A stretch of DNA of 64,000 nucleotides from positions 2,128,501 to 2,192,500 of the forward strand of contig NZ_AP024086.1 of assembly GCF_019703855.1 (NCBI RefSeq). Reading direction: 5' to 3'. Shown here piece after piece: positions 1 through 64,000 of the stretch (position 1 is its first letter; each line of letters opens with the position of its first letter). The notes beneath the pieces are model-generated. The model was not told where the DNA came from. It searched no databases and saw only the letters and a program-made list of their open reading frames with translations. The position numbers and the translations under genes were made by a program. This DNA is from Desulfomarina profundi (GTDB taxonomy: Bacteria; Desulfobacterota; Desulfobulbia; Desulfobulbales; Desulfocapsaceae).

Positions 1-368
1 CTTCCGACAACCTTGGGGAGATTGCCGACTATTTCTTTCTTTCCACCGCACCGGATTTACCTGAAAGCCCCAGGATCGGCATTGTTCTTGAGACAGTTCA
101 AAAAGAAGGACAGTCATTTATGAAAATCACCGGGATCAGCCCCCACGGAAAAGCAGGGAAAGCTGGACTCCAGACAAATGATGTACTTCTTGAAATCAAT
201 AATTTCCCTGTCTCCGAAATGAGCGATGTACGAATTGCGATGATTGATACTCAAAATGGGGACAATATTCCTGTGAAAATAGTCAGAGATGTGGATGGAA
301 AAAAACAGGAGCTGCTTTTTAATGTTGAACTCACAGTTCCACCCGAAGCGATGATGACTCATCCATGA
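1..368 (+). CDS. PDZ-domain protein, C-terminal part (possibly ChaN-type lipoprotein)
   Basis: The reading frame is open from base 3 to the stop at 366-368, so the gene begins before the window and only its last ~121 codons are here. The visible part starts with a segment containing IADYFFLS and then a PDZ domain (GIVLET, ISPHGKAGKAGLQTNDVLLEINNFPV). The ATG at 120 lies inside the PDZ fold and is not a plausible start. An aromatic ADY segment followed by a PDZ domain is what I remember from ChaN-family haem-binding lipoproteins, but the diagnostic N-terminal domain is outside the window. A periplasmic or membrane-anchored protein with a C-terminal PDZ domain is safe; the ChaN name is a guess. 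Confidence 0.6.
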   Translation, partial: SDNLGEIADYFFLSTAPDLPESPRIGIVLETVQKEGQSFMKITGISPHGKAGKAGLQTNDVLLEINNFPVSEMSDVRIAMIDTQNGDNIPVKIVRDVDGKKQELLFNVELTVPPEAMMTHP

Positions 369-661
369 AACTGAACATTCCCGATATCCCGGTTTCCCCA
401 TTGAAAAAATACCTGTACCGGGGTACAATTACTGCCTTTTCGCCAGAAACAGGCATCTTCCAACAGGGATGCATCCATAAATTATTTTGACAACAATTCT
501 GTAAAATAAATACTGATACTCTGCAGAACACAGTCCCGTGATTAAAACACTCTCGATTCTTTATTTCAGAAAACAACATGAATCCGCAGGGTACCTTGAA
601 AAATTGGAATTTTGGTTCAAGATCAAGGAACAGGAAAATTTAAAAACGCAACATTCTAAGA

Positions 662-827
662 ATGATGATCTCGTAAAAAGTCGTTCAACGTTCCCAGATG
701 GACTCTGGAAAAACTTCGATATACAAGGCGTGGCGGTGTCGTGTAAGCGCAGGCGTACATATAGTACGTCGAGCATTACACGATCACTCCACAACGCAGT
801 AGATCGGAGTTTTTACGAGTCCATCAT
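662..827. repeat. 166-bp miniature inverted-repeat element
   Basis: The ends are inverted repeats of about 22 bp: the left end (662-683) contains CTCGTAAAAAG and the right end (805-827) contains TTTTTACGAG, with matching ATGATG/CATCAT outer bases. Inside lies a second dyad: CGTGTAA and TTACACG enclose GTAC-ATATA-GTAC. No transposase is encoded. It fills most of the space before the isomerase gene at 869. It resembles short non-autonomous elements that I recall as widespread in deltaproteobacterial genomes, but I see only this one copy in the window. Confidence 0.7.
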
Positions 828-868
828 GGTTGATTCAAAAAAAATACCTCTTTCCAAAAGGAGAAGTG

Positions 869-1908
869 ATGTATAGAATTCTCGTTCCATTGACACTTGT
901 ACTTACTCTTTTACTCTTAACCCTATCTGGAGAACCAGGAATGGCTAAATCAAAACTGAAAGACGGCTTGTACGCCAAATTTGATACCAGCAAAGGTGAA
1001 ATCCTCTGCGCTCTTGAATTCAAAAAAACCCCTTTGACTGTTGCAAACTTCGTGGGTCTTGCCGAAGGCACCAAGGATCTTGGCGGAGGAGCCAAAGCCA
1101 AAGGTGACAGGTTTTATGATGGACTTACCTTCCACAGGGTAATCCCCGATTTCATGATCCAGGGCGGCTGCCCCCTGGGAACCGGAACCGGCGGGCCGGG
1201 CTATACCTTTCCTGACGAAATAGATCCGAGTCTGAAGCACTCCGGCCCAGGCATCCTCTCCATGGCCAATTCCGGACCGAACACAAATGGCAGCCAGTTT
1301 TTCATTACCCATGTAGCAACTCCCTGGCTGGACGGGAAACACACCGTATTTGGCCACGTGGTTTCCGGACAGGATGTGGTCAATACAATTGAAGGTGGTG
1401 ATATTATCAATTCAGTGGAAATTATCCGGGTTGGAAAAGAGGCAAAAGCTTTTCAAAGTGATCAAAAAGCTTTTGACTCCCTCCTGTCAGGACTTGAAGA
1501 GAGAAGCCGGGAAAAAGAACTGGCGGCAATGGAAGAGACGGCACGAGTGATCGACGAACGGTGGCCCGACGCTGTTACCACACCTTCGGGGTTGAAGTAT
1601 GTTGTTGTAAAAGAGGGTGAAGGTGACACAACACCGAAACCCGGTCAGGTAGTGACCGTCCATTATACGGGAAAGTTGCTGGATGGCAAAAAATTCGACA
1701 GTTCTTATGATCGTGGACAGCCCATTGATTTTCCAGTGGGAAAAGGTCAGGTCATCAAGGGCTGGGAAGAAGCACTTCTCGGAATGAAAAAGGGGGAAAA
1801 ACGAGTGCTGATCATCCCTTCCGATCTTGGATATGGCCCGAACGGCCGTGGACCGATTCCCCCAACGCCACCATGGTATTTGATGTTGAGCTGGTAAACA
1901 TCCAGTAA
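869..1908 (+). CDS. Exported cyclophilin-FKBP fusion peptidyl-prolyl isomerase (one-base frameshift near 3' end)
   Basis: A two-domain prolyl isomerase for protein folding outside the cytoplasm. The ATG at 869 is preceded by AAGGAG at 858-863 and opens a signal peptide ([20 protein letters not shown]). A cyclophilin domain follows ([22 protein letters not shown]), then a linker and a C-terminal FKBP domain ([33 protein letters not shown]). As printed, the frame ends at 1897 in an unnatural tail ([11 protein letters not shown]). Adding one C to the C5 run at 1859-1863 restores the canonical FKBP ending [14 protein letters not shown] with a stop at 1906-1908, giving 346 aa. The fold assignment is firm; the frameshift is probably a sequencing error. 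Fused cyclophilin-FKBP proteins exist but are less common than single-domain forms. Confidence 0.9.
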
Positions 1909-1910
1909 CC

Positions 1911-2163
1911 TATACCCTAAATCCTGCACTTCGGGAATAAAGAAAAAATATTTATACTGTACAAACAGATAGTTATCGTATCGCAGTAGGGGCTATACTA
2001 CTCACTATCAGAGTGAGATTGTTTTTTCTTTATTCCCTTGCCCTGGGGGATTGGCAATTTTATCGAATCTGCTTCGTTATCAAGTGCTTGAAGTATGTTA
2101 ATACGTCTGCGCCCTTGATGCCTCGCATCTCCGAAAACTTGCCAATTGCAGGATTTAGGTATA
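1911..2163. repeat. Miniature element family, full-length copy 1
   Basis: A ~253-bp element with terminal inverted repeats TATACCCTAAATCCTGCA (1911-1928) and TGCAGGATTTAGGTATA (2147-2163). It contains two internal hairpins: GGGAATAAAGAAAAAA near 1933 pairs with TTTTTTCTTTATTCCC, and GATTGGCAA pairs with TTGCCAAT. It sits exactly between the convergent isomerase and HD genes, its right end abutting the HD-gene stop codon, so it may also terminate transcription from both sides. It is nearly identical over its right ~170 bp to the copy at 10676-10922, differing there by an A4/A5 run. No coding capacity. Confidence 0.85.
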
Positions 2164-2730
2164 CTATAATCCGAGCTCTCCGGCTATCTGCTGGAGAGCT
2201 TTCAGGCTCAGTTCACAGAACTCAGGCAGTGGAATTCCGGCCTTTTCACATTCCGCGATGATCTCGCGATTTGCCCCGCGGGCAAATGCTTTTTCTTTTA
2301 TTCGTTTTTTTACCGATTTCGGTTTAACGGAGGCAAGTTTTTTATCCGGATAAACCAGGGCCGTGGCTACAACCAGACCGGTGATAGTCTCACCTGCCGC
2401 AAGAGCATGCTGGAAAACAGTTGTTCTCTCTTCTCCTGGATGGGCTTCCAGGTTATGCAGTCGTATTGCTTCAACTATCTCCTCGTCAACACCCTTTTTT
2501 TTCAAGATCTCAACCGTCTCTGTCGTATGGGTCAAGAGGTCCGGCTGACTCTCAGTGTCCAGATCATGGAGCAATCCGGCCAGCCCCCATTTTTCCCTGT
2601 CTTCGCCGAGCCGTTCCGCCATAGCCTGCAAAACTGCCTCCGATGCCAGGCAATGATTGATCATGTTCCGGTTTTTAATTTTGCTCTGAATGAGCGCCAA
2701 AGCCTCTTCCCTGCTGATACCGTATGTCAT
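2164..2730 (-). CDS. HD-domain (HDIG-type) phosphohydrolase
   Basis: A 188-aa soluble protein of the small HD/HDIG family. The metal-binding pattern is visible as INHCLASE, then LAGLLHDLDTE (the HD pair), then IRLHN and FQHALAAGE. The C-terminal half is Lys-rich and ends in a helix (LSLKALQQIAGELGL). Proteins of this size and layout are common and poorly characterised; metal-dependent phosphohydrolase activity is inferred from the fold, and the substrate cannot be read from sequence. The ATG at 2730 has a GAGGGGGAATGG ribosome-binding region. It follows trpS by 13 bp and is likely cotranscribed with it. Confidence 0.8.
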   Translation of the reverse strand: MTYGISREEALALIQSKIKNRNMINHCLASEAVLQAMAERLGEDREKWGLAGLLHDLDTESQPDLLTHTTETVEILKKKGVDEEIVEAIRLHNLEAHPGEERTTVFQHALAAGETITGLVVATALVYPDKKLASVKPKSVKKRIKEKAFARGANREIIAECEKAGIPLPEFCELSLKALQQIAGELGL

Positions 2731-2743
2731 TTTCCATTCCCCC

Positions 2744-3708
2744 TCAATATTTCAATCCAACTCTTTCGCGGACCATGTCAAGAGTCACTGTTGCTTTTTC
2801 CCGCGCTTTTTCTGCGCCTTTTGCAAGAATGGAACGCAACATTTCAGGGTCACCAAGAAACTCTGCCTTTTTTCTCCGGGCTTCACCAAATTTATCATTC
2901 AACAGATCAAGCAGTTCAAGCTTCAGATAACCGTAAGCAGCCCCCCGTTAACGTACAGATCATGAATCTCCTTCATTCTCTCAGGGGTGGCAAACAAATT
3001 CATAATCTTATAGAGATTGCAGTTATCCGGATCTTTGGGATCATCCACAGGCGTGGCATCCGTTTCAATGGACATAACTCGTTTTTTCAACTGTTTACCT
3101 TCCATGAAGATAGGGATTGTATTGCCATACGATTTGGACATCTTCTGTCCGTCAAGTCCCGGTACAGTTGCCGTCTGTTCACTGATGGCAGGCTCCGGAA
3201 TAACAAAGGTTTCACCGAACTCATTGTTGAATTTCTGGGCCAGGTCCCTTGCCACTTCAAGATGCTGCTTCTGATCCTTCCCCACGGGAACCTGCTCTGC
3301 CTGGTAAAGCAGAATATCGGCCGCCATCAATACAGGATAAGAAAACAGCCCGTGACTGGGAACAATCCCTTTTGCCACTTTGTCCTTATAGGAATGGCAC
3401 CGCTCAATCAACCCCATTGGGGCGAGGGTTGACAGGACCCATGTCAATTCACAGACCTCCGGAACATCAGACTGGACCCAGAAAATACATTTGTCGGGAT
3501 CAAGCCCAAGGGCCAGAAAATCCGCAGCCGCCTCCAGCGTTCCCCTTGCCAGGCGCTCACGGTCGTGGACAGAGGTCAAAGCGTGCAGGTCAACAAGAAA
3601 AACATAGAGCTCAGATTCCTCCATACGGGAAATCATGGTCTCCATCATGCCAAAATAATTGCCGATATGAAGCTGCCCCGAAGGCTGTATTCCGGATAAG
3701 ATTTTCAT
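2744..3708 (-). CDS. trpS: Tryptophan-tRNA ligase (one-base frameshift)
   Basis: Charges tRNA-Trp in the cytoplasm. The class I signatures are present: HIGN in QPSGQLHIGNYFG near residue 15, and KMSKS in GQKMSKSYGN near residue 195. As printed, the frame stops after LYVNGGLLTVI at 2923, about 60 residues short. Adding one base to the G6 run (C2941-C2946 on the + strand) continues it through AAYGYLKLELLDLLNDKF to RERVGLKY and a stop at 2744-2746, giving 321 aa, the normal family length. An essential enzyme truncated in this way would be surprising, so a sequencing deletion is the likely cause. Confidence 0.95.
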
Positions 3709-3786
3709 AATAAGATAGCTGGTTTTTTAAAATTCATGAAAAATGTAGGTTAACCTGTAAAAGCGGAAAACAGCATACTGTAAAAT

Positions 3787-3828
3787 CAAAAAAAAAGGGA
3801 GTGGAGAAAACAAATTTTCTCCACTCCC
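3787..3828 (-). terminator. Intrinsic terminator after dnaK
   Basis: A perfect 14-bp stem (GGGAGTGGAGAAAA / TTTTCTCCACTCCC) with a 4-base CAAA loop at 3797-3828. On the minus strand it is followed by nine T (A3788-A3796 on +). It lies 36 bp past the dnaK stop codon and separates dnaK from trpS. Confidence 0.92.
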
Positions 3829-3863
3829 CGGTAAACTGAGTTGATTACCTTAGCAAAACACCT

Positions 3864-5780
3864 TTATTTTACTTCTTCATAATCGGCATCAACCACGTCA
3901 TCATCCCCGTCATCCTTCTTCGGACCAGCTCCGGCTGCACCAGCTGCACCGGCAGCACCATCAGGAGCTTCCTGGGATGCCTGGGCATACATGAGTTCCG
4001 CAAGTTTATGAGAAGCCGTGGTCAGAGCTTCGATTGCCGCCTTGATGGCTGCCGTATCATCACCCTGCATAACTGATTTCACATTTTCCACTTCCTTCTC
4101 CACGTTTTTCCTGGTTTCCTCATCCACCTTATCGCCAAGATCCTTCAAGCTCTTTTCAGTGGCATGAACCAGGGCATCGGCAGAGTTTCGAGCCTCAACA
4201 AGCTCCTTACGCTTCTTATCCTCTTCCGCATGGAGCTCTGCGTCCTTGGTCATTTTTTCTATCTCTTCATCCGTCAGACCGGAAGAAGCGGTGATTTTGA
4301 TGGACTGTTCCCTGCCGGTTCCCATATCTTTCGCAGACACGCTGAGAATACCGTTGGCATCAAGATCAAAAGTCACCTCGATCTGCGGTACTCCTCTCGG
4401 TGCAGGCGGGATATCAGTCAGCTCAAAACGACCGATCGTCTTGTTATCCTGGGCCATCTCCCGTTCCCCCTGGAGAACATGGATAGAGACAGCCGGCTGA
4501 TTGTCTGCCGCGGTGGAGAAAATCTGACTCTTCTTTGTTGGTACAGTCGTATTTTTCTCAATCAGTTTAGTTGTTACCCCGCCCAGGGTTTCAATCCCCA
4601 GTGAAAGAGGCGTAACATCCAGGAGCAGGACATCTTTTACATCACCTTGGAGAACTCCACCCTGGATAGCTGCGCCAATGGCCACAACTTCATCCGGATT
4701 CACACCCTTATGGGGTTCCTTGCCAAAGATCTCCTTGACCATCTCCTGAACCTTCGGCATACGGGTCATACCACCGACAAGGATAACTTCATCAATATCG
4801 GAAGCAGTAAGACCGGCATCCTTCAACGCGGTCATACAGGGTCCTTTGGTCCGCGCAATAAGATCCTCCACCAGGCTCTCCAATTTTGCCCGGCTCAACT
4901 TCAGATTAAGATGCTTAGGCCCGGATGCATCTGCTGTAATAAAGGGCAGATTGATGTCAGTTTCCTTGGTGGTGGACAGTTCCATTTTGGCCTTTTCCGC
5001 CTCTTCCTTCAGACGCTGAAGGGCCATCTTGTCAGCCTTGAGATCAATCCCCTGCTCACGCTTGAATTCGTCCGCCAACCAGTTGACGATCCTCATGTCA
5101 AAGTCTTCACCACCGAGGAAAGTATCGCCGTTGGTGGATTTCACCTCAAACACACCGTCACCGATTTCGAGGATGGAAACATCAAAAGTACCTCCACCAA
5201 GATCGAATACAGCGATTTTTTCCTCACCTTTCTTGTCAAGACCATAGGCCAGTGAAGCCGCTGTAGGCTCGTTGATAATTCTCTGTACATTCAAGCCTGC
5301 AATCTTACCGGCATCTTTTGTCGCCTGGCGCTGCGAATCATTAAAATAGGCAGGAACGGTAACCACCGCATCGGTCACCTCTTCGCCAAGGTACTCCTCG
5401 GCGGTCTGCTTCATTTTTGCCAGGATCATGGCGGAAATTTCCGCAGGCCGGTAAATCTTTCCCTCGACCTCAACAGATACACTGCCGTTAGTTCCTTCAA
5501 CTATCTTAAACGGGCTGACCTCTATGGACTTCCTCACCTCTGCATCGGTAAATTTCCGTCCGATCAACCGCTTGATTGCATATAACGTACGCAGTGGATT
5601 GGTTACAGCCTGACGCTTGGCAACCTGGCCCACAAGGCGTTCGTCATTATCGGCGAATGCAACAACCGATGGAGTTGTTCTGTTGCCTTCCACATTGGCA
5701 ATCACCTTCGGGTCTCCACCTTCCATAATTGCAACACAGGAATTTGTGGTACCCAGGTCAATTCCGATAATTTTACCCAT
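3864..5780 (-). CDS. dnaK: Chaperone DnaK (Hsp70)
   Basis: A 638-aa cytoplasmic Hsp70 that uses ATP to bind and release unfolded peptides with DnaJ and GrpE. The ATPase domain starts [13 protein letters not shown] and contains [14 protein letters not shown] and [13 protein letters not shown]; the linker [14 protein letters not shown] leads to the substrate-binding domain; the tail is Gly/Ala-rich and ends in acidic DADYEEVK. Full length and intact. It lies downstream of grpE with a separate promoter candidate in the gap and a strong terminator after it. dnaJ is not next to it here. Confidence 0.98.
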
Positions 5781-5876
5781 CTTTTCTCTCCTTAAATCAT
5801 TCCGGGCGGTTTTCTGTCCGCCCTTGACTCCTCAAAAATTATTAATTGCTCTATCCATGATAGTGGCAACCTCTTC

Positions 5877-5905
5877 TAAAGTGTTCATCTTCCCTTGTTT
5901 GTCAA
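5877..5905 (-). promoter_or_regulatory. Candidate sigma-70 promoter for dnaK
   Basis: On the minus strand TTGACA (5905-5900) is followed after 17 bp by ACTTTA (5882-5877), 97 bp upstream of the dnaK start. The -35 is perfect and the -10 is weak, so this is a suggestion only. Confidence 0.4.
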
Positions 5906-5938
5906 GGGATTGGATATTCTTTTTCGTGATGATACACC

Positions 5939-6556
5939 CTATGAATCGGCTTTCTTTTCTCCAGAGGAAACTATTACCTTAGCCGCCCGCAACAGACGAT
6001 CTTTGTAGTAGTATCCCTTTTCAAATTCACTGACCACATGGTTGGCCGGAACCGTGTCACTGGCCTCCATGGTCAAGGCATCCTGATGCTTGGGGTCAAA
6101 AGGTTCACCCACACTGTCAATTGGTTTCACTTCAAATTTTTCCAGGGTCGCCACCAGACTCTTGAGTGTAAGCTTCACTCCTTCCACAAGGGCTTCCAGC
6201 CGCTGTTCGGGACTGTTTCCTTCGATACTGCTCTGTTCAATGGCTCTCTCCAGGTTATCAACTACCGGAAGCATCTCCCTGAAAATCTGCTCTCCGGCAT
6301 ATTTCAGGCTGGAGGCACGTTCCCGCTCCATCCGTTTCTTGAAATTCTCATTTTCAGCGGCAGCACGCAACATCCTGTCTCGAAGTTCTTCAATCTCCTT
6401 GAGGGCATCAGCAAGTTCTTTTTCCGGATCCCGACCATTCTCCTCTTCAGGATGAGTTGCTTTTTCGCCAGCCTCCTGTTCCCTCTCAGGTGGTGACAGG
6501 TCCTCATCTGTGACCTCAACCCTTCCTCGGAGTGTATCGTTTTTCTCTTTACTCAC
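5939..6556 (-). CDS. grpE: Nucleotide exchange factor GrpE
   Basis: The ADP-release factor for DnaK. It has an acidic disordered N-terminus, a long coiled coil (LADALKEIEELRDRMLRAAA, then NENFKKRMERE), and a C-terminal beta domain (FDPKHQDALTME, VSEFEKGYYYKDRLLRAAKV). I choose the GTG at 6556 because a clear GAGGAGG ribosome site lies just upstream, giving about 205 aa; the in-frame ATG at 6637 would add 27 residues unlike GrpE. The gene is about 158 bp ahead of dnaK in the same direction. Confidence 0.95.
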   Translation of the reverse strand: MSKEKNDTLRGRVEVTDEDLSPPEREQEAGEKATHPEEENGRDPEKELADALKEIEELRDRMLRAAAENENFKKRMERERASSLKYAGEQIFREMLPVVDNLERAIEQSSIEGNSPEQRLEALVEGVKLTLKSLVATLEKFEVKPIDSVGEPFDPKHQDALTMEASDTVPANHVVSEFEKGYYYKDRLLRAAKVIVSSGEKKADS

Positions 6557-6650
6557 CTCTTCCTCCTCTCTGAACAAAACTTGTCTCCAATTCCCGGAAA
6601 TATCACTGTCAACAACATTTTCCGGGCTATCCCGCATTTAACCTGTGCCA

Positions 6651-6679
6651 ACAATAAGTAGAGGTATTTTTCTTGTCAA
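6651..6679 (-). promoter_or_regulatory. Candidate sigma-70 promoter for grpE
   Basis: TTGACA (6679-6674) and TATTGT (6656-6651) on the minus strand are separated by 17 bp, a good vegetative-type promoter about 95 bp upstream of the GTG start of grpE. No CIRCE inverted repeat is seen here. Confidence 0.5.
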
Positions 6680-6835
6680 GAGAGGGAAAATCAAAAAGAA
6701 ATGTTTCAAAAAAACTTAATGGGAAATGATAAAACAATATGCAAAATCAGTATATTATAAAGAAGAACTATTCCTGCCACCATTTTTTGGGGAAGGGGGA
6801 GGCAGGAATAGTGTGAATAAACAGACAGGAAGCAA

Positions 6836-8140
6836 TCAACTGTGGAGATACCGTTCTATGGCATCAGCAATGGTATGGAAAATATTTTCAAACTCTTTTT
6901 CACTTGTTTCCAGAAGAGTGATCCTGAATCCGTTAATAGCTGTAGCAAAGGAGGTCAGAGGAACAACACAGACTCCGGTTGACCCGAGCAGATAATAGAC
7001 AAACCGTTTATCAAGGGCAGTATTCGCCGGGCTCACCAGGTTTTCTATCATTTCCCTGACTTCGTCATTTTCAATGGGCAGGGTCTGGGAATCGGTCAAC
7101 ACTCCGTCTTCAAAACAAACACTCATATAAAAAGCGCCGTTGGTCCTGTTCACCAACACCCCTTTGACATCTTTGAGACAATCGTAAGCAATATTAGAAA
7201 ATTTTTCATACCGTGCCACTCGAAGCCGCAGATACTCAGGATAATCAGGATGGGTTACAACCTGGGGATAAACTGTCTGCGGCAGGGTCGTTGAACAGAC
7301 TTCGACCATTTTGGCATTGAGAATTGAATCAATGTATTTGCTAAAAATCGGGTCTTTCTCCCTGTTATACACTTCAATCCAGCCACACCGCGCTCCCGGC
7401 CACGGCATCTCCTTGGAAATGCCGCGCATGGCGATTGCCGGGACATCTCCGATTACTTCCGCCAATGTTGCCGTTGTGGTACCGTTATAATAAATATGCT
7501 GATACACCTCATCACAGATTAGAAACAGATCGTACCTGCGGGCTATCTCCACAATGGCCTCCATGACTTCCCGTGGATATACGGCCCCGGTGGGATTATC
7601 CGGATTAATGATGAGAATTCCTGCAACGGCAGGATTATAGGTTACATGTTTTTCAATGTCGTTCAGGTCCGGATACCAGTGGTTGTTGGGGTCAAGAACA
7701 TAGGTGACCGGGCTGGTCCCGGCATGTGCTGCTTCAGCGGAAGAATGTGTACTGTAACTGGGAGTCGGTACGAGAACTCTGGCTGTACGCTTCAAAAATC
7801 CGAAAATTTTTGATATCGCATCTCCAAGCCCGTTAAAAAAAATGATATCTTCGGCATCAATCTTCACCGTTCCCAGTTTATTGGTCTGTTCCGCTATAAA
7901 TTCACGGGTGGCCAGAACTCCCTTGGTAGGCGAATAACCGTATGTACAATCCTGGCGAACCGCTTCCACCACGATTTCCTTCATCCATCCAGGAACCTCT
8001 TCACCCTTTGCGATGGGATCACCGATATTTTCCCAGTTCGTTTTCAGACCAAGTTTTTGTAATTTTTCCCCGACGTTGACTATATTTCGTATTTCATATG
8101 TCAACTCTCCGGCACCAATATGAACTATATCCATTCTCAT
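6836..8140 (-). CDS. PLP-dependent class I/II aminotransferase
   Basis: A 434-aa fold-type I aminotransferase. Visible motifs are YGYSPTKGVLATREFI near the N-terminus, ILIINPDNPTGAVYPREVM (the NPDNPTG loop), LFLICDEVYQHIYY (PLP-ring Asp and Tyr), and AMRGISKEMPWPGARCGW, whose Lys would form the Schiff base. The C-terminal small domain is complete. The family includes aspartate and alanine aminotransferases; the substrate cannot be assigned. The ATG at 8140 follows a GGAGAAGGAG ribosome site. It stands alone between grpE and the response-regulator gene. Confidence 0.88.
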   Translation of the reverse strand: MRMDIVHIGAGELTYEIRNIVNVGEKLQKLGLKTNWENIGDPIAKGEEVPGWMKEIVVEAVRQDCTYGYSPTKGVLATREFIAEQTNKLGTVKIDAEDIIFFNGLGDAISKIFGFLKRTARVLVPTPSYSTHSSAEAAHAGTSPVTYVLDPNNHWYPDLNDIEKHVTYNPAVAGILIINPDNPTGAVYPREVMEAIVEIARRYDLFLICDEVYQHIYYNGTTTATLAEVIGDVPAIAMRGISKEMPWPGARCGWIEVYNREKDPIFSKYIDSILNAKMVEVCSTTLPQTVYPQVVTHPDYPEYLRLRVARYEKFSNIAYDCLKDVKGVLVNRTNGAFYMSVCFEDGVLTDSQTLPIENDEVREMIENLVSPANTALDKRFVYYLLGSTGVCVVPLTSFATAINGFRITLLETSEKEFENIFHTIADAIERYLHS

Positions 8141-8302
8141 CCAGTTTTACTCCTTCTCCGAGTCCACCTTATTTCCTATCCTGCAGTATTTCACGTTTAC
8201 TCTGACTTTCAAATGTAAATCGGATTTTTACGTTGTGAGTTCAGAGCCTTACCATAGCAGGATAATCAAGTCAACCGAAGGACTTCAAGAATCATGTTCC
8301 AG

Positions 8303-9687
8303 TCATGATTCATCATATTTATCAAGTTTATTTTTCAACGTTTTTCTTGTGATACCAAGAAGTTTTGCTGCCCGACTTTTGTTTCCACCGGTTTCCTTCA
8401 AGGTTTTTAAAATCAACTGTTTTTCCGCTTCAAAAATGGAAACAGGTGCTCTGTTCCCGTCCGGCTCATGTTGCTGCACATGTTTCTGCACGGTCAACGG
8501 GAGACTCTTTTCAGTCAACCTGGTTCCACGCATGAGAATAATTCCACGCTCAATGGCATTTTCCAGTTCCCTGACATTGCCCGGCCATGGATAACTGACG
8601 AGCATATTCATGCATTCTTCTGTTATTCCATCAAGAATCCTTCTATTTTTTTTGGCAAATTTCCGGGCAAAGTACTCAACCAGTTCCCGGATATCATCTC
8701 CCCGTTCCTGCAGGGGGGAACAACGATCATAACCACATTCAACCTGTAAAAGAGATCTTCTCTGAACCTGCCCTGGCGTACTTCCTCTTCAAGATCTCTA
8801 TTGGTGGCAGCGATAATGCGCACATCAACCCTGATTGTCTCCTCTCCGCCCACACGTTGCAACTCCTGCTCCTGGAGAACCCGCAGCAGTTTGACCTGCA
8901 TGGCCTGGGATGTCTCTCCGATCTCATCCAGAAAAAGTGTTCCCCCATCCGCCTGAACAAATTTTCCTTCCCGCCTCTTTTCAGCCCCGGTAAAGGCGCC
9001 CTTTTCATGACCGAACAGCTCGGAATCAAGCAGGTTTTCAGCGAGAGCTGCACAGTTGACTTTCACAAACGGTCGTCCTTTTCTTTCACTGTTTTCGTGA
9101 AGGGCTTCGGCTACAAGCTCTTTACCCGTCCCCGATTCCCCTGAAATCAGAACTGTAGCTTCCGTGGGAGCCACATAAGAAATCATTTCAAGCAACTCCC
9201 GTATGGGTGGAGAAGACCCGATAATCCGTGTCTGCAGATCCCTTTGCCCTCCATCTTCCTTTTCTATTTCTTTCTGCACTGTTACCTGGTGATGATCTGC
9301 AGCGCGCTCAAGGGCCAGACGCAGCCGGTCAAAATCAAGGGGCTTGGTCAAATAATCGTGGGCCCCCTGCTGGATGGTTTCAACGGCACTCTCAACTGAG
9401 GAATAAGCTGTCATAATGATGACGGGCAGGGAAGGTTCTTTTTTCTGAATGATGGAAAAAGCCTCAAGTCCATCCATTTTTGCCATACGAATATCCATCA
9501 GTACCGCATCATAAGAATGCTCCACAACTGCCTGAACTGCCGTTGTACCGTCATCCGCCTCAACAGTCTGATACCCCCATTCAGCCAACATGGAGCACAG
9601 CATAAACCTGTGAACCTGATCATCATCCACCACCAGAACCCGCAATTGTTTTTTTCCAGTAGCCGCTTTTCCTGTTTCTTTTTTCAT
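8303..9687 (-). CDS. NtrC-family sigma-54 response regulator (one-base frameshift)
   Basis: A transcription activator with an N-terminal receiver (VLVVDDDQ, phosphoacceptor in VLMDIRM, Lys in DYLTKPLD), an AAA+ sigma-54 domain (Walker [16 protein letters not shown], the GAFTGA loop, Walker [12 protein letters not shown]) and a C-terminal Fis-type helix-turn-helix ([20 protein letters not shown]). As printed, it breaks after VVMIVVPP at the G6 run 8713-8718 (+ strand). One added base gives [20 protein letters not shown] and joins the DNA-binding part, restoring 461 aa, typical for the family. No kinase gene is adjacent, so its input signal is unknown. Confidence 0.93.
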
Positions 9688-9714
9688 CAGTCAAACACCC
9701 GGTGATTGCAGGAG

Positions 9715-10290
9715 CTACCCATAAATCTTTTTCAGCAGCCAAGCCATGTTTTCACCCAGGGTTTTCATCGTGCCAAGACCTTCTTCGTCTCCTGACACTT
9801 CACCTTTCTGGCGGCCATGGCCAATATTCCAGTAGGAAGAACCGACAATGATCATCTCACCGATCTGAAAAAAATGATTTATGGAATCAAAGGCATGAAT
9901 GGCTCCGGCTCTTCTCGCAGCAACCACAGCCGCCCCGAGTTTACGTCGAAACATATTATCATTGGCACGGGCAACCATTCCTGATCGATCAATCAACGCC
10001 TTCATCTCCGAGGAGATATCAGCAAAATAGGTGGGTGATCCAAGAAGAATGCCATCTGCCTCCAGCATTTTTTCAATACAGTCATTAACCACATCATCAT
10101 TGAACACGCATTTCCTGTTTTTCTCTTTAAAGCAGCCCATACAAGCCTTGCATCCCGGAACGTTTTTCCGCGCGAGCTCCACAAGCTCGGTATCAAAACC
10201 TGCCTCTGCAAGAGGCTCCAGTGCTGTTTTCAGCAACAGAGCCGTATTGCCTTCTTTTCTAGCACTGCCACAAAAAGCTACAATTTTCAT
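9715..10290 (-). CDS. Flavodoxin-like NAD(P)H-dependent FMN reductase
   Basis: A 191-aa flavoprotein of the iron-sulfur flavoprotein / FMN reductase family. The N-terminal FMN phosphate loop is IVAFCGSARKEGNTALLL. A cysteine-rich segment follows (KNVPGCKACMGCFKEKNRKC), which in relatives binds a 4Fe-4S cluster, then GILLGSPTYFADISSEMKALIDR, a typical flavin-binding loop. The start at 10290 has an AGGAGAG ribosome site; upstream in-frame codons lack one. The likely role is cytosolic electron transfer or quinone/metal reduction; the substrate is unknown. Confidence 0.85.
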   Translation of the reverse strand: MKIVAFCGSARKEGNTALLLKTALEPLAEAGFDTELVELARKNVPGCKACMGCFKEKNRKCVFNDDVVNDCIEKMLEADGILLGSPTYFADISSEMKALIDRSGMVARANDNMFRRKLGAAVVAARRAGAIHAFDSINHFFQIGEMIIVGSSYWNIGHGRQKGEVSGDEEGLGTMKTLGENMAWLLKKIYG

Positions 10291-10423
10291 TGTTCTCTCC
10301 TGTAAATCAATTGAGTGAAGTGTAAGTGATCTGGATGAAAACACAGAGTTACAAATCCTGTGACCAGTTACAGTGAAGTTCTATCAAAACCAGCCGACAA
10401 AACTGCAACATCTCAAACATGTT

Positions 10424-10493
10424 GAGTTTCATGTGTAATCAGAATACAATTCTACACACAAATACAATTTTTTTCTGATTACTCATAAAACTC
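10424..10493. repeat. 70-bp imperfect hairpin repeat
   Basis: GAGTTTCATGTGTAATCAG (10424-10442) is inverted as CTGATTACTCATAAAACTC (10475-10493) around a 32-bp AT-rich loop. A partial third copy (GTGTGTAATCAG) occurs near 10531. A near-identical single copy lies at 45990-46008 upstream of copA. The function is unknown: terminator-like, a protein-binding site, or a decayed mobile element. Confidence 0.6.
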
Positions 10494-10675
10494 ACCTGAA
10501 GATGTGACTCTTTTATCAGGCTGGTGGTTTGTGTGTAATCAGTCTTTTAACTGAAAATTGTTTTGCCGCAGTCGAATTTTCAGTTTCTTTTTGTTCCCAA
10601 AGGGCAAAACTGATGAACCATTTGATCCGGCCATGCCGGTTTATCTGAATATGTGGACAAACAGTGAAATTTACA

Positions 10676-10922
10676 ACCTAAATCCTGCACTTCGGGAACA
10701 AAGAAAAAATATTTATAATGTATAAACAGATAGTTATAATATTACAGTAGGGGCTGTTCTACTCACTATCAGAGTGAGATTGTTTTTTCTTTATTCCCTT
10801 GCCCTGGGGGATTGGCAATTTTATCGAATCTGCTTCGTTATCAAGTGCTTGAAGTATGTTAATACGTCTGCGCCCTTGATGCCTCGCATCTCCGAAAAAC
10901 TTGCCAATTGCAGGATTTAGGT
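10676..10922. repeat. Miniature element family, full-length copy 2
   Basis: A ~247-bp copy with ends ACCTAAATCCTGCA and TGCAGGATTTAGGT, flanked on both sides by ACA, a possible 3-bp target duplication. The two-hairpin interior matches copy 1 at 1911-2163. It lies between the divergent flavoprotein and asparaginase-like genes and ends about 32 bp before the latter's likely start, so it has replaced or become that gene's promoter region. Confidence 0.85.
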
Positions 10923-10954
10923 ACAAGAACAAAAATCCGGAAATAGAACAGGAA

Positions 10955-11461
10955 ATGATTTCAATCTCGATTATAACAGTCGGCGGTACTATAGATAAGA
11001 TCTATTTTGATGCCAAGAGTGAATATGAAGTAGGCCCGCCAAATGCGGAGAAAGTTTTGAGCGAACTCAATCTTTCCATTCATTATACGGTTACATCTCT
11101 TCTCAGAAAAGACAGCCTTGATATGACGGATGAGGACAGAAAACTTCTCTACACTACAGTGGCCGGGGACCCTGCAACAAAAATTCTTGTCACTCATGGA
11201 ACGGACACTATGGTGGAAACAGCCAGATACCTTGCAGCCATAAGGGATAAAACCATTGTCCTGACCGGAGCCCTTGAACCGGCCCTGTTCAAAACCAGTG
11301 ACGCAACATTTAATATCGGATGCGCCATAGGTGCATTACAGGTGCTGCAGAACGGATCTTACATCGTCATGAACGGCCGGGTCTTTCCCGCTGACAACGT
11401 CAGAAAAAATCTGGACGTAAACAGATTTGAACCACTCACCCCAAAATCGGAAGCCGGTTGA
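10955..11461 (+). CDS. Short asparaginase-domain protein
   Basis: A 168-aa protein matching only the N-terminal domain of bacterial asparaginases. The first catalytic threonine region is IITVGGTIDKIYF and the second is KILVTHGTDTMVETARYL (the HGTDT motif); IVLTGALEP follows. The usual C-terminal domain is missing, but free-standing proteins of this size exist, so this need not be a truncation. The ATG at 10955 starts the conserved strand. An in-frame start at 10901 would lie inside the repeat and is unlikely. Amide hydrolysis is inferred from the conserved Thr/Asp residues. Confidence 0.8.
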   Translation: MISISIITVGGTIDKIYFDAKSEYEVGPPNAEKVLSELNLSIHYTVTSLLRKDSLDMTDEDRKLLYTTVAGDPATKILVTHGTDTMVETARYLAAIRDKTIVLTGALEPALFKTSDATFNIGCAIGALQVLQNGSYIVMNGRVFPADNVRKNLDVNRFEPLTPKSEAG

Positions 11462-11526
11462 CGGGACACTGGTGCCCCACCAGTCCGGCCATGCCAATCA
11501 TTTTTCCAATATTCACAGATTCAGGT

Positions 11527-11922
11527 TTATTCAAGCTCGTGCATCAAAGCGGCCAGTAACGGCTTTTCCCAGTCCTTCTGGGAAGCCACTTCGGAAGTGT
11601 TTTTCATCGTATCCATGCGAACGACGACACTGTTACCCCGATCCGTAAACCAGATACCCACCAGTTCACCATCACTGTCCTCCACCGTCTCACCAGGCTT
11701 GAGATGGATGGCTTCGATATATTCAGGACTTTCCTTTCTGATTCCAAAACCGGCCTTAGCCAATACGCTTCTCACTGCCGTCTGGGTCTCGTCCAGGGTT
11801 CTCTGAAACGCTGTTCCTGTACCCGGCGGCGGCTCAACCGGCACCTTATCCGCACAACCCGCCAGAAAAAATATGATACTGAAAAAAGATACCACTGTTA
11901 ATAGTCGCAGTAAACCTGTCAT
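11527..11922 (-). CDS. Small lipoprotein of unknown function
   Basis: A 131-aa protein with a lipoprotein signal peptide ending in a lipobox (IIFFLAGC, lipidated Cys near residue 23), so it is anchored in the inner or outer membrane. The mature part has a conserved-looking fold beginning TGTAFQRTLDETQTAVRSVL and ending VASQKDWEKPLLAALMHELE; DUF3568-like proteins have a similar size and layout, but I cannot assign the family firmly. The start at 11922 has the ribosome site AGGAGG. It lies in the same direction as tamA-tamB, 138 bp past the tamB stop. Confidence 0.75.
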   Translation of the reverse strand: MTGLLRLLTVVSFFSIIFFLAGCADKVPVEPPPGTGTAFQRTLDETQTAVRSVLAKAGFGIRKESPEYIEAIHLKPGETVEDSDGELVGIWFTDRGNSVVVRMDTMKNTSEVASQKDWEKPLLAALMHELE

Positions 11923-12060
11923 CTCTCCCTCCTGAAAAATATAGATGGTAAACAGTTTCCTCATTCTTTACCTGAATAGCAAAAAGTATTGTAACACAGG
12001 TATCGGCAGGAAATCAAACGTAAGCGATCACTGCCACCTCAGCTCTTTCCCGGCCACTGA

Positions 12061-15000
12061 CTACCTTTGAAAAATATAGATCAGATCGGCACCGGTCGAT
12101 TCCGGTGACGTCCTCGTTTCTATGGAAAACCCGTGTTTGAGATCATATCGTACGCGAAACACACCGGACTGGTTGAACATATTGATATCATACCCGAGAT
12201 AGAGATCTTTTGACAACCGTTTCCCGACGACCAGGGAAACATCTTCTTTGGCCCTGCTTCCCTCAAGATGCAGGTCATCAACTGAAAGGATATCGGTCAG
12301 ATTGTTTATAATTGTATTTCCACCTTTCAGGCCGAGGGCAACCGCTGCGGCACCAAGCAGATTGCCCTCTTCTTTGGAAGAACTGTCCAGGGAGTGCCCG
12401 ACAATCAACTGAGACAGGATTTCCGTATCCTCCATAAACGGGTCGGAGAAGAGATGAAACTGAAGATCCTGCACCAGACCACTGACATCAACCCCTACTA
12501 CGTAACCGTCTCCCCGGGCTTTTTCAGCACTGACAACTTTCTGTGCCCTGACATCAATTCCCGGGTTGTTGATAGGCCCACCGGAAAAAAGCACACGACC
12601 TCTCTGCAGATCAAGGGAACGACCGAAAATTGTAAACGTACCGTCCACAAGATCCAGCTCACCTACGGCGGTCAACAAAGAATCAGGCTTGTCCTGAACC
12701 AGGAGTTTCCCCGTGAGCCGTCCCTTCAGACCATAACCATCGATTTCCACATCATCCCCGAGAAAAACATTGAGAGAGGTGAAAAACGGCCATTTTTCAT
12801 CTTTAATTTCCTCGTGCCCATTTAAAAGGACGACATCATCGGAAACTGAGACTGAACTCTTCATCTCTTCAGGGGTGATCAGGGCCCTGGGTATTTTCAC
12901 ACTACCACGTATCTCACCCCTGTCCCCACTGAAGAAAAGATGTACATCCGGGCTGACCTCTATTTCATATTCCGGCAGGCTGAACAAAAGAAATTTTTCT
13001 CCCTTTACATCCAGGTCAGCTGCAATCGGGCCGCCACCATATCGCACCCTGCCAATCCCCTCAAGCTGCCCTTTTCCAGAAACAGCTGAAACCTGAAAAC
13101 GCAACCCATCCTTTTCACCTGACAGAGAAAGAGTTACATCATTCACGGTTACCCCCTGGTAGGGCACGACTACTCCCCCGTCCCAAGGACCATCTTCCCT
13201 TCAATTATCGGCTGTGCCAGAGTTCCGGAAAAATTAACAGACCCCGCAAGCTTTCCCACCGGTTCAACATTGAACCCGCTCATTGCCCCGATAAAACCCA
13301 GATCAAAACTGTCCACTTCCATTCTTCCTGTCAGGGGAATTTCACCTGGGATCGACCGAAACCCACTTATATTCTCCAGAAAGCCTGAAAGGTGCAGGGA
13401 ACTGTCATTTGTCATTGAGGTCAAGAGATCAACAGACAACATGCCATCCTGCAATCTGCCTGTCAATCGGGTCGGATCCAGCTTCAGATGTTCGGCCTTT
13501 TCATCTATTCGACCAAAATCTATTCCGGAGGAATTCAGCAGAATACGACCACTCTTTATCTCCTTTTCATTTCCTTCCGCCTCCAGATTGCCGCTGAGTG
13601 TCCCTGTAACGGGCAGAGAAAGAAAGTGCCGCCGATTCAACCACCTCAGGGAGCCGTCCTCAAGTATCGCCTTCAACCACCAGGTCAGAGCACCCTCTTT
13701 TTTCCTCAATCGACCATCCAGACACATACGTCCTTCTCCATCGGAAAAACAAAAATCCTGCAGAGTCATTTCACCTTTCCCAGCTAAAAGAGAAGCCTTT
13801 TCTACCTGTTTCCAGGTAAAAACAGTATCGGAGAACCGTCCATTATGCAGCATACCCTGCCAGTTTTCCTCAACCAGTCCACCACCAGCCTCCAGATAAA
13901 AATCACTGTCTTCACCCGTGAGGTGCAGTTGAATATCATGGTTTTCAAGAGATCCCGAGATTGTCACATCCCCTCTGCTGAGATCAATGTCCGGTATCAT
14001 GACCCCTTCAAAATGTGCACTTGCATTCATTTTTCCACCGGAAAAGGGTTGCCCCTCAAATAAAACATCAAGTTCATTTATTGTATTTTCATCAAAAGAG
14101 ATGTTTTCACCGTGAAGTTCCGCTTGTAATTCCGGCTCCATAAAGGTTCCGGCGAGAATTCCCTGCAACGAAAAAGCACCTTCCAGAGAAGGCAGAATCT
14201 GCCCCGCTTCCGGCACCGTTACAGAAAAAGACAGACCGAGATCATCCCCGGCGGCTCCTTTGACCTCAAGCAATGTCCCACCCTGGCGCACCACCACACC
14301 ATCCGTTTTGAACATACCGTTTTCAAAACGGATTTCTCCTGCTCCGGAAACAGGTTGTCCCAGCATGGTACCGCCAAGATCGAGAATTGACACTTTTCCT
14401 GAGAGCTGGTCTTTACCACTACTCCCTCAACACGGATACGCCCTTTCAGAGAGCCATTGAATTCACCCAGAGCAGGGTGAGTGGAAGGATCAACATTTTC
14501 AAAGGAAACATCACCAGACCAGGCAAGGTTTTCCTTTTCCCAGGACAACTCCCCGTGATGAACAAAAGCTTCTCCTGCAATTGTTTTGCTCCTGAGATGC
14601 AGGGAATCAGTGTAGACCCTGTTTTCCGTAAGTATTATTTTACCTCTCAACGCCACGGGTTGCTGGTCAACAACTCCTTGAAGGGATGAAATCGCAAAAT
14701 CGGCCCTGACCCCGTTTTCGACGACCCTGCCCCGACTCTCCACCACAGCATCAACAATACCATTGACTTCGCCGGGAATGATGTCGAGATTAAAGTGTCC
14801 GAAAGTGAACTGCCCCGTCCAGTCAAAAATATCCTTCCAGGAAATAGCCCCTCCCTTCACCTGGACCTTTTGCTTATCCTGTTCAAGGGTAAGGGCACGA
14901 AAGGTTATCCCCTCCCAGTCTCCATCAAGGCTGCTCTTCAAGGCCACATGGTGCAGTTTCTCCCAGCCGCCCTTGGCTGTAACCTCACCATGATAGCCGG

Positions 15001-15858
15001 CCTGAGTGGCGGAAAGTTCGATATCTGCATGGTCAAGTATGATTTTCGGCCAGTCCTCCTGGAAGCTGGAAAAGTCTACATCCGTCCCCTGGACTTTCAT
15101 CCTGCACAACGCTTTACCGGGCAGACCGGCCAACCTGCCACTGGCTTCAATTAATGCCGGTTCCTTCATTCCCAAATGGAACTGCAGATCTCCGAGAGGA
15201 CCTTCCAGAGAAAACGTTCCATCAAAACGACTGTATCCTTCGGCTTCAAAACCATATTCACCAAGAAAACTCATCTCCCATCCCGGCCCGGGTTCCAGTG
15301 ATCCATGGAGTGACAGTTCAAGCCCCTCCCCGTGAAAGATCAGATCCTTTACATTCAGGAGTCCTCCGCGCCAATCAAAGGCAAGTCCTAAATATTTTGT
15401 AAAAAAAATGTTCTTTCCACCTTCATCCACAATCCGAAAGTTATTCACTTCCAGTTTTTCCACAATAAGCCGGAAAGGTAAAAACAACTCGGGCAGTTTC
15501 GCCGCAACAGCCTCCGGGGAAGAATTCTGTTTCTCCCCATCAACCACAGTCAGTAATCCCCCATCCACGGAGACACTTGCCAGGGCCAGTTTGCCCGTAA
15601 AAAGCCCGGAAGAATCCCACTGACAATCTATTCTGTTCAATAAAAAAGAGAAATCCGGCAGCTTCAGTTCAACATCCTCAACAGACCAGTTTCCCGCCAG
15701 TTTCCCCTGCACCCTGCCGATGGTCAATACTGGAGAGGCAAATGAATTCAGCATGTTGCGGATTTGAAGAAACCCCGGTCCGTAAAAAGAAAAAAAGCGA
15801 GCACACCGATAAAAACGAGAAAGAGAGAAAGAATGACGCGCCATAGTCGTATTCGCAT
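12061..15858 (-). CDS. tamB: Translocation and assembly module subunit TamB (three one-base frameshifts)
   Basis: The inner-membrane-anchored periplasm-spanning partner of TamA, involved in outer-membrane protein assembly and phospholipid transport. The ATG at 15858 overlaps the tamA stop (TGATG) and begins MRIRLWRVILSLFLVFIGVL, one membrane helix. A long beta-rich region follows (FLQIRNMLNSFASPVLTIG onward), and the C-terminal TamB domain ends SPESTGADLIYIFQR. The frame is broken three times, each repaired by one base: the T7 run at 15790-15796, the A3 run at 14412-14414 and the G5 run at 13175-13179 (+ coordinates). The repaired length is 1266 aa, normal for TamB. The breaks make it look like fragments fused to tamA. 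Confidence 0.92.
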
Positions 15859-17605
15859 CAGAGATCCCCCCCACGGTAAAATGAATTCGAAAGGGATATC
15901 CGTCTTCAGAAACAGCCGAAGCCAGATCTAGACGGACCTGACCAAAAGGCAGTCGAAACCGCACCCCCATACCGGCCCCCTGGAAAAAATCCAGCTTCAA
16001 ATCATCGGTTGCACTCCCCACGTCCCAGAATCCGGCAATGCTCCAGCGATCAGTGAGAATTCTTTCCAACTCCACACTGCCCACAACCAGATACCTGCCT
16101 CCAATAACGGCACCGGAACTGTCTTTCGTACCTATGGATTTGTATTTATACCCACGGATTGAACTGTCTCCACCGGTATAGAACCGCAATGAAGGCGGTA
16201 GAGAATCGATGGCATCAACAATTGTCACTCCCAGGGAACCCCGACCAATCACCCGCCACTGGTCAAAGGGAGAAACAATAGCCTTGCCACTGACGGTGGT
16301 CTGGAGAAATGTCGCGTCAGCCAGAATACCCTCCGCTGCCCCGAGTAAGTCAATGGATGCCTGCAACCCCATCTTCGTATCAAGAATATCATCGGCAAAG
16401 ATAAATCCACCACCAAGTGACGGGATAAGAAGGGTGCTCTTTCCGCTTGTGTTACCGACATCGTAAACTTCATCCCTGAGTTCGATTCCGAGACTGTATT
16501 TATACCTGGGATCAGCATACTCGCTACTGATGGCAGCGGTCAGCAGACGAGTGTCCGTATCATTCCATTTCTTATCCTGATAGGCGAGACCATGGACAAA
16601 CTTTTCGTAACGGGGATCATTGCGGGGTACGGTATAGAGAAGAGAAAATGAATTTTCAAGTTCCGCCACCTGCAGCGACGCCTTGAGTTTATGACCTTTT
16701 TTATTAAACAGACGGTTGCTCCAGTCGATTTTTCCCCTGGCTCCGGTATCCGTGGCATATCCCAGCCCAAGGCTGTATTTGTTTCTATGTTTCGGTGGCT
16801 TGACCTCCACCTTCACGGGAATATAGATCCCCGTGGGATGATCAGTATCTCCACGGGCCTCTACGCTGCTGAAAAAATCAGTTTTATAGAGAATGGACTG
16901 CAGTTCAAACAGTCTGGCCGGGCTGTATGGATCCCCTTTTTTATAGGGAAGATAGCGCCGAAAAAGCTCAGGCCTGATAATATCCTGACTGCTTGATGTC
17001 TGACCAAAAAGGTAACGGGCACCAGTGTCCAGCACCAGAAACAGGTCTGCTCTGTTTTTTTTCAAATCCACACGGATTTCATGTCGAGTATAATCAGCAT
17101 CGAGAAAACCTTCTGTAATAGCCAGGGAAATAAAATCTTTTTTCCATTTTTCATACTTGTCCTGATCAAGCACTTTACCTGTCTGCAGAGGAAAATCGGC
17201 CAGGGCCTTCCTCAGGTTTTTATTATTTTTGCCTTCTCCGGTCAGTTGAATCTCCACCTTTTCGACCAGGACAGGCTCTCCTTTTTTGATGGAATAGACA
17301 CCAATCCAGACCCCGTCTTCTTTTTTGAGACTGGTCGATATTTCAGGATGGTAATAGCCGAAAGGCGCCAGGGCCAGGCGGATATCCTCCTCCGCCTGAC
17401 GATGCAGTTTCCGTACCTCGTTTTCTTTCAGTCTCTCACTGTTCTTATGGAGATTCAGCTTGAGTCGTGCCAGGACATTTTTCTCCAGCGATCCATGGAT
17501 ACCCTCAATGGTAATCGCCACCTTTACCCCGGCACCGGAGGTCAGAGGAAAAAAGACAATTAAAAAAAAGAAACAAAATATGAGGATTAAAGTTCGACAG
17601 GACAA
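15858..17605 (-). CDS. tamA: Outer-membrane assembly factor TamA (Omp85 family; one-base frameshift at stop)
   Basis: An Omp85-superfamily barrel with POTRA domains. It has a signal peptide (TLILIFCFFFLIVFFPLTSGAG), POTRA repeats to about residue 270 (including FGYYHPEISTSL and LVEKVEIQLTG), and a 16-strand barrel with the Omp85 motif RFYTGGDSSIRGYKY. The only in-frame start is TTG at 17605. Adding one base to the G7 run at 15866-15872 (+ C's) ends the protein at FTVGGDL with a stop overlapping the tamB ATG, giving 582 aa. Without that base, the frame runs on into tamB. TamA pairs physically with TamB, which agrees with the overlap. Confidence 0.92.
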
Positions 17606-17780
17606 GGATGATTTATTATTACATGCTTATTTTTCCTGATTATGCCTGCAATTCAACCTGAAAAAGAGAATATAAAGGGGCGTACTTTTTTCCGGCGGCT
17701 GAATCGACCCTCTGAATCGGTTACGATTTAAAGGATCAGCTCATCAGAGTTTTTCATTCTTCACTGTACCTATTATAAAG

Positions 17781-19123
17781 ATGAAACCTGAAAAGGTAAC
17801 CATAAAAAAAATCGTCAACGGTGGTTATGGACTGGCACACCTTTCCTCCGGGAAAATTGTCCTTGTCGAGCGGGCCCTTCCGGGCGAAAAGCTGAGTATT
17901 GACATTGATCAGGTAAAAAAAACCCATTGCCATGGATCAATCAGAGAAATTCTGGTTCCCCATGACAGTCGGTGCCTTCCTCCCTGTCCCTTCCATGACA
18001 GCTGCGGAGGTTGTGATTTTCAGCATTGCAAACCGCAATTCCAGGCACAACTGAAGACTACCATCATTGCGGATCTTCTCTCAAGAAACAATGAACCATC
18101 ATTGCGGCAGGCACTCCCCCTGTTGCAAAAGACAATTCCCTCCCCCCGGACTTTCGGTTACAGACAACGAATCCGCCTGCAGATTATTAACGGAGAGAAG
18201 CTGGGGTTTCGCCGCTTCAGATCCCATGTGCCAGTGGAAATAAACCGGTGTCTGCTGGCAGCGGAACCACTTAATCATGTCCTGGAGAACCTGCCTGAAC
18301 TCTCTCATTTTCGATCTCTTGCAGAACACTCATCAGAACTCGAACTTCAGCTTAATCCTGACAGCAGAAAGGTTGTGGCCATCTTCCGGTTCTCGAGGAA
18401 ACCCCGACCGACTGATATCAACAATGCCAGAACAGTCTGTACTCAACTTGACGCTTTGGAATGTATCTTTTTTTCCGGAGACCAGTTTCAGCTTACAGGC
18501 CCTTTTGCCACGGACAGAAACCAGGAAACCCTGCTCGACAATACACTCCATATCTCCTACAACCTGAATGACAACAGCCGGAAACCACTCAAACTCCAAT
18601 GGGAAATCGGAGGTTTTTTCCAGGTCAATCCCGAACAGAACAAAACACTTATCAATCTGGTTCTGCATTTCAGCAAGGCGAACCCAGATGACACGGTTCT
18701 CGATCTTTTCTGCGGTATGGGTAATTTTTCCATACCTCTTGGCCAGAGAACAAAAGAAATAACAGGAATCGAAGGACAGGGAAGTGCCATCCGCAGTGCC
18801 GGTGCAAACAGCAGAAACAATGGTCTTACAAATACCGTTTTCGTCAAGAAACCTGTACATGAGGCATGTCGACAACTGGCGAAAGAAGGACAACAGTTCG
18901 ACTGTGTGGTTGTCGACCCACCCCGCCGGGCATCCCGGGGTTGATCAAAGAAATCGCAGTATTGACACGGAAAAGATTAATCTATATTTCCTGTGATCCG
19001 GCTACCCTCTGTCGGGATCTGGCTGATCTCTGCCATGCAGGATTTACCGTGGAAACAATCCAGCCTGTGGATATGTTTCCCCAGACCCACCATATTGAAA
19101 CCGTGGTTTCTCTTCAAAAATAA
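17781..19123 (+). CDS. rlmD: 23S rRNA (uracil-5-)-methyltransferase RlmD/RumA type (one-base frameshift)
   Basis: An SAM-dependent rRNA U-methyltransferase. An N-terminal TRAM-like domain (VTIKKIVNGGYGLAHL) is followed by 4Fe-4S cysteines (CLPPCPFHDSCGGCDFQHC), the SAM motif VLDLFCGMGNFSIPL, and VVDPPRR. At the G3 run 18928-18930 the printed frame ends in ASRG. One added base gives PPRRGIPGLIKEIAVL and ISCDPATLCRDL, which carries the catalytic cysteine, ending at 19123 (447 aa). RlmD (U1939) and related RlmCD/TrmA enzymes share this layout, so target specificity is uncertain. Confidence 0.9.
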
Positions 19124-19295
19124 AAATTACGTATAAATCTCCAGCCAGGCACCAAGACAATGGAGGGTAAGCTGATACAAAGGATGTATTTTCGAAAATC
19201 GACTTTACTACAACTCATTGACCGCATTGACTTAACACGATAGAATGGCAAGTTGTGTTTTATCAGAGTGTGCCAGACCCTCATTCAAAAAATAA

Positions 19296-19346
19296 AACCT
19301 GAATCCTGCACATCAAAAATGAAAAAGATTACTTTTCATTTCTGAT
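19296..19346. repeat. Orphan end of the miniature element plus hairpin
   Basis: AACCTGAATCCTGCA (19296-19310) matches the family's left end. It is followed by a hairpin (ATCAAAAATGAAAA / TTTTCATTTCTGAT, 19312-19346). No right end is visible. It sits in the 258-bp gap after rlmD. Confidence 0.5.
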
Positions 19347-19381
19347 CAACGTATTGTACCTAAAACCAGAGGAAAGAACCA

Positions 19382-20497
19382 ATGAGAAACAAAATCTACC
19401 GGTTTTTTGCCGTACTTCTATTGCCCTGCATGCTTCTTCTCAATATTCCCGCAGCATTGAATGCTGCCGAAAGAGACAATACTGTTGTTACCCACAATCC
19501 GCTGGCAATAGCCATCGGAGGGCAAATTCTGCCTGTTTTTGCGGAGGTGGAGGATGATTCCGGGATTGACCTCGTACGAATCTATTTCAGGACTGCAGGA
19601 ACCACTCCTTATTTTTTTGTACCGATGTTAAATATTTCAGGTGACGAGTTCTCAGGTGTGCTTCCGGCACCTCTTGCGGTATCCAGAGAAATGGAATATC
19701 TCTTTCTGGTCAAAAATAAAAATAATCATATTTTCAGAACCCAGACTTTCCGGGTCAAAGTCAAGAAAAGCGAAACGACAGCCCAGGCAGATACAAATCA
19801 GCAACCAGTCGAAGTCTCCACTGAAACTGCCAGTGCACCAAACTCGGTTGAAGGATTTGGTGGTGTTCTTTCCATAAAAACTGCAGCCCCGACTGAAAGA
19901 TATGGTACCCTGGCGGGTCTTTATAATTCCAGCAGTACAAGTGCAATGCCAAAAAAATTTATTTACGGGGGAATAATCACGGCAGTCGAAGAATCTTCAT
20001 CCACGAAAACGATAATAATAGGCGGAGTTGCAGCGGCGGCTCTCATAGGAGGTGGAACAGCTCTTGCCCTGGCCGGGGGTGGGTCTGACTCGGGCAGCAC
20101 AAATGATCCTTCCGCCACAACAACTCCATCCACTCCCGTAACCAGTATTACACCCAGTGAAACAGGCAGCGGAACATGGACTTTGACCTTTGAATACTCC
20201 CCCTGCTTTTCTTCGGGAACGCAGCAGACAGTATTCTGTTCCAACGGCCTGGTGACAGCAGTCAGGCCCAGCTCGATAACTGTTCCAATCCCTAACCTGA
20301 TTTCTTTTGCAGGGACCTGTAACAACACGCTCTATTCTGGAATGGCAGGAATTTTCCAGGCCGGATCCACCTGTGATGCAAAAACAGCCTGCAACAGTTA
20401 TTCAGACCAGACATTGGTAAGTAAAGACTGTCGCGACAGTTCAATGGTTTTCACAAAAGACAACGGAAACAGGATAGAACGATGGTCCAGACAGTAA
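19382..20497 (+). CDS. Exported protein of unknown function with internal Gly/Ala membrane segment
   Basis: A 371-aa protein I do not recognise. It has a signal peptide (FFAVLLLPCMLLLNIPAALNA), then an Ig-like beta domain of about 110 residues (VEDDSGIDLVRIYFR, YFFVPMLNISGDEFSGVLPA, MEYLFLVKNK), a Ser/Thr/Pro-poor linker, and a hydrophobic Gly/Ala segment (IIIGGVAAAALIGGGTALAL) that could cross the membrane. A Ser/Thr/Pro-rich linker then leads to a C-terminal domain with six cysteines, probably three disulfides. Ribosome site AGAGGAAAG. It stands between a repeat and an aldo/keto reductase, which gives no functional hint. Confidence 0.75.
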   Translation: MRNKIYRFFAVLLLPCMLLLNIPAALNAAERDNTVVTHNPLAIAIGGQILPVFAEVEDDSGIDLVRIYFRTAGTTPYFFVPMLNISGDEFSGVLPAPLAVSREMEYLFLVKNKNNHIFRTQTFRVKVKKSETTAQADTNQQPVEVSTETASAPNSVEGFGGVLSIKTAAPTERYGTLAGLYNSSSTSAMPKKFIYGGIITAVEESSSTKTIIIGGVAAAALIGGGTALALAGGGSDSGSTNDPSATTTPSTPVTSITPSETGSGTWTLTFEYSPCFSSGTQQTVFCSNGLVTAVRPSSITVPIPNLISFAGTCNNTLYSGMAGIFQAGSTCDAKTACNSYSDQTLVSKDCRDSSMVFTKDNGNRIERWSRQ

Positions 20498-20533
20498 TCT
20501 CACAAAATTCATGAAAAAATTTACAGGAATTCA

Positions 20534-21486
20534 ATGAAATATTACACCTTGAATAATAATACAACGATACCCGCCCTGGGTCTTGGAACATGGAAATCCA
20601 ACAGAAACGAAGTTCAGAATGCGGTCAGAGAGGCTGTCAGGATCGGCTATCGCCATATTGACTGTGCGCCGATTTATGAGAATGAAAAAGAAGTTGGTAA
20701 CGGTCTTGCTCCTCTCATTCAAGAAGGGACGGTAAAGAGGGATGAAATATGGATTACTTCAAAACTCTGGAACAACAGCCACGCACCGGAAGATGTGCTT
20801 CCAGCCCTGAAAAAAACACTGCATGATCTCCGGCTGGATTATCTGGATCTCTACCTGATCCACTGGCCGGTCGTTTTTGTCCGAAATGTTCTCTTTCCCC
20901 GAACTCCTGATGAGTATATTCCCCTGGAACAACTCCCTCTGCAGGAAACATGGCAGGCCATGGAAGAGTGTGTGGGGCAGGGTCTGGTGAAAACTCTCGG
21001 AGTCTGTAATTTCAGCATCAAAAAACTGGCAGAACTTCATGACAAGGCAACAATCAAACCAGCCATAAATCAGATAGAACTCCATCCTTACCTGCAGCAG
21101 AATAAAATGCTCCAGTTCTGCAGAAAAAGGAACATTTTCCTGACTGCCTACTCCCCCTTGGATCAGGAGACCGGCACCCGAAAATGAAAAAACAGAATGA
21201 ACCGACCCTGCTCAACGCACCAGAGCTGGCAACCATTGCTGAAAAACACTCCATATCACCAGCTCAGATTCTCCTTGCCTGGGCACTCAAACGTAAAACC
21301 ATCGTCATTCCAAAATCAGTCAACCCGGAACGTCTGAAAGAAAACCTGGCTGCCACCGATGTACAACTGGACGAAAAGGATATACTTGCCATCAACAGAC
21401 TTGACCGGGGTTACAGATATGTAAATGGTGCCTTTTTCACCAAAAACGGTTCCCCTTATACCATGAGAACCATATGGGACGAGTAG
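20534..21486 (+). CDS. Aldo/keto reductase (one-base frameshift)
   Basis: An NADPH-dependent carbonyl reductase with the (beta/alpha)8 fold. The start ALGLGTWKSN, the catalytic region GYRHIDCAPIYENEKEVGNGL (Asp and Tyr), LDLYLIHWPV (His), and VCNFSIKKL are all standard. The printed frame ends at TAYSPLDQETGTRK. Adding one base at the C5T2 run 21153-21159 gives AYSPLGSGDR and joins the C-terminal part (ALKRKTIVIPKSVNPERLKEN, cofactor-binding). The repaired length is 317 aa, as expected for the family. The natural substrate is unknown. Confidence 0.92.
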
Positions 21487-21497
21487 CCCGGACAGGC

Positions 21498-22850
21498 TCA
21501 TCGTTTTCCCGAGAACAGTTTTTTCAGCAGAAGAAAATATAGAATTACGGCAGCAAGCCCTTTGATGACACTGCTGATGGTTATAATCCACCAGACACCA
21601 CTGTATCCATAATGGGTAAAACTGACCAGGAGATAAGCTGCCGGAATCCTGAGTCCGGTAAAAACAATGGATATGACAGAGGGGGTTCTTGTCCTGCCAA
21701 GGCCATAAAACCCCCCGGCTGTGGCAATTTCTACAGCCATGAATATCTGAGAAACCGCCAGAATCTTCAGGTAGAGAATACCAATAGTTACCATCTCTGA
21801 ATCTTTGGTAAAAAGAGAAAAAATCTCTGAGCCAAAAGCCATAAAAGCTACAGTTGCCGAAAAGCCTATTGCCGCACTCAACCCCAAAATACAGTAATAC
21901 CCTGTGCGAATCCTCTCATACCGCCGCCCCCCGTAATTCTGCCCTGTAAAAGCGCTGAGAGCGGTAGAAAACCCAAGAGCGGTACTCCATGAGAGCGCTT
22001 CAATATTCATACCGATATTCTGCACCCCCAGGGGAATCGTCCCAAAGGATGAAACAATTCTGGCGATTACCATGGAAAACAGGCAGAATGCCACCTGGTG
22101 ACCGGCCACTGGTGCACCGATTCGCATCACTCTGCCAAGAATTTTTGTTTTCAATGATGCCGGCAGCTTCAATCCCGGCAATACGGATTCGGCTTTTTTC
22201 AGTTTTACGATAAAAATGGAAAAAACCAGCGTGTTTGAAATAACAGTTGCCAGAGCAGCCCCCTCAGCCCCGAGGCGAGGAAAGAAGAGAAAACCGAAAA
22301 TCAGCAATGGATCAAGGATGATATTGACAACCAGCCCGATCGAATTCACGATAAACGGCGTTTTACTGTTTCCGTTTCCAATATAAACTGCACTGAGGAT
22401 CGGATTCAACACCCCGAATAGCAGGGCAAAGGATATTATTTTCAGATAGCCGGTCGCCTGCTGCAGGACATCGGCATCCAGTCTGAAAAACTGCAGCAGG
22501 TGGGCTGCAAAAAGAAACAACAAAACATTGACAACAATTGAACCGTAGAAACTGAAAGTAAGTGCATTTTCAGCAACATGTCTGGCCTCTTCTATGTCTT
22601 TCCTGCCGGCAGCCTGAGCGACGAGAGTCTCGGTGCCGGACTTTGCAGCATAGAAAAAGCTGTACAGCAACCACATGAAGAAACCGGCAGTGGTAACAGC
22701 TGTTACCGTTGCAGCTCCCATCCTGCCAAGCCAGATGACGTCGGTCAGGTTATAGGCCATCTGGATAAAAGAAGTGCCGATAATAGGAAGTGAAAGCTTA
22801 ACCAACCGAGGTAAAATCGCCCCTTTCGTCAGATCTGTTCTGTTATTCAT
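21498..22850 (-). CDS. MATE-family multidrug/organic-cation efflux protein
   Basis: A 450-aa inner-membrane antiporter with 12 predicted helices in two MatE repeats. The N-terminus (ILPRLVKLSLPIIGTSFIQMAYNLTDVIWLGRMG) is typical of the NorM/DinF/MepA superfamily, and the second repeat starts near ILGRVMRIGAPVAGHQVAF. Intact. It ends 12 bp from the convergent aldo/keto reductase. Na+- or H+-coupled export is inferred from the family; the substrate is unknown. Confidence 0.92.
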   Translation of the reverse strand: MNNRTDLTKGAILPRLVKLSLPIIGTSFIQMAYNLTDVIWLGRMGAATVTAVTTAGFFMWLLYSFFYAAKSGTETLVAQAAGRKDIEEARHVAENALTFSFYGSIVVNVLLFLFAAHLLQFFRLDADVLQQATGYLKIISFALLFGVLNPILSAVYIGNGNSKTPFIVNSIGLVVNIILDPLLIFGFLFFPRLGAEGAALATVISNTLVFSIFIVKLKKAESVLPGLKLPASLKTKILGRVMRIGAPVAGHQVAFCLFSMVIARIVSSFGTIPLGVQNIGMNIEALSWSTALGFSTALSAFTGQNYGGRRYERIRTGYYCILGLSAAIGFSATVAFMAFGSEIFSLFTKDSEMVTIGILYLKILAVSQIFMAVEIATAGGFYGLGRTRTPSVISIVFTGLRIPAAYLLVSFTHYGYSGVWWIITISSVIKGLAAVILYFLLLKKLFSGKR

Positions 22851-22899
22851 TCAACTCTGTTGTACAGATTCGGTCACTTCTCTGACGAGGATGAGAATC

Positions 22900-23445
22900 C
22901 TACCCCAGCTTCTTCAGAACCTCTTCTCTGAATTTAATGGCCTGCTGAGGCGAAGGAATCTCCAAAGCCAGTTTTTCCACAATATCCTGTAACTCCATTT
23001 CTCCATGAAAATAATCTTCACAGACAATTGCTGCCATCGGACCAATATATTCAACCAGGCATTTTTCAAGGACAGACTTATCTTCTTCGCTGATTTCCCC
23101 TCCGGGACCTGGAGATTGTACGGTTTTAAAAGAGGACTCCTCCCCGCAGATCTTTTCAAGTTTTTCAATAATAACGGCTGTATCAGGGAGGTCCACTCGT
23201 TTACGAACAGGAGTAAATCCTTCCTGGAAACGATAGCGTCCGACTTTAATCGTCGACATTTTCTCCAGGGCCTCCCGGCCGTGTCTGTTAAAAAAATAGA
23301 TAGACGTTATTTCTCCATCCTCAAACAATATCTGGGCAGATTTATTTTCGCCTGTCGCCACAAAAAGAGTCCCGGTTACGCGACTTCGATGCAGTCTCCC
23401 AATCTCATCAACAATATCCTTTAACGGTTTGTAATCCTGAGTCAT
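22900..23445 (-). CDS. DUF4388 (PATAN-like) domain protein
   Basis: A 181-aa cytoplasmic protein. Its N-terminal half has the DUF4388/PATAN look (LHRSRVTGTLFVATGENKSA, ILFEDGEITSIYFFNRHGREAL, GRYRFQEGF). Its C-terminal half is helical (VLEKCLVEYIGPMAAIVCED, IVEKLALEIPSPQQAIKFRE) and resembles the helical tail often found after DUF4388. Such proteins are associated with signalling and roadblock-type systems. It lies just downstream of, and with, the Cache-HAMP gene at 23452-24555, and the two probably act together. Confidence 0.7.
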   Translation of the reverse strand: MTQDYKPLKDIVDEIGRLHRSRVTGTLFVATGENKSAQILFEDGEITSIYFFNRHGREALEKMSTIKVGRYRFQEGFTPVRKRVDLPDTAVIIEKLEKICGEESSFKTVQSPGPGGEISEEDKSVLEKCLVEYIGPMAAIVCEDYFHGEMELQDIVEKLALEIPSPQQAIKFREEVLKKLG

Positions 23446-23451
23446 GGCAAT

Positions 23452-24555
23452 TTACCTTCTGCGTAATCTGTCAAATGCCATCTGCAGACTGACACCCATT
23501 CTTTCGATTGCCCGTGCCAGTGCACCGATTTCATCTCCCCTTGTTGTTTCTCTTATTTCCGCATCCAGTTTTCCTCTGCTGATTTCATCCGCGATCTGTG
23601 TCAGGTTCCGGATTGGTGTGCTTAAACGGTTGGCCAGCAAAAAGGCAATAACGAAAACGGTAAGACAGGTTATAATCAGCAGCACAACAGCATTTTGACG
23701 GGCACGGTCAGCAGCTCCATAAGCCTCGGCATAATCCTGCTGGACGATAAGTGTCCAGCCCTGCCTGGTTTTACTGGTATAGGAAACAATTTTATGCCCA
23801 TTATCTTCAAAGACAAAAGAGTTCTTATCAAATCTGTTCCTTTGCCTGAGAGCCGGATGATGGCTGAAATCCTGGAGTTCCGCGGTCACAGCACCTTTTC
23901 CATGGGCAATAAGACGATAATTTTCATCAAGCAGAATGGCAAAACCGGTTTTGCCGATTTTTGTCTTGGTAACGGTTTTTGACAGATCCTCAAGGGTCAT
24001 GGCGATGGCAATAACCCCCATTTTTTCGTTTCTCTCTCCAACTATTGGTTTGGCAAGGACGAGGGCTGGTTTACCCGATGTCTTCCCCAGGAGAACCTGC
24101 TGCCCGACAGATCGACCGGCAATAACCTGCTTGAAATAGTTTCGATCACCATAGTATTTCTGTGGTTTACCATCACTCCGACCCAGGTTTTTCCCGTTTG
24201 GCAGAATAGTAAACGCCAGATAAACCCAGTCATAGGTATCACTCATTGTTTTCAAAACAGGATTCTGTGAGTCACTGTCCATACTGCGTATTGCAGGAGT
24301 CACACCATTCTGTTCCAACACGCGGAGATTCATGGTTGTCCATTCATCAACACTTCGTGAAAGCGCTTCAGTGGTAGTGGCAAGATTATGAAAAATATTG
24401 GTAGTCCAGTCCTGTCTGGACTTGTAAATGCTGATATACCAGAGGCCACCCAGAGGAATTAACGCAATAATACACATGGTCACCAGAATCTGATACAGTA
24501 TTTTAAACCCACCTGTCCGTTCAACGGAATTTGTCTCCACCATTTCTCTCTCCAT
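23452..24555 (-). CDS. dCache-HAMP membrane sensor without an output domain
   Basis: A 367-aa inner-membrane sensor: a first helix (ILYQILVTMCIIALIPLGGLWYI), a periplasmic dCache region of about 230 residues (GVTPAIRSMDSDSQNPVLKT, YGDRNYFKQVIAGR, VLAKPIVGERNEKMGVIA), a second helix (VVLLIITCLTVFVIAFLLA), and a HAMP domain (RLSTPIRNLTQIADEISRGK). It ends 15 residues after HAMP with no kinase, cyclase or MCP module, and I see no frameshift that would supply one. The adjacent DUF4388 protein is a candidate signalling partner. Confidence 0.85.
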   Translation of the reverse strand: MEREMVETNSVERTGGFKILYQILVTMCIIALIPLGGLWYISIYKSRQDWTTNIFHNLATTTEALSRSVDEWTTMNLRVLEQNGVTPAIRSMDSDSQNPVLKTMSDTYDWVYLAFTILPNGKNLGRSDGKPQKYYGDRNYFKQVIAGRSVGQQVLLGKTSGKPALVLAKPIVGERNEKMGVIAIAMTLEDLSKTVTKTKIGKTGFAILLDENYRLIAHGKGAVTAELQDFSHHPALRQRNRFDKNSFVFEDNGHKIVSYTSKTRQGWTLIVQQDYAEAYGAADRARQNAVVLLIITCLTVFVIAFLLANRLSTPIRNLTQIADEISRGKLDAEIRETTRGDEIGALARAIERMGVSLQMAFDRLRRR

Positions 24556-24687
24556 TTCATGTAATCTGCTGCTCTATTTCACCTGCATTTTCATCAAGCC
24601 TATACTATAAAAGATGGCTGCGCAAGCCATTTCAATGGGGCTGAAGCAGGTGATAGCAAAAAGAAAACTGCATCTGGGATACCGTTG

Positions 24688-25395
24688 TCACTCTCTGTCA
24701 CATTCCGCTTTTCTACTCTTTTTTTCTGAGATATACATCCCCACCAACCAGGCAACAAGAACTGCTGTAAAGAACTGACCAAAAATGGCCTCAAGCTGAC
24801 AGAGAGATGCAGCCCCTGGTGTTTTAGGGAAGATATCGCCGTAACCGACTGTTGTAAGAGTAATCAGGGAAAAATAGTTAAAAATATGGATGGAGTGGTT
24901 ATTTGGGTCATCCAGAAGCAGGCCACCATAGGATCCGGGCAGTAAACCATCCATCAGCGTATAAAGAGTACCCCAGAACAATCCGACAATCAGATACAGG
25001 CAAAAGGTGGCATAGAGAACATTTCGGGTAACTTTGTGACAGGATGCGATACGGGTAATATACGAGTAAACCAGAAGTCCAAAATAAATTGAGAGCAGAA
25101 AATAGGCTCCCATACGACTGAAACGGATGATATCATAAATTCCCAGCCAGTACAGAACAAGAATCGGCATAAGGAGAACAATAGCAAACGACCTGTGTCT
25201 ATCCTTCTTTTGAACTGTATAAATCGTCAAAAACATGACGGTTGAAAGGGAGAGATGGGCAAAAACAGTCAATGAGTGATAAGGAGACAGAAAGGGACTT
25301 CCAAGAATATAGAGTAAAAGAAAAAACAGGAGATTTCTGAATCCGTTATTTTTATTTTCTATCTGTTCTTTCTCAATAGGTTGATCATTCTCCAT
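24688..25395 (-). CDS. Two-pore-helix K+ channel family protein
   Basis: A 235-aa inner-membrane protein with several N-terminal helices and a C-terminal ion-channel (Ion_trans_2) unit. The selectivity filter is clear: SLITLTTVGYGDIFPKTPGA. The last helix is FGQFFTAVLVAWLVGMYIS. No regulatory RCK domain is attached. A role in K+ flux or membrane potential is inferred. Confidence 0.88.
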   Translation of the reverse strand: MENDQPIEKEQIENKNNGFRNLLFFLLLYILGSPFLSPYHSLTVFAHLSLSTVMFLTIYTVQKKDRHRSFAIVLLMPILVLYWLGIYDIIRFSRMGAYFLLSIYFGLLVYSYITRIASCHKVTRNVLYATFCLYLIVGLFWGTLYTLMDGLLPGSYGGLLLDDPNNHSIHIFNYFSLITLTTVGYGDIFPKTPGAASLCQLEAIFGQFFTAVLVAWLVGMYISEKKSRKAECDRE

Positions 25396-25433
25396 TCAGG
25401 GGATTCTCCAGCCATACCGTTATAATATACCCT

Positions 25434-26891
25434 CTACAGTTGCAGAAGTGAGGTGGCCGCATACATGGTCAGTTTAAAAGATGGTGAATTGTCTCGAACT
25501 GTTTCAAGAGTCTCTGAATACTTTTCATCGTGGGATGAAGAAAGAGCCTTGCAAAGCCAGGCCATGGCGTCGGTATGCCGCCTCCCTCCATCCTCATTTT
25601 CATACCCGGCTAAAAGCTGCTTCTCCACCTCTTCATAGACGGTCTTATCCGGATTTTCACCATTGATGATTTCTTTTGCCGCTTTGATTTTGTCCCTGGC
25701 ATCATTTGATCTGAGGAGAAGAACCAGGGGTGATATCTCTTCCCTGATTTCTTTTTTTTCCGAAGCAGGTTCTGTATCAGTTTCTACGACATGCTCCTCA
25801 ACTCTTTCCGGTTCAGGTAGAGGTGAAAGGGTTTTGGAACAGACCACTTCCCTGCCGGCCAAAAGAGTCAGCCAGCGAACTGCAGTCTGATACCCCGGTC
25901 TCGAAATTTCAATATGATACCGACCACTCTGCAGAACCATGCCGGGAGAATACCTGGGTTCGATATTGAGAATCCGTATTGACGCATCATTTGGAACTGT
26001 TTTGAAACTCAAACGAAACTCATTGCTCCCGAGATCCGGGACTTCACGCAGTGTCAGTACCCATCCATCTCCAAGGTTTCTGGTTTCAGGTGCTTTTCTG
26101 ACAATCTGGACACTTTTCACCAGTTGACCGTAACTGATCCCGTCTCCCTCTTCCTTGAGTATTGAAGCCTCAGCCATATTTCGCTGAACCCCGGTAATTT
26201 TGATACGACCAGTAAGAACCTGTTCCACGTCAAGAACTTCTCCGGTCTTGGGGTGCTTTATGACCGCTCCCTCTTTATAGACAATAAACTCCATTCCCGC
26301 ATGAATTCCACTATCCAGACCGAGATCAATCATAACTGACTGATTCTTCCTTTTTACAATATAACCGGTCAGGGGGAAATTCTTTACAATTCTGGCGGTC
26401 AGTCTTTTTATCTGCGTCTGCAACTCGGCTTCGGTATCACAACGAATGTTTTCAGCCGCTATAATTGAGCCATTTTCTACATTGATTATACGGGAATTTA
26501 CTTCGATATTTCCTGTGAGGTGGAGAATTGAGCCGGTAATAATAATTTTTACACCCAGGATTTTACCGATCCTGCTGGCACTGTCCTCTGCAATAAGTCC
26601 GGTTGCCCCTAACTTCTGCTCAGCGAGGATCTTCTGTAACATGGCTCGCTCAACAACATCAAAACGCCCATCCTTCACGAGAGTTGTAATAAACCATTCC
26701 GAGACTATTGCCCCCATATCTCGAGTATGAAACGCTTTCCCATGCACCTCAAAATCGAGAACAGCAATCTTGGTCTTGATAAATTCACAATGCCCTTTTC
26801 CGACAGAACCAAATACCAGTAAAAAAGAAAGCAAAACAACGCCAGCTAAACTCTTTGTATTCATTGTAGAACTGATTCCTGAATTTTTCAT
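25434..26891 (-). CDS. CsgG-domain exported protein with PEGA-like and helical repeat regions
   Basis: A 485-aa exported protein. The signal peptide (LAGVVLLSFLLVFGSVGKGHC) is followed by a CsgG-like domain (IAVLDFEVHG, VVERAMLQKILAEQKLGATGLI, AARIG-type GVKIIITGSI). A middle region on transport/coupling strands (GYIVKRKNQSVMIDLGLDSGI) leads to a PEGA-like segment (LQSGRYHIEISRPGYQTAVRWL). The C-terminus looks like short helical HEAT-type repeats (LLLRSNDARDKIKAAKEI). Unlike curli CsgG, it has no obvious lipobox. The role is unknown; related proteins act in envelope secretion or lipoprotein complexes. Confidence 0.75.
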   Translation of the reverse strand: MKNSGISSTMNTKSLAGVVLLSFLLVFGSVGKGHCEFIKTKIAVLDFEVHGKAFHTRDMGAIVSEWFITTLVKDGRFDVVERAMLQKILAEQKLGATGLIAEDSASRIGKILGVKIIITGSILHLTGNIEVNSRIINVENGSIIAAENIRCDTEAELQTQIKRLTARIVKNFPLTGYIVKRKNQSVMIDLGLDSGIHAGMEFIVYKEGAVIKHPKTGEVLDVEQVLTGRIKITGVQRNMAEASILKEEGDGISYGQLVKSVQIVRKAPETRNLGDGWVLTLREVPDLGSNEFRLSFKTVPNDASIRILNIEPRYSPGMVLQSGRYHIEISRPGYQTAVRWLTLLAGREVVCSKTLSPLPEPERVEEHVVETDTEPASEKKEIREEISPLVLLLRSNDARDKIKAAKEIINGENPDKTVYEEVEKQLLAGYENEDGGRRHTDAMAWLCKALSSSHDEKYSETLETVRDNSPSFKLTMYAATSLLQL

Positions 26892-27058
26892 GTTGATAAG
26901 TTGAGGACAAACCTATTCAACAATGATCTTCAATGCAAACTATTTCATTGCAACAAAGAATTTTGCAGGCAACATCTTGATTCTATAAATACTTCCCCCC
27001 GCACGAACCTCAACCTTACATTTATCGGTAAGCTGAGTTCCGGGGAATAATAAAACAG

Positions 27059-29068
27059 CTATTTATCACGTTCATCAATTTTAAAACCACCAATCAACTC
27101 CTGCAGGGAGGCAGACATTTCATTTAACTGCACAGCCCTTCTGTTGACTTTACCAGCGCTTTCAGCCATCTGCCCGGCCTGTTCATTCACAACCGCAATT
27201 TCACCTGCCATTTCATCAGCTTCCCTTGCTCCTTTGGCAATAGATTGATTGACTACCTGAATGCCTCGGGACGCACTACCGACATTCTCCGCAATTTCTC
27301 TTGTGGTTTCCAATTGATTATCTACGGCTGTGACGATAACGGTCACAGTTTCACTCACCTCTTCTATCACCTTACGGATCTGATCAATATCGTAAACCGT
27401 TTCATCAGTGGACTTCTGAATACTCGAAATATTGTCCCTGATTTCCCTTGTCGCATCTGCTGTCTGTCGGGCCAGTTCCTTGATTTCGTTTGCGACAACT
27501 GCAAACCCTTTACCGGCCTCACCAGCTCTGGCTGCCTCTATTGTTGCATTCAGGGCAAGAAGATTGGTCTGTTCCGATATATCGGTGATAACTTCAGTGA
27601 CCCTACCAATATCCGTCGCCGATTGCCCCAGACTGTTCACCTTTGTAACCGTCTGCCCCACCTGAGACACAGCTTGACCGGCTATTGTTTTTGCTTTTTC
27701 AGAGCTACCGGCAATATCCCTGATACTGTTCGTCATTTCATCAGCTGCAGCAGCAATCGTATTCATATCGGCTGCAGCCTCCTCACAGGAATCAGAAACA
27801 GAAATCATCTCCGTACTCATTTCAGCAGCTGCCGCAGAAACCTTTTCAGACTTCCCGGAAGTGGCATTGGCACCAACCGACATCTCTTCCGCAATTGATG
27901 TCAACTCATCTGACGACCGGGTGACACTCCTGGTATTTTTTGCAACCTCCTTGATTATTCCCTGCAGCTTCTCCATAAAAACATTGAACCAGGTTGCCAG
28001 CTGACCGACTTCATCATTGCTTTTTACCTGCAGACGGGTACACAGATCACCTTCACCCTGGGCAATATCTTTCAAACGATCAGCTACATTTTCAACAGGT
28101 TTGATAAGAAGCTTGACAGCCAGAAATGTAACGCTGCACAGTAAAACAAGACCACAGATCAGCCCGGCAAGCAGGATGGTGCTTCTTGTTTTACTGCCGA
28201 CCTCCCTGTTAGTTGAAAAAATTCTCTTTTTAATTTCTCCAACCAGGGTTTTGTTTTTTTCAGTAATTTTACCGACTGCAAGCACCAGGTCATCTACCAC
28301 TGTTTTTGATTTTTTCCGAAGCGTTTCAGTTATCAGCCCGGCACTGTTTTCAGCGAGCCCTTCAAAACGGGAAGCCATTTTATCCAGAGTTTTGTTCATC
28401 TTTGATTTATCTATACAGACAAGCACCTTCCCCAGGGTATTCCCTTCTGTAACAACAGGATGCTCCACAATGAAAACAGATGAATCTTCGGCGGACGCGG
28501 AAAGAACTTTTTCATATTTTTTCCTTCCCTTACCTTGAGCTATATATTTTTTAATCTTCTCTTTTCTTTTATCGAGATAGCGGACAAATGGTTTTCCGTT
28601 GGAACGGATATACATGACATAAACCACATTGTCAGTGTGTGATGCGGATTTGGTATAAGTCACCAGATCAGAATAATTATTCGTCAAAATAGCTTTGGGG
28701 GCAACCTGGGCCAGAAGAACCGCTAGACTCCGACCATTGGCTTGCAGGCTTTTTTCCCAATCCTCGGCAACCTGCATTTTTTCCCGATTCAGGGCTTCTC
28801 TGGTTTTCTCCGCAACTTCCTTACTCGCGGAAAAAGCCATTTCCGACAAAACCTTTTGAATCTTTTTATAAATTCGGCCAAACTCTCCCTCAATTGTCGT
28901 CCTGGAAACCTCAAGGTCTGAAGCCAGTTGCTCCCCCATGCGGCCAAGCAGTTTCTGCTGGCTGGAAGAAACTGCGTATGCCAGAATAAGAAAGGAAATA
29001 ATGAGGATTACCGTCAGTGGTACAAGCAATTTGACCCGAAGGCCCCGGTTATCAAAAAAAGAAAACAC
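27059..29068 (-). CDS. Methyl-accepting chemotaxis protein
   Basis: A 669-aa chemoreceptor. The GTG start at 29068 has a strong GGAGGAG ribosome site. An N-terminal helix ([19 protein letters not shown]) is followed by a periplasmic sensor of about 280 residues, a second helix ([21 protein letters not shown]), HAMP ([20 protein letters not shown]), and a signalling hairpin with the tip sequence [21 protein letters not shown]. It faces the CheA/CheW array in the cytoplasm. It lies 52 bp after the PhnD-like binding protein gene, suggesting that protein delivers the ligand. Confidence 0.95.
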
Positions 29069-29120
29069 GTTATCTCCTCCCTGGAAAAATGTTCAGTTCA
29101 AAAGATGTCCTTACAAGTTT

Positions 29121-30020
29121 TTACTGTCCGGAATAAGCACCTATTTTCAGTACCTTTTGCAACTCTTCAACCGGCCCGTAATCCAAAGAATCCCTCCAGC
29201 CGACAATTTTCGCGTCTTTTGCCGCCTTATCAGTGCTTTTCAACTCTCTCAAGGCGGCTACAACTTCAGATGCCAGATCATCTCCCACATGAGCTACCTT
29301 CGCCAGCGGCCATTCCGGGTAAAGCCTGGTACTGCAGACGAAAGGAAAATCGTTATATTTCTTCTGATTGATGATCTTCAATTCATCCATATCCAGCTCA
29401 TCCGCCGCGACCATTCGCTCAATCGTATCAGTTCTTACTGTACCGGCATCAACAGCACCATTGATGACCGCATAAACAACATTATCGTGCTTTCCTCCAA
29501 ATTCCAGTTTGGCAAAATCTGCAGTGGGGTTAATGCCACCATCCAGCAGCTCCTTGTAAGCCATCTGCCAGCCACCAAACGATGATTTTTTCACAGCCAT
29601 AAACGTTTTTCCTTTCAAATCGGCCAGAGAATTAATATCTTCATTTTCTGCAAGGGTAAAAATGACTCCGCCAAAAGACTGTAATGGCTGCCCCTGCCTG
29701 GAATTAATCATAGTGGCAATGGCTGAAGCGCCATATCTCACCTTGGCCGTAACGTACATGGAGGAGTTGACCAGGAAGAAATCAACAGCCCCTGATTGAA
29801 TGGCACCATTGACTGCATCAAAACTCAAGGGAATTATTTCAAAAGTCTTTCCTGTCAGTTTTGCTGTCAGATATTCTCCAGTGGATTTCCATTTTTTCAG
29901 GGCCTTTACAGGACCGTTTTTTGCCAGTACCCCAATTTTATACGTTTCTCCATGACTGAAAACAGGCATTAAAACCAACAAACAGATCACAATTAAAAAG
30001 CTCTTTCGCCAATCCTTCAT
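29121..30020 (-). CDS. PhnD-like periplasmic substrate-binding protein
   Basis: A 299-aa exported type II binding protein of the phosphate/phosphonate (PhnD/SsuA-like) group. The ATG at 30020 has an AGGAGGAAAGC ribosome region, followed by a signal peptide (SFLIVICLLVLMPVFSHG). The mature protein starts TYKIGVLAKNGPVKALKKW and has a domain-linker region (SGAVDFFLVNSSMYVTAK, INSLADLKGKTFMAVKKSSFGGW). No ABC permease or ATPase gene is nearby. It is immediately upstream of, and codirectional with, a chemoreceptor gene, so sensing rather than uptake is plausible. Confidence 0.85.
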   Translation of the reverse strand: MKDWRKSFLIVICLLVLMPVFSHGETYKIGVLAKNGPVKALKKWKSTGEYLTAKLTGKTFEIIPLSFDAVNGAIQSGAVDFFLVNSSMYVTAKVRYGASAIATMINSRQGQPLQSFGGVIFTLAENEDINSLADLKGKTFMAVKKSSFGGWQMAYKELLDGGINPTADFAKLEFGGKHDNVVYAVINGAVDAGTVRTDTIERMVAADELDMDELKIINQKKYNDFPFVCSTRLYPEWPLAKVAHVGDDLASEVVAALRELKSTDKAAKDAKIVGWRDSLDYGPVEELQKVLKIGAYSGQ

Positions 30021-30074
30021 GCTTTCCTCCTGTAAATTTATGATAAACCAGCATAGCTGGACCAAATGACCCAA

Positions 30075-30473
30075 CTGTTATGCCCTTTCAAGGTACAAAA
30101 GACTGATGAATTCCGACCGCGTTAAAATGGCCTCCTGAGGTATGGTTTCCAGAGAACCAGTTGTCATCCATAATTTTTTGAGACTGTCACTCCATTAAAA
30201 CATCATTTTCCGGCTACTGAAAAACTCCGTAGATTGCCAGGAATATTAAAGATATCTACCGAAAAATAATAATTCTCCCCCAAAAACCAGTCAGTGACAG
30301 AATGCTGAAACAGCTGATAGCCAAAGAAAAAGATTACTCAATAATTATATCTATAGAGTACCAGATGTAAAATTTTTTCTCGGAACAGGAAGAAATAGTC
30401 TGACCACCTGAGAATGGCTACATCTCAAAAACCTGACAATAACACTCTCAGGAATGGGCAATGAAAAACCGGA
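30075..30473. other. Intergenic region, no gene seen
   Basis: About 400 bp between the PhnD-like gene and the EamA transporter. It is AT-rich with many stop codons in all frames. I see no convincing gene, RNA or repeat; it presumably holds the promoter of the binding-protein and chemoreceptor genes. Confidence 0.5.
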
Positions 30474-31364
30474 TCAACCGTTTTTTTGATTGATAATGGC
30501 GATACCGAGAACAATAAAGATAATTGAGCCAAGAAGGGAAAGAGTCAAAGGTTCTCCAAGAAGAACAACCCCGAAAAAGACACCTGAAACAGGCATGATA
30601 AAAACGTAGGAATGAATCAGTGCCGTACCATATTCACTGACCAGAGTGTTCCAGGCAATATATCCGAATGATGCCGTAATAAAAGACTGGTAAAAAAGAG
30701 AGAGACCAATTGGGAGATCGACATGACGAATCATGCCGTTATCGAAAAACCATCCGGCAAGAAGAAGACAGGGAACAGCGAGAAGCATTGGGTAAAGCGT
30801 CACCAGAACCGGGTTGGTCGAGGATATTATCCTTTTTATATAGACCGCATTTGTCCCCCAAAACAACACCGCGCAGAAAATGATAAAATCACCGCTCCTG
30901 ACAGAAGCATCCACCACCTGTGTATCAAAAACAAGCACAAGAACACCGATGAACCCCAGAACTATCCCAACGGCCTTTCTTATGGTCACCCGCTCTCCGG
31001 GAATGAAAAAATGGGCTAGAAGCAGAACAACAAAAGGGAGGAAGTTGGCGATAAGAATTCCATGTGAAGCCGTTGTCCTGCTCAGACCGGTGTAAAACAA
31101 GGCAACCTGCGCTGTAAAGAGAAAAGAGACAACCAGGAGGCGGTACGCCTGCTGCCTGTTGACACGAAGAGACCTTCCTGTAGAGACAGCCCAGATGGAG
31201 ATAACAATAGCAGCCAGCCCAAAGCGGAGTCCCGCACAACTGAACACACCGATACCATTAAAAGTAATCTTTACAGCTACAGCATTTGCACCAAAAAGTG
31301 TGGAAAGAAAGACTGTAAAAAGTGACGCCTTGAGAGGGAGTTGGGAATTTTCCTTTATCTGCAT
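30474..31364 (-). CDS. EamA/DMT-family transporter
   Basis: A ~296-aa inner-membrane protein with ten predicted helices in two EamA repeats (FTVFLSTLFGANAVAVKITFNG; SGDFIIFCAVLFWGTNAVYIKR) and a typical ending (GVVLLGEPLTLSLLGSIIFIVLGIAIIN). The ATG at 31364 is preferred over an upstream TTG at 31400, which would add a non-hydrophobic stub. No Shine-Dalgarno is evident at 31364. Metabolite export is likely; the substrate is unknown. Confidence 0.88.
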   Translation of the reverse strand: MQIKENSQLPLKASLFTVFLSTLFGANAVAVKITFNGIGVFSCAGLRFGLAAIVISIWAVSTGRSLRVNRQQAYRLLVVSFLFTAQVALFYTGLSRTTASHGILIANFLPFVVLLLAHFFIPGERVTIRKAVGIVLGFIGVLVLVFDTQVVDASVRSGDFIIFCAVLFWGTNAVYIKRIISSTNPVLVTLYPMLLAVPCLLLAGWFFDNGMIRHVDLPIGLSLFYQSFITASFGYIAWNTLVSEYGTALIHSYVFIMPVSGVFFGVVLLGEPLTLSLLGSIIFIVLGIAIINQKNG

Positions 31365-31370
31365 TGAGGC

Positions 31371-31400
31371 ACAATACCAGAGCGCTCTCTCACCTGTCAA
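31371..31400 (-). promoter_or_regulatory. Candidate promoter giving a leaderless EamA transcript
   Basis: TTGACA (31400-31395), an 18-bp spacer, then TATTGT (31376-31371) on the minus strand. The ATG at 31364 lies only six bases beyond the -10 box, so transcription would begin at or next to the start codon. Confidence 0.4.
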
Positions 31401-31410
31401 GGATCAACAA

Positions 31411-31629
31411 TTATCCTCCTGAAATTGCGGGGAATATATCAATTTCATCCCCATCATGAACCAGCTGGTCTCCAGGGACAACCTTTCCACGGCAGACTGC
31501 AATATAACCACCGGCGTCAATCCCCTTTTCTGCATTATATCGGTCCAGAACAGTTTGCAGACATTGAGGCTCTGAAAGGGGAATCTCAACCTCTCCCCTT
31601 TCAGTCAGTTTGAAGTTCAGTTTTACCAT
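31411..31629 (-). CDS. MoaD/ThiS-family ubiquitin-like sulfur carrier
   Basis: A 72-aa beta-grasp protein ending in the required Gly-Gly (DIFPAISGG). Strand and loop pattern: VKLNFKLTERGEVEIPL, YIAVCRGKVVPGDQLVHDGD. MoaD-like proteins carry thiocarboxylate for the molybdopterin dithiolene. It overlaps the end of the AOR gene (start 31629, AOR stop 31623-31625). This gene pair is common and suggests a role in building the tungstopterin cofactor of that AOR. Confidence 0.88.
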   Translation of the reverse strand: MVKLNFKLTERGEVEIPLSEPQCLQTVLDRYNAEKGIDAGGYIAVCRGKVVPGDQLVHDGDEIDIFPAISGG

Positions 31630-33328
31630 TGACGGGCAAGAGCGCTTTCCTCATCGGTAATATCCATTGTTTCACCGGTTTCAGGCTGCACTTCCTCATA
31701 AAATGTTTCGGTAAAACGATAATCCCGGGCTGTAATTCCGGCATCCGTATTAAACTGATGTTCAATGCGAAGGGTTTCCTTGACAAAATCATCAAATTCG
31801 TCCGCGCTGATTTCCACATTATAAAAAGCCTTGATCAGATCGAGAAGAGGCGTCATATCATTGCGGACGGAATAACGGACAAAGTTACACATGCCCATGG
31901 CATCCATACGGGAGCCGATCACCTGGAATTTTTTGGACAACTCCACTTTGCCTTCCTTTGATGCAGGCTCCTCCTCATCGCGCAGGGTAAAGCCGAAGGT
32001 ATGATCTGCACCCATGGGACTGGAAAGATAAGTCATGGCCATTCCCTTTGTTCCCCGGGGTTCATAGGCTGGAATGGCCTGACCAAGAACGTGGGGAGCA
32101 TGACGAACTCCCAGGACTTTGGCCGCAACCTTACAACCGGAAGCCAGGATTCGTCCAAGAGGGGTTATGTCCCGCACCTCTTCCATGAAGCGGATAACTG
32201 CCTTTTCATCTCCAAATTCGGCCAGTCCCGCTTCCATCGCCACTCCGATTGCAGCACCCACATCCAGGGTATCAACTCCGGCGTCGTTGGCAATTCTGTT
32301 CATTTCAGCAATGACATCGAGATTCTTGATACAGAGGTTGGAACCCATCAGAGCCATGGTCTCGTATTCAACGGGAGAGCAGAGGAGTTTTCCATCCTTA
32401 TCGGGATAAACGTTGGAACACTGAATTGCACAAGGATGCATGCAGGCATGCCGGGTCTTTCCCTCGCCTCCTCTTTTCTCGATTGTATCGTACATGGTCT
32501 GGGCATTTATTTTTTCTGCCCCTTCTATGGTCCCGTGGGTAAAATTCCTGGTGGGCAGTACCTTGAGGGATTGACAAATATCCACCATGGCAGCAGTTCC
32601 GTACTTCGTGAAAAGAGACGAGACCGGATTGTCTTTGAGCAATTTGACAATACGCTTGCTCCCCTCTTTAAAGGCTTCAGGATCGACCATATCCGGTTGC
32701 ACCTCTCCGTCATCAAGGATGACCATGGCGATGACACGCTTGGAGGCCATCACCGCACCCAACCCACCCCGCCCGGCATAACGCGAGCAAACGCCATGGG
32801 GATCAGAACAGGCAATACCACTTGCCAACAACAAGTTCTCAGCAGCCGGACCGATGGTTATACACCCGGCTTTTCTACCATATTTTTCAGCAAGCAGGTC
32901 CGATTTTTCATAGACACCTTTTCCCTCAAGAAAAGTTCCATCTTCAAACTCAACCCCGTCTTTACCAACAACGATTATTTTCCATTCGCTCTCTTTCCCC
33001 GGAGCATCTTCCAGTGCGATACAACGCAATCCCTGCCGCGCAATGCGCGTACCAACAATACCACCAGCGTTGCTTTCCTTGATTCCACCAGTAAGCGGAC
33101 TCTTTGCCCCGATACTGAGTCGGTCAGAACTGGACACCGTTGTACCCGCCAGCACACCCGTACAGAAAAAAAGTGTATTTTTCCGACCAAACGGATCGCA
33201 GGTGGGCGGTATTTCTCTGCTGACCAGGCGGGAGGAGAGCGTTCTTCCCCCAGCAGGTATTCTTTGCCGGAAAAACTCTCTTTTTGACTTTCACCGGTTA
33301 CCGTATTTATCCTCAACATGGAAAACAT
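31623..33328 (-). CDS. Tungsten-type aldehyde ferredoxin oxidoreductase (one-base frameshift)
   Basis: Oxidises aldehydes to acids with ferredoxin as acceptor, using bis-tungstopterin and one 4Fe-4S cluster. The ATG at 33328 follows a GGGAGGAACGG ribosome region. The N-terminus breaks at the G5 run (C33247-C33251 on +); one added base gives YLLGGRTLSSRLVSREIPP and joins the rest, for 568 aa. Recognisable parts are the pterin-loop GAKSPLTGGIKESNAGG, the cluster cysteines ACMHPCAIQC (CX3CX3C rather than the CX2CX3C of Pyrococcus AOR), and the distal cysteine in GMCNFVRY. The AOR-superfamily call is firm; the substrate is open. Confidence 0.93.
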
Positions 33329-33968
33329 CCCGTTCCTCCCTTCTTTCAATGGCAAAATGCCAAATCGTATCAGTTTATTCCTGTTTTAGCCTGCATTTCC
33401 CATCAGTTCAGGCGGCGTCAGCTTCATAGTTCTGAGAGTCTTAGCTACCTGGCAGTAAATTACAGTAGCCAATGTTTACTACCGAAATACTGCAAAAGAT
33501 AGCGTCGGTTAGACTGACTTTGGGTGAACATACGGGTTAGCGACGGTAAATCTTAACGAAACGCCCCATTCTCTACCCAGAGAAAAACAGCATATTATTT
33601 TATTTTTCACATATCTTCAACCCCTTACGGACAGAGACAGTGGATACAATAATTGTATATAAAAATAGTATACAATGCAAGTTATATTTTCCTCAAACCT
33701 GCGACGCAACAACCAGGCCGTTTTTCGCTAAAAACAAAACGTTTCAGGATCCGGGTTCAAATCCTCTAATGATTTAGCCGACCCCAGTATACCTTCAAAC
33801 CGGTATATTTTTCTTTACCAGAATATAAGATAAATGAATTGGTGGAAAAATAATATCAGCTGACTGTGATGAATGGGTACTTTTGAACAGCAGATACTTT
33901 TTTCACCAGAACGCAGTAATAGGATATAACAGCAATTTTCAGGGTTACTTCAATCTCATATCTTAATT
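33329..33968. other. 640-bp divergent regulatory region between AOR and the cytochrome operon
   Basis: AT-rich noncoding DNA separating the leftward AOR gene from the rightward cytochrome operon. It contains three TTGTAT/ATACAA half-sites at 33644-33676 and a small dyad (AGTATACC / CCGGTATA) near 33785-33810. No reading frame with a ribosome site is convincing. Both promoters must lie here. Confidence 0.6.
33644..33676. promoter_or_regulatory. Cluster of ATACAAT/ATTGTAT half-sites
   Basis: ATACAAT (33644-33650) and ATTGTAT (33652-33658) form a palindrome around one base. A second inverted pair is ATTGTATA (33652-33659) with TATACAAT (33669-33676). Such clustered dyads in a divergent promoter region suggest an operator. 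The half-site is the same TTGTAT seen in the hut operators 17 kb away. Confidence 0.45.
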
Positions 33969-34631
33969 ATGCCCAACTCTACATCCCCTGGTCGTCCCTG
34001 GTTATTTACAACCATCCCCGTCTGCCTGCTGCTCGCCATCTATTTTGTCTTTTTTTCTCCTGTTCCGTCAACTTCTACACATTCTGTAAAAGAGCTGAAC
34101 CCTGCCTGGTATACTCCAGAACTGGCAAGGGAAGAATACAGGAAGAATGCGACCATGCCGGGAAACTGTTTTATCTGCCACGCATTCTGGGTAAAAGTAC
34201 CTCCTGATCCGACAGTTCGAGTTCCCCGATTTGCCCATACTGCCATTTCTTTAAATCATGGAAAAAATGACCGCTGCTATAACTGCCATTTGATAAATGA
34301 CAGGAATAAATATGCTAAAAATGATGGCAGCGGCATCATGCCCCAGACACCTGAAGAAGTCTGCGCAAAATGTCATGGACTGATCTACAACGACTGGAAG
34401 AAAAACACCCATGGTGTTCGCCGGGGAAAATGGCTGGCCAGGAACCGTTTCGATCAAGAAAAGTTCACATGTACCGATTGTCACGATCCCCATTCTCCTG
34501 TCTTCAAATTTGCTAAAACAACTCCACCTCCTACCTGGGACAAAAAGTACATACGCTCGGGTCAGGCTACAGATAATGGACCGGAATCCTTTACTTCTGA
34601 ATATCTTATCGAGCAGAAGGAAACATTTTAA
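33969..34631 (+). CDS. Membrane-anchored tetrahaem c-type cytochrome
   Basis: A 220-aa protein with one N-terminal helix (PWLFTTIPVCLLLAIYFVFF), probably an uncleaved anchor, and a periplasmic part with four CXXCH haem sites: CFICH, CYNCH, CAKCH, CTDCH. It ends EYLIEQKETF. First gene of a four-gene operon (tetrahaem, ferredoxin, NrfD, 12-haem); the next gene starts 3 bp on. The layout recalls DsrJ plus DsrOP, where a small cytochrome passes electrons to or from the membrane quinone module, but it has one haem more than DsrJ. The ribosome site is weak, so the start is less certain than the gene. Confidence 0.9.
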   Translation: MPNSTSPGRPWLFTTIPVCLLLAIYFVFFSPVPSTSTHSVKELNPAWYTPELAREEYRKNATMPGNCFICHAFWVKVPPDPTVRVPRFAHTAISLNHGKNDRCYNCHLINDRNKYAKNDGSGIMPQTPEEVCAKCHGLIYNDWKKNTHGVRRGKWLARNRFDQEKFTCTDCHDPHSPVFKFAKTTPPPTWDKKYIRSGQATDNGPESFTSEYLIEQKETF

Positions 34632-34633
34632 TC

Positions 34634-35562
34634 ATGACAAAGAAATCAGAAAAAACTTCCAGCCTCAGCAGACGCGATTTCCTTACAGCTGCAGCTGTAA
34701 CCGTAGCTTCTGTGGGCTCAGGTTGTGCTGCCCTCTCTCCCCTGCTGGATGCCGAGGAGATTCCGACTGCGGAGGAATTCCTCCAAAAACATTACAAAAA
34801 ACTTTCATTTGATGAAAAAAAAGTCATTTTCCAGCGACTGGAAAAGCAGGTTGAAAACCAGTACGGCGTCAGGACCCATATCAGTGACCCACCGCCAATG
34901 GACGGGGTGGAATTTGCCTATGCCTCAATATAGGCCGCTGTATCGGGTGCAGACGCTGCGTTTATGCCTGCATGAATGAAAATAACCAGTCCCGCGATCC
35001 GGAAATACAATATATCCGCGTCATGAAAATGAAAAAGGGAAGCATTGACCTTGAAACATCTGACCACGATTATCCTGAGAATGAAGCTGCCGATCCCAAT
35101 TATTTTTATATGCCGGTCCAGTGCCAACAGTGTAGGAATCCCCCCTGCGTGAAAGTTTGTCCTGTAAAAGCAACCTGGAAGGAAAAAGACGGCATTATTG
35201 TCATCGATTACAACTGGTGCATCGGATGCCGCTACTGCGAGGCTGCCTGCCCTTACCATGCCAGGCGCTTTAACTGGGCAAAGGGCAAAATTGCGCCGGC
35301 TGATATCAATCCGGAAATGGCATACCTGTCCAACCGGCCTCGACCAATAGGAGTCATGGAAAAATGCACTTTCTGCCTGCAGAGAACCAGGAAGGGGTTA
35401 TACCCGGCTTGCCTTGAAGTGTGCCCAACCGGTGCCCGGAAATTCGGCAATCTGCGTGATCCGGAATCAGAAGTGCGTAGAATTATAGAAAATGAACGAG
35501 TTTATGTATTGAAGCAGGATCTGGGCACAATACCAAAATTTTACTATGTTTTTGCCAAATAG
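34634..35562 (+). CDS. Tat-exported 4Fe-4S ferredoxin subunit, DsrO/HmcB-like (one-base frameshift)
   Basis: A periplasmic electron-transfer subunit. The N-terminus carries a twin-arginine signal (LSRRDFLTAAAVTVASVGSG). The body has clustered ferredoxin cysteines: CIGCRRCVYACM, CQQCRNPPCVKVCPVKA, CIGCRYCEAACPYHA, and CTFCLQRTRKG with CLEVCPTGA. As printed, the frame stops after FAYASI at 34933, before the first cluster. One added C near 34923 gives FAYALNIGRCIGC and a single 309-aa protein. DsrO, HmcB, NrfC and PsrB share this architecture; the partner is the NrfD-like protein 5 bp downstream. Confidence 0.92.
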
Positions 35563-35567
35563 ACGCC

Positions 35568-36761
35568 ATGATACAATTTATAATACATGGGTTCACCTCA
35601 ATTTTCCGTGGAAGCACAACCTACTGGCTGTGGATTACACTGCTCCTGATTGTCTCTCTGACAGGACTGAATGCCTGGGCCATCCAGCTTGCCCACGGTC
35701 TTTCTACAACAGGGATGGGAGATGAAGTTTCCTGGGGGATGTATATCGCCAACTTTGTCTTTCTGGTGGGTATGGCAGCTGCGGCAGTCATGATGGTCAT
35801 TCCCGCCTATATTTTCAAAGATAAGGAGATGCACAAGGTCGTTATCATGAGCGAACTTTTTGCCATCGCTGCCATGGTCATGTGTATACTTTTCGTCACT
35901 GTGGATATCGGCCGTCCCGACCGTCTCTGGCACATGATTCCCAGGCTGGGATTTTTCAATTTTCCGAGTTCCATGCTTTCCTGGGATGTCCTCGTGCTGA
36001 ACGGTTATCTGCTGCTGAATTTCCACGTCTGTTTTTATGTCCTGTATTCCAAATTTCGAAACAGATCACCCAGACCATTCCTTTATATTCCCATTGTTTT
36101 CCTGGCAATAGCCTGGGCATTTTCCATCCATACCATCACCGCCTTTCTCTTCCAGGGACTGGGAGGACGCCCATTCTGGAACTCGGGTCTCATTGCCCCG
36201 CGTTTCCTGGCATCCGCCTTTGCGGCCGGACCATCCTTCATGATTCTTGTTTTTCTCTTTCTCAAAAAAAGCGGTGCTATTTCATTTGATAATACAGTTA
36301 TCAACCGTATACGGGTCATTGTCACCATAAGTCTGCTTATCAACATCTTTTTTGCTGGTTCAGAATTCTTTGCTGAATTTTACTCAGATTCAAAACATGT
36401 TGTTCATTTCAGTCACCTTTTCGGGTTGCATGGTGAGTCCATGCTGGCCCCCTGGATATGGACCGCCTTATCACTGAACATTGGTGCAGCAATTTTCCTC
36501 CTCAGTCCTTTCAGGCGAAACCAGACCGTGCTCATTATCTCCTGCCTCATGATAATCATCGGTATCTGGACAGAAAAAGGGCTGGGATTTGTTATCCCTG
36601 CTTTTATCCCGACAACACTTGGCGATTTTGTCCAATATGTTCCCAGCATGAATGAGCTGAAAATATGTTTTGGTGTGTGGGCTTTTGGACTCCTTATTTA
36701 TACGCTGATGCTCAAGGGTGCCATTCCCATTATGAACGGGCAGGCGGTTAGAAAAGACTGA
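35568..36761 (+). CDS. NrfD/DsrP/HmcC-type quinone-interacting membrane subunit
   Basis: A 397-aa integral membrane protein with about ten helices. It contains the hallmark stretches of the DsrP/HmcC branch of the NrfD family: STTYWLWITLLLIVSLTGL, MGDEVSWGMYIANFVFLVGM, VDIGRPDRLWHMIPRLG, and FQGLGGRPFWNSGLIAPRFL. Such subunits exchange electrons between the quinone pool and a periplasmic FeS partner. It follows the FeS gene directly. No molybdopterin catalytic subunit, DsrM or DsrK is present in this operon. Confidence 0.93.
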   Translation: MIQFIIHGFTSIFRGSTTYWLWITLLLIVSLTGLNAWAIQLAHGLSTTGMGDEVSWGMYIANFVFLVGMAAAAVMMVIPAYIFKDKEMHKVVIMSELFAIAAMVMCILFVTVDIGRPDRLWHMIPRLGFFNFPSSMLSWDVLVLNGYLLLNFHVCFYVLYSKFRNRSPRPFLYIPIVFLAIAWAFSIHTITAFLFQGLGGRPFWNSGLIAPRFLASAFAAGPSFMILVFLFLKKSGAISFDNTVINRIRVIVTISLLINIFFAGSEFFAEFYSDSKHVVHFSHLFGLHGESMLAPWIWTALSLNIGAAIFLLSPFRRNQTVLIISCLMIIIGIWTEKGLGFVIPAFIPTTLGDFVQYVPSMNELKICFGVWAFGLLIYTLMLKGAIPIMNGQAVRKD

Positions 36762-36898
36762 CTCTGAATCTTGGTAAACAGTCTGTAACAAAAATCAGTG
36801 GCAGGCTGTCTATTCATTTCCTGAACGACTAGGAGAAAAGGAACATAAGAAGGCCACATAAGTGGAAACAACAACTTTAAAAGGGGAGGTCTGACAGT

Positions 36899-39265
36899 AT
36901 GGCAGGAAAACGGATATGTTTATTGCTGGCCGCAGGTTTGATCCTGACTGCCGGATCAGTGTACGGTGGTGGGGGCTGCTCCACCAAGGAGTGTCACTCG
37001 GGACTTGCGGATATCAAGCCGGAAAGCCACGAGATGATGCGAACAATCAAAATGAATGGGTCTCAACATGGCGATCCTGATGGATGCGTCATGTGTCATG
37101 GCGGAAATCCCAAGGCAACTACCAAGGAGGAAGCGCATAAAGGAGTACCGGCCACGCTGAAATTTTCTCCGGGCCCCAAGGATTTTTATCCTGATCCTGG
37201 TTCCATCTGGATCGCGGATAACTCCTGCGGGGCATGTCATCCCGGCTACGTTTACCGTACAACTACATCTCTCATGAACACAGAGGCTGGTAAAATTCAG
37301 GGAAATCTGCATACCTTCGGCTTTAAGGAAATGCAGAATTACAAAAATCCCTGGGGTAATTACGATGCCAAGGATCTGGATGGGCCGGCACCACTTTCCG
37401 GCACCGAAACCTATAAGCAATATATGTCCAAAATGGTCCAGAAATATCCGGATCAGTTTCCCATGGAACTGAAAATGCTGCCTCAACCGACCATGGAAGA
37501 GATCAATGCCGATCCGAAACTCGCCGCCCTCACTTACCAGCGTCATGACTGCAATCGCTGTCATATTGGTGTCCGTGGCAGGGAAAAACGTGGAGATTAC
37601 CGTGGGATGGGCTGTTCCGCATGTCATGTTCTCTATTCCAACAACGGTTTTTATGAAGGCAATGATAAAACCATTGCCAAGGATAAACCGGGCCATATGC
37701 TCAAGCATGAAATCGTGGGAACCCGTAAGACCGGAGGAATTCCGGTGGAATCCTGCAACTCCTGCCATAACCGTGGAAAACGAATTGGTGTTTCATTCCA
37801 GGGGTTGATGGAATTCCCCTACGGCTCGCCCTACGATAAGAACGGTAAAAAACAGCCCAAATTGCACACAAAAAAATACATGTTTATTTCTGATGACCTG
37901 CACCATCAGGTTCAGAGTCGTGAAGGCAATCCCAAGGGCGGACTGCTCTGTCAGGACTGTCATACCAGCATTGATGTCCATGGTGACGGAAATATTCATG
38001 GAACGACAATGGGACAGGTAGAGATTGAATGTACAGACTGCCACGGTCGCCCGGACAAGTACCCGTGGGAACTGCCGGTGGGTTATGGCGATGAGTTCGG
38101 CAATGAACTGAACCCTGCTGCCAGAGGCGTTGCTAAGGAAAGATTGATCCCGGGTCGTCAGTTTGGAGCAAAGTATGACGCGGAGGACGGTTTTGTCCTC
38201 ACCGCACGCGGTAATCCATTAGGAAATGTTGTCAAGCGTGGGAATAAAGTCATAGTCCATTCCGCAACAGGTAACGACTTTGAAGTACCGGTTCTCAAGG
38301 CTCTGCACGAACAGAAGAAATGGAAGGATCCCTCAGCGGAGATTGCCATGTCTTCCGTCTCCAAGCATATGGACAAAATGGAATGCTACGCATGCCACGC
38401 CTCCTGGGTTCCCCAGTGTTACGGTTGCCATGTACAGGTTAATTTTGCCAAGAAAGATGGAAAGCCACGTATGGGTACAGACTGGATTGCATCAGGCAAT
38501 GCCCACAAGAATAATGGCCAGACAGCGGAATCCGTTCTTGGGTCAGGTGGTATAAAGAGTATGGGCAAGCCCATGGAAACCCGCAGCTACCTGCGATGGG
38601 AAGACCCGGTCCTCGGAATCTCGGGTGAAGGCCGAGTAAGCCCGCTTATGCCTGGCTGCCAGGTAACCTACACCGTAATCAATTCGGACGGCAAGACTCT
38701 TGTAAACAATGAAATTGCCGAAAGTCCGGATGAGGCCAAGCAGCTCGGACAGGAACACGTGCCCCTTGCTATCGATATGGCTCCCGTCCAGCCACATACC
38801 GCACAGCGTAAAGCAAGAACCTGTGAATCCTGCCATACAAATCCCAAGACAGCAGGACTTGGGATCGGCAACGGTACTTTCGGCATGCGCCAGCATGAGA
38901 ACATTGTGGAAGATCTAGTGGATGCAAAAACCGGCAAGCCTCTTCCCAAAAAATACAGTGTTCAGATTCCGGCTATTCCGAAGTTGAATTTTGACTGGTC
39001 CCAGATTGTCACCCGTGATGGAACTCAGCTTGCTACAGTAGGGACTCACTGGCCACTTTCAAGGGCGTTCAACAAAAAGGAACTGGACAATTTCATGCGT
39101 GCTGGCACCTGTATGGGATGCCACCAGAACATGAGCAACGAGGAACTCTGGAAGAAAGTCAGTACTGAAGGCACGATTGATCCCGCCAGACACCTTGAAG
39201 CCATGAACAAAATGATCCAGACCATGGCAGAACAAGGAATCAAACCTGCCGAAATGAAAAAATAA
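36899..39265 (+). CDS. Periplasmic 12-haem c-type cytochrome
   Basis: A 788-aa exported multihaem cytochrome. The signal peptide (ICLLLAAGLILTAGSVYG) ends just before the first haem site, an unusual CX4CH (CSTKECH, near residue 27). Eleven CXXCH sites follow: CVMCH, CGACH, CNRCH, CSACH, CNSCH, CQDCH, CTDCH, CYACH, CYGCH, CESCH, CMGCH. A long haem-free stretch of about 130 residues separates CYGCH from CESCH. No membrane anchor. Strong ribosome site GGGGAGG. As the last operon gene it is either the electron carrier or the catalytic subunit of the NrfD complex. I cannot match it to HmcA, OTR or MccA by motif spacing. Confidence 0.93.
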   Translation: MAGKRICLLLAAGLILTAGSVYGGGGCSTKECHSGLADIKPESHEMMRTIKMNGSQHGDPDGCVMCHGGNPKATTKEEAHKGVPATLKFSPGPKDFYPDPGSIWIADNSCGACHPGYVYRTTTSLMNTEAGKIQGNLHTFGFKEMQNYKNPWGNYDAKDLDGPAPLSGTETYKQYMSKMVQKYPDQFPMELKMLPQPTMEEINADPKLAALTYQRHDCNRCHIGVRGREKRGDYRGMGCSACHVLYSNNGFYEGNDKTIAKDKPGHMLKHEIVGTRKTGGIPVESCNSCHNRGKRIGVSFQGLMEFPYGSPYDKNGKKQPKLHTKKYMFISDDLHHQVQSREGNPKGGLLCQDCHTSIDVHGDGNIHGTTMGQVEIECTDCHGRPDKYPWELPVGYGDEFGNELNPAARGVAKERLIPGRQFGAKYDAEDGFVLTARGNPLGNVVKRGNKVIVHSATGNDFEVPVLKALHEQKKWKDPSAEIAMSSVSKHMDKMECYACHASWVPQCYGCHVQVNFAKKDGKPRMGTDWIASGNAHKNNGQTAESVLGSGGIKSMGKPMETRSYLRWEDPVLGISGEGRVSPLMPGCQVTYTVINSDGKTLVNNEIAESPDEAKQLGQEHVPLAIDMAPVQPHTAQRKARTCESCHTNPKTAGLGIGNGTFGMRQHENIVEDLVDAKTGKPLPKKYSVQIPAIPKLNFDWSQIVTRDGTQLATVGTHWPLSRAFNKKELDNFMRAGTCMGCHQNMSNEELWKKVSTEGTIDPARHLEAMNKMIQTMAEQGIKPAEMKK

Positions 39266-39294
39266 CGGACATTTATCAGACAGTCCACAACCCT

Positions 39295-39329
39295 GAACCC
39301 CCTGATCCTTTCTCAAGGACCAGGGGTTC
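39295..39329 (+). terminator. Hairpin after the cytochrome operon
   Basis: GAACCCCCTGATCCTT and AAGGACCAGGGGTTC form a long stem around a short loop, 29 bp past the 12-haem stop. The following T tract is poor, so termination efficiency is uncertain. It lies between convergent transcription units and could work both ways. Confidence 0.6.
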
Positions 39330-39363
39330 TCTGTATCCGGCAATGTATACAATCTGGAAATAA

Positions 39364-40014
39364 TTACAGGATTACTATTTTATGACGAATAGCATACTTG
39401 ACCAGGCCAGCCACCGAATGTACATCAAGCTTGGTCATGATGTTCTTTCTGTGTGTATCAACTGTCGATGACGAGATACAGAGCGTGTCGGCAATTTCCT
39501 GATTGGTCATTCCTTCAGCAACAAGCTGGAGAATTTCCCGCTCGCGGACGGTAAGAATATCCTTGCTTCTGTCCTTTGATTTCCTTGCTATGCCCACAAG
39601 TTCTTCCAGAACCACTGTTTTGAGTGAAGGAGATATAAATGTATTTCCGGCTGCGACGCATCGAAGAGCGTCAATGAACCTGTCAAAGCTTTCCTCTTTG
39701 AGGAGAAACCCAAGTGCCCCGGCTTTCAATGATTCCACGGCAAAAAAACTGTCGGCATGCATGGTCAGGACAAGTATCCTGCAGTCGGGAACTCTTTTCT
39801 GCAACTGTTTTGTCACATCAATACCGCTGAGGCCTGCCATTGCAATATCCAGTACAGCCACATCGGGCTGCAGCTTTTCAATTTCCTTCAACCCTTCACG
39901 ACCGTCACCGGCTTCTCCAACCACATGAATATCCGATGTCCCTTCCAGAAGAGTTCGGAGTCCCTGTCGAAACATCTGATGATCATCAACCAGAAAAACA
40001 TTCATCCGAACCAT
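39364..40014 (-). CDS. NarL/FixJ-family response regulator
   Basis: A 216-aa DNA-binding regulator. The receiver has NVFLVDDHQMF, the phosphoacceptor Asp in VAVLDIAMAGLSG, and Lys in GFLLKEESFD. The C-terminal LuxR-type helix-turn-helix is LTVREREILQLVAEGMTNQEIADTL, then SSSTVDTHRKNIMTKL. Its start overlaps the kinase gene by 29 bp. It converges on the 12-haem cytochrome gene, so control of the redox operon is a reasonable inference. Confidence 0.94.
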   Translation of the reverse strand: MVRMNVFLVDDHQMFRQGLRTLLEGTSDIHVVGEAGDGREGLKEIEKLQPDVAVLDIAMAGLSGIDVTKQLQKRVPDCRILVLTMHADSFFAVESLKAGALGFLLKEESFDRFIDALRCVAAGNTFISPSLKTVVLEELVGIARKSKDRSKDILTVREREILQLVAEGMTNQEIADTLCISSSTVDTHRKNIMTKLDVHSVAGLVKYAIRHKIVIL

Positions 40015-42313
40015 TCTCCTTTTTCTTTATCGGAACATCCAGAATCACCCGGCAACCTTTACCCATCTCGGATTCTATTGTCATACGACCATCCATGGAA
40101 TCCAGCCACTGACGGATTGTCACCAATCCTATTCCCTGGAACTCATCTGTCATCATGTCTGTCTGTTGCGGATCAAACCCCCTGCCTTCATCATCTACGG
40201 TCATGCGGACAATTTCATCCCTGCGTTTGATTGTTGCTACTATTTCTGCGGTTTCAGCGTGTTTCCAGGCATTATGAAGCAATTCCTTATAGGCTCTGAA
40301 CAGAAAAATATTCTGAGATTTTGAAAGACCAAGCTCACTTTCTCCACCGTAAACGCTTACATTCACACCAGTTTTCCTGCTGAAATTCCTGCCATACCAG
40401 GCCATTGCAGCTCCAAGACCCTGGTCATCCAGCACCCTCGGGAAAAGATCAAAAATCATGGTGCGAATCTGATCAATCATAACCTGGACCATGTTTCTGG
40501 TTTCGAGAAGTTCGTCATGAATACAACTGGGCACTTCTTCCGGACCATTATGCCGTCGACACGACTGCTGCTCAGCCTCCTGTAACCTGAGATTAACAAG
40601 AGCCAGGTTCTGAGCCATTTCCTCATGGAGCACCTGACCCATATGACGACGCTCCCTTTCCTGGGCAAAAACTATTTCCTCCCTGATCCGTCTGTCGATC
40701 TGCTGCTCTTTTCTCTGCTGTTCCCGAAGTTCCGTCACATCACGAAGGACCCCTTCCAGGCCAGAGGGTATGCCGTGTTCACCTTTTCTGGCTGTAGCTG
40801 TCATAATGCAATACCGCTGACTCCCATCCCTGCGTACTATTGCTATCTCAACATCTCTTATCGCTTCTCCGGCAGCGAGCTGACGTATGACATCAGCCTG
40901 TTCTCCCTGTTTTTCTGCCACCCCAAGGTCAAACAGGAAGAGGTCCCTAGGTAATTTATTTTCCCCCAGAGCAAAAAGATTCCTGCCAGCCTGATTCAAC
41001 TCCACTATCCTGAACTCCTTGTCAGTGACAAAAATACAATCCTGGGAGTTTTCAAAAAGCAGTCTGTATTTTGCCTCAGACCTCTGGAGGTTCCCCATAC
41101 TTTTTTCAAGATTTTCAGCCATCTTGTTAAAAAGATTTCCAAATTTTCCCATATCATCCTGACTGTAAATCCTGGCCCGCGAAGACAGATCCCCCTGATG
41201 TATTTTTGAAGCGGCCCTGGCAAGGGAAAGAATAGGTCTGGAAAATCTCCACGAAACAAACACAGCCACCACCACACAGAGGGCTGTGAGAAGAAGGGTA
41301 AATTTCAAAAAAGACTGGACATATTCATTCAGGCCAAGGAGCAGGTTTGCGTCATCGACAGTGGTCAGTAATATCCAGTAGCTGTTGCTGCGATTATCTC
41401 CGGAATTTTCAGGAAAATCTGGTTGAATGGGGTAGGTAAGGGGAATCCGGATATAGGCATAGAGCGTCTTCTTTCCTGTAACCGCACTATCCTTGAGCTG
41501 TGTCCCCCGCTCCTTTGTCCCCAACCATGCTGCAATCAGGGGCTCATCTTTCACAACTGTTTCATTATGGCCAAGCATGAATCCAAATCGTTTCTGGATA
41601 TCGGGATGATAAAGAAAATATCCATCTTTATTCAAAAGATAATAATTTTCACCACCTCTGACCTGCTTCTGCTGACGATCCAGCAAATTTAAAAAAACAG
41701 ACCCGAAAACATTAAGAACAAGTATCCCCTTTTTTCTTTTCTGATGGTCAAAAAGCGGTGTTGAATAGCGGATAACAGGAGTCAGAGGTATCTGCAGCTG
41801 CCCCTGTTCAATATTCAGATCCATCGGAGAAATTGAGATTTCCCCGTCTCTCAGCAGGCTTGCTTCCTGAAAATAATAGCGATCACTTTTGTCTTGCAGT
41901 TCCCTTTCCGGGGTGAGCCAGAGTTTACTGCCATTACTGTTAGCCCGGATAATCTCTTTTCCGCTTACACTGAGAAGACGTAACTGCTGAAAAATCTGGT
42001 GATGGGCGGCAATATTGAGAAACTGCCGCTCAACAATATGAAACAGATATGATTCATCTGCAACATTCTGACTGTTGAGCAGGGCCTGTAGATCAGGAAG
42101 GTCACGCAGCACCAGAAGATCACGCTGAATCCATTGCTGCAGCGAGCGAATATCGGCACTTATAAGCTCCAGATCAACGATGGCCCGCTCCTTTAACCGG
42201 TCCATCACAAACCTGCGATGCTGATAACGGGCGTATCCACTGGAAATCATTACAGTGGATACTGTAATCAGTATAAATATAAAGATAAATTTGCCGCGCA
42301 GACTGGTAAACAT
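39986..42313 (-). CDS. NarX-type sensor histidine kinase (dCache-HAMP-PAS-HisKA_3)
   Basis: A 775-aa membrane kinase: first helix (GKFIFIFILITVSTVMISSGY), a large periplasmic dCache sensor to about residue 330 (RYYFQEASLLRDGEISISPM, NYYLLNKDGYFLYHPDIQKR), second helix (FTLLLTALCVVVAVFVSWRF), HAMP, a PAS domain (LLFENSQDCIFVTDKEFRIV), HisKA_3 with the phosphorylated His in RHMGQVLHEEMAQNLAL, and HATPase (LLHNAWKHAE, DDEGRGFDPQ). It senses an external ligand and phosphorylates the NarL-type partner encoded immediately downstream. Confidence 0.94.
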   Translation of the reverse strand: MFTSLRGKFIFIFILITVSTVMISSGYARYQHRRFVMDRLKERAIVDLELISADIRSLQQWIQRDLLVLRDLPDLQALLNSQNVADESYLFHIVERQFLNIAAHHQIFQQLRLLSVSGKEIIRANSNGSKLWLTPERELQDKSDRYYFQEASLLRDGEISISPMDLNIEQGQLQIPLTPVIRYSTPLFDHQKRKKGILVLNVFGSVFLNLLDRQQKQVRGGENYYLLNKDGYFLYHPDIQKRFGFMLGHNETVVKDEPLIAAWLGTKERGTQLKDSAVTGKKTLYAYIRIPLTYPIQPDFPENSGDNRSNSYWILLTTVDDANLLLGLNEYVQSFLKFTLLLTALCVVVAVFVSWRFSRPILSLARAASKIHQGDLSSRARIYSQDDMGKFGNLFNKMAENLEKSMGNLQRSEAKYRLLFENSQDCIFVTDKEFRIVELNQAGRNLFALGENKLPRDLFLFDLGVAEKQGEQADVIRQLAAGEAIRDVEIAIVRRDGSQRYCIMTATARKGEHGIPSGLEGVLRDVTELREQQRKEQQIDRRIREEIVFAQERERRHMGQVLHEEMAQNLALVNLRLQEAEQQSCRRHNGPEEVPSCIHDELLETRNMVQVMIDQIRTMIFDLFPRVLDDQGLGAAMAWYGRNFSRKTGVNVSVYGGESELGLSKSQNIFLFRAYKELLHNAWKHAETAEIVATIKRRDEIVRMTVDDEGRGFDPQQTDMMTDEFQGIGLVTIRQWLDSMDGRMTIESEMGKGCRVILDVPIKKKENGSDECFSG

Positions 42314-42330
42314 TGCGTTTTATTTTCGGC

Positions 42331-43191
42331 TTACTTTTTAATCACAGCCTTTTCAATAATGACAGAATATCTGTATCCAGCACCAAAATCCCTGTCCGTG
42401 GCAACAATTCCCTCAATGGTTATATCATTCATATTTTCAGGAATCTCTGTGGTAGTCACCACCAAATCATGGCTGTTCTCCAGTGCATTACCACTGCCGT
42501 CCTGTATATGCAGCCAGTTCCTGCCCATGATATTTGGACTGTATTTTACAACTTTCCCACGAACACGGACAATTTTGCCGCTTAGCGCCTTACGCTTGGC
42601 GTACAGTTCACCTACAGTAAATGCGTGTTCACCTTCAGCCTTGGGCAATGCAATTTCCTCCTGCATTGCTATGGCAGCGACACTGCCTCCCGATTCCTTC
42701 TGGGGATCAATCTGGCGGGGCATATGCCTTGTGTCCGAAATCCTGTTTTCAAGGCCATTGGGTTCCCCGACTACGGTTTTCCTGCTCTTTTGTTCTGGTT
42801 CCCGGGAAGTATTTACAGTGTCAACAACCTCTTTTGGAACCTGCCCCACAAGACCGGGAGAAAAGATGATTTCTCCAAAGGTTCTGGACAGGGTTCTGCT
42901 AAAAAAATTCACCATTTTCATTCCCTGGTAAAAAGAAACTCTGTCACCTTCTTTCAGTACCACCATTGGAATGGCAACCCAGCCCCGACCTTCTCCCATA
43001 TCAGCTTTAAAATAGGTATACCCGGCAGCATTCATGGTTTCAAGGACAGTGCAGGAGATCACACCGTCCTGTCCGTTTTCGCCGTTCCGACCAGTGTTCT
43101 TTGAGGCTGCAGCCTTCCCGGAAGAAATGACGACAGATAGAAAAAGGACAAAACAGACGACTGAAACAAGAATTTTATACATTTTCAACAT
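42331..43191 (-). CDS. Exported protein with OB-fold domain, unknown function
   Basis: A ~286-aa exported protein. Of several starts I choose the ATG at 43191, directly before a signal peptide (ILVSVVCFVLFLSVVISSG). An N-terminal SH3-like segment (GYTYFKADMGEGRGWVAIP) is followed by a disordered linker rich in charged residues. The C-terminal OB-fold domain resembles bacterial tRNA_anti-like/BOF domains (GKIVRVRGKVVKYSPNIMGRNW, LHIQDGSGNALENSHDLVVT). It ends 17 bp before the kinase gene in the same direction, which may mean a shared operon with the two-component system. Confidence 0.75.
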   Translation of the reverse strand: MLKMYKILVSVVCFVLFLSVVISSGKAAASKNTGRNGENGQDGVISCTVLETMNAAGYTYFKADMGEGRGWVAIPMVVLKEGDRVSFYQGMKMVNFFSRTLSRTFGEIIFSPGLVGQVPKEVVDTVNTSREPEQKSRKTVVGEPNGLENRISDTRHMPRQIDPQKESGGSVAAIAMQEEIALPKAEGEHAFTVGELYAKRKALSGKIVRVRGKVVKYSPNIMGRNWLHIQDGSGNALENSHDLVVTTTEIPENMNDITIEGIVATDRDFGAGYRYSVIIEKAVIKK

Positions 43192-43226
43192 GGATTGTAC
43201 CTTCAATTATTGTAATTTTGATAAGA

Positions 43227-43306
43227 CCAGAATCCTGCACCCAGTAAACCTGAGGGCCAGAAGATGAAAAAATATTGTTTATCTTCCTGATATGCAGGAT
43301 TTGGAG
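43227..43306. repeat. 80-bp relative of the miniature element
   Basis: Ends CCAGAATCCTGCA (43227-43239) and TGCAGGATTTGG (43295-43306) match the core AATCCTGCA/TGCAGGATT of the family; the interior is different and AT-rich. It lies upstream of the OB-fold gene, between it and copA. Confidence 0.6.
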
Positions 43307-43432
43307 AAAACGGTATTGCTGAACCCGGTGGCTCAGCAATTTATACCCTCTGAGCGCCTTTGGAACCAGACCACCATATCACCAGTATACCGAAATTTAC
43401 AGATCAACCACATTCTATCATTGTCATGAAAT

Positions 43433-45922
43433 TTATTTCTGAGGAGTATACCATCTCAACCTCAGCGCATTGGTAACAACGGAAACCGAGCTGAAAGCCA
43501 TGGCCGCCCCACCAACCATGGGATTCAGGGTCGGGCCACCGAAAATTGCAAGGACTCCCGCGGCAACAGGAATACCGACTACGTTGTAGGCGAAGGCCCA
43601 GAAGAGGTTCTGCCTGATATTGGTCATGGTGGCCCGGCTCAGGCCGATGGCTGTAGAAACCCCCTTCGGGTCCCCCTGCATGAGGACAATATCAGCCGAC
43701 TCAATGGCCACATCAATACCGGTCCCCATTGCAATTCCCACGTCCGCCCGGGTCAGAGCCGGAGCATCATTGATTCCGTCACCCACCATGGCAACAAGCT
43801 GCCCCTTCTCCTGCAACCTGACCACCTCCTGTTCCTTACGGTCAGGCAGCACTCCTGCAATCACCCGCTCAATTCCAACCTGCCTTGCTATTGCTCCGGC
43901 AGTCACCTCATTGTCCCCTGTCAACATGACCAGGTCAAGCCCCATGGCCTTGAGATCAGATATGGCTGCCACAGCCGCTTTTTTAACTGGATCTGCAATT
44001 GCAAGCAGGGCTGCAAAATTGTCATCAACACTTAAGTAGAGTACAGTCTTACCGTCTGCTGCCCATTTTTGTGCCTTTTCCTCCAGATCAGCATTAAGCC
44101 CTTTTACATTTTTTTCCTGCATGAGCATGCTGTTCCCGATCAAAACACTGTATTTCACACCTTCCTTCTCCAGCTCAGCCTCAACACCTCTTCCGGTAAT
44201 GGAGGTGAAAAAAACAACCTCGGGAAGGATCAATGATTTTTCACTGGCCGCACTCATCAGGGACTCGGCCAGAGGATGTTCCGACTGTATTTCTGCTGCC
44301 GCCGCAAATCCAAGCACCGTTTCTTCACCAAGGGAGCCCTCGAGATGGATATCGGTCAAAGTTGGTTTGCCTGCAGTCAGGGTTCCTGTCTTATCAAAAA
44401 CAATACAATCCACTTTGCCGGCAAGTTCGAGAACTTCTCCGTTTTTAACAAGGACCCCCAGTTGCGCTCCCCGGCCGGTGCCCACCATGATGGACGTCGG
44501 TGTGGCAAGTCCCATGGCACAGGGGCAGGCAATGACCAGGACGGCAATAAAAATACGCAGGGAAAATGTAAAACCTGCCTCACCTATAAAATACCATGAA
44601 AATCCGGCAACAGCGGCAATAGTCATCACCGTCGGCACAAAATAAAGACTGATTCTATCGGCAAGATTGGCAATGGGAGCCTTTGATCCCTGCGCTTCAC
44701 GAACAAGCTGGACGATCTTGGCCAGCATGGTATCCTCTCCCACCTTTTCCGCCCGCAGGGTCAGCGCACCCTTTCGGTTCAATGTTCCTCCGAGAAGGAG
44801 GTCACCCACTTTTTTGGCGACAGGCAAACTCTCACCCGTCAGCATGGATTCATCTACACTTGATCTGCCATCGACAATAACCCCGTCCACCGGCACACGC
44901 TCCCCCGGCTTTACAAGGAGCAGATCACCTGTCTTGATAGCGGAAACAGCAATTTTCTGCTGCTCACCATCTTTTAGAAGAATGGCCTCTTCCGGGGCAA
45001 GTTCCATCAGCTGGCGAATAGCATCGGTGGTCTTTGCCTTGGATTTGGCCTCAAAATATTTTCCCAGGGAAACAAGGGCAATCAGCATGGCCGCCGACTC
45101 AAAATAAAGATCCCCGGCCTTTGAAAAGGGATCAATCCCCAGACATATTTCCACCAGGTTCCAGGTGGAATAAATAAATGCGGCTCCTGTCCCCATGGCA
45201 ATCAGGGAATCCATATTGGGAACACCTCGAAAAAACGCGGGAACACCGTTAATATAAAAATTCCTTCCCATCCAGAGAACTGGCAAAACCAGGATGAACT
45301 GAACCAGGGCAAAATTAAGTGGTGAAATTCCGGGATCAAGAAATGCAGGCAGAGTGATACCGATCATATGCCCCATGGAGACGAAAAAGATCACTGAAGC
45401 CAGCAGAAAAAGGGGCAGGAGCCTCCGTCGCATGGCCTGCAGTTTTTCCAGCGCCCCTTCAAGCTCCTCTTCCTGCCCATCACCTTCTGTCTCTGTGGCA
45501 CCAAAACCGAGGCCGTCAATACTCCGGGTAATATCATCAACGGAAACAAGGGCTGGATCAAAGCGAACCCGGGCTTTTTCTGTTGCCAGATTGACACTGC
45601 ACTCATCCACTCCTTCAAGGCCACCTATCACCTTTTCGATTCGAGCGGAACACGCTGCACAGTGCATACCGGAAATAGACAGTTGAATTGTTTTGCCCTT
45701 TTCCGGCAAAACAAGTTCAAATCCCATCCTGTCCACAGCCTCTTTTATTTCATGTATTGAAACCTGATCCGGATCGTACTTCAGCGCCAGGTTTTCCGTT
45801 GCCAGGTTGACAACCGCATCGTCAACACCCTCCAGATTGCTCAATATCTTTTCAATTCGTGCGGAACACGCTGCACAGTGCATGCCCTTTACCGGCATCT
45901 GCAGATTTTCTGTTCCTGCCAT
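43433..45922 (-). CDS. copA: Copper-exporting P1B-type ATPase
   Basis: An inner-membrane Cu(I) pump of about 829 aa from the ATG at 45922 (a TTG at 45982 is in frame but unlikely). Two N-terminal heavy-metal domains each carry [13 protein letters not shown]. Eight helices surround the transport motif [10 protein letters not shown]. The phosphorylation site is [15 protein letters not shown], with the hinge [12 protein letters not shown] and the N-domain HP in SEHPLAESL. Intact. Pairs with the copper chaperone gene copZ on the opposite strand 270 bp away. Confidence 0.95.
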
Positions 45923-45989
45923 AGCATAACCTTTTGTTGGAATTTTTTTTAAATCTCCCTGCCTTGTCGGGCGTATTTCCAACTTGGCT

Positions 45990-46008
45990 GAGTTTCATGG
46001 GTAATCAG
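45990..46008 (+). repeat. Single copy of the 19-bp hairpin-arm repeat
   Basis: GAGTTTCATGGGTAATCAG differs by one base from the arm at 10424-10442. It lies in the copA-copZ divergent region. Confidence 0.45.
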
Positions 46009-46194
46009 GATTAAAAATAGAGATTAAAATGGATGATGTAAAGACACTTGACATAACCCCTGTTGTTATTACAACTTTTAATATAATCCTGAATCCGTAA
46101 CGGTTTTGTGGGTTTGTTTTAAGTAATATGCCGAAAATAATGTTAAAATGTTTTCTGAGCTGATTCACACCCCCTTTTTTTTGGAGACTGATCT

Positions 46195-46392
46195 ATGGAA
46201 ACAATAAAAATAAAAGGAATGAGCTGTAACCACTGTACGGGTTCCGTACAGAAAACGCTGGAAGGAATTGCCGGTCTTTCTCAAGTATCGGTAAACCTGG
46301 AAAAAGGAGAAGCCTCATTTATAAATGATGGTGTCAGCAAAGATGACATAGTTGCAGCCATCAAGGCTATCGGTTTTGAAGCGGCTTCATGA
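46195..46392 (+). CDS. copZ: Copper chaperone, heavy-metal-associated domain
   Basis: A 65-aa single HMA domain (IKIKGMSCNHCTGSVQKTLEGI) with the metal-binding MXCXXC pair, ending ALKAIGFEAAS-like (IKAIGFEAAS). It delivers Cu(I) to CopA or stores it in the cytoplasm. The GGAG ribosome site precedes the ATG by 9 bp. Divergent from copA across a 270-bp gap rich in AT, where a shared copper-responsive promoter is likely but not identified. Confidence 0.92.
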   Translation: METIKIKGMSCNHCTGSVQKTLEGIAGLSQVSVNLEKGEASFINDGVSKDDIVAAIKAIGFEAAS

Positions 46393-46543
46393 TCATCTTC
46401 CGGAATCCTTGACGGTTGTTTGACCTCTGTGTTGATTTTTCGACTCAAGAATAGCAACGTCACGGTACTGTCAAGCTTTCACACATGGTTCCGACCTCCT
46501 GTTGCACGTTGATATACTTTGATCCAAATACCTGCTTTTGGGA

Positions 46544-47326
46544 TCAGGGAGTGAACCGTTGTTCCAGGTTGTCAAGAAAAAGCTCATACTTGCCCGGATC
46601 AATTCCGGTTTCCTTATCTTTTAAAACAAATTTCTCAGCTATCTCTTCAATCTGCCCGGCTGTCAATTCCCTGTCCAGCCAGGGAAAAAGTATCTCATCT
46701 TCTTTTTTAATATGTTCAGCCAGCAACGACCGGTAAGCGAGAAGATGTTCCTTCAGAGTCCTGGTATCGGTTGCTTCCAGCGAGGCGAGCATCGCCTTGA
46801 CAAGGTTGCGTGCTTCCTTGTGGTCCTGATAAATAACCTGAAAAATTTCCAAACTGTCATCGAAATATGCAAACAAAATATCCTCTTCCTTTCCATGGTG
46901 GAGCCTGTCAGCATAGGATCGAATAAGATCAATGCCATCCCGCACAAGTTCCTGTCCTTTTTCAGAATTCAGATCCATACTCTCCACCACAAATGGAATC
47001 AGGGCCAACCAGCGTTTGATCTGAACATGCTCTCCAACCAGCTTCTGCATGGGCAGGGAATGAAAAACGTGGACCTTCCGTTCTGATGGCACTGTTGTCT
47101 CCCGGAATATCTGGATATCTCTCTCGGGATAAATTACAGACTCAATACGAAGCATCAGCTCTCGTTCCTGTTCCGGCTCCATCTGATGAATCTCGAGTAT
47201 ATCCTTTAATTGACACATCCCAACCGTACATGGTCCGCAACCGATCCCGTATTGCTCAAGCACTGTTCCAACCTCGGGAAATTCCGCTATTATTTCCTTG
47301 ATACCTCTATTTTCGTATTGTTCCAT
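46544..47326 (-). CDS. DUF1858-like plus hemerythrin-domain protein
   Basis: A 260-aa cytoplasmic protein. The N-terminal ~60 residues resemble DUF1858/ScdA-N-type helices with a cysteine pair (YGIGCGPCTVGMCQL). The C-terminal part is an HHE hemerythrin domain with iron-ligand residues in LVGEHVQIKRWL, RLHHGKEEDILF, YQDHKEARNLV and LAEHIKKEDEILFPWLD. Such proteins bind O2 or NO at a di-iron site or repair iron centres; the exact role is unknown. A perfect FNR-type box lies 90 bp upstream, which fits an oxygen- or NO-related function. Confidence 0.85.
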   Translation of the reverse strand: MEQYENRGIKEIIAEFPEVGTVLEQYGIGCGPCTVGMCQLKDILEIHQMEPEQERELMLRIESVIYPERDIQIFRETTVPSERKVHVFHSLPMQKLVGEHVQIKRWLALIPFVVESMDLNSEKGQELVRDGIDLIRSYADRLHHGKEEDILFAYFDDSLEIFQVIYQDHKEARNLVKAMLASLEATDTRTLKEHLLAYRSLLAEHIKKEDEILFPWLDRELTAGQIEEIAEKFVLKDKETGIDPGKYELFLDNLEQRFTP

Positions 47327-47415
47327 TTGAATATTTCCTCTGATATGTAACAGCAGACATGTAATTACGCCTGTCAGGTATACTGTAAGGATATACGAGA
47401 TAAATAAAAGGGACC

Positions 47416-47429
47416 TTGATTTAAATCAA
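47416..47429. promoter_or_regulatory. FNR/CRP-family binding site
   Basis: TTGATTTAAATCAA, a perfect 14-bp palindrome identical to the FNR consensus TTGAT-N4-ATCAA. It lies in the 216-bp region between the divergent hemerythrin gene (start 47326) and the cNMP-PilZ gene (start 47543), 90 and 114 bp from their starts. Confidence 0.7.
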
Positions 47430-47542
47430 ACAATACAAAAAGACTTTTTTCTTTTCAGCTACAGATTTGAGAAATCACCGAATTCAGGTATAATTAAAAT
47501 AGCTTTTCACACTTCAACATCTGTATTCCGGGAGGAAAACAT

Positions 47543-48553
47543 ATGGTCACACCAGCAAAACCCATCCCACCTGAACAGGATCTCGCCCGGCAGACAGAAA
47601 AAATCTTCCACGCCATTAAATTATCCCTTGAAAACAATGATATCATCCGTGCCGAAGCATTGCGGGAAAAGCTGCTTAAAGTCAACCCGATGGCTCTCAG
47701 CGAAATTATCAAATCAGCTGAACTGATTGAAAACACAAAAACAGCCAACAGGGACCGGGATCATTTCGCTGTATGGGACAAGCTTTACAGTACCCTCTCC
47801 GAAGAAGAACAGAACTGTCTGTTCTACAGCCTGAAAAAGGTCATTGTACCACCGAAAAAAATAGTGCTGTCCAAGGGTTCATTCAATAACCGACTCTTTT
47901 TCATTGACAGGGGGAGAGTTTCCATCTGTCAACCAAAGGGAAAAAGACAAGTGGTGCTGGCCCAACTTGGCCGGGGAGACATCCTCGGGGAATATACCTT
48001 TGCCACCATAGCTCTCTGTAGTGCCACGGCGGTAACCAGTTCGGAAGTACAACTTATGGTCCTGGAAAACTCAGCAGCCACCGGCTGGAATGAGAACCCT
48101 GAACTCTACGACAAACTCATCGACTACTGCATGAAAAATGGCCAGATCGATGAAATCCTCCGCAGAAAGAAATCGGATAAACTGCATGCCACGAGGTACA
48201 CGGTGTCAGGACAGGTAACTGCGTGTCTGTTGGATAAGAAAGGTAAAAAGACCGAAACACATTTTCGCGGCACTCTTTCAGAACTGTCAGTATCCGGAAC
48301 CAGCTTCGGTATCAGATGCTCCAACAGGGAAACAGCAAGAGCTCTTTTAGGAAGATACCTGTTGCTGAACTGCAGCTTCAACAGGGATGAAACTCCATTG
48401 AAAACGCTTGGTAGAATTGTTGAAGTGAGTTTCCATCTCTATAATGACTACACCCTGCACATTCAGTTTCCCACCAAACTGGAAGAAAAGGAAATTGTAA
48501 AATTCTGCAGACGACCTGATAGAAAAAACAGTCAGCACCATTCCGGAAATTAA
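47543..48553 (+). CDS. Cyclic-nucleotide-binding-domain and PilZ-domain protein
   Basis: A 336-aa soluble protein. After a helical N-terminus there is a cNMP-binding/CRP-like beta roll (KIVLSKGSFNNRLFFIDRGR, VVLAQLGRGDILGEYTFAT), then a PilZ-like domain (TRYTVSGQVTACLLDKKGKK, LSELSVSGTSFGIRCSNRE). PilZ domains often bind c-di-GMP; the RXXXR motif is not obvious here, so binding is uncertain. No helix-turn-helix is seen, so it is not a CRP-type transcription factor. Ribosome site GGGAGG. It ends overlapping the convergent hutC by 4 bp. Confidence 0.8.
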   Translation: MVTPAKPIPPEQDLARQTEKIFHAIKLSLENNDIIRAEALREKLLKVNPMALSEIIKSAELIENTKTANRDRDHFAVWDKLYSTLSEEEQNCLFYSLKKVIVPPKKIVLSKGSFNNRLFFIDRGRVSICQPKGKRQVVLAQLGRGDILGEYTFATIALCSATAVTSSEVQLMVLENSAATGWNENPELYDKLIDYCMKNGQIDEILRRKKSDKLHATRYTVSGQVTACLLDKKGKKTETHFRGTLSELSVSGTSFGIRCSNRETARALLGRYLLLNCSFNRDETPLKTLGRIVEVSFHLYNDYTLHIQFPTKLEEKEIVKFCRRPDRKNSQHHSGN

Positions 48554-49311
48554 ATAACCTGGATACTCCCTCGGTTCGATGGGGTAAACCTGCCACCGAT
48601 GGTAAATCTGGAACCCGGATTGTAAAAACTGGACTTTGTCACAATCTCTCCCTCCACCCAGGTTTTCCGGTGCAGGACCAGGCAGGGTTCCGTCTCATCA
48701 ATCTGCAGTAACTCACGAACTGGCGCCTGGGCAATCATCGCTTCCACCACATGTTCCACCTCTGAAATAGGCGCAATATCCAGCAGATACTCATTTGGAG
48801 AAACGTGGGTAAAATCCTGTCTCAGAAAATCAGGGGCAAAATCCGGTTTGACATACCTGTCAGCCAACTGAATAGGAACACCATTATCCATATGAACAAT
48901 AAGTGAATGAAAAACGGAAGCATAGGGTTGCAGTCCTATGGAAAGAGCCAGCGCGGGGCTTGCTTTTTCTTCCGCCAGAACACAGACTTCACAGGAGTAA
49001 GCCCCTCCCCGCTCACGAATTTCCTTGGCAATGGACTGAACCTCAAGAAGTGCTGACTGAGGTTTCTGGTTGGCCACAAAGGTTCCCAGTCCCTGGACAC
49101 GAGTCAGCTTTCCTTCGCCAGTCAACTCCCGCAGGGCTCTGTTTACAGTCATTCGTGAGACACCGAGCAGTTCAACGAGTCTGTTTTCCGACTCGATTTT
49201 CATCTCTTCACGCAACTCACCACTTTCGATACGGGAAAGGATATACTCCTTGACCTGCTGATAACGGGGCAGGGAAGGATCAATATTATGAATATGATCG
49301 AAAAACTGCAT
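48550..49311 (-). CDS. hutC: HutC-type GntR-family repressor of histidine utilisation
   Basis: A 253-aa regulator with an N-terminal winged helix (YQQVKEYILSRIESGELREE, LVELLGVSRMTVNRALRELT, LTRVQGLGTFVA) and a C-terminal UTRA ligand domain (GVPIQLADRYVKPDFAPDFL). HutC represses hut genes until urocanate binds. It lies 68 bp after hutH on the same strand, so it is probably cotranscribed and autoregulated through the operator at 50950-50961. I see no separate operator in front of hutC. Confidence 0.94.
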   Translation of the reverse strand: MQFFDHIHNIDPSLPRYQQVKEYILSRIESGELREEMKIESENRLVELLGVSRMTVNRALRELTGEGKLTRVQGLGTFVANQKPQSALLEVQSIAKEIRERGGAYSCEVCVLAEEKASPALALSIGLQPYASVFHSLIVHMDNGVPIQLADRYVKPDFAPDFLRQDFTHVSPNEYLLDIAPISEVEHVVEAMIAQAPVRELLQIDETEPCLVLHRKTWVEGEIVTKSSFYNPGSRFTIGGRFTPSNRGSIQVI

Positions 49312-49379
49312 TTTAAGTCCACCTGTTGATCCAATTACTCATTCTTAAACTGAAAATTTAGCCCAGTCAGACTGGTTTA

Positions 49380-50924
49380 TCAGGCAGTCACACCCGGCAA
49401 CAACCCTTCCGGCACAAGGTAATTCAAAGTCCCGGAAAGGGCCAGCTCGCTTGCCTTTTCGATATCGGGTGCAAAATACCTGTCCTGATCATAAAACTGA
49501 ACCAGCGCCCTCACCTTTTCCTTTGCCTTCTCAAGAAGGGGCGATGTCTTCAACGGTGCCCTGAAGTCCAGGCCCTGGCAGGCGGCGAGCAGCTCAACAC
49601 CGACCACTCCAGCAGTATTTTCGGCCATATCAAGCAATCTGCGTCCGGCAAAAGTTGCCATGGAAACATGATCCTCCTGGTTTGCCGAGGTTGGCAGACT
49701 GTCCACTGATGCCGGATGGGCCAGAGATTTGTTTTCACTGGCAAGAGCTGCTGTCGTCACCTGGGCAATCATAAATCCGGAATTGAGCCCACCTTTTTCC
49801 ACCAGAAACGGAGGCAGTTTACTCATATGAGTGTCAATGAGCAAGGCTATTCTCCTCTCTGAAATAGCCCCGATCTCAGCCAGGGCAAGGGCCAGATTGT
49901 CAGCTGCCATGGCGACAGGTTCCGCATGAAAGTTTCCCCCGGAAATAATATCACAGCTCTCTGCAAAAACCAGGGGGTTATCAGAAACGGCATTGGCTTC
50001 CGTCACCAGAACCTCCGCTGCATTCCTGATCTGAGAAAGGCAGGCCCCCATCACCTGGGGCTGACATCTCAGGGAATATGGATCCTGTACACCCTCGCAA
50101 TCCTTATGGGAGAGTCCAATCTCGCTCATTTCAGTCAAAAGATGACGAAAAGCTGCCGCAGTATCTACCTGGGTCCGGTGTCCTCTCACTTCATGAATGG
50201 CAGGTTCAAAGGGTCGCCTGCTTCCCAGTGCGGCCTCCACCGACAGTGCACCTGCAACCAGGGCGGAAGAAAAAAGGTTTTCCGTGGCAAAAAGCCCCTC
50301 CAACCCAAAAGCAGTGGAAGCCTGGGTACCGTTCAGCAGTGCCAGTCCTTCCTTGGGGCCGAGCACTATCGGCTGCAACCCCGCAATTTCGAGGCCCTCG
50401 CGACCGCTGAGTCGCTTTTTCCCGTAAATCACCTCCCCTTCCCCAAGCAACACAGTGCTCATATGGGCAAGGGGGGCAAGATCCCCTGATGCCCCAACCG
50501 AACCTTTTTTGGGGATACAGGGATAAACCTGGCTGTTTACAAGTTTCACCAGGGCTTCAATCACCTCAAGGCGGATACCGGAATACCCCCTGGCCAGACT
50601 GTTTATTTTTAATACCATGAGCAGCCTGGTTGTTGATTCATCCATTAAATCACCAATACCGGCGGCATGGGAAAGGACTATTGAACGCTGGAGATGCTCC
50701 AGTTCATCATTGGGGATTATGGTATTGGCCAGCAGTCCGAAACCGGTATTGATTCCATATATCACCCTCCCGGAGCTGATAACATCGGCAACAGTGGCCA
50801 CCGATTTTCTAATACTTTCCCTGCATTCGGGAATAAGTTCAACTCTGACCGGTTCTGCCGCGACTGTTCGTAATTGTTCCAGGGTCATTTCCCCCGGTAC
50901 AATCTGTATATTTTTCATTATCAT
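49380..50924 (-). CDS. hutH: Histidine ammonia-lyase
   Basis: Converts L-histidine to urocanate and ammonia, the first step of the pathway. A 514-aa protein with the MIO cofactor triad in [16 protein letters not shown] and the family patterns [32 protein letters not shown] and [15 protein letters not shown]. Intact. It is divergent from hutU, with two hut operators in the 211-bp gap between them. Confidence 0.97.
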
Positions 50925-50949
50925 TTCTTCTTCCTTAAAAATGGCTTAC

Positions 50950-50961
50950 TTGTATATACAA
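50950..50961. promoter_or_regulatory. Hut operator 1 (hutH side)
   Basis: TTGTATATACAA, a perfect 12-bp palindrome centred about 30 bp upstream of the hutH start. It matches operator 2 exactly and would cover the -10 region (TATACA) of the leftward promoter. HutC binding is inferred from the adjacent hutC gene and the GntR-type spacing. Confidence 0.75.
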
Positions 50962-51058
50962 TTAAAACTTCAAAAACGACACATGGTTTTTAAAAAATAT
51001 TTCCTGTTATTTTTATAATACAGTTCTACAAAAAAGAATCGTCACTATCAAGAAAAAG

Positions 51059-51087
51059 TTGTATATACAACCTCTAGGTTGTATACT
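51059..51087 (+). promoter_or_regulatory. Hut operator 2 with embedded hutU promoter
   Basis: The palindrome TTGTATATACAA (51059-51070) is identical to operator 1. Its first six bases (TTGTAT) are a -35 box, followed after exactly 17 bp by TATACT (51082-51087) as -10, about 49 bp upstream of the hutU ATG. A partial third site (TTGTATAC, 51079-51086) covers the -10. Repressor bound here would block both promoter boxes. Confidence 0.72.
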
Positions 51088-51135
51088 ATGAGGTATTATC
51101 AAATTCTACAACTTTTTCGGGACAAGGAGATAATC

Positions 51136-53162
51136 ATGCTCAAAAATAGTAATATATCCCAGGCAATGAAGATTCGTCTCGATGATGAACTGCCTGAAAA
51201 ACAACCCTTTCTGGAGGGTATCCGCCGGGCTCCCGCCCGCGGCTTCAGGTTGAACCGCAATCAGACGGAAACCGCACTGAGAAACGCCCTTCGGTATATT
51301 CCGGAGCAACACCATACAACCCTGGTACCCGAATTTCTCGATGAGCTGAAAACCTACGGTAGGATTTACGGTTACCGGTTTCGGCCCAAAGGTCACATCA
51401 AAGCTCTTCCCATTGAAGAGTATAAGGGAAAATGCCTTGCCGGAAAAGCCTTCCAGCTTATGATCGACAACAACCTGGATTTTGATGTGGCTCTCTATCC
51501 TTATGAACTCGTTACATATGGGGAAACCGGTTCCGTCTGCCATGATTGGATGCAACTCTGCCTTGTAAAAAAATACCTGCAGGAGCTGACCGAGGAACAG
51601 ACCCTGGTCATGCAGTCGGGACACCCACTGGGACTGTTCAAATCTGCTCCGGACAATCCCAGAGTCATCATCACCAACGGCTTGATGGTTGGTCTCTACG
51701 ACAACCCTGACGACTGGGAAATTGCCGCCCAGATGGGTGTTTCCTCTTACGGCCAGATGACCGCAGGCGGCTGGATGTATATCGGTTCCCAGGGTATAGT
51801 CCATGGTACCTATAACACCCTGCTCGCCGGTGCCCGAAAAATGTGCGGCGTCCCCGCTGACGGGACCTGGCCGGTCTGCTCTTTGTCTCCTCCGGTCTGG
51901 GCGGCATGAGCGGTGCCCAACCCAAGGCGGCGAAAATAGCCGGAGCCGTTTCCATCACTGCGGAAGTGGATCTCTCCCGTATTACAACCCGGCATAGGCA
52001 GGGGTGGGTTGACATCGTCACCAGTGACATGGGCGAAGTAGTGGAGATAGCAAAAAAAGCTCTTGCTGCCGGAGACAATACAGCCATCGCTTACCACGGA
52101 AATATCGTCGACCTGCTTGAATACCTGGCAGAAAAAGAAGTGAAAATTGACCTGCTCTCCGATCAAACCTCCTGCCATGTGGTCTATGACGGCGGCTACT
52201 GTCCCCAGGGACTCTCCTTTGCCGAGCGGACGAGGTTGCTGGCAGAAAACAGGGACAGATTCAGGGACCTGGTAAACAAGAGTCTTCGCAGACATTACCA
52301 GGTTATCAAAAAACTTTCGGAACAGGGCAGTTATTTTTTTGATTACGGCAATGCCTTTTTAAAAGCCGTTTTTGATGCAGGAGTAATCGAAGTTGCCCGA
52401 AACGGGGTTGATGAAAAGGACGGTTTTATTTATCCCTCCTATTTTGAAGACCTCATGGGACCGATCTTTGATTATGGTTACGGACCCTTTCGCTGGGTGT
52501 GCCTTTCCGGCAAATCTGAAGACCTGGACAGAACAGACCGGGCAGCCATGTCCTGCATCGACCCTGAAAGACGGGCCGAGGACCGGGATAATTATACCTG
52601 GATCAGGGATGCCAAAAAGAACAACCTGGTTGTGGGCAGCCAGGCCCGTATCCTCTATTCGGACGCAAAAGGCCGTACGGCTATAGCCCTGAAATTCAAC
52701 AAGCTGGTTAGAAAAGGTGAGATAGGTCCTGTCATGCTCGGCCGGGACCACCACGACCCCGGCGGTACTGATTCTCCATTTCGGGAAACGGCTAATATAA
52801 AAGATGGCAGTAATGTCTGTGCAGATATGGCTGTTCACTGCTTTGCCGGAAACGCAGCCAGGGGCATGTCCATGGTAGCACTCCATAACGGTGGCGGCAC
52901 CGGTATCGGCAAAGCGATAAACGGTGGTTTCGGCATGGTCCTGGACGGCAGCCGGCAGGTGGATGACATTCTCAGGTCTGCCATGTCATGGGATGTGATG
53001 GGCGGTGTGGCCCGGCGCAACTGGGCCAGAAACCCCAATGCCATGGAAGTGGCCATGGAATATAACAGGAATAACATAAATGGCGACCAGATAACCATTC
53101 CCTTCCAGGCGGATCAATCCCTGGTGGACAGGGCAACCGAAGAACTTTTCAACAACAGATAA
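51136..53162 (+). CDS. hutU: Urocanate hydratase, long (animal-like) form (one-base frameshift)
   Basis: Hydrates urocanate to imidazolonepropionate using tightly bound NAD. The ATG at 51136 follows AAGGAG. Motifs include ALRNALRYIP, QSGHPLGLF, YGQMTAGGWMYIGSQGIVHGT, GLGGMSGAQPKAAKIAG, LLSDQTSCH, and VALHNGGGTGIGKAINGG. At the G3 run 51862-51864 the frame breaks; one added base gives PADGDLAGLLFVSSGLGGMSG and a single 675-aa chain. That length and the long N-terminus match the animal-type enzyme (~676 aa), not the ~555-aa Pseudomonas or Bacillus form. Confidence 0.95.
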
Positions 53163-53174
53163 CCAGAGATTACC

Positions 53175-54427
53175 ATGTCACCACCGGCCACACTCTTTCA
53201 AAACTGTACGATCTATACTCCTGCCGACAACGGGAAACCAAAGGGGGAGGACAACAGGGGGAGCTCACCTGTTTTCACGACGGCGCTCTGCTTGTCAAAA
53301 ACGGCCTGATCCACGATATTGGCTCAAAAACAGATGTTCAGAGCAGAATGAAAAACTCCCCCGATCGGGAAATCGACTGTAATGGACGCTGCATGATTCC
53401 CGGCTTTGTGGATCCACATACCCATATCTGCTTCGCCCGGAGACGGGAATCAGAATTTGAACTGCGCCTTGCCGGGACACCCTACCTGGAGATTCTCAAA
53501 CAGGGCGGAGGGATTCTCTCCTCCGTCAAAGCGGTTGCCGAAACAGATGAAGAGAGTCTGTATTCCTACAGTAGAGGTCATGTTCTCTCCGCTATCAGCC
53601 ACGGCACAACAACCATGGAGATCAAAAGCGGCTATGGGCTAGACACTGAAAATGAGCTGAAAATGCTGCGGGTCATCAGAAAACTCGGCCGGGACCTTCC
53701 ACTTGAGATAGTGCCGACCTTCCTGGGAGCCCATGCTGTCCCAGGAAAATTCAGGAAAAAGCCGGATGATTATATTGATCTTATTATCGATGAAATGCTG
53801 CCCCTCGTTACAGACAACAATCTTGCTGAACAGTGCGATATATTCTGTGAAAAAGGTGTCTTTTCCGTTGAGCAGTCCAGACGGCTGCTGCAGGCGGCCC
53901 AAAAATTCGGTATGGGTATAAAGATCCATGCGGACGAAGTACATGATCTTGGAGGAGGCGGTCTTGCAGCGGATCTTGGCGCGCTTTCCGCTGACCATCT
54001 GCTCGCAGTAAGTGATGAAAATATAAAGAAAATGAGTGCAGCCGGTACTATTGCCACCCTGCTTCCGGGAACAGCCTACAGCCTGAAAAAACCATACGCC
54101 AGGGCGCGCGCCATGATTGAAGCCAATCTGCCTGTTGCTCTGGCAACAGACTGCAACCCAGGCTCCAGTTATACGGAATCAATGCCCTTTATTATCGGCC
54201 TGGCTATTATGAATATGGATATGAGTCCGGCTGAAGCCCTCACTGCTGCTACACTGAACAGTGCCTATGCCATTGACAGGGCAGGGATGGCAGGCAGTCT
54301 TGATCGCGGGAAACGAGCGGATTTCTTGCTGCTGGACGGGCAATCCCCGGCGATCCTTGCCTACCATGGCGGTGTATCTCCCGTGGAAGAAGTCTATATT
54401 TCAGGAGAAAAGGTGATAAGAAAATGA
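53175..54427 (+). CDS. hutI: Imidazolonepropionase (one-base frameshift near 5' end)
   Basis: A metal-dependent amidohydrolase giving formiminoglutamate. The ATG at 53175 is 12 bp after hutU. At the G5 run 53243-53247 the printed frame shifts and dies; one added base gives GQQGELTCFHDGALLVKNGL and joins the main body, for 417 aa. Metal ligands are in GFVDPHTHICFARRRESEFE; further motifs are TTMEIKSGYGLDTENELKML, KIHADEVHDLGG, and ATDCNPGSSYTESM. It overlaps ftcD by four bases (ATGA). Confidence 0.95.
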
Positions 54428-56040
54428 AAAAAATAGTTGAATGCGTCCCCAATTTTTCGGAAGGAAGGGACAGTGAGACCATTGAAGCCATCGCCGAGGC
54501 AATCAGACAGACTCCGGGCTGCACACTCCTGGATGTCGATCCCGGCCAGTCCACCAACAGAACAGTCTATACTTTTGTAGGTGACCCGGAAAGTATAATT
54601 GAAGGCGCCCTCGCCGCAGCTCGCGTTGCCAGGGAAAAAATAGATATGCGCAACCACAAAGGGGAACATCCCCGGTTCGGTGCCATGGATGTGTGCCCCT
54701 TTATACCGGTAAAGGGTGTTTCCATGGAAGAGTGTGCTGAAATTGCGGAAAAATTTGCCATGGCAGCTGCAGAGGAACTCCATGTCCCCTTCTACCTCTA
54801 TGAGGCAAGCGCAAAAGAAGAATATCGGCGTAAACTCCCGGATATTCGTGAAGGGGAATACGAGGGATTGCCAGAGCGACTGACAGATCCCAGGTGGAAA
54901 CCAGATTACGGCCCTCTGGAATTCGTACCCGAATGGGGAGCCACCGCCACCGGAGCCCGCATGTTTCTCATCGCCTACAACGTCAATATTCTCGGAACGC
55001 CAAACCAGGCGCACCGCATCGCTCTTAACCTGCGCGAAGCCGGCCGTGGAGAAAACGAGCCGGGACGACTCAGGGAAGTCAAGGGAATGGGCTGGTTCGT
55101 AAATGAATATAATGTGGCCCAGGTGACAGTCAACCTCAATGATTACCGGGTTACCCCCATCCACCTCCTCTATGAAGAGGTAAAGCACGAAGCAAAACTG
55201 CTGAGGGTAGCCGTTACCGGTTCGGAAATTGTAGGCATCGTTCCCCTGGAATCCCTTTTAATGGCCGCCGATTACTTTATAGAGAAGGAACAGCTCTTCA
55301 TCTATGAAGAAGACCAGAAGATCAGACTGGCTGTGGAGCGACTGGGATTGAATTCCATTTCACCTTTTATCCCGGAAAAGAGAATCATTGAATATATTGT
55401 AGCCGAGAAACCCGACGAACCACTGGCAAGCCTCAGCGTCAGAGATTTTATCGAGGAAATAGGTTCGCGCTCCTCCGCACCCGGCGGCGGCTCAGCCTCG
55501 GCAGCCATTGCCGCGGTGGGAGTCGGCCTGGGAGCGATGGTTGCCAAATTGACATACGGAGTACGACGTTTTGAAGATGTTCAGCCCCATATGATGAAGG
55601 TCATACCCGGCCTGCACGAACTCACCAGGGAACTCATTCCCATGATCGATGCGGATACGTCAGCCTTCAACGAATATGTTGAAGGAATGAGAATGCCCCG
55701 GAACAGTGAAGAAGAGAAACAGGCCCGCTTTAAAAAAATGCAGGCCGGCCTGAAAACAGCCATCAATGTCCCTCTCACCACCATGCGCCTGGGCAATAAA
55801 GCTTGGGACAGCCTGATCGAGATCGCACGCCATGGAAATCCCGCCTCAAAATCAGACACACAGGTGGGGGCAAAGGCTCTTGAAACCGGCATCTGGGGAG
55901 CCTACCAGAATGTCCTGATCAATATGGTGGATATAGAAGATGATGTTTATCGCAGAACAATCCTGAAAGAGGCCGAACAGCTCATGCAGCGGGCACATCA
56001 AAAATGTGCGGAAATTATTGCGGAACTGGAAAAAATATAG
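54424..56040 (+). CDS. ftcD: Bifunctional glutamate formiminotransferase / formimidoyl-THF cyclodeaminase
   Basis: A 538-aa fusion like mammalian FTCD. The first ~300 residues are the formiminotransferase (VECVPNFSEGRDSETIEAIA, HKGEHPRFGAMDVCPFIPVK). After a linker, the cyclodeaminase domain begins near LASLSVRDFIEEIGSRSSAPGG with the Gly-rich folate-binding start, and ends in helices (EQLMQRAHQKCAEIIAELEK). It passes the formimino group to tetrahydrofolate, giving glutamate and methenyl-THF. Last gene of the rightward hut operon, with overlapping start. Confidence 0.95.
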   Translation: MKKIVECVPNFSEGRDSETIEAIAEAIRQTPGCTLLDVDPGQSTNRTVYTFVGDPESIIEGALAAARVAREKIDMRNHKGEHPRFGAMDVCPFIPVKGVSMEECAEIAEKFAMAAAEELHVPFYLYEASAKEEYRRKLPDIREGEYEGLPERLTDPRWKPDYGPLEFVPEWGATATGARMFLIAYNVNILGTPNQAHRIALNLREAGRGENEPGRLREVKGMGWFVNEYNVAQVTVNLNDYRVTPIHLLYEEVKHEAKLLRVAVTGSEIVGIVPLESLLMAADYFIEKEQLFIYEEDQKIRLAVERLGLNSISPFIPEKRIIEYIVAEKPDEPLASLSVRDFIEEIGSRSSAPGGGSASAAIAAVGVGLGAMVAKLTYGVRRFEDVQPHMMKVIPGLHELTRELIPMIDADTSAFNEYVEGMRMPRNSEEEKQARFKKMQAGLKTAINVPLTTMRLGNKAWDSLIEIARHGNPASKSDTQVGAKALETGIWGAYQNVLINMVDIEDDVYRRTILKEAEQLMQRAHQKCAEIIAELEKI

Positions 56041-56108
56041 TCTATTCAGCTAGTACAGAAGTTATTTTACAGGAGGATTAATCAGCTGCAACTCGTTCAG
56101 GAACTCCC

Positions 56109-57229
56109 ATGGACAGTGATGATCTAATACTGATTGTTGACGATGACCAACTACACCGTGACCTTGTTGAGCGGTATGCGGGCCTGCAGAACATTCGTTG
56201 CATAAGTGCCGAAAATGGAAAAGACGCACTGAAACAGATGGAAACCGAACCCGTCAGTATTGTCATTACCGATATGGCAATGCCTGAGATGGACGGAATG
56301 GAGCTTCTGCAGCAGATACGAAAACATTATCCGGATACCAATGTCATTGTAATGACAGGATACAGTAAACTCTATTCGTATATTGATGTCATTCGTGAAG
56401 GTGCTTCTGACTTTATCGAAAAACCGTTTAGAAAAGATGAATTTGCAGCCAAGTTGGATCGTGTTTTCCGTGAGAGACACCTGGTTCGTGAACTGAAAAA
56501 GGCCAAGGAAAAAGCTGAAGCCGGCAGCAAGGCCAAAACCGCTTTTCTCTGTGCCATGAGTCACGAGCTGCGTACACCAATGAACGGCATACTCGGTTTC
56601 ACTGATCTGCTTGCCCATTCCAACATCCCGCCACCGGAAAGAAAATATGTCAATATGGTTGGTCAGTCTGCAGACAGACTGATGAAGCTGATCAACCAGA
56701 TTCTCGATTTTTCCACCATCGAAGCCGGGGAAAATGATTTCAAACCCTCCCATTTCTACCTGGTTGATCTCTTCGAGGAACTTTTTGTCACGATAAAACC
56801 TGGCGCTACCGACAAAGGATTGAGACTGGATCTTGAAATCCCTCCTGATCTCATGGACACTATGCTCTTCGGTGACCAGCTGGTTTTGGCCCGAATCCTG
56901 TCCAACCTGATTGATAACTCCATAAAAGCAACCGACCTCGGAATAATTTCAATAAAAGTCCGGAAAGAAAAAAAACTGCCGGATGATACCATCGACCTGC
57001 TCTTTTCTGTGACTGACCAGGGCAACGGTATTCCCCCGAACTGCAAAATGATATTTTCGAACCGTTCACCCAGGCTGAAGACTATATGAACAGAAAACAT
57101 GAGGGTGCCGGCCTGGGCCTGGCCATCTGCGCAAAACTGGTCAGTATGATGAACGGCAGAATCTGGCTGGAAAGTACTCCGGAAATCGGCACAACATTTT
57201 TTTTCACTGTCCGGATGCAGGCTGCATAA
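56109..57229 (+). CDS. Receiver-histidine kinase hybrid (one-base frameshift)
   Basis: A 373-aa cytoplasmic protein with an N-terminal receiver ([18 protein letters not shown], Asp in [12 protein letters not shown], Lys in [10 protein letters not shown]), then HisKA ([20 protein letters not shown]) and HATPase ([14 protein letters not shown]). The printed frame ends in ...NRSPRLKTI. One added C in the C5 run at 57033-57037 gives [19 protein letters not shown] and the G2 box [13 protein letters not shown], ending at 57229. It has no sensor domain of its own, so it must be fed by another kinase. It follows ftcD by 68 bp but has no evident pathway link. Confidence 0.92.
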
Positions 57230-57280
57230 TAAAACCAATACCATCAAACACTCACGAACTCAAAAGCACGACCTTATCCC

Positions 57281-58180
57281 ATGCTGAAAACAAATTCCGA
57301 AAAAACAGTGGAAATGCTGATGCAGTGTAAGCCGGGCCCACCAAGAACCCGTGGAACTTTCCAGGTGGACCATGGTGGCGTTCCCTTCATCCTGCCATCC
57401 ATCGGTGGCATTACACTTAATGTCCTGGTAGGAGATTCCGCTTTCGGCCTAGCGGGAGACCATATCGAACCTGGAGCGAGCTGTACGGCCAACGCGGAAA
57501 AACGAAATGATTTTCCAAATGATTCATTACAGATATACAGTTGCATCGGTAACAGGGCAACTATCCTCTCCGGTAAAGCTGAAGGTGCAGAAGGAGTAGT
57601 TACCGGGAAACACGGAGGATCCGAACATATCATGATCGATTTTCCCGTGGAAGCCATGGAAAAAATGAGCTATGACGATACGATCATGGTTCGAACAAGG
57701 GGACAGGGACTGCAATTGACTGATTATCCGAAAATAAGACTGTACAATCTCGATCCGGAGCTGCCGGGAAAAATGAACATTGTGGAAAAGGATTCAAAGC
57801 TTTATATTCCCGTCACTACCCTGGTTCCAGCCACCTGCATGGGTTCCGGTGTGGGCTCCCCCCATGTTGCATCGGGAGACTACGATATCATGACAAGTGA
57901 TCGGCAGACTGTAGCCGCATACAAACTTGACAGGATCCGCTTCGGAGATTTTGTCGCTCTCCTTGACCATGATAACAGTTTTGGCAGAGCGTACAGAAAA
58001 AACAGTGTTTCAATCGGCATTGTAGTGCACAGTGACTGCCTGCGGGCCGGGCATGGTCCGGGGGTTACAACCCTGTTTACCGGCAGCAGCAGTCAAATCG
58101 TACCGGTAATTGATCCCGAGGCAAATATTGCCGATATACTGAAAATCGGCAGAATGCGAAACGTCGGGAAAAAGGACTGA
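57281..58180 (+). CDS. DUF4438-family protein
   Basis: A 299-aa soluble protein that I recognise as the DUF4438 type, widespread in anaerobes, with no established function. Conserved-looking stretches are [64 protein letters not shown], and [19 protein letters not shown]. No signal peptide or helices. It is convergent with the kinase gene, 1 bp apart. Confidence 0.75.
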
Positions 58181-58181
58181 T

Positions 58182-59168
58182 TTAACAATTTCCGCCTCTG
58201 TTTTTTCCATCGTCTATCCGTACAAGCTGATCTTGCAGATCATCAATCTCCTGCTGCCAATATTCCCGGGAACCGAACCCGTCAATGGCCCGGGTAGCTC
58301 CCTCCTCTTCCACCTGGTGAGCACACCAGGCCATATAGTGGACAAAACGCATGGCACGCAGGGGCTCAATCAACTGCAGTGTCCGCCTGTCAAAGGGACG
58401 GAATGTCTCATACCCCTCAAGGAAGAAATCAATCTCAACAAAGGATTCATCAACCTCTCCGGGAAGCAGCATCCAGATATCCTGCACAGGTGGCCCCATA
58501 ACCATATCATCAAAATCAATAATATAAAATGATTCACCCGGACGATAAATCATATTGGAAAAATGACAGTCCCCATGGATACGAATATTCTCTATCTCGC
58601 TGAAAAGCGGGGATATTTTATTGATAATCCGTTCAACGGACTCCCGGAGCCGGGGTTTAAGATCAGCAGGGACACAATCCGCCAGCAAAAGATATTCAAG
58701 ATGCGTCCTGGTGGAATGCTCCGGCCCCATCTGAATCCGGTGAATCGCCTGTCCCGTTGCCCCGACACTGTGTACCCTTCCAAGAAGTCTTCCCAGCTGC
58801 AACCACTGTTCATCATCGTATTCATCAAAACTTCGGCCACCGCATTTTGGAAACACGGCATAGTAAAATGACTGAAAATCTGAAAGCGTGGTTCCATCCT
58901 GGAAAACAAGAGGAGAAATCACTGGAATCTCCTGTGCCGCCAGATCAAAAAGAAACTTATGTTCATCCAGGATAGCGGCTTTTGTCCAGCGGCCGGGCCG
59001 GTAAAATTTAACAATCAGCCCGCTCCCATCCTCCTGCTCCAGTTCAAAGACCCTGTTGATATAGCTGTTCAACGGACGAAAAAGATTTGTGCACCGAATT
59101 CCCAGACTTTTCTCCACAAGGGTGAGAACCCGATCCGGGCCAAGATCTTCAAAGACCATTTTTTTCAT
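58182..59168 (-). CDS. SrkA/YihE-like stress-response kinase
   Basis: A ~328-aa eukaryotic-like/APH-fold kinase. The catalytic loop is IRIHGDCHFSNMIY and the metal-binding motif is YIIDFDDMVMGP. N-terminal parts (LFRPLNSYINRVFELEQEDG, IVKFYRPGRWTKAAILDEH) match E. coli SrkA (YihE), which protects against cell-envelope stress. I start at the ATG at 59168 with GGAAG upstream; an in-frame start at 59261 would add 31 unrelated residues. It is divergent from the pseudouridine-synthase gene cluster. Confidence 0.9.
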   Translation of the reverse strand: MKKMVFEDLGPDRVLTLVEKSLGIRCTNLFRPLNSYINRVFELEQEDGSGLIVKFYRPGRWTKAAILDEHKFLFDLAAQEIPVISPLVFQDGTTLSDFQSFYYAVFPKCGGRSFDEYDDEQWLQLGRLLGRVHSVGATGQAIHRIQMGPEHSTRTHLEYLLLADCVPADLKPRLRESVERIINKISPLFSEIENIRIHGDCHFSNMIYRPGESFYIIDFDDMVMGPPVQDIWMLLPGEVDESFVEIDFFLEGYETFRPFDRRTLQLIEPLRAMRFVHYMAWCAHQVEEEGATRAIDGFGSREYWQQEIDDLQDQLVRIDDGKNRGGNC

Positions 59169-59324
59169 TTCTTTCTTCCGTATGTTTTGTATTGTAGTTT
59201 TTATAACCCGTAAGTATCTGACGAGGTAGGTGATTTTCCCGAAATCAAGATACTGTTGCACTCAGTTGTAGTCCAGTTCAGAAAAAAACGCATGGTATTT
59301 GAGAAATGAATTTGAAAAGCTGTA

Positions 59325-59396
59325 ACCTCAATCCTGCAATTGGCAGGTTTATCGGAGATGCGAGGCATCAAGAGCACCGAAGTGCAGGATTGAGGT
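59325..59396. repeat. 72-bp internally deleted copy of the miniature element
   Basis: Perfect 14-bp inverted ends ACCTCAATCCTGCA (59325-59338) and TGCAGGATTGAGGT (59383-59396). The interior (ATTGGCAG, then ATCGGAGATGCGAGGCATCA) is the reverse complement of the right end of the ~250-bp copies, joined directly to their left end (CGAAGTGCAGGATT). It lies immediately before the gene at 59402; its right end supplies GAGGT of the ribosome-binding site. Confidence 0.85.
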
Positions 59397-59401
59397 GAAA
59401 A

Positions 59402-60172
59402 ATGATTTTCTCTGCAACAGAGAGTTCTGGGTTTTGCAAACGGTGTGGTACAGTTCACCGACTGGAGAGTTCACGTGCTGTTACCGCATGTTACAGCCTC
59501 ATGGAGAAACTGGAAAAGCACCAAACCATAGAACTGTTTCAAGCCATCCCCAGACACAGGCATCTCCTGATAACCGACGATCTTTTTGGTAAATCGCGAG
59601 GGAAGATGTTCGGCGTTCTGGAGGGAGTCCGACGAAACGGAAAAACAGTCCGGCTTTATGCCTTTTCCGGACAATTTAACGGATTATGGCATGTCCCCGG
59701 ATGGGCACCGCCTCTTTTTGAAATAAGTGAATTTCAAAAAATCAACTATCCCGAGGAAAAAAGAATCAAGACATTGGGGAAGGAACTCGCCAAAGAGACT
59801 CGTCATTGTGCCAGGTGGCATACCATTAAACGGGAACGCAGAAAACGATCGCGCCTGTTGATGGAAAAAATTCATACCCTTTACCGTTTGACCAATTTTC
59901 ACGGCGAAACAGTCTCCCTGCATGAGGCCTTTGTCGGGCCGGGCGGGATTCCCACCGGAACCGGTGACTGCTGTGCTCCGAAACTGCTCAACCAGGCAGC
60001 TGCACTCCACATAAAACCACTGGGTATTGCAGAATTTTTCTGGGGAAAGGAAAATAAATCCAACAGCAGGCACCATGGCCATTTTTATTCATCCTGCAGC
60101 TCAAAATGCGAGCCGATCCTCGGCTTTCTGCTCTGCGGGCTCAACACACTGACTGAGCCGATAAAAAAATGA
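59402..60172 (+). CDS. N-terminal accessory domain of large RluA-type pseudouridine synthase, as a separate gene
   Basis: A 256-aa protein matching, by motifs I recall, the N-terminal half of ~560-aa RluA-family synthases: FCKRCGTVHRL, RGKMFGVLEGVRRNGKTVRL, AFSGQFNGLWHVPGWAPPLF, GTGDCCAPKLLNQAA, FYSSCSSKCEPILGFLLCGL. It has no catalytic domain. The ATG at 59402 is the first codon after the repeat, and an in-frame stop precedes it at 59396-59398. It overlaps the aminotransferase gene by ATGA, and the catalytic RluA domain is two genes on (61344). The domain's own function is not established; RNA or substrate positioning is plausible. Confidence 0.8.
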   Translation: MIFSATESSGFCKRCGTVHRLESSRAVTACYSLMEKLEKHQTIELFQAIPRHRHLLITDDLFGKSRGKMFGVLEGVRRNGKTVRLYAFSGQFNGLWHVPGWAPPLFEISEFQKINYPEEKRIKTLGKELAKETRHCARWHTIKRERRKRSRLLMEKIHTLYRLTNFHGETVSLHEAFVGPGGIPTGTGDCCAPKLLNQAAALHIKPLGIAEFFWGKENKSNSRHHGHFYSSCSSKCEPILGFLLCGLNTLTEPIKK

Positions 60173-61353
60173 AAATGAAAAATATATTTGCTGACCGTAT
60201 GAACAATATTCCCCGCTCATTTATCAGGGAAATCCTCAAAGTAACTCTCAAACCCGGCATCATCTCCTTTGCGGGAGGACTGCCCAACAGTGACCTCTTC
60301 CCCCTTGAACAACTGCAAACGGCTACAGAAAAGCTCTTTACCTGCGGTGGCAGCACTGTCTTTCAATATGCCACTACGGAAGGATACGTAAAACTGAGAG
60401 AATATATTTCCGCGAGGTACCGCAGCAGGAACAATCTGTATGTTCCCGTTGAAAATATCCTGATCACCAGTGGCTCCCAGCAGGGCCTTGATCTCCTGGG
60501 AAAAATCATGATCAGCAGCGGGGATGGACTCGTTATTGAAGAACCTGGATACCTCGGAGCAATACAGGCTTTTTCCATATACAGCCCCCGTTTTCTTTCT
60601 GTACCGGTTTCTGATGAGGGCATGGACAGAGAAGCACTTCAACATTCACTGGATTCTCATGAAACCAGACTGATCTACACGGTTCCCAATTTCCAGAACC
60701 CTTCCGGTATCACCTACTCGACTGAAAACAGAATACAACTTGCTGCAACAATAGAAAAAACCACTACTTTCCTCATTGAGGATGACCCGTACGGAGAACT
60801 GCGATTCAGCGGAGAACCCAAACCATCTTTTCTATCCCTGATTCCTGAAAACACAATCCTGCTCGGCTCCTTTTCCAAAACCATTGTACCAGGATTCCGT
60901 CTGGGCTGGATTGTTGCCCCACCCCCTGTCATGGAAAAACTGATCACCGCAAAGCAAGCAACAGACCTGCATACCAGCCATTTTACCCAGGCAATTATCC
61001 ACCAGTTCCTGATCGATAACGATGTGGATACACATATTGAGAAAATCGTGCAAACATATGGTAGCCAGAAAATTGCCATGGAAGAGAGTATCAGGGAATT
61101 TTTCCCTCCGAAAGTCACGGTAACTGACCCTGAAGGCGGCATGTTCCTCTGGGTGACACTCCCAGGGGATATGAAGGCGATGGAACTCTTTCACACAGCA
61201 ATTAAAAACGGTGTTGCCTTTGTTCCAGGTGATCCGTTTTATATAGACAGAAAAGATTCCAACTGCCTGCGGTTAAGCTTTGTTTCCACCAACGAAGAAA
61301 TGATCCGAACAGGAATTAAACGATTAGGCGCAACAATCACCCAATGCATGTGA
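60169..61353 (+). CDS. PLP-dependent aminotransferase (2-aminoadipate/MocR-like group)
   Basis: A 394-aa fold-type I enzyme. Motifs are PGIISFAGGLPNSDLFPLEQ near the start, VFQYATTEGYVKLREYI, YTVPNFQNPSGITYS, LIEDDPYGELRFSG (PLP Asp and Tyr), LGSFSKTIVPGFRLGW (catalytic Lys), and a C-terminal LRLSFVS. Closest by pattern to LysN/aromatic aminotransferases lacking the MocR helix-turn-helix. It is inserted between the two halves of the pseudouridine synthase and overlaps both neighbours (4 and 10 bp), so all three are one transcription and translation unit. Confidence 0.9.
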   Translation: MKMKNIFADRMNNIPRSFIREILKVTLKPGIISFAGGLPNSDLFPLEQLQTATEKLFTCGGSTVFQYATTEGYVKLREYISARYRSRNNLYVPVENILITSGSQQGLDLLGKIMISSGDGLVIEEPGYLGAIQAFSIYSPRFLSVPVSDEGMDREALQHSLDSHETRLIYTVPNFQNPSGITYSTENRIQLAATIEKTTTFLIEDDPYGELRFSGEPKPSFLSLIPENTILLGSFSKTIVPGFRLGWIVAPPPVMEKLITAKQATDLHTSHFTQAIIHQFLIDNDVDTHIEKIVQTYGSQKIAMEESIREFFPPKVTVTDPEGGMFLWVTLPGDMKAMELFHTAIKNGVAFVPGDPFYIDRKDSNCLRLSFVSTNEEMIRTGIKRLGATITQCM

Positions 61354-61988
61354 TAGAAAAAAACATACTTTACAACGATGATGATATTGTTGTGGTCAAC
61401 AAACCCGGCGGCCTCCTCTCCGTCCCCGGCAGGGGAGTCGACAGACAGGACTGCGTTGTAACACGGCTTCAAGAGATTTTTCCGGACATGATTGGTCAAC
61501 CGGCAGTTCACAGGCTGGATTTGCATACATCCGGCCTTATGGTTTTAGCCATGACAAAAGCCGCCCACACCAATCTGTCAAAACAATTTGAGAACCGCCT
61601 GGTCACAAAACGATACCAGGCAATACTGGATGGAATTCTTCCCGGAAAAGAAGGCAAAATATCCCTTTCCTTCCGTCTCGATCCGAATAACAGACCGAAA
61701 CAGGTCTATGATCCTCTGAATGGAAAAACCGGTATAACATTGTGGAAAAACCTGGGTGCCGAACCAATCAAGAGAACCAGGGTGGAATTCACTCCCCTGA
61801 CGGGTCGAACCCACCAGCTCCGCCTCCATGCCGCCCATCCAAGGGGACTTGGCATTCCTATTGTTGGTGATTATCTCTACGGTTCAGGAAACGATGGTGA
61901 TCGAATGTTTCTCCATGCTGTTTTTTTAGAATTCAGCCATCCCTCCCTTCAGAGAAACATGCAATTTACATGCCTTCCACCTTTTTAA
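61344..61988 (+). CDS. RluA-family pseudouridine synthase catalytic domain
   Basis: A 214-aa enzyme converting uridine to pseudouridine in rRNA or tRNA. The catalytic Asp is in QPAVHRLDLHTSGLMVLA, with INITIAL strand IVVVNKPGGLLSVPGRGV and the late motif RVEFTPLTGRTHQLRLHAAH. It lacks an S4 domain. In its large-type relatives this is the C-terminal half of a single chain whose N-terminal half here is encoded at 59402-60172. The start overlaps the aminotransferase stop. Confidence 0.92.
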   Translation: MHVIEKNILYNDDDIVVVNKPGGLLSVPGRGVDRQDCVVTRLQEIFPDMIGQPAVHRLDLHTSGLMVLAMTKAAHTNLSKQFENRLVTKRYQAILDGILPGKEGKISLSFRLDPNNRPKQVYDPLNGKTGITLWKNLGAEPIKRTRVEFTPLTGRTHQLRLHAAHPRGLGIPIVGDYLYGSGNDGDRMFLHAVFLEFSHPSLQRNMQFTCLPPF

Positions 61989-62236
61989 TTCAGGGCGCTT
62001 TGAAGTGGCCCCCCATTTTTAAACCACTACCAAGTCTATTTAAGTTAATACTGTACAGCCCAGTTTTGCCTATGACTGTCGAAAACAGGTTCTCGTAATA
62101 ATGCCATGCTCTGCGGGAATGCTCGCAAAAAGTACTTCCAGATGAGCAAAATCAAGTGGGTTGCCATTGCTATGCCGGAGAGATTTTTCACCGACAGGGG
62201 ACTCTGTTTTCCGGGATACTGATTTCCTGATCAGCC

Positions 62237-62317
62237 GAACCGCCCTGGTACGTGATCCGTATGCGGGGGGGGGTGTGGGAGGGCTCTTCAGCAATGGGGA
62301 GTTCTATCCCGATTAGG
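62237..62317 (+). ncRNA. Probable group II intron 3' end (domains V-VI remnant)
   Basis: GAACCGCC near 62238 followed by a stem (GGTACG / CGTATGC) and GGTGTGGGAGGG is the pattern of group II intron domain V. The next stem and TATCCCGATT at 62305-62314 resemble domain VI and the 3' splice end. No intron-encoded reverse transcriptase or 5' end is visible in the 62.0-62.3 kb gap, so it is a fragment. The end abuts the FkbM stop codon. Recognition is from memory of bacterial group II intron ends. Confidence 0.5.
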
Positions 62318-63080
62318 CTTTTTCATCCTCCTTTGGGATAAAGAACGTATTGGGAGCACAATTATCTGTCAATTTGTTATCTAAAGGATCAAACGCAAAA
62401 TAACCTGCGGAATGAAATAAATGTAGAATTTGGCGTGACACGTCGCTTCCAACTTCAACATAGAATTTTGGGCGAATATTATTTATTATGTTTGTTGCTC
62501 CCTGTAGCACCATATGTTCAGCCCCTTCAACATCTATTTTTATAAAGTCAGGTGGCGGAAATGTATTTAATAAAGTATCCAGCGTGAGGGTAGGAACATA
62601 CTGTTTTTCTCTAACACCTCCCATCTGTGACCGCCCACCCGCCTCTTCTAGTGCATTACTTGCACGCCCTCTTGCCGCCACCATAAAGGAAGCAACCGAA
62701 TTATCATTTGAAATTGCAACGGGTAAGACACTGATAGTGTTATTGGAGTATTCCTTAAACATAGCGGTTTTTCTTAGAATATTGGCTAACCATATATCCG
62801 CTTCAATAGATACCACCGTGCCCTTATTAGCAACGGATGAAGCAGCAAAAGTGAATACACCAACATTTGCACCGACATCCCATACGTTACTATTTTCAAT
62901 TAAATATTTTTCAGCAATATTGATGAGGTCTTGATCGAAGACACCAGACCCGAATTTCAAGTACTTTAACTGAGCATCGGGTGATACAAGAAGGGGGACA
63001 GACTTTCCATCTACGGTTATCCTCCGCTTAATTACTTTTCCTCTGCTAAGTCGTTCAACGATTGTTCTTAGAATATTCAT
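62313..63080 (-). CDS. FkbM-family SAM-dependent methyltransferase
   Basis: A 255-aa methyltransferase. SAM-binding motif I is SNVWDVGANVGVFTFAASSV with an acidic residue in VVSIEAD; the FkbM signature is PDFIKIDVEGAEHMVLQGA. Such enzymes methylate sugars of polysaccharides, often in O-antigen or capsule loci. The gene is more AT-rich than its neighbours and is flanked by an intron fragment and a decayed transposase, consistent with transfer. The ending (FFIPKEDEKA) looks natural, so it may be complete. Confidence 0.9.
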   Translation of the reverse strand: MNILRTIVERLSRGKVIKRRITVDGKSVPLLVSPDAQLKYLKFGSGVFDQDLINIAEKYLIENSNVWDVGANVGVFTFAASSVANKGTVVSIEADIWLANILRKTAMFKEYSNNTISVLPVAISNDNSVASFMVAARGRASNALEEAGGRSQMGGVREKQYVPTLTLDTLLNTFPPPDFIKIDVEGAEHMVLQGATNIINNIRPKFYVEVGSDVSRQILHLFHSAGYFAFDPLDNKLTDNCAPNTFFIPKEDEKA

Positions 63081-63580
63081 ACTACCTTTTGAATCCGCTT
63101 TTGAAGCCTAACGAGTCTGTAGGATAAGTATCCCGGTATTGCAAGCATCTGCTGTTTTTTGATTTTATCAAATTAATGCTAGTAAATATAATTCTGTTAT
63201 TTCACCTACATATAAGCATATACCGTTTAAGCCTCCAAAACGACCTTATTTTGTATTTTACAGTGATATCAGCAACATATATCACTTATTGTTAAAGTTA
63301 AGGTGTCTATAGGATATATTATAACACTCCCCCCACAATTATCATTGTAAAATCAAGCAGTACAAGAGGCAAATTTACTTTTTCTGCAACTTGAACGAGC
63401 CTGTAGAAAAACCATCTAAAATACTGCAATTTTCACAGGCTATAAATTAAAAAAAAATATCATTTTTTTACCGGAATAGAACAAAAAACCGGAATGGTTA
63501 TTTCCGAAATATCATCAAAAATCGATATTATTGCTTGATTTCTCTTCCGTTTATATTCCCGGACACTGTTTCCTGACAAT
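63081..63580. other. AT-rich gap with an inverted repeat, possible IS end
   Basis: No gene is seen. An inverted repeat at 63398-63441 (AGCCTGTAGAAAA / TTTTCACAGGCT) has the GAGCCTGTAGAAA look of some IS ends and lies about 140 bp beyond the transposase remnant's stop. Promoters for the leftward FkbM gene must lie near 63081-63250. Confidence 0.4.
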
Positions 63581-64000
63581 TTACACGAAACCTGTTCCAT
63601 ATGCATGCACCTTTTTCAGGTTATGGATTATACAAAACAGGTTCCATTGGATGTTTACCTTCTTTTTGGATCTCAGGGTAAATCTGTCCAGGCCAATTAT
63701 TGAGCGGATATGGGCAAATGGTGGTTCACCGATTGCCTAAGCGCATGGAATAGATGGCTCTGCCAGCGGCAGAATCGATCTTTCTTTTCATCTTCTCGGC
63801 ATGATTGTTTCTCTTTTTCTTGTCCATACATTATGTAAAATAGGCGACCTGTCGTGTTTTGGTTCTATCGAGGGATAGCGGCGGCGTTTCGATTTCAGTT
63901 TACAGGGGGTACAGGATGACCGCGGGGTGTCTGAAACCGGACTGAATGGTGTCCTTTGGTGAAAATATTGGCACCACTTCTCTAAACCCGGACGGTTATG
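63581..64000 (-). pseudogene. Degraded IS1182-type transposase, C-terminal part
   Basis: Minus-strand pieces in different frames assemble into a transposase tail: MDKKKRNNHAEKMKRK and AAGRAIYSMRLGN, then (frameshifted near 63740) PPFAHIRSIIGLDRFTLRSK and VNIQWNLFCIIHNLKKVHAY, ending at the TAA at 63581. Upstream toward 64000, Lys/Arg/Pro fragments appear in several frames with stops between them. The order (KM-K--GRAIYS-RLG, then the R-I-GLD-F-LRSK tail) is typical of IS1182-family enzymes. More stops and shifts than elsewhere in the window mark it as genuinely decayed. The 5' part is outside the window. Confidence 0.75.

What the first reader, a model, noticed from the sequence alone, without database searches (positions are those of the whole stretch)
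59402..61988. Pseudouridine synthase split into two genes with an aminotransferase gene between them
The genes at 59402-60172 and 61344-61988 match, in order, the N-terminal and catalytic halves of what I know as one ~560-aa RluA-type protein. Here an intact PLP aminotransferase is lodged between them, and all three genes overlap (ATGA, then 10 bp). Translational coupling of an amino-acid enzyme with the two halves of an RNA-modifying enzyme is unusual. It may have arisen by insertion with re-started translation, giving a two-subunit enzyme.
Basis: partly seen in the sequence, partly recalled or inferred. Interest (0 to 1): 0.65.

Follow-up and report, generated by a model that had tools for sequence, protein, structure and literature searches.

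The report
Two-gene tRNA base editor with passenger
Beside a pseudouridine synthase gene lies a gene for what looks like a tRNA cytidine deaminase, together a two-gene version of an RNA editor known as one protein in Vibrio, and in this one bacterium an unrelated aminotransferase gene has slipped in between them.

Summary
In detail: three complete, overlapping genes, N (59402-60172), AT (60169-61353) and R (61344-61988). N and R do match, in order, the two parts of a fused ~560-aa protein. That protein is of the TrcP type: TrcP of Vibrio cholerae turns C32 of tRNA-Tyr into U and then pseudouridine. So N is not part of a pseudouridine synthase but a free-standing relative of TrcP's cytidine-deaminase domain (profile comparison E 9.5e-50; TrcP's four active-site residues present). 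The aminotransferase did not cause the split: in 83 of 99 distinct N-then-R pairs from other genomes the two are separate adjacent genes, 16 are fused, and none has the aminotransferase between. Congeners have the same locus without it. The split class lacks the long helical domain with which TrcP binds tRNA and carries its own conserved Cys/His set. Some genomes carry N without a close R. I judge it a new, widespread variant of the TrcP editor, not described in the papers I could search; the aminotransferase is a one-genome passenger. Activity and substrate (probably tRNA-Tyr C32) are inferred.

The parts
59402..60172 (+). N: free-standing relative of the TrcP cytidine-deaminase domain, 256 aa
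   Evidence: hhalign to TrcP-type N-terminal regions E 9.5e-50; no Pfam match; model pLDDT 94.1
59969..59971 (+). codon of C190, counterpart of TrcP zinc ligand C282
   Evidence: alignment; TrcP role from PMC9553926
60032..60034 (+). codon of E211, counterpart of TrcP putative catalytic E303
   Evidence: alignment; TrcP role from PMC9553926
60095..60109 (+). codons of C232 to C236, counterparts of TrcP zinc ligands C324 and C328
   Evidence: alignment
59723..59875 (+). short helical hairpin (residues 108-158) in place of TrcP's long helical domain
   Evidence: secondary structure of the model; 89 residues of the homologue absent
59435..59458 (+). codons of C12, C15, H19, part of a Cys/His set typical of the class without the long helical domain
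   Evidence: invariant in 31; CxxCxxxH in 114 of 117 such proteins, 0 of 9 with the long domain
60169..61353 (+). AT: LysN/KAT-II-type aminotransferase, 394 aa, inserted between N and R in this genome only
61344..61988 (+). R: RluA-type pseudouridine synthase, counterpart of the TrcP PUS domain, 214 aa
   Evidence: PF00849; 51% to the PUS part of a fused homologue
59326..59395 (.). inverted repeat whose hairpin takes up the N ribosome-binding site
   Evidence: z -3.35; one other place in the genome with the same exact arms
58182..59261 (-). divergent APH-type kinase gene, the shared left neighbour of N in the congeners
   Evidence: PF01636; 70-76% identity in four congeners

Best explanation
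N and R are a two-gene form of the TrcP-type tRNA base editor. N, a zinc-dependent cytidine deaminase, converts a cytidine (most likely C32 of the anticodon loop, tRNA-Tyr the first candidate) to uridine; R, made from the same translationally coupled operon, converts that uridine to pseudouridine. Unlike in TrcP the two activities sit on separate proteins and the tRNA-binding long helical domain is missing, so the tRNA must be held in another way (short hairpin, the Cys/His site of this class, or an N-R complex). In this one genome a LysN/KAT-II-type aminotransferase gene was inserted at the N-R junction with overlaps on both sides, so all three genes stay co-translated; I think it is a passenger without a part in editing. 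Shown: the genes, the homology, the conserved active-site residues, the widespread split arrangement, the absence of the insertion elsewhere among the loci seen. Inferred: activity, substrate, order of steps, coupling, passenger status.
For: Profile comparison of 31 N proteins with 6 fused TrcP-type N-terminal regions: probability 100, E 9.5e-50, 213 columns. TrcP residues needed for editing (C282, C324, C328) and the putative catalytic E303 (PMC9553926) fall on N C190, C232, C236 and E211; of 127 distinct N-type proteins, 126 have the first Cys motif and all 126 have Glu, Cys and Cys at the right offsets (the first Cys is required by the search motif, so its conservation there is by construction; it is invariant in the 31). 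R aligns at 51% to the PUS part of a fused homologue. All 29 loci fetched around R orthologues in relatives hold N beside R. 83 of 99 distinct N-then-R pairs are two genes, median 14 nt from the N stop to R residue 7, and the nearest plausible R start overlaps the N stop in 56 of 82. The own tRNA-Tyr has loop CUGUAAA with C32, and MiaA and MiaB, makers of the A37 modification that promotes TrcP editing, are present above cut-off. AT: congeners have the same locus without it; 14 of 57 other genomes have an AT orthologue at 50-57% identity, in 13 of them away from their N-R locus (the 14th, G109, has no close R); the own iPGM-DarP locus lacks the AT that follows these genes in relatives.
Against: No activity data. 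Foldseek and VIA-align on a confident N model found helical-hairpin matches and no deaminase; a sub-domain model failed (pLDDT 57.4). C32 of tRNA-Tyr is found with or without N in the order, so it does not single out the substrate, and 33 of 43 distinct tRNA sequences here have C32. In the TrcP paper the separate NTD and CTD added together made no pseudouridine, and the basic patch needed there (R168, R171, K172, R175, K201, K208) lies in the region that N lacks. 13 of 80 loci have N with room but no R next to it, and 6 of 10 such genomes checked have no close R at all (their completeness is not given), so N may not need R. Near-standalone R fragments occur: in 4 of the 83 two-gene pairs under 150 aa of R is matched.
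Confidence: 0.7

Rival explanations
1. N and R form one obligate two-subunit enzyme, N supplying tRNA binding and deamination to R.
For: Adjacent, overlapping genes in most pairs (56 of 82 overlaps); fused in 16 of 99; in TrcP the PUS part works poorly without the NTD.
Against: N occurs without a close R in 6 of 10 genomes checked; in some loci the order is R-N (L060, L062); no complex was modelled, the tool takes single proteins.
Confidence: 0.35
2. N has lost catalysis and is only an RNA-binding helper of R.
For: N has no match to a known deaminase family and structure searches found none.
Against: All four active-site residues are kept in 126 of 126, also where no R is close; a pure helper would be free to lose them.
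Confidence: 0.1
3. The aminotransferase is functionally tied to the editor, for example reporting amino-acid supply to tRNA modification.
For: Overlapping genes on both sides and no good ribosome-binding site for AT or R.
Against: Present at the locus in this genome alone; orthologues elsewhere sit beside iPGM and DarP genes in the four loci L066, L067, L070 and L076.
Confidence: 0.08
4. The three-gene order is an assembly artefact.
For: Seen in one genome; reads are not available.
Against: All three frames are open and meet in coupled overlaps, AT is diverged from every relative's copy (at most 57% identity) and is missing from its usual place in this genome.
Confidence: 0.05

Closest known systems
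TrcP (VCA0104, Vibrio cholerae), C-to-pseudouridine editor of tRNA-Tyr position 32 (PMC9553926)
   Same: Homologous deaminase and synthase parts in the same order; zinc cysteines and glutamate conserved; tRNA-Tyr with C32, MiaA and MiaB present.
   Different: Two proteins instead of one; long helical domain with the basic patch missing; extra conserved CxxCxxxH and C245; an aminotransferase gene between (this genome only).
RluA (tRNA 32 / 23S rRNA 746 pseudouridine synthase)
   Same: R is of RluA type; E. coli RluA is its closest solved structure by sequence (E 4.2e-38).
   Different: Below the NCBIfam cut-off for RluA (147 against 286 bits); in the tree it groups with TrcP-type synthase domains apart from the 8 paralogues sampled (E. 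coli RluA itself was not in the tree).
LysN / kynurenine aminotransferase II type (PH0207, Thermus LysN)
   Same: AT matches over its length (1x0m E 4e-94, 2egy E 4.4e-87).
   Different: Lies between two editor genes; substrate unknown.

Membership tests
TrcP C-to-pseudouridine editor | deaminase (CDA) domain of the TrcP type | tested here: met
   hhalign probability 100, E 9.5e-50 over 213 columns
TrcP C-to-pseudouridine editor | zinc cysteines C282, C324, C328 and E303 | tested here: met
   C190, C232, C236, E211; invariant in 31
TrcP C-to-pseudouridine editor | RluA-type synthase domain | tested here: met
   R 51% over 208 aa to the synthase part of a fused homologue
TrcP C-to-pseudouridine editor | both domains in one polypeptide | tested here: not met
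   separate genes with AT between them
TrcP C-to-pseudouridine editor | long helical domain with the basic tRNA-binding patch | tested here: not met
   homologue residues 137-225, which hold R171, R175 and K201, have no counterpart in N
TrcP C-to-pseudouridine editor | a tRNA-Tyr with C32 and A36A37A38, and MiaA/MiaB, in the genome | tested here: met
   not specific
TrcP C-to-pseudouridine editor | editing of tRNA C32 to U and pseudouridine | not testable with these tools
   needs enzyme or tRNA data
CDA/ADAT/APOBEC-type deaminases | match to a known deaminase sequence family | tested here: not met
   no Pfam match for N; of 31 N proteins one weak FliJ match only. The paper says TrcP too lacks the consensus
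CDA/ADAT/APOBEC-type deaminases | deaminase fold | tested here: inconclusive
   Foldseek and VIA rows are filled by the hairpin or are weak; sub-domain model too poor to search
RluA family (PF00849) | PseudoU_synth_2 domain above the gathering score | tested here: met
   97.7 bits against 26.8
RluA proper (NF007543) | score above the curated cut-off | tested here: not met
   147 against 286 bits
LysN/KAT-II aminotransferases | full-length match to members of solved structure | tested here: met
   1x0m and 2egy, residues 6-392 and 7-390 of 394

The most novel reading that the evidence does not exclude
N founds a free-standing class of bacterial RNA cytidine deaminases, spread over several phyla and usually paired with, but not tied to, a pseudouridine synthase. 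It binds tRNA without TrcP's long helical domain, perhaps through a second metal site (C12, C15, H19, C245), and in bacteria with N but no close R it stops at C-to-U, so that bacterial tRNA C-to-U editing would be far more common than the Vibrio example suggests.
Probability: 0.4. Interest if true: 0.78.

Novelty: new variant of a known kind. Interest (0 to 1): 0.6.

Why it matters
In the papers I saw, C-to-pseudouridine editing has been shown in Vibrio cholerae only; Kimura et al. listed homologues by sequence in Shewanella, Pseudoalteromonas, Bacteroides, Nostoc, Synechococcus and Myxococcus, all with both parts, while a 2025 paper still calls TrcP so far Vibrio-specific (PMC12588516, passage). 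A natural form without the tRNA-binding domain, two-gene in Desulfobulbales and (by record titles of assembled bins, which can be mislabelled) in Krumholzibacteria, Lentisphaeria and Riflebacteria, fused in Verrucomicrobia and Kiritimatiellaeota, and with N alone in Pedobacter, would separate deaminase from synthase in nature, make the proposed substrate channelling testable, and offer small candidate C-to-U RNA editors. Annotation hides it: fused forms are named RluA-family or pseudouridine synthases (7 of 17 plasmid records) and N a hypothetical protein.

Tried and rejected
Insertion splitting a fused gene: rejected, because congeners are already split.

A correlation of tRNA-Tyr position 32 with the presence of N: no signal. 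81 of 96 genomes match the strict anticodon-arm pattern; by my reading of the list all but one of them (G057, T form only, perhaps a chance match) show the C form, with or without N; 15 of 96 have no match, among them G025 and G042 with the short fusions (one search read).

Structure: whole-model searches returned hairpin or weak matches; the fragment 158-256 folded poorly and was not searched. PDB sequence searches with N gave nothing of note.

A conserved positive charge of the hairpin as substitute for TrcP's basic patch: not supported; net charge runs from -2 to +9 over 31 sequences, this one having +9.

The Cys/His set is not perfect: of 117 distinct proteins without the long domain 3 lack CxxCxxxH (L020 at a contig end, L143, L248) and 2 lack C245's LCG (L119, L248); in the Vibrio homologue L175 a Cys and a His align with C15 and H19. 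L255 had no recognisable first motif and was left out of that table. An earlier count (128 frames, some truncated copies of one gene) was replaced. Sampling is biased: the 80 named loci were found with patterns holding GDCCAPKL and are the best 80 of 570, and most fetched loci come from relatives.

Arrangement: in 4 of the 59 two-gene loci (L106, L115, L134, L143) the R frame is short or broken, and the R frame of congener G096 is shortened (191 aa). Two of the six congeners (G097, G101) have no close R; N was not searched there. In the R tree paralogue branches are very long (4.1 and 4.26) and the root is drawn at the midpoint, so fusion or fission as the direction of change is not proved.

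Print: PMC searches showed no description of a split or LHL-less TrcP; supplements and most subscription journals were not seen. PMC9553926: outline, abstract, the first two of eight parts, the LHL section and the discussion read; PMC12588516 and PMC11802342: passages naming TrcP only; all others only as search listings.

Full report
WHAT IS THERE. The three genes are as reported: N 59402-60172, AT 60169-61353, R 61344-61988, all on the plus strand, overlapping by 4 and 10 nt. AT and R have no good ribosome-binding site of their own (best matches to AGGAGG 3 and 2 of 6, against 4 of 6, with GAGG, for N), consistent with coupled translation.

WHAT N IS. N has no Pfam or NCBIfam match and no convincing relative by sequence in the PDB. 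A tblastn search of plasmid and chromid records found 17 with an N-like region, in Vibrio, Pseudoalteromonas, Photobacterium, Bacteroides and others; 7 are annotated there as RluA family or pseudouridine synthase, 1 as hypothetical, 9 have no listed gene. In the fused ones compared, N matches the N-terminal region and R the C-terminal region. A literature search then turned up TrcP of V. cholerae (PMC9553926; [quoted passage not shown] I did not hold the V. cholerae sequence itself; but the 559-aa homologue of Vibrio sp. HDW18 (L175) has Cys, Glu, Cys, Cys at the same numbers 282, 303, 324 and 328, and N has C190, E211, C232, C236 there. The two families match as profiles with E 9.5e-50.

HOW THE SPLIT FORM DIFFERS. 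N lacks L175 residues 137-225, the part with R171, R175 and K201, invariant in 6 fused homologues and belonging to the basic patch that TrcP needs to bind and edit tRNA. In its place the confident model of N (pLDDT 94.1, pTM 0.91) has two helices, 108-131 and 137-158. Of 127 distinct N-type proteins, 126 have the first Cys motif, all 126 with Glu, Cys, Cys at the right offsets; 9 have the long insert and none of these CxxCxxxH, 117 do not and 114 of these have it. C12, C15, H19 and C245 are invariant in the 31 aligned N proteins.

DISTRIBUTION AND HISTORY. N is in 36 of 96 genomes sampled from the order, this one included. All 29 loci fetched around R orthologues hold N beside R, 27 in the order N-R and 2 as R-N. 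In 80 named loci N and R are two genes in 59 and fused in 4; in 13 there is room but no R next to N, in 4 the contig ends. Over all fetched loci outside this genome there are 99 distinct N-then-R pairs: 83 two-gene and 16 fused, of which 10 come from the TrcP-like plasmid records and 6 lack the long domain (L255 is counted with the ten by its source, as its motif was not recognised). In the R tree the 10 TrcP-like fusions form one group (support 86/73), the split set with the short fusions another (95/97), and the short fusions sit inside the split set at two places. Ten of the 13 genomes with an N lacking a neighbouring R were checked: 4 have a close R elsewhere (53-56% identity), 6 do not.

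THE AMINOTRANSFERASE. It is of LysN/KAT-II type. 14 of 57 other genomes have an orthologue at 50-57% identity; in 13 it lies away from the N-R locus and the 14th has no close R. I printed the surroundings of 10 of these 14: in L066, L067, L070 and L076 AT follows iPGM and DarP genes, in L070 with a small gene between (families checked for L067 and the own copy of iPGM, the rest judged from sequence). The window genome has the same two genes (71% and 52% identity) with no AT behind them and no second close AT (next best hit 26% identity). Congeners G096, G098, G099 and G100 have the divergent kinase-like gene, N and R in this arrangement without AT. So AT was placed between two genes that were already separate; whether it moved within the genome or came from outside is not settled. 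Of 164 loci with N only the 4 overlapping loci of this genome contain AT.

SUBSTRATE. The genome's tRNA-Tyr has the stem-loop ACAGA-CUGUAAA-UCUGU with C32, and MiaA and MiaB are present. But 33 of 43 distinct tRNA sequences have C32, and 8 of them also A36A37A38 (Tyr, Phe, Cys, Trp, two Ser, two Leu) (one of 44 aragorn rows had no clear anticodon and was dropped). tRNA-Tyr keeps C32 with or without N. The substrate is therefore a guess by homology.

ORGANISM. The contig of congener G099 is identical to JAOZLO010000287.1, a Desulfocapsaceae bin, so the window comes from a genus placed in that family.

VERDICT. Its meaning is different: a two-gene relative, without the long helical domain, of a tRNA C-to-pseudouridine editor, widespread and, as far as the searches show, undescribed in this form; plus a passenger aminotransferase in one genome. 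Interest 0.6: the split editor and its stand-alone deaminase make an open question testable; the insertion itself is a curiosity.

Noticed in passing
59326-59395: Inverted repeat with 13-bp exact arms; its predicted hairpin (z -3.35) takes up the N ribosome-binding site. One other place in the genome (C1:1759219-1759287) has the same exact arms; not seen upstream of N in congener L035. Possibly a mobile repeat that now controls N translation.
   Followed up: partly
1916-2159 and 10677-10921: Two inverted pairs of TGCAGGATTTAGG, each about 230 bp apart, perhaps a small repeat element related to the arms upstream of N.
   Followed up: no
L003:1498-3045 (G000:C1 near 4086942): RluA-type pseudouridine synthase fused to a SAM-dependent methyltransferase, 515 aa (PF00849 and PF10672).
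   Followed up: no
56109-57089: Response regulator-histidine kinase hybrid whose ATPase domain match stops at profile position 59 of 111; possibly frameshifted.
   Followed up: no
L060, L062 (G041, G033): An N copy placed after R (order R-N) with a longer hairpin (83 residues against about 53), in genomes that also carry another N.
   Followed up: partly
L167, L170, L172: Pedobacter genomes carry N beside other genes and have no close R.
   Followed up: partly
L176 (Desulfobaculum bizertense plasmid, 72.6 kb): A two-gene N-R pair on a plasmid.
   Followed up: no
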